Of a stretch of DNA of 32,148 nucleotides, positions 1-32,148 are shown in pieces (position 1 is the stretch's first letter; each line of letters begins with the position of its first letter). The notes under the pieces were generated by a model, which worked only from the letters and a program-made list of their open reading frames with translations, searched no databases and was not told where the DNA came from. A program made the position numbers and the translations under genes. The DNA comes from a virus, in the IMG/VR virus record IMGVR_UViG_3300030202_000520, positions 1-32,148 of that record; one strand, 5' to 3'.

Positions 1-210
1 GTACAAGAAATAAATATATCTAAATATTCTCAAAAAGAATTTAGAGATATAGTAGAAGAAATATATATGTGTATCTTTAGACATAATACTAAAGGAGAAT
101 ATGTAATAGAAACTATGCCTAATGATAAAACTAATTGGAAGGTTTATAAAAATAGTCAGACTATTGATAAAGCATTAAAAATAATAAAGGAGCAACCAAG
201 TGAAAAATAA
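1..210 (+). CDS. hypothetical protein, 5' end cut by window edge
   Basis: Frame 1 is open from the first base to a TAA at 208-210, giving 69 residues of a protein whose start lies left of the window. The visible part is lysine/isoleucine-rich and mixed-charge, with no motif I recognise. It overlaps the following gene by 11 bases, and that gene's Shine-Dalgarno (AAGGAG, 187-192) lies inside this reading frame, the same packing used throughout the + strand block. This supports a real gene. Function unknown. Confidence 0.55.
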   Translation, partial: VQEINISKYSQKEFRDIVEEIYMCIFRHNTKGEYVIETMPNDKTNWKVYKNSQTIDKALKIIKEQPSEK

Positions 211-391
211 ACTTACTACTACACCAAGTGTTAAACAACAACTTGTATATATTATGGAAGATATAGTAAATATTTTAGAGACTATGAATCATTCAGAATA
301 TAATGTACTAATGCGAGAAACTGATATGGAAGAACTATTACGTTTATCTAAAGAAGCAAAAAAACTATTTGAAGAATGGAAAGTAGAATGA
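200..391 (+). CDS. hypothetical small acidic protein, GTG start
   Basis: A 63-residue protein starting at a GTG with a strong AAGGAG ribosome site 7 bases upstream (187-192). The N-terminus is polar (KLTTTPSVKQQ). The remainder, about residues 15-60, looks helical and acidic (EDIVNILETM, EELLRLSKEAKKLFEEW). No membrane segment, cysteines or catalytic motif are visible. The stop overlaps the next ATG (ATGA, 388-391), which suggests translational coupling. Size and position in the early cluster fit a regulatory or host-takeover protein, but nothing in the sequence shows a function. Confidence 0.6.
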   Translation: MKNKLTTTPSVKQQLVYIMEDIVNILETMNHSEYNVLMRETDMEELLRLSKEAKKLFEEWKVE

Positions 392-537
392 AATGGACAG
401 CTACTATTACGCTTAACTTTAAAAAGAAACCTAGAAAAAAAGATATACTCTTTCATCTCTTTGATATGTTAAAGATTAATAAGATTGAGTATGTACTAAT
501 ACGCAACAATAATAAGGAGAATAAAAATGAACAATAA
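388..537 (+). CDS. hypothetical 49-residue basic protein
   Basis: A short reading frame whose ATG overlaps the upstream stop (ATGA at 388-391) and whose end overlaps the next gene by 11 bases. The product is basic at the N-terminus (MKWTATITLNFKKKPRKK), then hydrophobic-polar (DILFHLFDMLKINKIEYVLIRN), ending in an Asn/Lys/Glu tail. The start fills the gap between two better-supported genes exactly, which is the main reason to call it. The stretch encoding VLIRN carries a 14-bp sequence repeated at 1565-1578, where it encodes LLIRN at the end of another small protein. Function unknown. Confidence 0.45.
   Translation: MKWTATITLNFKKKPRKKDILFHLFDMLKINKIEYVLIRNNNKENKNEQ
494..507 (+). repeat. 14-bp direct repeat, copy 1
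   Basis: The sequence tactaatacgcaac occurs here and again at 1565-1578. Both copies lie near the 3' end of a small gene in the same reading phase (encoding L-I-R-N) and just before the next ribosome site or a non-coding gap. It may be a regulatory site or a trace of gene duplication. Confidence 0.5.
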
Positions 538-787
538 AGAAAAATTAGAACAGTTGATGGAAGCATTAGTAGGAGATAATGCTATGCAAAGATATACACA
601 TACAGAGATACTTGAATATGCTTATGATTTAAAAGATAAAGAACAACAAACTGATGCGAAGTATACATATATATATGGAGATGAAGTTCCTGATGTATGG
701 TATAGTTTAGGTTTTCCTATATATGATAGTGAAGATAGAATTAAATTACAGTTTGTTAAATATCAAGAGAGAGGTAGTTATGATTAA
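527..787 (+). CDS. hypothetical protein, 86 aa
   Basis: An acidic 86-residue protein with a good AAGGAG site (512-517) ahead of ATG 527. About residues 1-40 look alpha-helical (NNKEKLEQLMEALVGDN, HTEILEYAYDLKDKEQQ). The C-terminal half is rich in Tyr, Asp and Trp (TYIYGDEVPDVWYSLGFP) and probably forms beta structure. No known motif or membrane segment was seen. It sits in the overlapping early-gene train and shares 8 bases with the following gene. Function unknown. Confidence 0.65.
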   Translation: MNNKEKLEQLMEALVGDNAMQRYTHTEILEYAYDLKDKEQQTDAKYTYIYGDEVPDVWYSLGFPIYDSEDRIKLQFVKYQERGSYD

Positions 788-1034
788 ATATGAATATGAA
801 ATAATAAAAACAAAAAAGATTGTAGATAGATATAAGATAACTTCTACTGATAAGTTATCTATTGATGAAATAGAAGAGTTAGTATGTGAAGAATTTTTAT
901 TTGTAGGACAGTCTAATAAATACAATTTAGAACATATGACTACAGAAACTAAATACATAGGACAAGATGATATACTATCTGAAGAACATATTGATGTAGT
1001 TATAGGACATGGAGATATAGAACATGAAGACTAA
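780..1034 (+). CDS. hypothetical protein, 84 aa
   Basis: I place the start at ATG 780 (MIKYEYEIIKTKK), preceded by AGAGAGG at about 768-774. The frame is open further upstream to 723, but that would overlap the previous gene by 65 bases without a ribosome site. The product alternates charged and hydrophobic residues (KIVDRYKITSTDKLSIDEIEELVCEEFLF) and has an acidic His-containing tail (IDVVIGHGDIEHED). No catalytic motif was recognised. Its end overlaps the next gene by 11 bases. Function unknown. Confidence 0.6.
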   Translation: MIKYEYEIIKTKKIVDRYKITSTDKLSIDEIEELVCEEFLFVGQSNKYNLEHMTTETKYIGQDDILSEEHIDVVIGHGDIEHED

Positions 1035-1278
1035 AATACATATTAATCAACACGTTATTAAATCTAATCACAAGAATAATAAAAGAGACCCAGTGATTAC
1101 TGTTAAGACTTATAATAGTAATAACTATGGGCATCAAGTTGAAATACTAGGACCAAGTAAAGTTATCTATAGTCCTGATAAGCCTCTATCTTGTGGTGCT
1201 AAAGTATGGATAGAAACAGATTCAGAAGTAATCGTTATACCTGATATACCTGTTAGGAAAAGAAAGGAGAGTGTATAA
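1024..1278 (+). CDS. hypothetical basic protein, 84 aa
   Basis: The ATG at 1024 follows a GGAG about 10 bases upstream. The N-terminal third is basic and His/Asn-rich (HINQHVIKSNHKNNKRDP). The rest looks like a small beta-rich domain (VITVKTYNSNNYG, GPSKVIYSPDKPLSCGAKVWIET, VIVIPDIPVRKRKE), and a compact nucleic-acid-binding fold is possible but unproven. The stop overlaps the next start as TAATG (1276-1280), typical of coupled translation. Not recognised. Confidence 0.6.
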   Translation: MKTKIHINQHVIKSNHKNNKRDPVITVKTYNSNNYGHQVEILGPSKVIYSPDKPLSCGAKVWIETDSEVIVIPDIPVRKRKESV

Positions 1279-1439
1279 TGTATTTATATTATGTAGCACA
1301 TAAGAAACATGGAACAAAAACTATTGAAGCTAAGAATACTTATAGAGCATGTAAGGAATTTGCAGCTATGTTTAATCTTAAAAGTATAGGTGGTATTAAA
1401 GCTTATGTTATGACTAAAAAGGTAGTAACAGATGGATAA
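1278..1439 (+). CDS. hypothetical protein, 53 aa
   Basis: A 53-residue reading frame whose ATG overlaps the upstream TAA (TAATG) and whose ribosome site (AAAGGAGAG, 1263-1271) is strong. The sequence begins MYLYYVAHKKHGTKTIEA and continues with a basic/aromatic helix (TYRACKEFAAMF) and a strand-like VMTKKVVT end. The layout suggests a compact alpha/beta mini-domain. It overlaps the next gene by 8 bases. Function unknown. Confidence 0.6.
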   Translation: MYLYYVAHKKHGTKTIEAKNTYRACKEFAAMFNLKSIGGIKAYVMTKKVVTDG

Positions 1440-1581
1440 AGAAACTGAACGTAAACGTAGAATGAAACTTACTGGTCACTGGTTCGCACCAATAAAGAAA
1501 GACAAGACACTTTGGTTAAACTATATCTTCCCAGTGGTATTAGTTATATCACTAATATGTTTTTTACTAATACGCAACTAA
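1432..1581 (+). CDS. small single-pass membrane protein, 49 aa
   Basis: A 49-residue protein starting inside the previous gene. The first 30 residues are basic (MDKETERKRRMKLTGHW, APIKKDKTLW). They are followed by one clear transmembrane stretch near the C-terminus, about residues 31-47 (YIFPVVLVISLICFLLI), ending in RN. The arrangement predicts an inner-membrane anchor with its basic N-terminus in the cytoplasm by the positive-inside rule. Candidate roles are lysis timing or superinfection exclusion, but the sequence does not decide. The last codons carry the second copy of the 14-bp repeat. Confidence 0.55.
   Translation: MDKETERKRRMKLTGHWFAPIKKDKTLWLNYIFPVVLVISLICFLLIRN
1565..1578 (+). 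repeat. 14-bp direct repeat, copy 2
   Basis: Second copy of tactaatacgcaac (first at 494-507). It ends at the stop codon of the small membrane protein gene and lies immediately left of the hairpin region. Confidence 0.5.
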
Positions 1582-1582
1582 A

Positions 1583-1634
1583 TATAGCATATATATATAA
1601 TTTTTACTTTATATAAATTAATATATATGCTATA
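1583..1634. repeat. long AT-rich inverted repeat / hairpin
   Basis: In the only clear gap of the early cluster, tatagcatatatatataatt (1583-1602) is matched by the inverted arm aattaatatatatgctata (1616-1634) around a loop of about 13 bases. A bulge of one base is needed in an otherwise nearly perfect 19-20 bp stem. No T-run follows the right arm, so this is not a standard terminator. It could be a processing site, an unwinding element for replication initiation, or a regulatory hairpin ahead of the gene at 1666. Confidence 0.6.
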
Positions 1635-1665
1635 CTTAAATAGCATTAACTATAGGAGAATAATT

Positions 1666-1857
1666 ATGAATGTTCAAGATGCTTATGTCATAGCACATAT
1701 GAATCCTAATGAAGATATGCCTGATTATCTAACAGATGAAGACCAAATACCAATGAGATTTTCAACAAAAAAAGAAGCAGAAGTATTTATCTGGAGTATA
1801 GCACCAGTAGATTTTGATTTAGAAAGTAGTTCAATTAAAATATATAGGGTACAATAA
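1666..1857 (+). CDS. hypothetical acidic protein, 63 aa
   Basis: The start is taken at ATG 1666, which has a clean TATAGGAG site 6-8 bases upstream. The upstream in-frame ATG at 1627 lies inside the right arm of the hairpin and has no ribosome site. The product is acidic with a strand-helix pattern (MNVQDAYVIAHMNPNEDMPDYLT, then RFSTKKEAEVFIWSIAP and SSIKIYRVQ). This is a layout often seen in small phage proteins. No motif recognised and function unknown. Confidence 0.6.
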   Translation: MNVQDAYVIAHMNPNEDMPDYLTDEDQIPMRFSTKKEAEVFIWSIAPVDFDLESSSIKIYRVQ

Positions 1858-1858
1858 T

Positions 1859-2047
1859 ATGACAATACAACAAGAAGAAATATATAAAAAAAATATTAAA
1901 GATTTACAAGAACAACTGAGCAGAGCTCATATAAGAATCAAAGTATTAACAGAAGAAATACATAACTTACGTCAAAAGATAAGTCCAGAAGCAGCTTTTT
2001 CTGGCAGTATTAGTTGGGCAGAAAAGGATATTAAACATGATGACTAA
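1859..2047 (+). CDS. coiled-coil hypothetical protein, 62 aa
   Basis: The first 42 residues form an almost uninterrupted charged helix with heptad-like leucine/isoleucine spacing (YKKNIKDLQEQLSRAHIRI, VLTEEIHNLRQKI), so a dimeric coiled coil is likely. The C-terminal 20 residues are small/polar (PEAAFSGSISWAEKDIKHDD). The start is 1 base after the previous stop, with a weak AGGG upstream. It overlaps the next gene by 11 bases. An oligomerisation or protein-binding role is possible, but no specific function is visible. Confidence 0.55.
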   Translation: MTIQQEEIYKKNIKDLQEQLSRAHIRIKVLTEEIHNLRQKISPEAAFSGSISWAEKDIKHDD

Positions 2048-2273
2048 TACAAATGAGCAGCGTACACTTTCTCCAGAAGAGCATTGGGAATTACATCAAG
2101 GCGTATGGAAAAGTATGGGTTGTGATATGGTTTTGTTTTCTAAATTTTATAAAGATAAATATTCTTATCTTGACAGAAATAATAAATATAAATATACTTA
2201 TTATACTAAAGATAAAAGAGTAGAAAGAATGAGATGGACACATGAGTTCAAAGAATATAAATCTTTGGGATAA
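2037..2273 (+). CDS. hypothetical basic/aromatic protein, 78 aa
   Basis: The start is ATG 2037 (or the adjacent ATG 2040), with AAAAGGA at 2022-2028. The N-terminal part (SPEEHWELHQGVWKSMG) is followed by a Tyr/Lys/Asp-rich segment (KFYKDKYSYLDRNNKYKYTY) and a basic end (KDKRVERMRWTHEFKEYK). No membrane or catalytic signature was recognised. A strong sigma70-like promoter for the next operon lies within this gene (2170-2198). Function unknown. Confidence 0.6.
   Translation: MMTNTNEQRTLSPEEHWELHQGVWKSMGCDMVLFSKFYKDKYSYLDRNNKYKYTYYTKDKRVERMRWTHEFKEYKSLG
2170..2198 (+). promoter_or_regulatory. sigma70-like promoter for primase operon
   Basis: TTGACA (2170-2175), a spacer of exactly 17 bases, then TATACT (2193-2198). 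The predicted start, about base 2205, lies 37 bases before the gene at 2242. The site is inside the coding region of the upstream gene. Its -35 region and start of spacer (TTGACAGAAATAAT) closely match those of the SSB promoter at 6533 (TTGACAGTAATAAT). Confidence 0.6.
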
Positions 2274-2439
2274 AGAAAGAAACAAAATGTTTTGGACTTT
2301 TGTTAAAGAGTATGAAGAAGAAGGATACTCTAAACAAGAAGCTAAGAAATTAGCTAAGAAAGAAGTTAATGAAGTTATGGAAGATAAGAAAGACTTTGTT
2401 AATGAATTATATAATATAGCTTTAGATGATTATGACTAG
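2242..2439 (+). CDS. hypothetical helical charged protein, 65 aa
   Basis: A Lys/Glu-rich, probably all-helical protein (KEYEEEGYSKQEAKKLAKKE, EVNEVMEDKKDFVNELYNIA). The GYSKQEAKKLAKKEV segment resembles the short helix pair seen in many small phage proteins where 'S..eA..lA..ev' repeats occur. It is predicted to be the first gene of the transcript from the promoter at 2170 and lies 13 bases before the primase-helicase start. It could be an accessory replication or early regulatory protein. Function unknown. Confidence 0.6.
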   Translation: MSSKNINLWDKERNKMFWTFVKEYEEEGYSKQEAKKLAKKEVNEVMEDKKDFVNELYNIALDDYD

Positions 2440-2452
2440 GAGATAAATTAAA

Positions 2453-4117
2453 ATGGAGAATAAAATGAACGATAAAGTAATTAAACAAGGAGCATGTCCT
2501 AATTGTAGTTCTAGTGATGCTAATACATTGTATGAAGATGGACACTGGTACTGCTTTTCATGTAACACTTATACACCACCAGAAAGGAAACAAATGAACA
2601 ATAATAATAATATAACACCTGCACCTATAAGAGGTGTAGTTAAGACTACTTTTACTGAAGGGAATACTGAAGCTCTTCATGATAGAAGAATAAATAAAGA
2701 AACATGTAGTAAGTTTAATGTTGCTGTACGTAAAGACAATGACAATAATATTACACAACATATATATAAATACTATGATAGTAATAATGCACATGTAGCA
2801 TCTAAGGTACGTAATACTAAAGAGAAAGAGTTTTGGGCTGAAGGTTCTATATCTACAGCAGGTCTCTTTGGACAAAACTTATTTGCAGCAAGAGGTAAGT
2901 TTGTTACTATCACTGAAGGTGAGATAGATTGTATGTCTGCTTATCAAATGATGGGTGCTAAGTGGGCTTGTGTTTCTGTTAAGACAGGAGCAGCTGGTGC
3001 AGTAAGAGATTGTAAAGCATCTTATGAATACTTAAATAAGTTTGAAACAATTATAATTTGTTTTGATAATGATGAAGCAGGTAAAGCAGCAGCATCTAAA
3101 GTAGCTCAACTCTTTGAGCCTAACAAGTGTAAGATTATGCGTCTAGATTATAAAGATGCTAATGAGTATACACAACGAGGAGAAACTAAAAAGTTCTTAG
3201 ATGCATGGTGGGATGCAGATGTATATACACCAGCAGGGATAGTTAATCTTAAATCATTACAAAGTTCTTTATATGAAGAACAAAAGAATGATACATGTTT
3301 ATATCCTTGGCAAGCTCTTAATGATAAGACTTATGGTATGAGAACAGGTGAGTTAGTTACATTTACTGCAGGTGCAGGCATGGGTAAATCATCTGTAACA
3401 AGAGAGCTAATGCATCATATACTTACTGCTACTAATTCTAATATAGGTGTCTTAGCATTAGAAGAAAACATTAGGAAAACTGCATTTAATATTATGTCTG
3501 TTGAAGCAGGTGCTAGATTATATATCAAAGAAATTAGAGACCAACATACAAGAGAAGAATTAAAGAAGTGGGAAGATGCTACTATAGGAACTGGTAGGTT
3601 CTATGCCTTTGACCACTTTGGTTCTATACACAATGATGAAATACTAAATCGTGTACAGTACATGGCTAAAGCTTTAGATTGTAAATGGATTATCTTAGAC
3701 CATCTATCTATCTTAGTTAGTGGACAAGAAGGAGATGATGAAAGAAAGTCTATTGATATTCTTATGACTAAGCTTAGAAGTTTAGTAGAACAAACAGGTG
3801 TAGGTTTATTATTAGTATCACATCTAAGAAGACCAACAGGTGATATAGGTCATGAAAATGGTAGAGAAGTTACACTCTCACATCTAAGAGGTTCAGCTTC
3901 AATAGCACATCTTAGTGATTGTGTTATTGCTTTAGAACGTAATCAACAAGCACATGATTCTATGACAGCTAATACAACTATGCTTCGTATCTTAAAGAAT
4001 AGATACACAGGAGATACAGGAGCAGCAGGTAATCTACTTTATGATAGAGCAACAGGTAGATTAAAAGAATTAAAAGATAATAAACTTGACGACACTAATC
4101 AATTTAATGTAGACTAA
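2453..4117 (+). CDS. T7 gp4-like DNA primase-helicase
   Basis: A bifunctional replication enzyme that makes RNA primers and unwinds DNA at the fork in partnership with the T7-like polymerase downstream. At 554 residues it is close to T7 gp4 (566). Visible in order: a zinc ribbon at residues 15-37 (CPNC...CFSC); a TOPRIM catalytic core with TEGEIDCMSA (E155) and CFDNDEAG (about 203-210); a linker; and a RecA/DnaB-type helicase with Walker A GAGMGKS (about 307-313), Walker B KWIILDHL (about 411-418), LLVSHLRRPTGD (about 453-464) and the HLRGSASIAHLSD segment. ATG 2453 follows TAGGAGA with good spacing; ATG 2465 is a possible alternative. All key residues are present, so the enzyme should be active. 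The gene belongs to the transcript starting near 2205. Confidence 0.96.
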   Translation: MENKMNDKVIKQGACPNCSSSDANTLYEDGHWYCFSCNTYTPPERKQMNNNNNITPAPIRGVVKTTFTEGNTEALHDRRINKETCSKFNVAVRKDNDNNITQHIYKYYDSNNAHVASKVRNTKEKEFWAEGSISTAGLFGQNLFAARGKFVTITEGEIDCMSAYQMMGAKWACVSVKTGAAGAVRDCKASYEYLNKFETIIICFDNDEAGKAAASKVAQLFEPNKCKIMRLDYKDANEYTQRGETKKFLDAWWDADVYTPAGIVNLKSLQSSLYEEQKNDTCLYPWQALNDKTYGMRTGELVTFTAGAGMGKSSVTRELMHHILTATNSNIGVLALEENIRKTAFNIMSVEAGARLYIKEIRDQHTREELKKWEDATIGTGRFYAFDHFGSIHNDEILNRVQYMAKALDCKWIILDHLSILVSGQEGDDERKSIDILMTKLRSLVEQTGVGLLLVSHLRRPTGDIGHENGREVTLSHLRGSASIAHLSDCVIALERNQQAHDSMTANTTMLRILKNRYTGDTGAAGNLLYDRATGRLKELKDNKLDDTNQFNVD

Positions 4118-4133
4118 ATAAAAGGAAAATAAA

Positions 4134-4508
4134 ATGGATAATAAAATTATACTAGAAATATTAGAACTATGTGAAGATGAAATCTTTATGAATAAAACTA
4201 ATCCTGTTGACACAACTATAGATAGTTTTGACCAAGGATTATTAGCTGGTCGAGTAGAATTAGCTAGAGATATCTTAGATATAGTTAAACAAGAAAGTAA
4301 TGCTTTACATGGTGTTAAAAATGTAATGTATAATAGGCATCAATTAAAAATAGTAATGCCTAGTCCTAGTGAAAATCCAGATAGAATAGATGAACCAAAA
4401 ATGTGGAAACACTATTGTGAAGAAGAAGAAACTGAAATAGAAGTAGGTGAAGGAGAAGCTTGTAACTGGTGCGAGAAAGAGGAGGATGAAAATGGCGGCA
4501 ATTGTTGA
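4134..4508 (+). CDS. hypothetical protein with C-terminal CxxC zinc-finger-like tail
   Basis: A 124-residue acidic protein between primase-helicase and polymerase, with a clear AAAGGA site. The N-terminal half is helical (IILEILELCEDEIFM, GLLAGRVELARDILDIVKQE) and contains a short ligand-binding-like patch. The C-terminus has HYCEEEE...ACNWCEKEE...GGNC, four cysteines plus a histidine that could form a small zinc site. I have a general impression that similar 'hyC...CnWC' tails occur in other phage proteins, but no function is known to me. It overlaps the polymerase start by 17 bases, so its translation is probably coupled to the polymerase. An accessory replication factor is a plausible guess. 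Confidence 0.7.
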   Translation: MDNKIILEILELCEDEIFMNKTNPVDTTIDSFDQGLLAGRVELARDILDIVKQESNALHGVKNVMYNRHQLKIVMPSPSENPDRIDEPKMWKHYCEEEETEIEVGEGEACNWCEKEEDENGGNC

Positions 4509-6129
4509 TATAGAAACTAATGGATTTAAAGATAGTGCTACAGAGATTCATTGCATTGTAGCTAAATGTCCTAAGACTAATACGATTAAACATTGGGTAC
4601 AAGAAGAATGTAAAGACTTTAAAGATTGGAGTAAGAACATTAATACATTTGTAATGCATAATGGTTTATCTTTTGATGCACCTTTATTAAATAAATTTAC
4701 TGGTTCGTCTATTCAACCTAATCATATAAGAGATACTTTAATAGAGTCTCAACTCTTTAATCCTATAAGAGAAGAAGGACATGGACTAGGTGCATGGGGA
4801 AAGAAATTAAAATTTGAAAAAGGAGATATGAATTCTTTTGATACTTATTCTCCTGATATGCTTACGTACTGCACACAGGATGTAAACTTAACTCATAAAG
4901 TAATGAATGAATTAGATAAAGAGAAAAGTAAATTCTCTAAAGAATCTATAGAACTAGAAAAGAAAGTTAGAGTTATTATAGATAAGCAGGAAGAAAATGG
5001 ATTTACTTTAGATTTAAGAAAAGCAATGACATTGAAAGCATCTTTAGAAGATGAAGCTAATAATTTATCTAACCAAGCTACAGAAATATTTCCACCAACA
5101 GAAGTACAACTTAAAACTAAAGTTAAATATATACCTTTTAATATAGGAAGTAGAAAACAAATAGCTGAACGTCTAATAAATAAAGGATGGAAACCTACAC
5201 TTAAAACTGATAAAGGTAATGTCATAGTAAATGAAGAAGTATTAAATAATATTGATATGAAAGAAGCTCAAATGTTTTCAAGATATTTACTACTACAAAA
5301 AAGAGTATCACAAATTAAATCTTGGATAGAATTATGTGATGATAATAGTAAAGTACATGGTAGAGTAATGACCTTAAAGACTGTTACAGGACGTATGGCA
5401 CATAATTCTCCTAATCTTGCTCAAGTGCCTGCTATCTATTCTCCTTATGGTAAAGAGTGTAGAGATTGTTGGACTGTCTCTGACCCTTCTAAATATACAT
5501 TAGTAGGTACTGATGCAAGTGGATTAGAATTAAGATGTTTAGCACATTATATGAATAGTGATGTCTTTACTAAAGAACTACTTACAGGTGATATACATAC
5601 AGCTAATATGAAAGCAGCAGGATTAACTAATAGAGACCAAGCTAAAACATTTATCTATGCTTTTCTTTATGGTGCAGGTGCAGCTAAAATAGGTAAAGTA
5701 GTTGGAGCAGGTCCTAAAGAAGGACAAAAATTAGTTGATAAATTTTTATCTAACTTACCAGAGCTTGCAGACTTACGTACTGAAGTACAAGAAGCATCAG
5801 TTCAAGGTGCTATTAAAGGATTAGATGGTAGAATATTTCAAATACGTAGTCCTCATAGTGCTTTAAATACTGTATTACAAGGAGCAGGTGCTATTGTATG
5901 TAAGCAATGGTTAGTATGTATGATGGATATGATTGATGTTTTTGGTCTTGATGCTCACCTTGTAGCATCTGTTCATGATGAATATCAATTTGAAGTAAAC
6001 CATAAAGATGTACAAAAGTTTGGAGAGATAACTAAAAAATCTATTAAGATAACAGAAGAAATATTAAAACTTAACTGTCCTTTAGATAGTGAATGGAAAG
6101 CAGGACTAACATGGGCATCAACACACTAA
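4492..6129 (+). CDS. T7-like family A DNA polymerase with 3'-5' exonuclease
   Basis: Replicative DNA polymerase of 545 residues, shorter than T7 gp5 (704). The exonuclease domain shows Exo I DIETNGF (D6, E8), Exo II around FVMHNGLSFDAP and Exo III YCTQDV, so proofreading should be intact. The polymerase domain shows TGRMAHNSPNLAQVP, motif A GTDASGLELR, motif B NRDQAKTFIYAFLYGAG and motif C ASVHDEYQF. Motif B is almost identical to T7, including Tyr at the position of E. coli Pol I Phe762. The start is ATG 4492, 8 bases after AGGAGG (4478-4483). ATG 4486 is too close and the upstream frame to 4447 lacks a site. The N-terminus overlaps the previous gene. The reduced length suggests a shortened thumb, so whether it recruits host thioredoxin as T7 does is uncertain. 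Confidence 0.96.
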   Translation: MAAIVDIETNGFKDSATEIHCIVAKCPKTNTIKHWVQEECKDFKDWSKNINTFVMHNGLSFDAPLLNKFTGSSIQPNHIRDTLIESQLFNPIREEGHGLGAWGKKLKFEKGDMNSFDTYSPDMLTYCTQDVNLTHKVMNELDKEKSKFSKESIELEKKVRVIIDKQEENGFTLDLRKAMTLKASLEDEANNLSNQATEIFPPTEVQLKTKVKYIPFNIGSRKQIAERLINKGWKPTLKTDKGNVIVNEEVLNNIDMKEAQMFSRYLLLQKRVSQIKSWIELCDDNSKVHGRVMTLKTVTGRMAHNSPNLAQVPAIYSPYGKECRDCWTVSDPSKYTLVGTDASGLELRCLAHYMNSDVFTKELLTGDIHTANMKAAGLTNRDQAKTFIYAFLYGAGAAKIGKVVGAGPKEGQKLVDKFLSNLPELADLRTEVQEASVQGAIKGLDGRIFQIRSPHSALNTVLQGAGAIVCKQWLVCMMDMIDVFGLDAHLVASVHDEYQFEVNHKDVQKFGEITKKSIKITEEILKLNCPLDSEWKAGLTWASTH

Positions 6130-6138
6130 GGAAATATA

Positions 6139-6549
6139 ATGCAACCAGCTAAAAAAGATAGAAAGAAATTTGATTTAGATTTAAAGTATGGTCAAGTAAA
6201 AGAAAAAATTGTAGCAGATATGTTACAAGATAAGAAGATAGAAGTGAAATCAGAAAGAGGTATGTGGTTGAAGACAGGTAACATAGCAATAGAATATGAA
6301 AGCTATGGTAAACCTAGTGGTATATCAGTTACAGAATCAGACTACTGGTTTCATAATCTATGTGTAGATGAAGAAGTTTATGCAACATTAGTTTTTAAAA
6401 CTGATATGCTTAAACGAATTGTAGAACAAACAACTGATAAGAAAACAGTATCTGGTGGAGACCATAATGCAAGTAAAATGTATCTAATGAATATCCAAAA
6501 TATTTTTTCTTCAGATATTATTAAAAAAAGTATTGACAGTAATAATTAA
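6139..6549 (+). CDS. putative PD-(D/E)XK-type nuclease, 136 aa
   Basis: A small protein next to the polymerase. Residues suggestive of the PD-(D/E)XK nuclease fold are visible: a first helix with GQVKEKIVADML, then a strand IEVKSERGMW (E-V-K), then TGNIAIEYESYGKPSGISVTE. The E-V-K and the acidic/aromatic strand after it match short phage nucleases and resolvases, but the N-terminal acidic residue is not certain. Family-level assignment is inference. The last codons contain the TTGACA box of the SSB promoter (6533-6538). It is followed by an intergenic region, so it closes the primase-polymerase transcription unit. Confidence 0.6.
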   Translation: MQPAKKDRKKFDLDLKYGQVKEKIVADMLQDKKIEVKSERGMWLKTGNIAIEYESYGKPSGISVTESDYWFHNLCVDEEVYATLVFKTDMLKRIVEQTTDKKTVSGGDHNASKMYLMNIQNIFSSDIIKKSIDSNN

Positions 6550-6561
6550 ATAATCTACAAT
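6533..6561 (+). promoter_or_regulatory. sigma70-like promoter for SSB
   Basis: TTGACA (6533-6538), 17-base spacer, TACAAT (6556-6561). The -35 box overlaps the end of the nuclease-like gene. The predicted start, near 6568, gives a leader of about 60 bases before the SSB ATG. Confidence 0.65.
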
Positions 6562-6578
6562 TCAATTATTAATAACAA

Positions 6579-6600
6579 AAGGTACATGATTATGTATCTT
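6579..6600 (+). promoter_or_regulatory. 5'-leader hairpin of SSB mRNA
   Basis: aaggtacat (6579-6587) pairs with atgtatctt (6592-6600) across a gatt loop: nine pairs, one of them G-U. It lies about 10 bases after the predicted transcription start and well before the ribosome site (AAAAAGGAG), so a 5' mRNA-stabilising stem is a reasonable reading. Confidence 0.45.
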
Positions 6601-6627
6601 ATAACAGTAAAAAGGAGTTAATTAAAT

Positions 6628-7095
6628 ATGGCAGTAATAACAGGAAAAGCTTATTGGGCATCCATAACAACACCAAATAAAACATTTGATATAGATGGTG
6701 TATGGACGCTTGATGTATGTAATCTTGATAAGAAGAACATTGAGATGGTTAAAGCAGATGGGCTTACTATTAAGAATAAAGGTGATGAAAGAGGAGATTT
6801 TGTTACTATTAAAAGAAAGGTTAAAAGAAAAGATGGTAATGAAAATGCTGCACCTAATGTAGTAGATGCTCAGAAAAGACCTCTTATCAATACACTAATA
6901 GGTAATGGCTCAATAGTTAATGTACTATACTCTACATATGATTGGGAGTTTAAAGGTAGAAAAGGTACATCAGCTGACCTTAAATCAGTACAAGTAACAG
7001 ACCTTGTGCCATATGAGACAGGACCAAAGGAAGATTTTGAAGTAGTCAAAGATGGATATACTTCAAATGAAGATAGCTCTGTAGCTTTCGCTTAA
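6628..7095 (+). CDS. T7 gp2.5-like single-stranded DNA-binding protein
   Basis: A 155-residue protein lying between DNA polymerase and exonuclease genes, the usual place for SSB in T7-like phages. Its beta-rich pattern fits an OB fold of the gp2.5 kind (AYWASITTPNKTFDIDGVWTLDV, DERGDFVTIKRKVKRKDGNE, SIVNVLYSTYDWEFKGRKG, KSVQVTDLVPYE). It ends in an acidic segment (KEDFEVVKDGYTSNEDSS) as SSBs use to contact polymerase and helicase, although the last residues (VAFA) are not acidic and the terminal Phe of T7 gp2.5 is one residue from the end. It coats single-stranded DNA during replication and recombination. The gene has its own promoter and terminator, suggesting high separate expression. Confidence 0.82.
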   Translation: MAVITGKAYWASITTPNKTFDIDGVWTLDVCNLDKKNIEMVKADGLTIKNKGDERGDFVTIKRKVKRKDGNENAAPNVVDAQKRPLINTLIGNGSIVNVLYSTYDWEFKGRKGTSADLKSVQVTDLVPYETGPKEDFEVVKDGYTSNEDSSVAFA

Positions 7096-7110
7096 TTCCC
7101 TTGGGAATGG

Positions 7111-7147
7111 AGGGAGTAGTTTTGTTCATTTTACTACTCCCTTTTTT
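7111..7147 (+). terminator. rho-independent terminator after SSB
   Basis: A perfect 10-bp stem, agggagtagt (7111-7120) with actactccct (7133-7142), a T-rich 12-base loop, and then TTTTT (7143-7147). A smaller palindrome attccc-tt-gggaat (7095-7108) precedes it. The T-run ends three bases before the ATG of the exonuclease gene, so the next gene must rely on read-through. Confidence 0.85.
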
Positions 7148-7150
7148 ATT

Positions 7151-8014
7151 ATGAAAAATATAGATACATTAGTTGAAGATATTTATAAGCTATTTGATTT
7201 AGCTCATAAACCTAAACTATCTAAGAAAGAAGCGACAAAAGTATTAGACCAACTAGGTCGTGAAGTAAAAGATTGTCTCTTTGATTATTTGTATAACGAA
7301 CCACAAGGAAAAAATAATTTAAGATTATCTGCTATAGGTAAACCAGACAGACAACTATGGTATGATATGAAAGAAACTAAAAAAGAAAAACAATTTACAC
7401 CTGCTACAAGAATAAAGTTTTTATATGGACATATCTTAGAGTCTTTATTAATAGCTTTAACTAAACTAGCAAGTCATACTGTTACAGAAGAACAAAAAGA
7501 AGTTAGAGTACAAGGTGTTTTAGGACATCAAGATTGTAAAATAGATGGAGTATTAGTAGATATTAAAAGTGCTTCAGCTACTGCTTTTAAAAAATTTAGT
7601 AATGGTACATTAAGAGATGATGACCCCTTTGGTTATATACCACAAATATCAGCTTATGCTGAAGCTAATGGTGCTAAAGAAGCTGCATTCTTTGCTATTG
7701 ATAAACAAAGTGGCTCACTTGCCTTATTAAAATTACATGAAATGGAGATGATAAATGCAGAAGATAGGATTAAACATCTTAAAAAAGTTGTGGTACAGTC
7801 TACTGAACCTGAGAGGTGCTATAGTGATGTCCCTGATGGTACTAGTGGTAACCATAAGCTTTCGATTGGATGCGTATATTGTTCACATAAAAAAGTATGT
7901 TGGGCTGATGTTAATGAAGGTAAAGGACTGCGTGGTTTTAAGTATGCAAAAGGTGTTCGTTATCTTACACAAGTTAAAAGATTACCTGATGTTCAAGAAG
8001 TAAATGTTTCGTAG
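7151..8014 (+). CDS. RecB/Cas4-like PD-(D/E)XK exonuclease
   Basis: A nuclease of the phage exonuclease/Cas4/RecB superfamily, likely the counterpart of T7 gp6 for DNA degradation and recombination. Visible are the N-terminal LVEDIYKLFD helix, RLSAIGKPDRQLWY (about 58-71), GHILES with E97, the catalytic strand D132...D137-I-K139 (IDGVLVDIKS), and the QISAY motif (Q165, Y169). Near the C-terminus cysteines 223, 241, 244 and 250 (GCVYC...KVCW) could bind an iron-sulfur cluster or zinc. In Cas4/AddB the first cysteine lies near the N-terminus before the R..Y motif, and here that position has Pro/Asp. ATG 7151 has no ribosome site, because the terminator T-run lies directly before it. It overlaps the next gene by 11 bases. 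Confidence 0.85.
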   Translation: MKNIDTLVEDIYKLFDLAHKPKLSKKEATKVLDQLGREVKDCLFDYLYNEPQGKNNLRLSAIGKPDRQLWYDMKETKKEKQFTPATRIKFLYGHILESLLIALTKLASHTVTEEQKEVRVQGVLGHQDCKIDGVLVDIKSASATAFKKFSNGTLRDDDPFGYIPQISAYAEANGAKEAAFFAIDKQSGSLALLKLHEMEMINAEDRIKHLKKVVVQSTEPERCYSDVPDGTSGNHKLSIGCVYCSHKKVCWADVNEGKGLRGFKYAKGVRYLTQVKRLPDVQEVNVS

Positions 8015-8414
8015 TAAATCTGAAGAAAAAATATATAATTATCTTTTAAATAAAAAGATACCTCATGAATATGAAAAAGGTAAAATAGAATATCAATGGT
8101 TAGAAGATAAAAAATATATTCCTGATTTTATATTAAAAGAAAATGGTATTATATTAGAAGTAAAAGGTAGATTTGTAAGAGAAGATAGAAAGAAACATCT
8201 CTTTATAAGAAAACAAAAACCAGAATTAGATATTAGATTTATATTTGATAATCCAAAAGCTAAGTTATATAAAGGTGGAAAGATGACTAATGCGAGTTGG
8301 TGTGATAAATATAAATTTAAATACTGTTCATTAAGAGAAGGAATACCAGAGGCATGGTTTAATGAAAGAAAAACCAGAAATAATTTATACGGAATATTTG
8401 CAGAAATCATTTAG
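8004..8414 (+). CDS. T7 endonuclease I-like Holliday junction resolvase
   Basis: A close relative of T7 gp3 endonuclease I, which cuts branched DNA and Holliday junctions during recombination and maturation. Length is 136 residues, versus 149 in T7. Motifs follow the T7 protein in order: SEEKIYNYLLNKKIPHEYE, YIPDFIL with D41, IILEVKGRF with E52 and K54, then DRKKHLFIRKQKPELDIRFI and KAKLYKGG, ending with IPEAWF. The four catalytic residues E8, D41, E52 and K54 match T7 E20, D55, E65 and K67. The start overlaps the exonuclease end (ATG inside GTAAATGTTTCGTAG), and the end overlaps the next gene by 53 bases. Confidence 0.95.
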   Translation: MFRSKSEEKIYNYLLNKKIPHEYEKGKIEYQWLEDKKYIPDFILKENGIILEVKGRFVREDRKKHLFIRKQKPELDIRFIFDNPKAKLYKGGKMTNASWCDKYKFKYCSLREGIPEAWFNERKTRNNLYGIFAEII

Positions 8415-8700
8415 TGAATGTCCCACAGAAAGATTATTATTTCTTTCAGTGATACTTCAAGCTTTATTAGATGCAACTAAACCAACAGCCTCTAATGAAA
8501 CTGATATAAGTATTGTATCAAGAGACCAAGCTAAAGGATGGTTCTTTGCAACAACAGGAGTAACCTGTTCTAACTTTGAATATGTTTGTGAAAGTGCAAA
8601 CTTAAATCCTAAATATGTTAGAGGATTTGCATACAAAGTATTACAGTCAAAAGAAATTAAATATGTAAGAAAAAGAATTAATAAATTATTATCTAAATGA
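8362..8700 (+). CDS. conserved-looking hypothetical protein, putative DNA-binding
   Basis: A 112-residue protein, largely helical. The central part has a pattern I associate with a widespread small phage family, an 'A..W' helix followed by 'F..VCE..gL.P..vR' (RDQAKGWFFATT, NFEYVCESANLNPKYVRGFA). This looks like a helix-turn-helix and ends in a basic tail (KYVRKRINKLLSK). A transcriptional or DNA-packaging regulator is possible but unproven. ATG 8362 lies inside the resolvase gene, with GAGG about 10 bases upstream. The overlap of 53 bases is unusually long, but the next in-frame ATG is too far inside. Confidence 0.65.
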   Translation: MKEKPEIIYTEYLQKSFSECPTERLLFLSVILQALLDATKPTASNETDISIVSRDQAKGWFFATTGVTCSNFEYVCESANLNPKYVRGFAYKVLQSKEIKYVRKRINKLLSK

Positions 8701-8701
8701 G

Positions 8702-8729
8702 TTGACTATGGATATGTTAATGATATACT
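8702..8729 (+). promoter_or_regulatory. sigma70-like promoter P1 for RNR operon
   Basis: TTGACT (8702-8707), 16-base spacer, TATACT (8724-8729), with TGA directly before the -10 box, forming an extended -10 element. First of two tandem units of 28 bases. Confidence 0.55.
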
Positions 8730-8827
8730 TTGACTCAACACATGATATTAATATATTTTTTTTATTATTAGGAATATGTATAGGTATGTTAATTATATTA
8801 GCAGCCTATTTTTTATCAAAACTTTAG
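8708..8827 (+). CDS. small membrane peptide, 39 aa
   Basis: A 39-residue frame from ATG 8708 to TAG 8825-8827. After a short acidic start (MDMLMIYFDSTHD), residues 14-38 form one long hydrophobic span (INIFFLLLGICIGMLIILAAYF), clearly transmembrane. There is no strong ribosome site before ATG 8708, and the DNA also carries two promoter-like boxes, so the 5' half could be regulatory rather than coding. The start at Met3, Met5 or Met27 is also possible. The membrane-like composition and exact fit before the next ribosome site argue that it is real. Function unknown. Confidence 0.4.
   Translation: MDMLMIYFDSTHDINIFFLLLGICIGMLIILAAYFLSKL
8730..8757 (+). promoter_or_regulatory. sigma70-like promoter P2 for RNR operon
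   Basis: TTGACT (8730-8735), 16-base spacer, TATATT (8752-8757), directly adjacent to P1 with the same 28-base geometry. Its predicted start, near 8764, would precede the DUF3310 gene by about 73 bases. Confidence 0.4.
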
Positions 8828-8836
8828 GAGATTAAA

Positions 8837-9127
8837 ATGGGAATGATGGATGAAGCAATTAAAAAAACAGTACAAGATAAAGATTTTAAACAAACAAACC
8901 TTAAAGAAGCTGCAAGTCGTAAAAAACAAATAGGTGGTAGTCATTATAAGAATTTTAAAATTCAACCAGTAGATTATATTATGCAAAATGATTTAACTTT
9001 TTTAGAAGGAAATGTAATTAAATATACAACTAGAGCTAGAAAGAAAAATGGTATTGAAGATTATGAAAAAGCAAAACATTGTCTTGAATTATTAATTACA
9101 CACGCAAAGGAACATGGACATGAATAA
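8837..9127 (+). CDS. DUF3310-family protein
   Basis: A 96-residue protein with the full signature of phage DUF3310 proteins: KQIGGSHYKNFKIQPVDYI, then LTFLEGNVIKYTTRARKKNG and IEDYEKAKHCLELLI. The conserved GG-HY, IQP.dyi, eGN.IKY..R and KNG..D..KA.h blocks are all present. Family members are common in phage replication or nucleotide-metabolism regions, and their biochemical function is not established as far as I know. It has a good TTAGGAG site and overlaps the RNR gene by 8 bases, so a link to nucleotide supply is likely from context. Confidence 0.9.
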   Translation: MGMMDEAIKKTVQDKDFKQTNLKEAASRKKQIGGSHYKNFKIQPVDYIMQNDLTFLEGNVIKYTTRARKKNGIEDYEKAKHCLELLITHAKEHGHE

Positions 9128-11039
9128 CTATTTACCAACAGACTATCAAACATTTATACATGCTTCTAGGTATGCACGTTGGTTACCTGATGAAGGTAGA
9201 AGAGAAAGTTGGATTGAAACAGTATCTAGGTTTAGTAATTTTATACAAGGACATTTAGATAAAAATTTAGGTGTTGTTTTACCTCCTGAAACTTGGAGAA
9301 GAATTGAAGATAATATTATAGGATTACAAGTAATGCCTTCAATGAGAGCATTAATGACAGCAGGTCCAGCATTAGAAAGAGAAAATGTATCAGGATATAA
9401 TTGTTCTTATATACCTATAGATAGTCCACGTTCTTTTGACGAAGTATTATATATACTTATGAATGGTACAGGTGTAGGTTTTTCTGTTGAAAGACAATAT
9501 GTAGATAAGTTACCTACTATACCAGATAGAGAGTTTGAAAAAACAGAAGATGTTATATCTGTAGCAGACTCTAAAGAAGGGTGGGCACGAGCATTTAGAG
9601 ATTTAATATCTTTTTTATATACAAATAGAATACCAAGAATAGACCCTAATAAAATTAGAGCAGCAGGTGAAAGATTAAAAACATTTGGAGGAAGAGCTAG
9701 TGGTCCTCAACCTTTAATTAATTTATTTGATTTTACAATTAATAAATTTAAAGAAGCTAAAGGTAGAAAATTAAATGCTATGGAAGCACATGATATAGTT
9801 TGTAAAACAGGTGAGGTGGTAGTTGTAGGTGGTGTACGTAGGTCAGCTCTTATATCTTTATCTAACTTATCAGACCAAAGATTACGCATGGCTAAATCTG
9901 GTGCATGGTGGGAAACAAATCCTGAACGAGCATTAGCTAATAACTCTGTAGCTTATACAGAAAAACCAGATGCAGGTATCTTTATGAAAGAATGGTTAGC
10001 TTTATATGAAAGTAAATCAGGTGAACGTGGTATTTTTAATAGACAATCTGCTCAAGCTAAAGCTAAAGAAAATGGTAGACGTAAATCAACTTATGATTTT
10101 GGTACGAATCCTTGTAGTGAAATTATATTAAGACCTAATCAATTTTGTAATCTTACTGAAGTAGTTGTTAGACCAGATGATACTGAAGAAATGTTACATG
10201 ATAAAATAGAAGTAGCAACTATACTAGGAACTATGCAAGCAACATTAACTAATTTTGGTTATCTTAGAAAAAGATGGAAAGATAATACAGAAGAAGAAAG
10301 ATTACTTGGTGTATCTCTTACAGGTATTATGGATAATAGTTTACTATCTAGAATGAGAATTAAACTACCAGATGTATTAAGTAAGATGAAACAGAAAGCT
10401 GTAATAACAAATGAAGAATGGTCAAAGAAGTTAGGTATACCACAGTCAGCAGCTATTACTTGTGTTAAACCTTCAGGTACAGTTAGTCAATTAGTTGACT
10501 CTGCTAGTGGGATTCATGCTAGACATAATCCTTATTACATAAGAACAGTAAGAGGAGATAAGAAAGACCCATTAACACAGTTTATGAAAGAGCAGGGTAT
10601 ACCTTGTGAAGATGATGTAATGCAGCCTAATAATTCTGTATTTTCTTTTCCTATGAAAGCAGACTCTGGTGCTATATTTAGATATACTATGACTGCTATT
10701 GAACAATTAGAAATATGGAAGTGTTATGCACAACACTGGTGTGAACATAAACCATCAGTAACTATATCTGTTAAAGAAGATGAATGGATTAATGTAGGTA
10801 ATTGGTGTTGGAATAACTTTGATACACTATCTGGTATATCATTCTTACCTTTCTCTGACCATACATATCAACAAGCACCTTATCAAGATATAGATGAGGT
10901 TACATATCAAAATCTTATTAGTAAAATGCCAACTAATATTAACTGGTCTGAACTAAGTAAGTTTGAAAAAGAAGATACAACTAAAGGTTCTCAAGAATTA
11001 GCATGTACTGCAGGTTCATGTGAATTGGTAGATATATAA
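9120..11039 (+). CDS. class II (B12-dependent) ribonucleotide reductase, monomeric RTPR type
   Basis: Reduces ribonucleotides to deoxyribonucleotides using adenosylcobalamin. The sequence follows the monomeric Lactobacillus RTPR type. The five catalytic cysteines can be placed: C95 (GYNCSY), C332 (thiyl site in NPCSE), C343 (QFCNL, 11 residues later, as C408/C419 in RTPR) and the C-terminal pair C629-x4-C634 (ACTAGSC), equivalent to C731/C736. E334 and the KPSGTVSQL phosphate loop are also present. Length is 639 versus 739 residues, so some peripheral segments are trimmed. I prefer ATG 9120 (AAGG nine bases upstream) over ATG 9114 (spacing 3), which would add two residues. It supplies dNTPs for the T7-like replisome and makes the phage dependent on host or environmental cobalamin. 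Confidence 0.95.
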   Translation: MNNYLPTDYQTFIHASRYARWLPDEGRRESWIETVSRFSNFIQGHLDKNLGVVLPPETWRRIEDNIIGLQVMPSMRALMTAGPALERENVSGYNCSYIPIDSPRSFDEVLYILMNGTGVGFSVERQYVDKLPTIPDREFEKTEDVISVADSKEGWARAFRDLISFLYTNRIPRIDPNKIRAAGERLKTFGGRASGPQPLINLFDFTINKFKEAKGRKLNAMEAHDIVCKTGEVVVVGGVRRSALISLSNLSDQRLRMAKSGAWWETNPERALANNSVAYTEKPDAGIFMKEWLALYESKSGERGIFNRQSAQAKAKENGRRKSTYDFGTNPCSEIILRPNQFCNLTEVVVRPDDTEEMLHDKIEVATILGTMQATLTNFGYLRKRWKDNTEEERLLGVSLTGIMDNSLLSRMRIKLPDVLSKMKQKAVITNEEWSKKLGIPQSAAITCVKPSGTVSQLVDSASGIHARHNPYYIRTVRGDKKDPLTQFMKEQGIPCEDDVMQPNNSVFSFPMKADSGAIFRYTMTAIEQLEIWKCYAQHWCEHKPSVTISVKEDEWINVGNWCWNNFDTLSGISFLPFSDHTYQQAPYQDIDEVTYQNLISKMPTNINWSELSKFEKEDTTKGSQELACTAGSCELVDI

Positions 11040-11047
11040 AATATTTA

Positions 11048-11076
11048 TTGACTTTAATATATAAATGATTTATAAT
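11048..11076 (+). promoter_or_regulatory. sigma70-like promoter for glycosyltransferase cassette
   Basis: TTGACT (11048-11053), 17-base spacer, consensus TATAAT (11071-11076). It sits in the 68-base gap after RNR, with a predicted start near 11083, about 25 bases before the ATG at 11108. Confidence 0.7.
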
Positions 11077-11107
11077 TAAAAGACTACAAGAATATATAGG
11101 AGATATT

Positions 11108-11902
11108 ATGAGCACAAAGATAAGAAAAGAAATGACTAACACAGTATATATAGGCTATGATTCAAGAGAAGATACAGCATATGAAGTTTTAAAATTTTCT
11201 ATAGAAAGAATAGCTACTCAAGGAGTACGTGTAGTACCAATTAAAAAAGATATTGTTTCAAGAATGGGATTGTATACTAGAAAATCTAATTCTATTGGAG
11301 GACAATCTTATGATGAAATAGACGGAAGACCTTTTTCTACTGATTTTAGTTTTACTAGATTCCTAGTGCCACATTTAAATATGTATCAAGGTTTAGCTTT
11401 ATATATGGACTGTGATATGTATATACGAACAGATATAACAGAATTATTTCAAATGTGTCAAGACCATTATTATCCTTTATGGTGTGTTAAACATAAGTAT
11501 GAACCACCTAAAGGAGTTAAGATGGATGGTAAAGCACAAGAACCTTATACTCGAAAGAACTGGTCTAGTCTTATGATGTTTAATTGTGAGCATCATTATA
11601 ATGAAAAGTTAACTATAGATGCTATTAATACTCAAACAGGAAGATGGCTACATACATTTCAATGGTTACCAGATAAAGAAGCAGATATAGGAACTATACC
11701 TGAAGAATGGAATTGGTTAGATGGACATTCACCTGAAAAATTAGAAGCAAAAAATGTGCATTTTACTACAGGTGGACCTTGGTTTAAAAACTGGGGTGGG
11801 AAAAGAGTACAAGATAATAAGTATGCTGTTGAATGGTGCAATGATGCTAAATGGTTAAAGTATAATGGTATACTACCACAAGATAAGGATTATTTAATAT
11901 GA
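11108..11902 (+). CDS. GT8-like glycosyltransferase
   Basis: A 264-residue enzyme predicted to transfer a sugar from a nucleotide-sugar donor. The N-terminus has the GT-A start VYIGYDSREDTAYEVLKFSI, and the metal/nucleotide-binding DxD is seen as LYMDCDMYIRTDI (D101, D103). Further conserved-looking elements are FTRFLVPHL, the WSSLMMFNCEH loop and a C-terminal VHFTTGGPWF. Such genes occur in many marine phages, and the acceptor (host surface glycan, virion protein or modified DNA base) cannot be read from the sequence. ATG 11108 has a TAGGAG site, and an internal ATG at 11132 is an alternative. First gene of the cassette, overlapping the next by 4 bases (ATGA). Confidence 0.88.
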   Translation: MSTKIRKEMTNTVYIGYDSREDTAYEVLKFSIERIATQGVRVVPIKKDIVSRMGLYTRKSNSIGGQSYDEIDGRPFSTDFSFTRFLVPHLNMYQGLALYMDCDMYIRTDITELFQMCQDHYYPLWCVKHKYEPPKGVKMDGKAQEPYTRKNWSSLMMFNCEHHYNEKLTIDAINTQTGRWLHTFQWLPDKEADIGTIPEEWNWLDGHSPEKLEAKNVHFTTGGPWFKNWGGKRVQDNKYAVEWCNDAKWLKYNGILPQDKDYLI

Positions 11903-12126
11903 GAGAACTTACTAATACGTTATTTAAATCACTGAGATGTCATTACAAAGCTGAAGTAAATAAAGCATTGTATCAATTAGATTTAGCTTTTCAAAAACCT
12001 GTAGCAATAGGAGAACATCCAAAGATAGTTGAAGATTCTATTGTGCTAATTAAACAATTAGCAGAAGCAGAAGAAGCATTAGAAACATTAGAAAAGAATT
12101 TTGGTGTATACAATGAACAAGTATAA
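11899..12126 (+). CDS. conserved-looking helical protein, 75 aa
   Basis: A small helical protein (MRELTNTLFKSLRCHYKAEVN, AIGEHPKIVEDSIVLIKQL, AEEALETLEKNFG). The pattern of N-terminal 'LtnTLf.S', central 'vaIGEHP' and helical tail looks like a short protein family I have seen in marine phage and cyanophage genomes next to unrelated metabolic genes. I know of no biochemical role. ATG overlaps the glycosyltransferase stop (ATGA), and its end overlaps the large fusion gene by 14 bases, so all three are probably translated together. Confidence 0.7.
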   Translation: MRELTNTLFKSLRCHYKAEVNKALYQLDLAFQKPVAIGEHPKIVEDSIVLIKQLAEAEEALETLEKNFGVYNEQV

Positions 12127-14446
12127 TTTTATAACTTCTTTTAATGAAACAATATATAAAAATATTGGACATCATTTTATTAAATCTGTATCAAATTACT
12201 TTGAACCTAGTTTAAAATTAAAATGTTTTTATCATGATTGTAATATAGGTAGTTATAACTTAACTAAAGATAATGTTTTATATGAAAGTATAGATACTAT
12301 AAAAGAATATAAAACTTTTAAAGATATGCATTCTCTTCATGATGGTACAGAAGGTGGACAGATACCATATAATATTAAATTAGATGCTAAAAAAAATAGT
12401 CATAAAGTATTTGCTTTAACTAAATATGCAGAAGCTGTGTATAAAAAAGGATGGTTAATATGGATTGATGCAGACTCTTATGTTAATAAAAGATTAACTG
12501 AAGCTGACTTAGATAAGATGTTACCTCAAGATGTACATATAGCATATAGAGGATTACGTAATTATGAAGATGGTACTCAAGGTATTGATTCTTCTGTTAT
12601 GGCTTTTAATTTAAATCATCAAGCAACATATGATTTACTTATGGATTTAAAGAAAGCATATGTAACAGGAGAAGTATTTCAATATAGAGAATGGCATGAT
12701 GCTTTTATTACAGAAAGACTAATGAATATTTATTTAACACATGGTTTAAAAACTATTATGTTAGAAGGTATTACTGATACGATTCTACATTTTAATGGTA
12801 ATATTAATCCATCTACATTACCACTTAGAGATAATGAAGGTAAAAGATTATTTGATTTATCTACTGAAGAAACAAGTCCTGATATAATGCCTAATAGATA
12901 TAAACAATTAGCTGAAGTTATACGTCATTATAAACCTAAAACATTTTTAGAAACTGGTACATGGAATGGTGGTCGTGCTATTGAAATGGCTTTAACTGCT
13001 TTCGAATATACAGATAAAGTTACATATTATGGTTTTGATTTATTTGAAGAAGGTACTACAGAAACAGACTTAGAAGAGTTTAATGTTAAAGCACATAATA
13101 CTATGACTGCTGTAGAAAAAAGATTAAAAGAATTTTCTAAAAAAATGAAAGAAAAAAATAAAGACTTTCAATATGTATTAACTCAAGGCAATACAAGAGA
13201 AACATTATACGTAGATAAACTTTTTGATTTTTTATTAAATATTGATTTTGCTTTAGTTGGTGGTGGTAATAGCATTAAAACAGCACAAAGTGATTATACT
13301 GCAGTTAAACATATACCTATTGTAATGATGGACCACTACTTTTTAGCTGATAAAGATAAGAATGATGTAGAAGAAAAGTATAAAGGAACTAATGAAGTAT
13401 TTAAATCTCTTAATAAAGATATAAAAAAATATGTTCTTCCTTCAGGAGATAGAGTTAGAGGAGGAGGACACACACATTTAAACTTAATCTTACATGGTAA
13501 AAATTTAGATAAACCACCTAAAGAATTATTAAATGTACCTATTGTAGTTAATCCTAGAGACTGTGTTCCTAAAGATTATATTAGAAATAATATTAAAGCT
13601 AACATGAAATTAATAGATAATAATAAATGGTTATCTAAATATCCTATGAATAGAAAAAGTGCTATTGTAGTATCAGGTGGTCCTTATACAAATTATACAG
13701 AACTACAAGATTGTATTAAAAATAATCCTAATAAAAAAGTAATAGCAGTTAAACATTCTTATCCTAAATTATTAGAGCATGGTATTAAACCTTGGGCTTG
13801 TATAGTGTTAGACCCTAGACCTATTACTGGTACAAGTACACATGGTGTAATAAGAAAAGATTTATTTAAAACAATAGACCCAACAACTAAATTCTTTGTT
13901 GCATCTATGACTGACCCTTCTGTTACTAATCATTTAATTAAACAAAAAGCAGACATATGGGGATGGCATGCATTTACAGAATCATTACGTGACCCTGAAG
14001 AACAAAAGAAAGGTATAGTAAATAATCAAGTAACTCTTAATGAAGAACTAGGTATACCAAAAGGTTCTACATTAATTACAGGTGGTACGTGTGCAGCTAT
14101 GAGAGCTATAGGTATTATGCATACAATGGGATTTAGACAGTTTGATTTATTTGGTTATGATTCTTGTATGAATGAACCTACAGCAGAACAAAAGAAAGAA
14201 ACAACTGGTGCTGATGATGAAGAACCAAGACCTAAATATTTTAAGGTAGCTGTTAAAGATAAAAACTTTTGGACTACTGGTGAGCTTTTAGCTATGGCAC
14301 AAGATTGTGAAAAGATATTTAATGAAAATGTTTTAGAGATGTGTATAAACTTTCATGGTAAAGATACATTGATAAGTGAACTATGGAAACTATCTCAAGA
14401 ACATAAAGCAAAACAACCTTCATTTGAAAGGACATTCAATGAGTAG
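12113..14446 (+). CDS. three-domain glycosyltransferase / methyltransferase-like / Maf-DUF115-like fusion
   Basis: A 777-residue protein with three apparent modules. Residues 1-230: GT-A-like glycosyltransferase with LIWIDADSYVNK (D119-x-D121), GIDSSVMAFNL and a late H226FNGN. Residues about 260-460: Rossmann methyltransferase-like, with TFLETGTWNGGRA (278-289) and VTYYGFDLFEEG. A following FALVGGGNSIKTAQSDY aligns with the IDG-H segment of Methyltransf_24-like enzymes but lacks its Asp and His, so activity is doubtful. Residues about 512-745: Maf/DUF115-like (flagellin motility accessory factor / MptE superfamily), with SAIVVSGGPYTNYTELQDCI, KVIAVKHSYPKLLEHGIKP, ACIVLDPRP and LITGGTCAAMRAIGIMHTMG. 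ATG 12113 overlaps the previous gene; an upstream TTG at 12101 is less likely. A role in assembling or attaching a sugar on virion, host or DNA is inference. Confidence 0.78.
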   Translation: MNKYNFITSFNETIYKNIGHHFIKSVSNYFEPSLKLKCFYHDCNIGSYNLTKDNVLYESIDTIKEYKTFKDMHSLHDGTEGGQIPYNIKLDAKKNSHKVFALTKYAEAVYKKGWLIWIDADSYVNKRLTEADLDKMLPQDVHIAYRGLRNYEDGTQGIDSSVMAFNLNHQATYDLLMDLKKAYVTGEVFQYREWHDAFITERLMNIYLTHGLKTIMLEGITDTILHFNGNINPSTLPLRDNEGKRLFDLSTEETSPDIMPNRYKQLAEVIRHYKPKTFLETGTWNGGRAIEMALTAFEYTDKVTYYGFDLFEEGTTETDLEEFNVKAHNTMTAVEKRLKEFSKKMKEKNKDFQYVLTQGNTRETLYVDKLFDFLLNIDFALVGGGNSIKTAQSDYTAVKHIPIVMMDHYFLADKDKNDVEEKYKGTNEVFKSLNKDIKKYVLPSGDRVRGGGHTHLNLILHGKNLDKPPKELLNVPIVVNPRDCVPKDYIRNNIKANMKLIDNNKWLSKYPMNRKSAIVVSGGPYTNYTELQDCIKNNPNKKVIAVKHSYPKLLEHGIKPWACIVLDPRPITGTSTHGVIRKDLFKTIDPTTKFFVASMTDPSVTNHLIKQKADIWGWHAFTESLRDPEEQKKGIVNNQVTLNEELGIPKGSTLITGGTCAAMRAIGIMHTMGFRQFDLFGYDSCMNEPTAEQKKETTGADDEEPRPKYFKVAVKDKNFWTTGELLAMAQDCEKIFNENVLEMCINFHGKDTLISELWKLSQEHKAKQPSFERTFNE

Positions 14447-15134
14447 TGATTATATAAGCCCACGAGAACCCAAACCATCAGAAGAATATAAAGAACTTAT
14501 AGATGCATATAAATTAATGCATAAAGATGAAAGAGCTTTTATGGGTATTAGTTTAATTCCTTTAACATATCTTATTAAACAAATCTTTACTGATAATAAT
14601 ATTAAAAGTTTTTTAGATTATGGATGTGGTAAAGGTTTACTATATACTAAAGATTTTAAAAAAGCAGATAAAGGATTTAAATATCCTGATTTAAAACAAC
14701 CTATTCAAGATACATTAGGTATTAAAGAGTTTGCTTTATATGACCCTGCTTATCCAGAACATGATAAACTACCTACTAAACAATATGATGCAGTTATTTC
14801 TACAGATGTATTAGAACATGTACCTTCTCAAGATTTAGATTGGGTTATGGATAAGATATATAGTCATGCAACTAAGATAGTATTCTTAAATGTATGTGGA
14901 CAAGCTGCACTTAAAACTTTTCCAGAAGGTAAACATAGAGGTAGAAATGTACATGTATCATTATTTGATAATCAATGGTGGGTACGTCAATGTAATAAAA
15001 TAAGACAGAATCATAAACATTTAAAAATTTATTTAACGTGGCAGTCAACCACAGGTTTACAAGCTACATGTATTAAAGGAGAAAAAGATGGCACTAACAG
15101 CACTGATAGGTCCAGCAACAAAACTACTGGGTAA
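14439..15134 (+). CDS. SAM-dependent class I methyltransferase
   Basis: A 231-residue enzyme with motif I SFLDYGCGKG (58-66), an acidic residue after strand 2 (EFALYDPAYPE), and motif IV/post-I YDAVISTDVLEHVP, then KIVFLNVCG. These are hallmarks of Methyltransf_11/25-like small-molecule or sugar methyltransferases. No DNA-methyltransferase DPPY/NPPY motif is seen, so DNA base methylation is unlikely. ATG 14439 overlaps the end of the fusion gene (ATGAGTAG) and has an AAAGG site. The in-frame ATG at 14376 would overlap 71 bases and lacks a site. The last 18 residues overlap the holin-like gene. Last enzyme of the cassette. Confidence 0.85.
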   Translation: MSSDYISPREPKPSEEYKELIDAYKLMHKDERAFMGISLIPLTYLIKQIFTDNNIKSFLDYGCGKGLLYTKDFKKADKGFKYPDLKQPIQDTLGIKEFALYDPAYPEHDKLPTKQYDAVISTDVLEHVPSQDLDWVMDKIYSHATKIVFLNVCGQAALKTFPEGKHRGRNVHVSLFDNQWWVRQCNKIRQNHKHLKIYLTWQSTTGLQATCIKGEKDGTNSTDRSSNKTTG

Positions 15135-15495
15135 GTTTATAGAAGACAAAGATAAAAAGAATCAGTTAGCACATTCTATTGCAACTATGGCAGAGAAACA
15201 TGCACAAGAATTAGCTAAAGGACAAATAGAAGTTAATAAAGAACAAGCTAAACATCCTAGTTTATTTGTATCAGGAGCACGACCTGCAATAATGTGGGTA
15301 TGTTGTCTTGGATTACTATGGCAGTTCTTTGTAGGACCTATATTAACTTGGGCTACAGGTATATGGTTTCCTGATATGGTTCCACCACAACTAGAAGTAG
15401 AAGGATTAATTACATTAGTAATGTCACTTTTAGGACTTGGAGCAATGAGGTCATTTGAAAAATCAAAAAATGTAGCAAGAGATAATTTAAAGTGA
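15088..15495 (+). CDS. holin-like membrane protein (GTA holin/3TM family)
   Basis: A 135-residue protein with a helical amphipathic N-terminus (ATKLLGKFIEDKDKKNQLAH, then AQELAKGQIEVNKEQAKHPS), a SGARPAIMWVCCLGL segment running into a first membrane span (about 66-90), and a second span (about 105-121, EGLITLVMSLLGLGAMR) before a basic tail (SFEKSKN). The 'iN..dAkhps.fvs.gRPai.Wvc..gl' pattern is that of the 3TM-family holins found in gene transfer agents and marine phages. It would form inner-membrane holes for lysis. GGAG is 8 bases upstream, and it overlaps the next gene by GTGA. Confidence 0.8.
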   Translation: MALTALIGPATKLLGKFIEDKDKKNQLAHSIATMAEKHAQELAKGQIEVNKEQAKHPSLFVSGARPAIMWVCCLGLLWQFFVGPILTWATGIWFPDMVPPQLEVEGLITLVMSLLGLGAMRSFEKSKNVARDNLK

Positions 15496-15695
15496 CAACA
15501 GTATTTTTATTAGTTTTATATTTAGGTCAAGTACAACAAGAAAGTAATATGGTATTTGCAGATATTAATAGATGTAGATATTTTGCAAGAACATTAATGA
15601 GACAACCTGCTGTACCTGGTGGTGCTAGATATAAAGCTATATGTAAGCCTATAGAAGTAGATGCAAATAATCCAAAAGTAAGAATATATAGATGA
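15492..15695 (+). CDS. small secreted/anchored protein, GTG start
   Basis: A 67-residue protein starting at GTG 15492, which overlaps the holin-like stop (GTGA). The N-terminus (MTTVFLLVLYLGQVQQ) is hydrophobic and resembles an uncleaved or short signal. The mature part has two cysteines (NRCRYFARTLMRQ, YKAICKPIEVD) that could form a disulfide in the periplasm. Similar tiny proteins often follow holin-like genes in marine phages; a spanin or lysis-accessory role is possible but not shown. The stop overlaps the next gene (ATGA). Confidence 0.6.
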   Translation: MTTVFLLVLYLGQVQQESNMVFADINRCRYFARTLMRQPAVPGGARYKAICKPIEVDANNPKVRIYR

Positions 15696-15847
15696 GATGT
15701 TATAACTGTGATACAGAATTAATATGGGGAGGAGACCATGACTGTGATGAAGATACTGAAGACTATGCTATTGAAACTAACATGTCTTGTCCTAACTGTG
15801 AAACTTTTTATTTAATTTATACACCAAAAGAAAAGGAGAAAAAATAA
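15692..15847 (+). CDS. small zinc-ribbon protein, 51 aa
   Basis: A 51-residue protein with two CxxC knuckles: CYNC at residues 3-6 and CPNC at 33-36, plus an additional Cys in DHDCDED. The layout MRCYNCDTELIWGGDHDC...MSCPNCETFYLIYTP is that of a compact zinc ribbon with an acidic insert. The 'tELIWGGDHD' block looks familiar from marine phage proteins, but I know of no function. Starts by ATGA overlap with the upstream stop and ends in a TAATG overlap with the 16-codon frame at 15847. DNA or protein binding is likely in a general sense only. Confidence 0.75.
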   Translation: MRCYNCDTELIWGGDHDCDEDTEDYAIETNMSCPNCETFYLIYTPKEKEKK

Positions 15848-15897
15848 TGGAACTATTAGTATGGTCTATTATCATAGCTTTAATGCAGGTAATATAA
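15847..15897 (+). CDS. 16-residue hydrophobic peptide
   Basis: A tiny frame MELLVWSIIIALMQVI with a strong AAAAGGAGAA ribosome site (about 15832-15839). Its start overlaps the zinc-ribbon stop (TAATG), and its stop overlaps the terminase start (TAATG at 15895-15899). The terminase gene itself has only a poor site, so this may be a leader peptide that couples translation, or a genuine membrane peptide. Confidence 0.4.
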   Translation: MELLVWSIIIALMQVI

Positions 15898-16307
15898 TGG
15901 CTCTTAATGATAAACAAGAAAAGTTTGCACAAGCTTATTGTTTAAATAGAAATGCAACTGATGCAGCACGTACTGCTGGATACTCTAAAGAGTCTGCTTA
16001 TAATCAAGGGTATCGTCTTCTTCAGAACGAAGAAGTACAAGAAAGAATAGCTGAGTTAGAAAAAGAATTAACTACAGATGTAGATGTTGTGTCTGAAATT
16101 GAAGCTCAATATACTGTAGCTAAAGCAAACAATAATGGGAACAGTGCGTTAAAAGCTTTAGAACTACTGTCACGAATACGAGGAAATAAAAGCGATAAAG
16201 AAAATGTAAATACTCCTGAGCAGTTAGAGGAAAAGATTGTAAATTCTTTAAAAATATTAGGTAAAGAAAAAGTAATAACATTATTAAAGAAATGTAACTT
16301 TATCTAA
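15897..16307 (+). CDS. terminase small subunit (Terminase_2-like)
   Basis: A 136-residue DNA-packaging recognition protein. The N-terminal helix-turn-helix block is the family signature: LNDKQEKFAQAYCLNRNATDAARTAGYS, then ESAYNQGYRLLQNEEVQERI (residues 2-51), followed by an acidic helical oligomerisation region with ALKALELLSRIRG (about 88-100) and a C-terminal basic helix. It binds the packaging site and forms a ring with the large subunit. ATG 15897 is coupled to the peptide upstream; the in-frame ATG at 15861 is inside that peptide's gene. No large-terminase gene follows. The gene ends in an 8-base tail-to-tail overlap with the late operon. Confidence 0.88.
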   Translation: MALNDKQEKFAQAYCLNRNATDAARTAGYSKESAYNQGYRLLQNEEVQERIAELEKELTTDVDVVSEIEAQYTVAKANNNGNSALKALELLSRIRGNKSDKENVNTPEQLEEKIVNSLKILGKEKVITLLKKCNFI

Positions 16308-16749
16308 AACTAAACACAAGATATAAGACAGCACCTACAGTTCCTAAAAAAAATAAACAACACACACCTATAATAATATTTTCTATCATACGTCTTTGTT
16401 TTCGTTTAGCTTCTTCTAAAGCTTCTTTCTTTTTTTTTCTTATGTTTACTTGAATTCTAATTACTTCATTCCAAGCATTATGTCCATAATTAAAATTAAC
16501 AAACTGTCTAAGCTCATGTTCCATCTGTTGTGCTTTTTTTAAAGCAGCAAAAGACTCTAATGCTTCTTCTTCAACAGAACCAAAAGACCTACCTTTCGCT
16601 TTAGTATGACCTTCTTTAACCTCTTGAATAGCACCCATCCATCTACCAAGGTCTTTAGACATACCTTCAATTTCTTTACCAACTTTAAATCCTCTCTTAA
16701 TTGCATTATATGCAGTGGTTGCAGCAGCAATAGCAGATATTGGGTCCAT
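16300..16749 (-). CDS. C-terminally membrane-anchored virion/lysis-associated protein
   Basis: A 149-residue protein of a type common in marine podoviruses. The N-terminus MDPISAIAAATTAYNAIKRG is followed by a charged helical region with a fairly conserved look (SKDLGRWMGAIQEV, EEEALESFAALKKAQQMEHE, YGHNAWNEVIRIQ). Then come a basic coiled segment (RKKKKEALEEAKRKQRRM) and one C-terminal transmembrane span (about 123-146). It has a clear GAGG site. It lies at the end of the late operon after the M15 peptidase, which suggests a lysis or virion role; none is proven. It overlaps the terminase small subunit gene tail-to-tail by 8 bases. Confidence 0.72.
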   Translation of the reverse strand: MDPISAIAAATTAYNAIKRGFKVGKEIEGMSKDLGRWMGAIQEVKEGHTKAKGRSFGSVEEEALESFAALKKAQQMEHELRQFVNFNYGHNAWNEVIRIQVNIRKKKKEALEEAKRKQRRMIENIIIGVCCLFFLGTVGAVLYLVFSFR

Positions 16750-16824
16750 TTATACCTCATTGTTAAAAATTTGTTCCATATAAAGCTCATAGAGTGCATG
16801 TAAAATACTTTTAGTTACAATCAT
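16750..16824 (-). CDS. possible 24-residue peptide
   Basis: A short frame (MIVTKSILHALYELYMEQIF then NNEV) that fills the gap between the M15 peptidase stop (16830) and the next start (16749) almost exactly. Its stop codon lies immediately before that start and its last codons contain the downstream ribosome site. No ribosome site of its own is obvious, so it may be chance. Confidence 0.25.
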   Translation of the reverse strand: MIVTKSILHALYELYMEQIFNNEV

Positions 16825-16829
16825 ACCAA

Positions 16830-17234
16830 CTACTTATAAGACCAAACCCATGGTCTTGGTATACCTTCTACGCCACTATCGACTGTATCAAGGTGTATAA
16901 ACCTACTTTTATGGTCTCCATGCTGTTTAACACCTATACCTGTGAACCCAAGCTCTAATGCAAGGGTAAGAATAGCATGTGCTTTCTCACCAGAGCATAC
17001 AATATCTACAGCTTTACCTAAAATATGAGTTGATTTTTTTGAGCCGCCAATTCTTTCATTATATTCAGGTGTTCTATATCCAGAACTAATAATCATAGGT
17101 TGATTAAGCTTCTCTCTTAGAAGAATTAACTTAGCCATAAACTCTTCCATCATTTTAACTTCACCAGTACCTTTACATCTTAACTCATCTTCTGAAAAAT
17201 ACTTCCATCTTTTACTTTCCAACTTTACCACCAT
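16830..17234 (-). CDS. M15-family peptidase (endolysin or virion peptidoglycan hydrolase)
   Basis: A 134-residue zinc-dependent D-Ala-type peptidoglycan peptidase. Visible motifs: SGYRTPEYNERIGG (51-64), the first zinc motif STHILGKAVDI with H70 and D77, and the second with FIHLD (H114). The C-terminus RPWVWSY is also typical of M15A/M15C phage proteins. It cuts peptide cross-links in the cell wall, so it may be the lysin for cell exit or a virion enzyme for entry. The lack of a signal peptide and the holin-like gene on the other strand fit a holin-dependent lysin. The start overlaps the upstream gene by 23 bases. Confidence 0.9.
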   Translation of the reverse strand: MVVKLESKRWKYFSEDELRCKGTGEVKMMEEFMAKLILLREKLNQPMIISSGYRTPEYNERIGGSKKSTHILGKAVDIVCSGEKAHAILTLALELGFTGIGVKQHGDHKSRFIHLDTVDSGVEGIPRPWVWSYK

Positions 17235-17757
17235 AAGCTCTTTTTACAAACATATCACCATCACCAGCTTTACTTCCTTTACTTCTACTAGTATAAGGAT
17301 TTTTATAAGAAAAAGGATTTAACTTTTTATTATATTTAGAAGTTCCTCCTGCTGGGGGAGGTGTTTTTTTTAATTTTTTAACATTATAACTAGGGTCATT
17401 AGGATTAGGTTTATTAGCAGATGAAATATCTTTTTTTCTATTTTCTTTTTGTTTATTTCTAATAGCTTTATTTTGAGATTTTTTTACTGCTGCTCCAAAC
17501 TTAGTTTCAAAATCACTTGTTTTAGGTTGTCTTCCTAATTTATTTCTCATATTTAAATATTTTCTTAAAGACTGTGCTCCAAAAGATTTAAAACCTGCTT
17601 TCTGCATATCTTCTTTAGTTACTGCAGCTTTTTCAGTTCCTGTTTTTTTATCTCTAAAAGTTTTCATGTTTCTTTTTTTAGCAGCACCTACAGTTGTAGA
17701 TAAACTTTGCATTCTTCCTTCTTCTTTTAGTCTTTTTTGTTTTTCTTTAGTATTCAT
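17212..17757 (-). CDS. basic hypothetical protein, possibly virion-associated
   Basis: A 181-residue, very basic and low-complexity protein (Lys/Arg/Asn/Gly/Ser-rich), with KQKRLKEEGRMQSLSTTVG at the N-terminus, a central LRKYLNMRNKLGRQPKTSDF helix pair and a C-terminal FVKRAYGGKVGK. The final 'RAYGGKV' motif is a pattern I have seen at the ends of small phage structural proteins. It has a strong AAAGGAG site. Its charge fits DNA binding or packaging inside the head, but no conserved domain was recognised. The gene sits between membrane coiled-coil and lysin genes of the late operon. Confidence 0.65.
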   Translation of the reverse strand: MNTKEKQKRLKEEGRMQSLSTTVGAAKKRNMKTFRDKKTGTEKAAVTKEDMQKAGFKSFGAQSLRKYLNMRNKLGRQPKTSDFETKFGAAVKKSQNKAIRNKQKENRKKDISSANKPNPNDPSYNVKKLKKTPPPAGGTSKYNKKLNPFSYKNPYTSRSKGSKAGDGDMFVKRAYGGKVGK

Positions 17758-17773
17758 TAGATTCTCCTTTAAA

Positions 17774-18022
17774 TTATTTATGTGAATGTCTTCTTAACAT
17801 GTCATCTATCTTACCTTCAAGCCTATCAAAACGTTGAAGGAGTTGTTGTAAATCATCTTTAACATCTTCTTTAGTAGCATAAGTTAAAGCTGTTTGTTCT
17901 CTTGCTTTATGTAATTCATCTTTAACTCTAGATATAGCAGCTGAAGTAGAACGTATCCACCACAAGAATCCACCAATAGCCATAGTTAAGATAGCGTTCC
18001 ATATCATAGTCATATCTTGCAT
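17774..18022 (-). CDS. membrane coiled-coil protein, spanin/XhlA-like in layout
   Basis: An 82-residue protein with a hydrophobic N-terminal segment (about 6-23, MIWNAILTMAIGGFLWWI), followed by a long charged coiled coil (SRVKDELHKAREQ, KEDVKDDLQQLLQRFDRLEG) and a His-rich tail. The N-in, coiled-coil-out topology resembles i-spanin (Rz-like) or XhlA-type holin-accessory proteins, though no lipoprotein partner was seen. The start overlaps the upstream TAA (TAATG at 18022), so translation is coupled to the large internal protein gene. A lysis function is a reasonable inference from its proximity to the M15 peptidase. Confidence 0.65.
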   Translation of the reverse strand: MQDMTMIWNAILTMAIGGFLWWIRSTSAAISRVKDELHKAREQTALTYATKEDVKDDLQQLLQRFDRLEGKIDDMLRRHSHK

Positions 18023-21000
18023 TAGTCTTTTTCCTTTTTTATTAATGATTTAGTTACAGTAAAGTCTTCATTTAAATAACTTTTATATACTTGTAATAAT
18101 TCTTTTTGTAAGTTAAGTAAATTAACTTTTTGATTTGTAGTTTCTTCTACATGTTTTTTTAACATAATTAAATTTTTATTTATAGGTAAAGTACTAGGTA
18201 TAAATTTACCTTTTAATACCATACTTTGAATAATATTTTTATTAAATCTTTTAGGAAAGTTAGCATCTTTAGTTATACTATTATATATATCTTTAAAATC
18301 CATACCAGAAGACCTAGCAGCCATAAGTAATCTAGCTAATTTATTAGCAGCTTGATATTCTCTACGTAATGTATCTTTATAAGCATCTACTATTGCATCT
18401 TCACTTTGAGGATGATATGTTCCTACAGCATTATAAAAAGAAGAACTAGCACTAGTCATATTTTTTAATAAAGGTGCTGCTTTAAAACGTAAACTTAATT
18501 TAGGTTCTACATATTGATAGGGTATACCTACAAACTTAGCAACAGCTCCACCAGGTTCTAATTTAAAACCTCCTCTTTCAGTAACACCTGCAGTTAAAGA
18601 ATCTCTAACACGTTTTAAATCTCTAACTATACCAGGTTCAAAAGCTTTAGTAAAACGAGCTAATCTATCATAAGCTTTATCTGTCATTAAATCATCAGGC
18701 TTACTAATACTTCTTCCATATTGGTCTAAACCAAAAGAAGCTCCAAGCAAAGCATCTGTAAACATAGATACTCCAAAACTATTTATTAAATTTAAACCAG
18801 AATTTTTAAAACCTCTAGCAGCTCCTTCTTCTAAATCTCTTAATCCATCAGCTCCTCTTATTAAAGATAAAATAGGTGCACGTAATGGAGCCCATGGGTC
18901 AATATAAGATATATTAAACATACGTAAATCTTTACCATCTTTAGTTTGTAATCCAGGAATTAACATATAATCATCTCCTACAGCATAGTCAGGTAAAGAT
19001 GCTTCTCTTATTGCATCTATTTTAGAATACGGAAGTTCATAAGTTTCCCCACCTATTTTTATTTCTGCTTTTTCATTCATGTTTTTATAACCATAAGCCA
19101 TAGCTGTTGCAGTTGCAGTTGGTAAAGATACTGCACTAATAATACTACCAAGTCTTTTATATCCCATTGCTAATTGAGCATTACCTTTTTCTCCATTAGA
19201 AGATAATTTTAAAGCTTTACCTTCTTTAATATCTTGTATAGCAGTTTCAAATATATTCCATGTAGTACGTACTTGTTCTGTTTTATAAGCTAAGAAATCA
19301 GCAACAGGTAATCTTCTCATAAATTTAAAAGCTTGAGCTACATTACCATAGTTATCCATATGAGCTCTAACTTTTTCTCCTGCATATTCATCAAGCTTAG
19401 TAATAACAACATTTTTTCCACCTGAAGTTTTCCACCTATTAACTACTTCATCAGGATTAATTCCTTTATCTATAAGAACTTGTCTATAATTACCTTTTTC
19501 TGTTTCAAAACTATACCATTTCCACATATCATCCATAGATTGATATAAATCTAAAACTTTTTTATTTGCTTGTTCTACTCTACCTCTAACTTTTTGTGAA
19601 GCTGTAAGTCTATCAGCTCTTCCTAACATAGTAGAAACATTTACCCACCAGTTAGGATTAACAGCTTCATCTAAAGCTTCTCTTAAAGAACCTATTTTTG
19701 CACCTGAACCATGTATATCTAAATATGTAAGTTTTTCAGTTTGTGCTAATATATCATCATCAGGAAAAGAACGTAATCCTTTAAATACTTTAGTTACTTC
19801 TCTTATATTACTTATACTTAAATTACCTGCACCAAAAGCTTTTATCATTGCACCTGCAAAGTTTCTAGGATAAGCACCAGGAGTATAAGCTGTTTTAGCT
19901 ATACGAGTTATAGCTTGTAGTCCTAGTATTTTTTTATATGCAGGATTTAATAAAGGTGCTAAATCATTTCCTTGTTTAATAGCATCAAAAATAACATCAT
20001 CTGCTTTTAAATCTTGTAAAGGTAAATCTACATCAGGACCTCTAGCTAAAGAAGTAGCATCATCTAAACTTTTACCTACCATACTATTAGGTCTAAGACT
20101 TACACCAGGAAATTCTCCTTTCTTAACTAAATCTCTTACAGCAGTTTCAAACTTATGGTTTTCATAAGTCTGAAAAAGTTTAATCATTGTATTAGCATAG
20201 TTTACAAAAGGGTCTTTATATTCTCCTAATAAGTCTCTAATAACTGGAGGTATTTCTTTTCTTTTAAAGAATGTTCCTTTAACTTTAGTACTTTCTCCTG
20301 TACCTCCTACTACTTCATCAAAGCCAAACTTATTAATATCATTTAATTCTTCAGCTGTATATTTTCTTAAAAAACTATCTATTAAAGCATCAGCTTCTTT
20401 ATCTTCTACTTCAGCTAGTACATCATCTGTTTTTTTTATTTCACCTTTAAATTTAAAGTTTCTAAAACCTTTTCTTTGTGCTTCTACAGCTGCTTTATAT
20501 AATGCAGATAAAGGTAAAGCATCAGGATTTAATTCAGATATATCATCACTTAATCTAAGTTGTTCAATAAAAAAATGTTTAGCTTTTTGTATAGGATTAT
20601 TATTAGGATTAGCTTCTTGAGCTTCTTTTAATTTTTTTAACCATCTATCAGGAGTATCAAATATTTCATATTGTCTATTAATACGTAACTCAGTAAAAGG
20701 CTTACCTCCATCTTTTATTTGTTGTACTATTTGTCTGTGTAGTTGTGTTCCATTTTTTATATACCCAGTTCCATAAGGATTAGAAGCAGTTTTAGGTAAT
20801 AATCTTTGACGTAAATCTGTAATACTTTTTCTCATTTTTAATATTTCATTTTGTACTTTTTCAGGAAGCTGTTCAAAGACTTCTTTCTCTCCTTCTGTTA
20901 ATGCTCTATTAACATTATTTAAAACAACATCATATTCTTTAGGTGCTAAATCTTTTAAAGGAACATTATTAACAGTTATTGTATCTTCCATTGCTTTTTG

Positions 21001-22884
21001 TAACTTTTTAAAATCACTTTGAACACGTACACCTACTGCTCTAATAGCAGCTTTTTTATTTGCTGATACTTTTTCAAGTTGTTTAGGTAATCCAGCTGAA
21101 GAACGAAATACATTTTTAACTTTTTGTAAATTAGTAGGTAGTCCTAAAAAACTAAATATTTTTTCAAACCTAGACTCTCCTTTAAATTTATAAGGTTTTG
21201 TATTAGGTGTATATTTAATTTTACCTTTAGCAATAAATACTTTCTTACCATTAATGTTTTTTGTTTCTATAAACTTAAAATTTTCTGAAAGTAAATCTTC
21301 TAAATTTTTATCATCTAATCCTGTTACTTTTTCAATAACTCTTTCTTTTCCTCTAGTTTTTTCTTTTGCTCTATCTACAGCATCAAAAGATTTTTTATCT
21401 CCTTTTAATATAGCTTTACCTTCTTTTGTAACTTCAGAAGAAGGAATAATATCATTACCTTCTTCTACAAAATCTATAATTTTTTCTTTTTTTCTTGGTC
21501 CTGTATTTATAATTAAAGAACCATCATCTGTTAAGCTTTTAATTTTATCTTTTAATACTGTACTAAATAATACTTTATCATCATAACGTCCAGCTACATT
21601 AGACATAACAATAGCATCTTGGTCACCTTTACCTTTAGCATCTTTATTTATATATTTATTTTGTTTACTTTTAGTTCTATTTAATTGTAAGTCATCACCT
21701 TGTACATTAGCTCCTGTTTTTTCTTTTAACTTTTCTACATTTTCTAATGTTTCTATTTTTTGAAATTTACCTGTAGTTTCATCTACTTTTTCTATAGTTT
21801 GTGTTTTAGGAGCTCCTGTTCCTTCATCAATAACATTAGCAGGTGTACCTTTTTTTTCTTGTATTTTTTTAATTTCTTGTTCAGCAATTTCATATGTATC
21901 TTTATTCTTAGCTAATTCTTTATCTGAACCTTCTTTAGCAAGTTGTTTTTCTAACCTACCTTTCTTATCTTCAAAGCCTATATCAGCAGGAGTAAGTCCT
22001 ATTTCATCTACTTGTTCAGCAGATTCATTTAAAGCATCTCTAATAAATTTACCACGTCCTAATTTCTCTACTACTTTAGGAATAGCACCACCAACTACAG
22101 CTCCTAGTCCTCCTCCTAATAAAACATTCTGAGCAAAACGAGCATAATCAATATCATCTTTAGTAGGGTCTACGTCACGTCTTAAATCTTGTGCAGCTAA
22201 ATCAAAGAGTCCACTATACATAGCACCTACACCTGCACCTTGTTCTAAACCAGTTCTCCAAGCTATTTGATTAGCTGTTTCTTTACGCATCTTTTCTAGT
22301 TTAGTTTTAGGTATCTTTGATATAGCTTGAGTAATAGCTTTTTGAGTTATCTTAGAACCTTCAGGTACTGGACCTATTCTTTTTTTAGCTTCTTGTTGTA
22401 AAGATTTTTTAAGTGCTTCTTTAAAACTATATCTAGTTGCAGCAGCAGCAGCTTTTCCTCCAATAGCTTTAGCTGCAGCTCCCCAACCAAAAGTTGCTAA
22501 TGTAGGTAAATCAAATACTGTCCAAAAAGCAGCACGAGAAGCAGAACGTAAAGTAGGGTCTGTTTTTTCATATGCATCTAAACTACGTACCCATGCTTCT
22601 TTAACATCAGGTGTCCAGTCTTGAGATTGAAAAGCATTTAGACCTGCACTAGTTAAGTTCCAACCTGTTTTAGATTGTTTACCTAAACCCCACTCAGCAA
22701 CTTCTTCATCAGTACCTTTAAAACTTTTACCTGTATCATTTTTATAAATAGTCTTTTGGTCTTTTATCCACTGAGGATTTTGTTTTAATCCATCTTCAGT
22801 AGTTAAGTCTAAACCTTCAGTTGTTGTATTTATAATAGGTGAAGTATTAGCAGCTTTAAATTCTTCTTCTGTAAATAATGGCAT
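18022..22884 (-). CDS. large internal virion / ejection protein, 1620 aa
   Basis: The largest gene in the window. The N-terminus has the 'NPQWIKDQKTIYKNDTGKSF...TDEEVAEWGLGK' block typical of marine podovirus internal proteins, then Gly/Ala-rich hydrophobic stretches (about 245-270, NVLLGGGLGAVVGGAIPKV), a long Lys/Glu-rich region, and a C-terminal half with VADFLAYKTEQVRTTWNIF and LINSFGVSMFTDALLGA, a pattern like the large polyvalent protein (LPD) domains. No lysozyme or transglycosylase motif was seen. Such proteins are packaged in the head and ejected with DNA to build a channel across the envelope, as T7 gp15/gp16. It lies directly downstream of the 966-aa gene (TAA then ATG) and is TAATG-coupled to the next. 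Confidence 0.8.
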   Translation of the reverse strand: MPLFTEEEFKAANTSPIINTTTEGLDLTTEDGLKQNPQWIKDQKTIYKNDTGKSFKGTDEEVAEWGLGKQSKTGWNLTSAGLNAFQSQDWTPDVKEAWVRSLDAYEKTDPTLRSASRAAFWTVFDLPTLATFGWGAAAKAIGGKAAAAATRYSFKEALKKSLQQEAKKRIGPVPEGSKITQKAITQAISKIPKTKLEKMRKETANQIAWRTGLEQGAGVGAMYSGLFDLAAQDLRRDVDPTKDDIDYARFAQNVLLGGGLGAVVGGAIPKVVEKLGRGKFIRDALNESAEQVDEIGLTPADIGFEDKKGRLEKQLAKEGSDKELAKNKDTYEIAEQEIKKIQEKKGTPANVIDEGTGAPKTQTIEKVDETTGKFQKIETLENVEKLKEKTGANVQGDDLQLNRTKSKQNKYINKDAKGKGDQDAIVMSNVAGRYDDKVLFSTVLKDKIKSLTDDGSLIINTGPRKKEKIIDFVEEGNDIIPSSEVTKEGKAILKGDKKSFDAVDRAKEKTRGKERVIEKVTGLDDKNLEDLLSENFKFIETKNINGKKVFIAKGKIKYTPNTKPYKFKGESRFEKIFSFLGLPTNLQKVKNVFRSSAGLPKQLEKVSANKKAAIRAVGVRVQSDFKKLQKAMEDTITVNNVPLKDLAPKEYDVVLNNVNRALTEGEKEVFEQLPEKVQNEILKMRKSITDLRQRLLPKTASNPYGTGYIKNGTQLHRQIVQQIKDGGKPFTELRINRQYEIFDTPDRWLKKLKEAQEANPNNNPIQKAKHFFIEQLRLSDDISELNPDALPLSALYKAAVEAQRKGFRNFKFKGEIKKTDDVLAEVEDKEADALIDSFLRKYTAEELNDINKFGFDEVVGGTGESTKVKGTFFKRKEIPPVIRDLLGEYKDPFVNYANTMIKLFQTYENHKFETAVRDLVKKGEFPGVSLRPNSMVGKSLDDATSLARGPDVDLPLQDLKADDVIFDAIKQGNDLAPLLNPAYKKILGLQAITRIAKTAYTPGAYPRNFAGAMIKAFGAGNLSISNIREVTKVFKGLRSFPDDDILAQTEKLTYLDIHGSGAKIGSLREALDEAVNPNWWVNVSTMLGRADRLTASQKVRGRVEQANKKVLDLYQSMDDMWKWYSFETEKGNYRQVLIDKGINPDEVVNRWKTSGGKNVVITKLDEYAGEKVRAHMDNYGNVAQAFKFMRRLPVADFLAYKTEQVRTTWNIFETAIQDIKEGKALKLSSNGEKGNAQLAMGYKRLGSIISAVSLPTATATAMAYGYKNMNEKAEIKIGGETYELPYSKIDAIREASLPDYAVGDDYMLIPGLQTKDGKDLRMFNISYIDPWAPLRAPILSLIRGADGLRDLEEGAARGFKNSGLNLINSFGVSMFTDALLGASFGLDQYGRSISKPDDLMTDKAYDRLARFTKAFEPGIVRDLKRVRDSLTAGVTERGGFKLEPGGAVAKFVGIPYQYVEPKLSLRFKAAPLLKNMTSASSSFYNAVGTYHPQSEDAIVDAYKDTLRREYQAANKLARLLMAARSSGMDFKDIYNSITKDANFPKRFNKNIIQSMVLKGKFIPSTLPINKNLIMLKKHVEETTNQKVNLLNLQKELLQVYKSYLNEDFTVTKSLIKKEKD

Positions 22885-25785
22885 TTAAACTCCTGCTACG
22901 TTAACACCAGGAAAGGCTTTTGGCTGAGATTCTACTAATTCTCTTAAAAAATTAGTTGTAATATAATTTATTCCTAAATGAGTTATATTATTATTTATAG
23001 CATATTGTTGTAATTGCGTATCTATATTTGGATTTTTTTGTTTAATTAATCCATAAAAATCCATTCCATTTAAAGATTGATTTCCTAAAGTAAATCTTGT
23101 TTTATTTGTATTTAATGATTCTTTACTATATTTTTGCATTTCTGATAATGCACTTTGTCCAGAAGGTAATAAACCAGCTAATTCCATTTGTTTAGTATAT
23201 GCAAATTGACCAGATAAATCAGATACTAAATTATCATATTCTTTTTGTTGAGTTTTAGAAACAGGAATACCTTCTGGACTTACTATAGTATCAACCCCAT
23301 CTATAGTATCTAATTGAAATTTACCAGGTCCAAAAACTGTTGTTAACGCTGTATCTTTAATTGCTTTAAGGTCAGCAGGTTGTACCATACCTTCTTTTCT
23401 CATTGTAGTTAAAAGTTTAGCATTATCTTGTTTATTTTTAGCATCAGCAATAAGGAAATCACCTTGAAGTTTTTTCAAATTCATATCTATTGTTTGATTA
23501 GCTATATCTGCTTTTAGTTTATTATCTTGATTTGCTTTGTCAGTAGTTAATAAAGTTTTAAAATGATTAGCAAGAGCATTATTATTCTTAAACTCTATTT
23601 CAGCTTTTTGTACAGTTGTTTGAAACTTTCTAGTTTCAGCAGGTTCTCCTGCTCTTAAACTTAGACCTTCTACATCTGCCATACTTTTAAGTAACTCTAA
23701 AGGTTTAGCATCTATTTCTTTTTGTTCTTTTCTATAAGCATCCATTGAAGGCTCTACTTCTTCAGCAAATGTTCCTCCTATTTCAGCAGCTGTTGATACT
23801 AAACTTTTACTAGGGTCAGGTGTTTTACCAAAAGCTTTCATCATAGCTAAACCTAACTTAACATTTTTATTAGTTACTGATTCTTCTCTTAATTTAGCTA
23901 ATTCTTCAGGAGTACTTAATTTAGCTTGTAGCTCATTAATTTTATCTAATCTATCTCTATATGAAGTTAATTTATCCATTTGGTTATCTACATAATCAAA
24001 AGAAACTGTATCAGGTTTTGAACCTCGATACGTAATATCGTTACTAGTTACGTATTCAGGAGAACCAGCTAAAAAGTTTAAACTACTTGTATCTATATTA
24101 CCTACATTACCTGCATTACCTGCATTACTTAGATTATTAAAACCAGAAGCAGCATCTCCTTGAGGTACTACTTGACTAAAATCTATTTCAGGTGCTGGTT
24201 CTTCTTGTATTACCTCTGGTTCTTCAGTAGTATTTAATCCCCTCTTTTTTACTTCTGCTAAAATATTTTCTGCTACAGGACCTGCTAAAGTTTTATTTGT
24301 TAGTTCCTGTGTTTTATCCATATTTGCTTTTATTTTTTTAACAGTATCATCTGAGTACTTGTCATATGGTCCACTATAAGGATAGTTGTAGGTTTGTCCT
24401 CTTGCAGCTGTTGGATTATAACCTCTTCTTTTTTTATCTGCTTCTTTTCTTGCTTTGTCTAATTGTTGTTTTCGTAATAATTGGTCATTATTTGCATCAG
24501 CATTATAAACAACAGGTAATGCAGCTAACCCACCTTGATTCATATATTGAAAGTTAGGACCAAAACCTCTTTCTCTATCACCAGGTTGTTCAGGTATAAT
24601 AAAAGGTTGAGCTTTTTCTTCAGATGATTCTCCATATTCAGGCATAGCATCATACATTTGAAACTCTTGTTTCGTCATTCCTGTTTCTTCTTCAAAAGCT
24701 GCATCAGGTAATCCTAATAATGGTCTAATATTATCTAAATTTATAGGAGCACTTGGTCCATCATATAAAGTAGGGTCTATAGGAGGTCCTTGCATTTGTG
24801 CATTTTCACCCATTTGATTATGTATAATGTCTGCAATACCACCACCAGTAGCAGCACCAAATATTGCTCCAGGAGCTTTACCTGTAAAAGCAGTATAAGC
24901 ACCAAGCCCTGTTCCTCCAAGTTGTAACAATTGTTGTCCTATTGAGGGTTGAGCTTGGTACTGTGTCTGCGTTGTAAAGGTAGAGGGTTGAAAAGGAAAT
25001 CCTCTAACTATTGCAGAATATTCTTGAAGAGCTCTGCTTGGATATTCTCTCTCTTCCATGAATTGTCCTTTAGCTAAATCTAATCCTATTTGTTCTTGTT
25101 GTCTTTCTTGTTGTCCTACACCTTGTTGTATTGCTAAATCTTTCAAAGCTTGTTGTGGAATAGTTTGTCCTAACTGAGCAAACTGTTGTCCTTGTTGTAA
25201 CTCTCTAGCTTTTTGTGCTTCAAAGGCAGCTCGTCCTTGATTAAAAGCATCTGCTGAACCTCTCTCTTGTATCTCAGTTAATTTATCTGTTAAGTCTTGT
25301 CTTGCCATTCCTTCTGCAATAGCTTGTCTTGAACCACCAAAAGGTTGAGAAGCAACTGCTTGAGCAGCTATTTCAGGTGCAATTCTAGATTCATAATCTT
25401 CTACAGCTTTTGCTTTAGCTTGGTCAACTACAGCTTGTTGATATGGATTCATATACTGTTGTGCTGTGTCTCCTGTAAACTGTTGTCCTAATCCTTCAAC
25501 AGCAGTCTTAGCTCCTGTAAAATAAGGAGCAGCTTGAGCTACATCTGTACCTGCTAAACCTGAAGCTTGATTCATTATAGCATCCATAGCAGCTTTTTCT
25601 CTATCAGAAAATTGAGCTAATTGTGGTCCTGTATATGCTTGATAGGATGCATCTGATTGCTGAGCTTTAGCTTTCTCTAATATATCTTTTATAAAAGGAG
25701 CTAACTCTGTAGGGAACTGAGTCGTAGCAACTGTTGCTCCAGCAGGAGTTGGTTGGCTAGGAAACTGTGGTGAAAATATTGACAT
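22885..25785 (-). CDS. internal virion protein, 966 aa, with shared modules
   Basis: A large Gln/Ala-rich late protein. The first about 270 residues are a helical region repeatedly rich in QQ and QQG. AATGGGIADII (about 309) and NQGGLAALPVV (about 416) also occur, in reverse order, in the neighbouring 566-aa protein. A Gly/Asn repeat (NAGNAGNVGN, encoded by 9-bp repeats at 24097-24123) follows, then a Pro/Glu linker and a helical C-terminal half with YRDRLDKINELQAKLSTPEELAKL-like coiled segments. No catalytic motif was recognised. Position between the other two large proteins and composition suggest a head-internal ejection protein. It has a strong AAGGAG site. Confidence 0.75.
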   Translation of the reverse strand: MSIFSPQFPSQPTPAGATVATTQFPTELAPFIKDILEKAKAQQSDASYQAYTGPQLAQFSDREKAAMDAIMNQASGLAGTDVAQAAPYFTGAKTAVEGLGQQFTGDTAQQYMNPYQQAVVDQAKAKAVEDYESRIAPEIAAQAVASQPFGGSRQAIAEGMARQDLTDKLTEIQERGSADAFNQGRAAFEAQKARELQQGQQFAQLGQTIPQQALKDLAIQQGVGQQERQQEQIGLDLAKGQFMEEREYPSRALQEYSAIVRGFPFQPSTFTTQTQYQAQPSIGQQLLQLGGTGLGAYTAFTGKAPGAIFGAATGGGIADIIHNQMGENAQMQGPPIDPTLYDGPSAPINLDNIRPLLGLPDAAFEEETGMTKQEFQMYDAMPEYGESSEEKAQPFIIPEQPGDRERGFGPNFQYMNQGGLAALPVVYNADANNDQLLRKQQLDKARKEADKKRRGYNPTAARGQTYNYPYSGPYDKYSDDTVKKIKANMDKTQELTNKTLAGPVAENILAEVKKRGLNTTEEPEVIQEEPAPEIDFSQVVPQGDAASGFNNLSNAGNAGNVGNIDTSSLNFLAGSPEYVTSNDITYRGSKPDTVSFDYVDNQMDKLTSYRDRLDKINELQAKLSTPEELAKLREESVTNKNVKLGLAMMKAFGKTPDPSKSLVSTAAEIGGTFAEEVEPSMDAYRKEQKEIDAKPLELLKSMADVEGLSLRAGEPAETRKFQTTVQKAEIEFKNNNALANHFKTLLTTDKANQDNKLKADIANQTIDMNLKKLQGDFLIADAKNKQDNAKLLTTMRKEGMVQPADLKAIKDTALTTVFGPGKFQLDTIDGVDTIVSPEGIPVSKTQQKEYDNLVSDLSGQFAYTKQMELAGLLPSGQSALSEMQKYSKESLNTNKTRFTLGNQSLNGMDFYGLIKQKNPNIDTQLQQYAINNNITHLGINYITTNFLRELVESQPKAFPGVNVAGV
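24097..24123 (-). repeat. 9-bp tandem repeat in 966-aa gene
   Basis: Three consecutive 9-base units on the + strand (attacctac, attacctgc, attacctgc) encode an in-frame G-N-A/V repeat in the 966-aa protein. A partial fourth unit follows. This is a coding microsatellite that could change copy number. Confidence 0.6.
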
Positions 25786-25798
25786 TCTGTTTTACTCC

Positions 25799-27499
25799 TT
25801 ATCCAAATGCTTTGTTTGCTAATGATTGTAATGCTGTTTTAGGATTAAGTCTAGGTTGATGTGCTTTAGTTCCATATGCAGCTTTTCTTAATCCTTCTCT
25901 AAATTCATCTAATGCTTGTGCTCCTGCGTTAGGGTCTCCATTACCTAGTATAGCCATATCAGGAGCAGATACAACATATTCTTTTTCACTTATCTTCATA
26001 ATACCTTTAGGTTTATTTCCTGTCTCATCAGTAATTAACATAGTTTCATTATCACTCATACCATCTGAGTTATCTCTTGTTGTATTAGGAACTTGTCCTT
26101 CAAAGAATTGATTATTCTGTCCTCTTGCATTATTAATAATACTTGAGATACCTCCACCTGTAGCTGCTGCTAATTCTCCAGGTTCTCTACCTGATTCTGT
26201 AGTATAAGTAGCAGGCTCAAAGTATTGTGCAGTTTGTGTATCTTCTGCTCCTCCATACATTCTTTCTAAAATATCTTGTACACTTTGTGGATTAGCTCCA
26301 TATTTATAGACATAAGAATATTTAACTGGGTCTTCTATAGCAGCTTTAGCAAATTGTCTAGCAGTCATTTGTCTAGCTTCAGCTTCTCTTTGTATCTGGT
26401 TTGCTAATCCTTGTGCATCTTGTTGAGCTTTCTTAGCTGCATCCATTTCTTGTTTTATTTGTCCTGTACCATATGATGTTACTGCATCTTTACCAAGTTG
26501 AGCTACATCATATCCTCCTGGACCTATAGTTGTTCCAAGAAAATCTTTAGTTCCAGCTACTGCTTTATCAAATCCTCTACTTAACATTGTTCCTGATGTA
26601 TCTCTTATTCCTAAATCACCACTAGCTGTAGCATCAATTATATTCGGAGCATCAGCTAATTGAGTAGCAGTATTTGAATAAGCTTGATTAGCTTGTTGTA
26701 TTTCTGGCATATTAGTAACATTACCTGAAGCATCATATTCTGGAGCTAATTCTTGATTACTAAGTCCTTCAGTATCTGAAACTCTATCAGGACCTTTACC
26801 ACTAGTATATTTATCTGCAAGATATGTACCTCCTCCAGCTATAGCAGCTCTTAATAATTTATCTTGTCTTAAAGGGTCTGAAGTAAGTTCATTTAATCCT
26901 CCAGTTGCTAATGAAGGAACAACATAAGCTTTACCTGCTGCTAATGCAGCTTTACCTAGTGTACCAAAACCAGCACCTCCTGTGCCAAATAAACCACCTA
27001 CACCACTTCCAGGTAATAACATATTAGTTACAGCCATTAATGCTAATGTTTTAAGAAAATCACCAGTACCACTACCACCACCTAAAGCACTTGATATACC
27101 TGATGTAATACCTTTAAAAGCATCACTAGCTGCACCACCAAGATTTCTAACACCTTTACCTACAGACTTTGCTGCTCGTCTTAAAGGTTTAAAAGGATTA
27201 AAGCCACCAAAAGCTGCTACTACAGGTAGACTTGTAAGTCCTCCTTGATTTTTTTCTATAACACCTTTAGCCATTAATATATCTTTTTGTGTTATTTGAC
27301 CATCACCACTTAAATCAGGAAAGCCACCTCGTGCCATGTATGTCATAGTCTGTGGTGGTTGTTGCATCATCTGAGGTTGTCTCATTTGTCGCATCTGTTG
27401 TAATGCCATAAGATTAGAAAGACCATCATCTCTCCTGACATTTTGCATCATATTATTCATTTGCTGTATCCTATTTAATTGTGGTTGTGGTTGCATCAT
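25799..27499 (-). CDS. internal virion protein with EF-hand-like loop, 566 aa
   Basis: A late protein whose N-terminus is a Met/Gln repeat region (MMQPQPQLNRIQQMNNMMQ). At residues 62-73 it has DLSGDGQITQKD, a calcium-loop pattern with D62, S64, D66, Q68, T70 and D73 as in dockerin/EF-hand loops. Then comes NQGGLTSLPVV (84-94), a Gly/Ala hydrophobic stretch (about 145-205), and further on AATGGGISSII (about 444). The C-terminus MKISEKEYVVSAPDMAILG with EFREGLRKAAYG resembles the 'EfVmsa..v..lG' end seen in many phage proteins. It may be an ejection protein. No catalytic residues were found. The start is close to the upstream TAA without a clear ribosome site. Confidence 0.72.
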   Translation of the reverse strand: MMQPQPQLNRIQQMNNMMQNVRRDDGLSNLMALQQMRQMRQPQMMQQPPQTMTYMARGGFPDLSGDGQITQKDILMAKGVIEKNQGGLTSLPVVAAFGGFNPFKPLRRAAKSVGKGVRNLGGAASDAFKGITSGISSALGGGSGTGDFLKTLALMAVTNMLLPGSGVGGLFGTGGAGFGTLGKAALAAGKAYVVPSLATGGLNELTSDPLRQDKLLRAAIAGGGTYLADKYTSGKGPDRVSDTEGLSNQELAPEYDASGNVTNMPEIQQANQAYSNTATQLADAPNIIDATASGDLGIRDTSGTMLSRGFDKAVAGTKDFLGTTIGPGGYDVAQLGKDAVTSYGTGQIKQEMDAAKKAQQDAQGLANQIQREAEARQMTARQFAKAAIEDPVKYSYVYKYGANPQSVQDILERMYGGAEDTQTAQYFEPATYTTESGREPGELAAATGGGISSIINNARGQNNQFFEGQVPNTTRDNSDGMSDNETMLITDETGNKPKGIMKISEKEYVVSAPDMAILGNGDPNAGAQALDEFREGLRKAAYGTKAHQPRLNPKTALQSLANKAFG

Positions 27500-27501
27500 T
27501 A

Positions 27502-27732
27502 TTATTTTTTCTTTCGTAGCACTTGATTAGGTGAATAAGGATTAGACTGAGCTAATGTATTATTAGCTACAAAGGTATTAGCTTTAGGAAAATCTTTCAT
27601 AACATTACTTAGTTTATCTAAACGATTTACATTAGGAGGAAGAACCATTCCTCTATTCATTAAACCAAAGTATGTACTAGAAGGACTGTTTAAAATTTTA
27701 AGATAATCTTGTTGTGAGTATTTGTTTTTCAT
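27502..27732 (-). CDS. hypothetical basic late protein, 76 aa
   Basis: A 76-residue protein with MKNKYSQQDYLKILNSPSST at the N-terminus, a Pro/Asn-rich middle (NRGMVLPPNVNRLDKL) and a basic tail ending LRKKK. It is predicted to be mostly unstructured with a short first helix. It lies one base after the previous stop (TAA-T-ATG) and just before the 566-aa gene, so it is part of the late operon and may be a minor virion component or chaperone for the neighbouring internal proteins. No similarity recognised. Confidence 0.6.
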   Translation of the reverse strand: MKNKYSQQDYLKILNSPSSTYFGLMNRGMVLPPNVNRLDKLSNVMKDFPKANTFVANNTLAQSNPYSPNQVLRKKK

Positions 27733-27733
27733 A

Positions 27734-28012
27734 TTAGTTTAAATTTTCCCATGCTTGTGTTGCTGTTGTACTAACGTATCCTTTAAATTTACCTGCTGAT
27801 GCTGCATATGCTATGTCACCTTTCTTAGGTAAACCTATATCTGTTATAGTTACAACAGCATATATATTAGTAGAAGGTTTACGATTTACTTCTTGGTCTC
27901 TTGTATCTAACTGATTAATTAAAGCTGCTCCCCATTGTTGTACATAACGATAGAACTCTTTAGCATCATCTTCTGTCTGTACAAATCTTGGTAAATCTGG
28001 GTATCTAGCCAT
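27734..28012 (-). CDS. small late protein, 92 aa, probably structural
   Basis: A 92-residue protein that begins MARYPDLPRFVQTEDDAKEF, continues with a helix (YVQQWGAALINQLDTRDQEV), then a beta-rich C-terminal part (TNIYAVVTITDIGLPKKGDI, GKFKGYVSTTATQAWENLN). The 'IGLPKKGDIAYA..agkfkGYv' pattern looks like a short tail or baseplate connector or trimer tip from marine phages. Function is not known. It is TAATG-coupled to the upstream 314-aa gene. Confidence 0.65.
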   Translation of the reverse strand: MARYPDLPRFVQTEDDAKEFYRYVQQWGAALINQLDTRDQEVNRKPSTNIYAVVTITDIGLPKKGDIAYAASAGKFKGYVSTTATQAWENLN

Positions 28013-28956
28013 TACTGCATACTACTATAAAAATTTTCTAAATCATCTAAAGTTCCTGAATATACTAAACCTCCTTGAGGTAAGTCAGGACCTTCTGAAT
28101 AATATACAGGTCTACCTGCATATACTCCTCTACCAGTTCTATCAAACTCTTCTTTATCTTCAAAATAACTAGGATATATGGCATTTATACCAATAGGTAA
28201 TCCTGAAAAATTAATTTCTTCTTGTGGTTCTTCTCTTTCTTGTCCTGTTAATCCTAAAGCATCTGTAGCATACTGAGTTAATGTAGCAGGAATACCTACA
28301 ACAGGTAAAGCTCCTAATCCTGATAAAGCTGCTCCTACATAGTCTCCTTCTTGTGCTCTTTGATATGCATCTCCTGCTGCTAATACTCCACCTGCTATAG
28401 GTAAAGTTCTTGATAAAGTTTTAAATACTTTATGTCCAATAGAAGGAGATTCAACTATATTTCCTATTCCTTCTTGATAAACTTTTGAAGCTGATTCAGG
28501 GTCTAAAACTATTTCTCTAGTGCCTAAAGCTCCTTTTTTTAAGATATCTTCTACTTGACTTGTAGGAACTTGAGCTTCTAATATATCTCCTGTTTGTTTT
28601 CCAAATCCTGTTCCTCTTAAATTTTTTGAATCAATAGCATAAGTTCTTGCAGTTTCTATATCAGGTGTTGCAAATACTTTATTACCTGTAAAACCTGTAT
28701 CCATAATTTGTTGTTTAGCACCAGGAGGAACTCCTGTATAAATACTTGTTAAACCTTCAGGACTAGATTGTAAATTTGGTAATACTCCTAAATATCTTGA
28801 AGCTATATTAGTAGCTTGACTAGCAGTAGGTAATGATATATCTGCACCTGCACCTGAAGCTCCCATCTGTTGATTATACTTTTGTAATACTGTATTTTTT
28901 AAATTAGTTAAATAAGCACCAGGGTCATAACCAGCTGTATTATACATCATTGCCAT
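28012..28956 (-). CDS. late protein with possible ADP-ribosyltransferase-like domain
   Basis: A 314-residue protein in the virion operon. Residues 70-160 follow an ART-like fold pattern: TSIYTGVPPGAKQQIMDTGF (Y73), KVFATPDIETARTYAID (F95-A-T-P), GDILEAQVP (123-131), and GTREIVLDPES with E148 where 'E.evllp' third-motif residues stand in ART proteins. I cannot see a clear R of an R-S-E type or an ExE pair. After it comes a Gly/Ala-rich segment that could cross or line a membrane (PIAGGVLAAGDAYQ, VGAALSGLGALPVVGIPA), then a Pro/Asp C-terminus. A virion-delivered ADP-ribosyltransferase would modify a host target during entry, but structural use of the fold is equally possible. It is coupled by TAATG at both ends. 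Confidence 0.6.
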   Translation of the reverse strand: MAMMYNTAGYDPGAYLTNLKNTVLQKYNQQMGASGAGADISLPTASQATNIASRYLGVLPNLQSSPEGLTSIYTGVPPGAKQQIMDTGFTGNKVFATPDIETARTYAIDSKNLRGTGFGKQTGDILEAQVPTSQVEDILKKGALGTREIVLDPESASKVYQEGIGNIVESPSIGHKVFKTLSRTLPIAGGVLAAGDAYQRAQEGDYVGAALSGLGALPVVGIPATLTQYATDALGLTGQEREEPQEEINFSGLPIGINAIYPSYFEDKEEFDRTGRGVYAGRPVYYSEGPDLPQGGLVYSGTLDDLENFYSSMQ

Positions 28957-30818
28957 TATCTTCTACCATCTGGTTGTATAGCTAAACGTATTGAACCCCA
29001 TCTCCAACTTGTATTAGCTGCATTACAGGATACTCTTATTCTACCTTGTCTACCTCTAGCTCTCATATCTATTTTAGTTGTTGCGTTAGTAATAACATGT
29101 GGTGGATTAGGTTTCTCTCTAGCTGTACCACTTTCAGGAAAGTCTTTAGTCTTAATAGAAAAACTTAATGAACCATCACTTATATCAAAATCAGGAATAA
29201 TTCTACTTAGGAACATTATATCATTACCTGACGCTATATCAAAATCTGCTGATTCAATAAAAGAAGGTTGAGATACACCATCTGCTGTATATACACCATC
29301 AGGTTCATTGTTATATAAGTTATTAGCAGTACCTACTGTACCTGTTGTTATAGTATTACTAAATGTATTTTTATCTGCAAAGGTTGTAAAGATACTAGAA
29401 CCTATTGTCCAATATCCTTCTGTAGGAGAATAGATAACATAGCTATCACATTCATTAGAGTTAGTAGAAGGATATAACCATATAACTTCTTTAAACTCAG
29501 AATTAATACCACAGAATATTTTATCTTTCTGGTCTATATTTAATCTATCAAATACAAATCTTCTTACAGTACAATCTAAGTTTTTAACTTGTCCATCAAA
29601 CATATAGAAGTTATCATGTCCCATCCATATAGATGCACCATCATAATCTATTGCTGCATGTGGTGCTATTAATCCACAATTAGTACCTAACTGATTAAAG
29701 TTAAATATAAAAGGTGGACCAACAAAAGACATAGCCCATAAAGAATTATCTGTCCATATGTTAACAGCATTACGTGACCTCTTAGCTCCAACTATTTCTG
29801 TACCATCTGTAAGAATTACTTCACCTGAAGTAGAACTAATAGAAGGAACAAAGTTTGTAAAGTCTTCTTGATTAGACCAACGTACAGTTAAAGGGTCATA
29901 TGTTCCTGTAGGTGATGCTGTTGTTCCAAATTGATTTGTTCCTAATGTAATAAGATGTCTATCATTAGGAGAAACAATAATTGAATTTACAGTTGTTGGT
30001 GTAGAGTTTGTACTACCTGAAACTTTAACAGCTCTTAAAGGACTTGTTGATGCATCTGAATCAAAATAATATATAGTGCCACCTCTTCTATTAGCAACTA
30101 CATCTTCACCCCAGTTATCTAAACTCCATTGTGTTATTTGACTAAAGAAGTCACTAGCACCTGCTGAAGTAGGACTATTCCATGCTCTTCCTCCTACTGT
30201 ACTTACACCTGCATTATAAGAACCTGCTCCATAACCTAATCCTGTTGCTGCATTATCTACACCATTAGAAATTAAATAATGTATAGTACCACCACCTGAA
30301 GAAGATTGAGCAACACTAGATGTAGTTGCAACATCAATAGCAAAAGTATTAGCATTAATAACACTTACAGGATATGTGTCTGTACCTAATAATATATTAC
30401 CACCAATGGTAGTAGAGCTTGTAAAGAATACAAAGTCACCTGTTGTTCTACCATGAGCTGTTGCTGATACTGTTACTGTATTAACACTAAGAGCACAAGT
30501 AAATGCACTAGCTAATGTTACACTAGCAGATACAGGAGTAACATCAAATATCTGGTCACCATTATGTTGATACAACATTTGAGATGTACCAAACATAGCT
30601 CTTTTAAATTGGTCATTATCAGACCATGTAATTAAATCTCTACCTGCACCATTAAAGGTAACATCTACTTTTTTTGCATAGCCACCTATATTCTCTGGTT
30701 TACCTGCTCTAAAACGTACTTTATCAGCGTCATACCATGCACCTGTTTCAGCATATTGTGTTGACTCTCTTTGGATTCCAGCTTTGAAATCCATTTTAGT
30801 TAAAGTAGATTTAGCCAT
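28956..30818 (-). CDS. tail hub/nozzle-like beta-rich structural protein, 620 aa
   Basis: A 620-residue beta-rich late protein. The N-terminus has DFKAGIQRESTQYAETGAWY and DADKVRFRAGKPENIGGYAK, followed by GTSQMLYQHNGDQIFDVTP. A later region shows repeated blade-like strands (VNIWTDNSLWAMSFVGPP, GLIAPHAAIDYDGASIWMGH, FYMFDGQVKNL, SYVIYSPTEGYWTIGSS). This layout matches tail nozzle or packaged-DNA-stabilisation proteins (P22 gp10-like, T7 gp12-like), which close the tail tube and carry a beta-propeller. The family is assigned by pattern only. Position next to the tail-fibre-like gene fits the tail tip. No strong ribosome site is visible. Confidence 0.7.
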   Translation of the reverse strand: MAKSTLTKMDFKAGIQRESTQYAETGAWYDADKVRFRAGKPENIGGYAKKVDVTFNGAGRDLITWSDNDQFKRAMFGTSQMLYQHNGDQIFDVTPVSASVTLASAFTCALSVNTVTVSATAHGRTTGDFVFFTSSTTIGGNILLGTDTYPVSVINANTFAIDVATTSSVAQSSSGGGTIHYLISNGVDNAATGLGYGAGSYNAGVSTVGGRAWNSPTSAGASDFFSQITQWSLDNWGEDVVANRRGGTIYYFDSDASTSPLRAVKVSGSTNSTPTTVNSIIVSPNDRHLITLGTNQFGTTASPTGTYDPLTVRWSNQEDFTNFVPSISSTSGEVILTDGTEIVGAKRSRNAVNIWTDNSLWAMSFVGPPFIFNFNQLGTNCGLIAPHAAIDYDGASIWMGHDNFYMFDGQVKNLDCTVRRFVFDRLNIDQKDKIFCGINSEFKEVIWLYPSTNSNECDSYVIYSPTEGYWTIGSSIFTTFADKNTFSNTITTGTVGTANNLYNNEPDGVYTADGVSQPSFIESADFDIASGNDIMFLSRIIPDFDISDGSLSFSIKTKDFPESGTAREKPNPPHVITNATTKIDMRARGRQGRIRVSCNAANTSWRWGSIRLAIQPDGRR

Positions 30819-30823
30819 AAATT

Positions 30824-31744
30824 TTAATCAAAGTTTTTTAATAATGCTGCATCTATTGTTGATGCACTTCTTGTACTATAAACTAATATATCTACATCTG
30901 CTGCACCTGTACTTAATGTAGGAGCTGCTCCAGATACAAATTGATAAACACTATTATAAGATAATGTTCTACTTCCTGTACCATCTTGTATAACATATAT
31001 TTGTCCTGTCTGTCCTGCAACTGCATTAGTAGGTGCTGCTAATGTTCTATTACCACCTACAGTAACTAAGAAATTATTACCTAATGCAAAGTTTACTGCT
31101 ATACTTGCAGCATCTGTTAATGTTGTTATTGGATTATAAGCTCTAGCAGATGTTCCTACTTTTAATGAACCTGCTTCATATGTTATATCTCCTCTAACAG
31201 TTACTGCAGTTGTTACTGATGTTCTTACATATCTTAAATCTGCTACAGATACTTTAGCTACATTTTCTCCACCTGTGCCTACATCTGCAGAAGCTGCTGT
31301 ACCTAATCCTAATCCTTTTGCATTAGTTGGATATACACTTGTACCATCACATACAACTAAACCTACTGCACCAAAAGGTATATTATATCCATCACCACTA
31401 GCAGTTTTAATTTTAACTATATCACTTGCAGTTGCATTAGCAGATACAATATTATTAATAACATAACTTTTAGATTGAGCAGGTATTATCATTGTTATAG
31501 TTGTATTAGTTCCACCTACTGAACCTTTAACTTCTAAAAAAGCAGAACGTGGTACATCACCTGCACCATCTATTGCTGATAAAGTTACTGTAGCATTAGC
31601 TCCTATTTCTACTGTTGTATAAGCTGCGATAGCATCATCTACTAAACTTATCATACCATCATTTAATACAGTACCCCAAGTGTTTGGATTATCACCATCA
31701 CCCTGCTTTACTAGTCTTAGTCTACTTGTATATGTTGATGACAT
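30824..31744 (-). CDS. tail fibre-like / host-contact protein, 306 aa
   Basis: A Thr/Ala/Gly/Ser-rich, beta-dominated protein. The N-terminus SSTYTSRLRLVKQGDGDNP and NTWGTVLNDGMISLVDDAIA is a recurrent marine-phage fibre-type start. Repetitive strand segments follow (NATVTLSAIDGAGDVPRSA, AQSKSYVINNIVSANATAS), and AKVSVADLRYVRTSVTTAVT marks the middle. The C-terminal part has GQTGQIYVIQDGTGSRTLSY, a pattern common in fibre tips. It has a good AGGAG site. Receptor binding is inferred from composition and position, and no catalytic depolymerase motif was seen. Confidence 0.72.
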   Translation of the reverse strand: MSSTYTSRLRLVKQGDGDNPNTWGTVLNDGMISLVDDAIAAYTTVEIGANATVTLSAIDGAGDVPRSAFLEVKGSVGGTNTTITMIIPAQSKSYVINNIVSANATASDIVKIKTASGDGYNIPFGAVGLVVCDGTSVYPTNAKGLGLGTAASADVGTGGENVAKVSVADLRYVRTSVTTAVTVRGDITYEAGSLKVGTSARAYNPITTLTDAASIAVNFALGNNFLVTVGGNRTLAAPTNAVAGQTGQIYVIQDGTGSRTLSYNSVYQFVSGAAPTLSTGAADVDILVYSTRSASTIDAALLKNFD

Positions 31745-31753
31745 ATTATTCTC

Positions 31754-32050
31754 CTATTCAAATATAAATTCTTGTTGACCACCTATAAGACCACAAGTGA
31801 TTTTGTCTGTTCCTGTTACCATAATTAACCAGTTACCTTTGTATTTATTAGTATATAATTCTATAATTTTATTATCAGAAGTTACTGAATAAGCTTTTCT
31901 AGTAAAGTCTAATCTATTTTCTAAATCATTAATTGCAACACTTCTATCAGCACATACATATTTAGTTGAGTATTCTCTTGTAATAACATTACCAAAGGTA
32001 CAAGTACAAAAAGTTAAAGTTAAACATAAACCTATTACTAAATATTTCAT
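31754..32050 (-). CDS. small exported protein, 98 aa
   Basis: A 98-residue protein with a classical signal peptide (MKYLVIGLCLTLTFCTCTFG, about residues 1-20) and a small periplasmic part that contains cysteines 33 and 86 (YVCADRS, ITCGLI), possibly disulfide-linked. The C-terminal GNWLIMVTGTDKITC block looks like a small beta sheet. There is no good lipobox at a cleavage point, although cysteines occur in the signal. Its role is unknown; a periplasmic protein expressed with tail genes might affect the envelope or superinfection. The start overlaps the upstream stop (TAATG). Confidence 0.65.
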   Translation of the reverse strand: MKYLVIGLCLTLTFCTCTFGNVITREYSTKYVCADRSVAINDLENRLDFTRKAYSVTSDNKIIELYTNKYKGNWLIMVTGTDKITCGLIGGQQEFIFE

Positions 32051-32148
32051 TAGTCGTTACACTCACATATCTTACCAAATAATCTTCTTTTAATTTTTTT
32101 ATAAAAATCTTTTATTCTATCTAACATACTCTTTAACATCATAATCAT
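32050..32148 (-). CDS. small basic protein, possibly cut by the window edge
   Basis: A frame that is open from the last base of the window and stops at 32050, overlapping the next gene start. The visible 32 residues are basic and amphipathic (LKSMLDRIKDFYKKIKRRLF) and end in GKICECND with a CxC. An ATG stands exactly at the window edge and others follow, so the start is uncertain. A short amphipathic helix plus Cys tail is a form seen in tiny phage membrane-associated proteins. Confidence 0.45.
   Translation of the reverse strand: MIMMLKSMLDRIKDFYKKIKRRLFGKICECND

Follow-up and report, generated by a model that had tools for sequence, protein, structure and literature searches.

A three-domain fusion in a conserved viral operon

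The window, by which we mean the whole 32-kb stretch of DNA analysed (32,148 nucleotides), is a virus record with a GC content of 29-36%, depending on the stretch. Replication genes for primase/helicase, DNA polymerase A, endonuclease I, a Cas4-type exonuclease and ribonucleotide reductase occupy its + strand and the virion genes lie on the - strand, with a peptidase M15 (endolysin-like) gene at 16830-17234, near the beginning of the reverse-strand block. The best cultured matches to the DNA polymerase are from the Pelagibacter phages HTVC104P, HTVC103P and HTVC115P (43-45% identity). HTVC104P and HTVC115P have the same gene layout as the window, and the 50 kb viewed of each contains no annotated glycosyltransferase. 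The virus is probably an uncultured, pelagiphage-like one from the ocean, the host being assigned from DNA polymerase similarity and base composition only. The features considered here are as follows:

11108..11902, + strand: 264-aa GT8-like glycosyltransferase that opens the cassette (Glyco_transf_8, E 0.005, under the cut-off; phrog_28018, E 1.5e-51)
11899..12126, + strand: small ORF, 75 aa, overlapping both neighbours and present in part of the relatives (phrog_1811, unknown, E 3.9e-11)
12113..14446, + strand: three-domain fusion protein, 777 aa (stop-free translation, Pfam, AlphaFold, Foldseek)
12113..12850, + strand: D1, GT-A-fold glycosyltransferase domain, residues 1-246 (Foldseek, alpha-1,3-GalT and LARGE1)
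12467..12475, + strand: DAD metal/nucleotide-sugar motif of D1, residues 119-121
12788..12790, + strand: His226 of HxxG, probable third metal ligand of D1
12875..13522, + strand: D2, Methyltransf_24/TylF-like Rossmann domain, residues 255-470, probable pseudo-methyltransferase (Foldseek, COMT, MycF and TrmR; standalone relatives match Methyltransf_24)
12950..12973, + strand: ETGTWNGG, SAM-binding motif I of D2, residues 280-287
13259..13270, + strand: GGGN in place of catalytic DGGH in D2, residues 383-386
13535..14407, + strand: D3, DUF115/MptE-like (Maf-type) domain, residues 475-765 (PF01973 E 1.2e-12; D3-only model)
13664..13684, + strand: IVVSGGP nucleotide-binding loop of D3, residues 518-524
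13808..13822, + strand: LDPRP of D3, residues 566-570 (L566-R569 in 63/63 copies)
14439..15134, + strand: Methyltransf_23 methyltransferase, 231 aa, its ATG overlapping the fusion stop (E 3.4e-7)

The earlier note on this DNA had read the product of 12113..14446 as a GT-A glycosyltransferase, a methyltransferase-like domain and a DUF115/Maf-like domain in one chain, and sequence profile, AlphaFold model and Foldseek now concur; all five motifs that it quoted (DAD, ETGTWNGG, GGGN, IVVSGGP and LDPRP) occupy the residues listed above. MptE-like (DUF115) was the sole Pfam domain above cut-off (residues 492-687; 48.4 bits against a gathering cut-off of 34.6), and neither outcome that would have refuted the note, a lack of any DUF115 match in residues 512-745 or a single continuous fold, was seen. 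An AlphaFold model built from a 37-sequence alignment had a mean pLDDT of 86.3 and a pTM of 0.55, indicating that the domains are well folded and that their mutual arrangement is uncertain. When the whole model was compared with the PDB using Foldseek, the top match was Maf (5mu5), followed by GT-A enzymes (alpha-1,3-galactosyltransferase and LARGE1) and then class I O-methyltransferases (COMT, MycF and TrmR). A PDB sequence search with the whole protein gave no match, and PHROGs gave no significant one. From the Pfam, AlphaFold and Foldseek results we conclude that the three domains are established.

The fusion is not a single oddity. A single-sequence scan returned 44 relatives and an alignment-based scan confirmed at least 541 in IMG/VR, nearly all of those fetched being full-length; since 541 is a lower bound, the true number is higher, and within a large group of viruses the three-domain architecture is the norm. 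Loci (numbered here with the prefix L) were ranked by similarity and the best 80 kept per scan, some being fetched in both, and the frequencies given below apply to the fetched loci. Conservation was scored over 63 non-redundant fusion copies less than 95% identical. Where the flanks were long enough, the GT8 gene adjoins the fusion in 61/61 non-redundant loci and a methyltransferase gene flanks it in 57/58 loci; L041 yielded no downstream methyltransferase gene. In the window the GT8 gene, small ORF, fusion and Methyltransf_23 gene overlap successively by a few bases. The fusion stands in the middle of a GT8 - fusion - methyltransferase operon that is conserved across this large group of viruses. 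There the cassette has ribonucleotide reductase on one side and holin/small terminase on the other, and is on the strand of the replication genes, opposite to that of the structural operon. At L092:2610-4925 the fusion is interrupted between D2 and D3, giving separate ORFs of 434 and 322 aa, through either a frameshift or a real fission. Look-alike genes resembling capsule-type transferases stand next to the cassettes at L126:7610-8524 and L127:4792-5613 (SGGSVDSVLAGVP, NSNSAVEAAIAGIP), the former having no Pfam match.

Only two genome contigs carry the fusion. Both (L125 and L126) are phage-like contigs binned in MAGs, and the idea that these are bacterial genes was therefore set aside. Among 142 alphaproteobacterial genomes, DUF115 matches occurred in 16 (11 over the cut-off), and the D1-D2-D3 fusion was found only on a virus contig. 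In INPHARED the sole match to the whole fusion protein was to D1, in MW202713. BFVD contains a 714-aa protein, A0A6J7X5Q0, that aligns over nearly the whole model (26% identity, E 5.7e-57, 794 aligned columns), together with several further uncultured Caudovirales proteins named MptE-like that share D3. These proteins are known by database names only, and the open literature searched contained no paper on, or functional account of, DUF115 in phages. The fusion is thus new to the searched literature, not to databases: UniProt already lists phage proteins under the name 'MptE-like'.

Motif loss in D1 and D2

D1 of the window has a GT-A fold with both the DxD motif and the C-terminal metal histidine. 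D121 and H226 are each retained in the same 55 of the 63 copies and are absent together in exactly the same eight. Seven of the eight form one strongly supported clade and the eighth, L125, sits elsewhere in the tree on a long branch, which makes at least two losses of the D1 motifs likely. Judged from these residues, D1 is not safely catalytic in every family member. The D1 profile also matches a standalone gene (E 5e-22) in the SAR11 myophage Mosig EXVC030M. In this phage the D1 and GT8 homologues (the latter matching Glyco_transf_8 at 2.7e-7) are neighbouring but unfused genes beside two FkbM methyltransferases and a sulfotransferase, and there is no DUF115 among the Mosig genes scanned. 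In MW202713 the D1 homologue is likewise unfused, with a glycosyltransferase and a methyltransferase nearby.

D2 shares its class I Rossmann fold and SAM motif I with O-methyltransferases of the TylF/MycE and Methyltransf_24 types, but the catalytic Asp and His of these enzymes are gone in all of the fused copies that we examined. The sugar methyltransferases MycE and ThnM1 use a catalytic metal Asp275, a base His278 and additionally Asp304 (PMC9275233); we equated D2 residues with these by motif and approximate spacing, not by structure. Position 383, corresponding to the metal Asp, is Gly in 63/63 copies and position 386, corresponding to the base His, is Asn or Asp in all 63, whereas standalone D2 relatives have DGGH at the same place, just as the earlier note had suspected when it proposed that the domain might bind but not catalyse. 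Separate D2 relatives in L039, L041 and L175 keep both DGGH and DD. The intact copies at L039:2736-3419 and L041:3386-4054 are located between the Cas4-type exonuclease and endonuclease I genes. The in-chain D2 of the L039/L041 clade has lost its motifs and is further degenerate, despite the intact copy elsewhere in the genome, and in the fusion relative of L126 D2 is missing entirely.

Median dN/dS was 0.125 for D1, 0.138 for D2 and 0.132 for D3, and four pairs of copies with a dead D1 gave 0.07-0.09 at a dS near 1, close to saturation; values of 0.07-0.14 indicate that the decayed domains are still under purifying selection, and they probably serve binding or structure. It is conceivable that D2 works as an active methyltransferase through other catalytic residues within an otherwise unchanged scheme. 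Its dN/dS of 0.14 would fit, as would the SAM motif residues E280 and G282 and the Asp at 407, all kept in 63/63, and residue 408, which is His, Asn or Lys, is in 25 of the 63 copies an Asn that would suit a COMT-like metal ligand. Against this stand the universal replacement of the first metal Asp and the base His, the existence of intact relatives as separate genes in three loci, the pairing in L039 and L041 of a degenerate in-chain D2 with an intact separate copy, and the absence of D2 altogether from L126. We consider an active D2 improbable; retention of the SAM motif with loss of both catalytic residues suggests that catalysis has likely been lost and that the role of D2 is probably non-catalytic.

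D3 resembles the core of Maf

D3 is the most conserved part of the fusion (mean conservation 0.74 over the 63 copies, compared with 0.68 for D2 and 0.61 for D1). The DUF115 motifs, namely a GxGP-type loop, LD(P) after a GIKP strand and an (L)xGxD strand, are all present and align with those of a bacterial Maf-type protein. Nearly all tested motif positions are unchanged in 62-63 of the 63 copies: G523, D567 and G681 are invariant, P524 is kept in 62/63, and D683 is Asp or Glu. Searches of cultured phages with D2 alone or D3 alone gave no credible match. A D3-only AlphaFold model had a pLDDT of 87.6 and a pTM of 0.85, and at E<=1e-3 its only Foldseek matches were Maf 5mu5 and the archaeal 6-hydroxymethylpterin diphosphokinase MptE (MjHPPK, 8sd5), the latter nearly as good. 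The DUF115/Maf assignment of the earlier note is borne out by these folds and by the PF01973 match.

The core fold and motifs of D3 are those of Maf (PseD/motility accessory factor, Magnetospirillum 5mu5), which attaches nonulosonates to Ser/Thr of flagellin and also has a degenerate, weakly methyltransferase-like Rossmann domain before the DUF115 core (PMC11339370). The fusion differs from Maf in having an extra GT-A domain and no flagellin context (no flagellin gene was noted in the window), and the Maf C-terminal helical domain was not seen in it. No Pfam match to the Maf N-terminal domain was obtained in the fusion at E<=1. D2 was tried as a homologue of that domain and rejected, since hhalign showed no relation when D2 was compared with the N-terminal region of a single bacterial Maf-type sequence; as a test this is weak.

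DUF115 genes among the head genes of a second virus group

Standalone D3-like DUF115 relatives were reached via L149, an alphaproteobacterial assembly contig that is also an IMG/VR virus. They belong to a second virus group, with a phrog_9953 major head protein and an SU10-type adaptor, in which DUF115 lies between these two genes in most contigs covering the interval. DUF115 stands alone in L149, L156, L166 and L167, is in tandem in L162 and L178, and is fused behind two GT-like domains (L162) or one (L164, L173 and L174), or in front of a methyltransferase (L178). The GT partners in L162, L164, L173 and L174 were recognised from motifs read by eye, Pfam naming the DUF115 part only; that of L174 was also a tblastn match from a Mosig glycosyltransferase. 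In L166:5037-5813 and L167:4968-5744 the GxGPS loop of DUF115 reads SGWSM; these copies are possibly inactive, yet they are kept between the head and adaptor genes.

The DUF115 of L164 matches FlagModPseD (2e-7) and that of L162 weakly matches the Kdo transferase WaaZ. In L156 a PseF/NeuA-like CMP-nonulosonate synthetase (cytidylyltransferase; 5339-5974) lies between the major head protein and DUF115, directly upstream of the latter (TIGR03584, PseF, E 1.7e-20, below cut-off; NeuA structures, E 9e-21). Among the head genes of L170 are DUF115, a homologue of GT8 and genes resembling sugar C-methyltransferases. L175 has GT8, Methyltransf_23, DUF115 and an intact D2-type methyltransferase (D2 profile E 1.6e-21) as separate genes around a tail adaptor, a set that nearly amounts to the window's cassette in unfused form. 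The product of L175:71-1555 has a TPR domain and a glycosyltransferase-like tail, recalling the TPR-GT layout of the flagellin glycosyltransferase FlmG.

Proposed function of the fusion

These findings support the sugar-related role that had been suggested for the fusion. We propose that it is the enzyme at the heart of a phage cassette for glycan assembly, in which D3 would act as a Maf-like DUF115 transferase, likely moving a nucleotide-activated sugar to the acceptor. D1, in most members, and the GT8 enzyme would extend the glycan with further sugar, D2 would serve as a scaffold binding SAM or the acceptor glycan, probably no longer methylating, and the separate downstream methyltransferase would cap the product, a reaction order that we infer. 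The acceptors would most likely be virion proteins, and their modification would take place in the cytoplasm, ahead of assembly or in the course of it.

That D3 is a glycosyltransferase seems to us a likely assignment. PF01973 carries the name of MptE, and with MjHPPK as second-best fold match D3 could on its fold be a pyrophosphokinase that yields an activated pterin or other small molecule, with no sugar transfer. We regard this as very improbable: in each of the two virus groups the partners and neighbours of D3 are glycosyltransferases and methyltransferases of the sugar type, genes for folate or pterin were not noted nearby, and a PseF/NeuA gene is paired with DUF115 in L156. The same gene points only indirectly to nonulosonate use. 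No relative of it was found in the window or the window's relatives, so the donor is a guess by analogy; most plausibly it would be a host-derived CMP-activated nonulosonate or Kdo, and the chances that it is a CMP-activated acidic sugar at all appear roughly equal either way.

For the acceptor, the earlier note had left a choice between virion, host surface and DNA. The position of DUF115 in the head operon of the second group tilts this choice towards the virion, and we slightly favour a virion protein. Mycobacteriophage capsid and tail tube proteins are glycosylated by phage-encoded glycosyltransferases (PMC12363180). Given this precedent and that of Maf, the CMP-sugar synthetase and the position of the genes, the economical reading is that virion proteins are glycosylated in the cytoplasm, and a D3-type domain among the shell genes of related phages probably decorates virus particles with sugar. 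It counts against this reading that the window's own cassette is on the replication-gene strand, outside the structural operon, that DUF115 also includes pterin pyrophosphokinases, and that neither terminal domain of Maf was detected. The same enzymes might instead act on a glycan of the host surface, either LPS core or capsule, perhaps as a means of preventing superinfection or tuning adsorption. The cassette is encoded with replication-type genes ahead of the holin, LPS is also built by GT8-type and Kdo/sialyl-type transferases (the WaaZ match in L162 would fit), and the Mosig cassette, with its FkbM methyltransferases, sulfotransferase and several glycosyltransferases, is similar to an LPS-type set; but we noted neither a membrane-bound flippase nor a gene of undecaprenyl type in the window, DUF115 relatives lie among head genes in the second group, and we judge a surface acceptor unlikely. 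Phage glycosyltransferases can also modify hydroxymethylated bases, as in the T-even phages. A DNA acceptor is scarcely credible here, the window proteins scanned having given no match to a base-hydroxymethylating or hypermodification enzyme.

The overall reading, a phage glycan-assembly enzyme with a Maf-like D3 core (probably of nonulosonate/Kdo type) that acts most likely on virion proteins, we consider evenly poised. Two structural-strand products of the window, at 28956-30818 (620 aa) and 30824-31744 (306 aa), are the richest in Ser+Thr (about 21%, clearly above most window proteins) and are possible acceptors, although Ser/Thr richness is not evidence. More tentatively, and with some doubt, tailed phages may have a DUF115-based nonulosonate transferase lineage of their own that modifies head or virion proteins, and in pelagiphage-like viruses its fusion to another glycosyltransferase and to a pseudo-methyltransferase may have produced a single, multi-step enzyme for glycan assembly.

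No PHROG covers the fusion gene and none of 50,697 phage records matches it over its full length, although it lies in a near-invariant operon of a large, uncultured group of viruses that, judged by DNA polymerase, are nearest to SAR11 phages among the cultured ones. D2, its active site universally lost and its SAM motif retained, offers a clean case for the study of a viral pseudoenzyme. Should DUF115 proteins sugar-coat virions, an unknown gene that recurs in the head operon of the second virus group would be accounted for, Maf-type chemistry would extend to virus particles, and there would be a testable reason why marine phages keep several glycosyltransferases.
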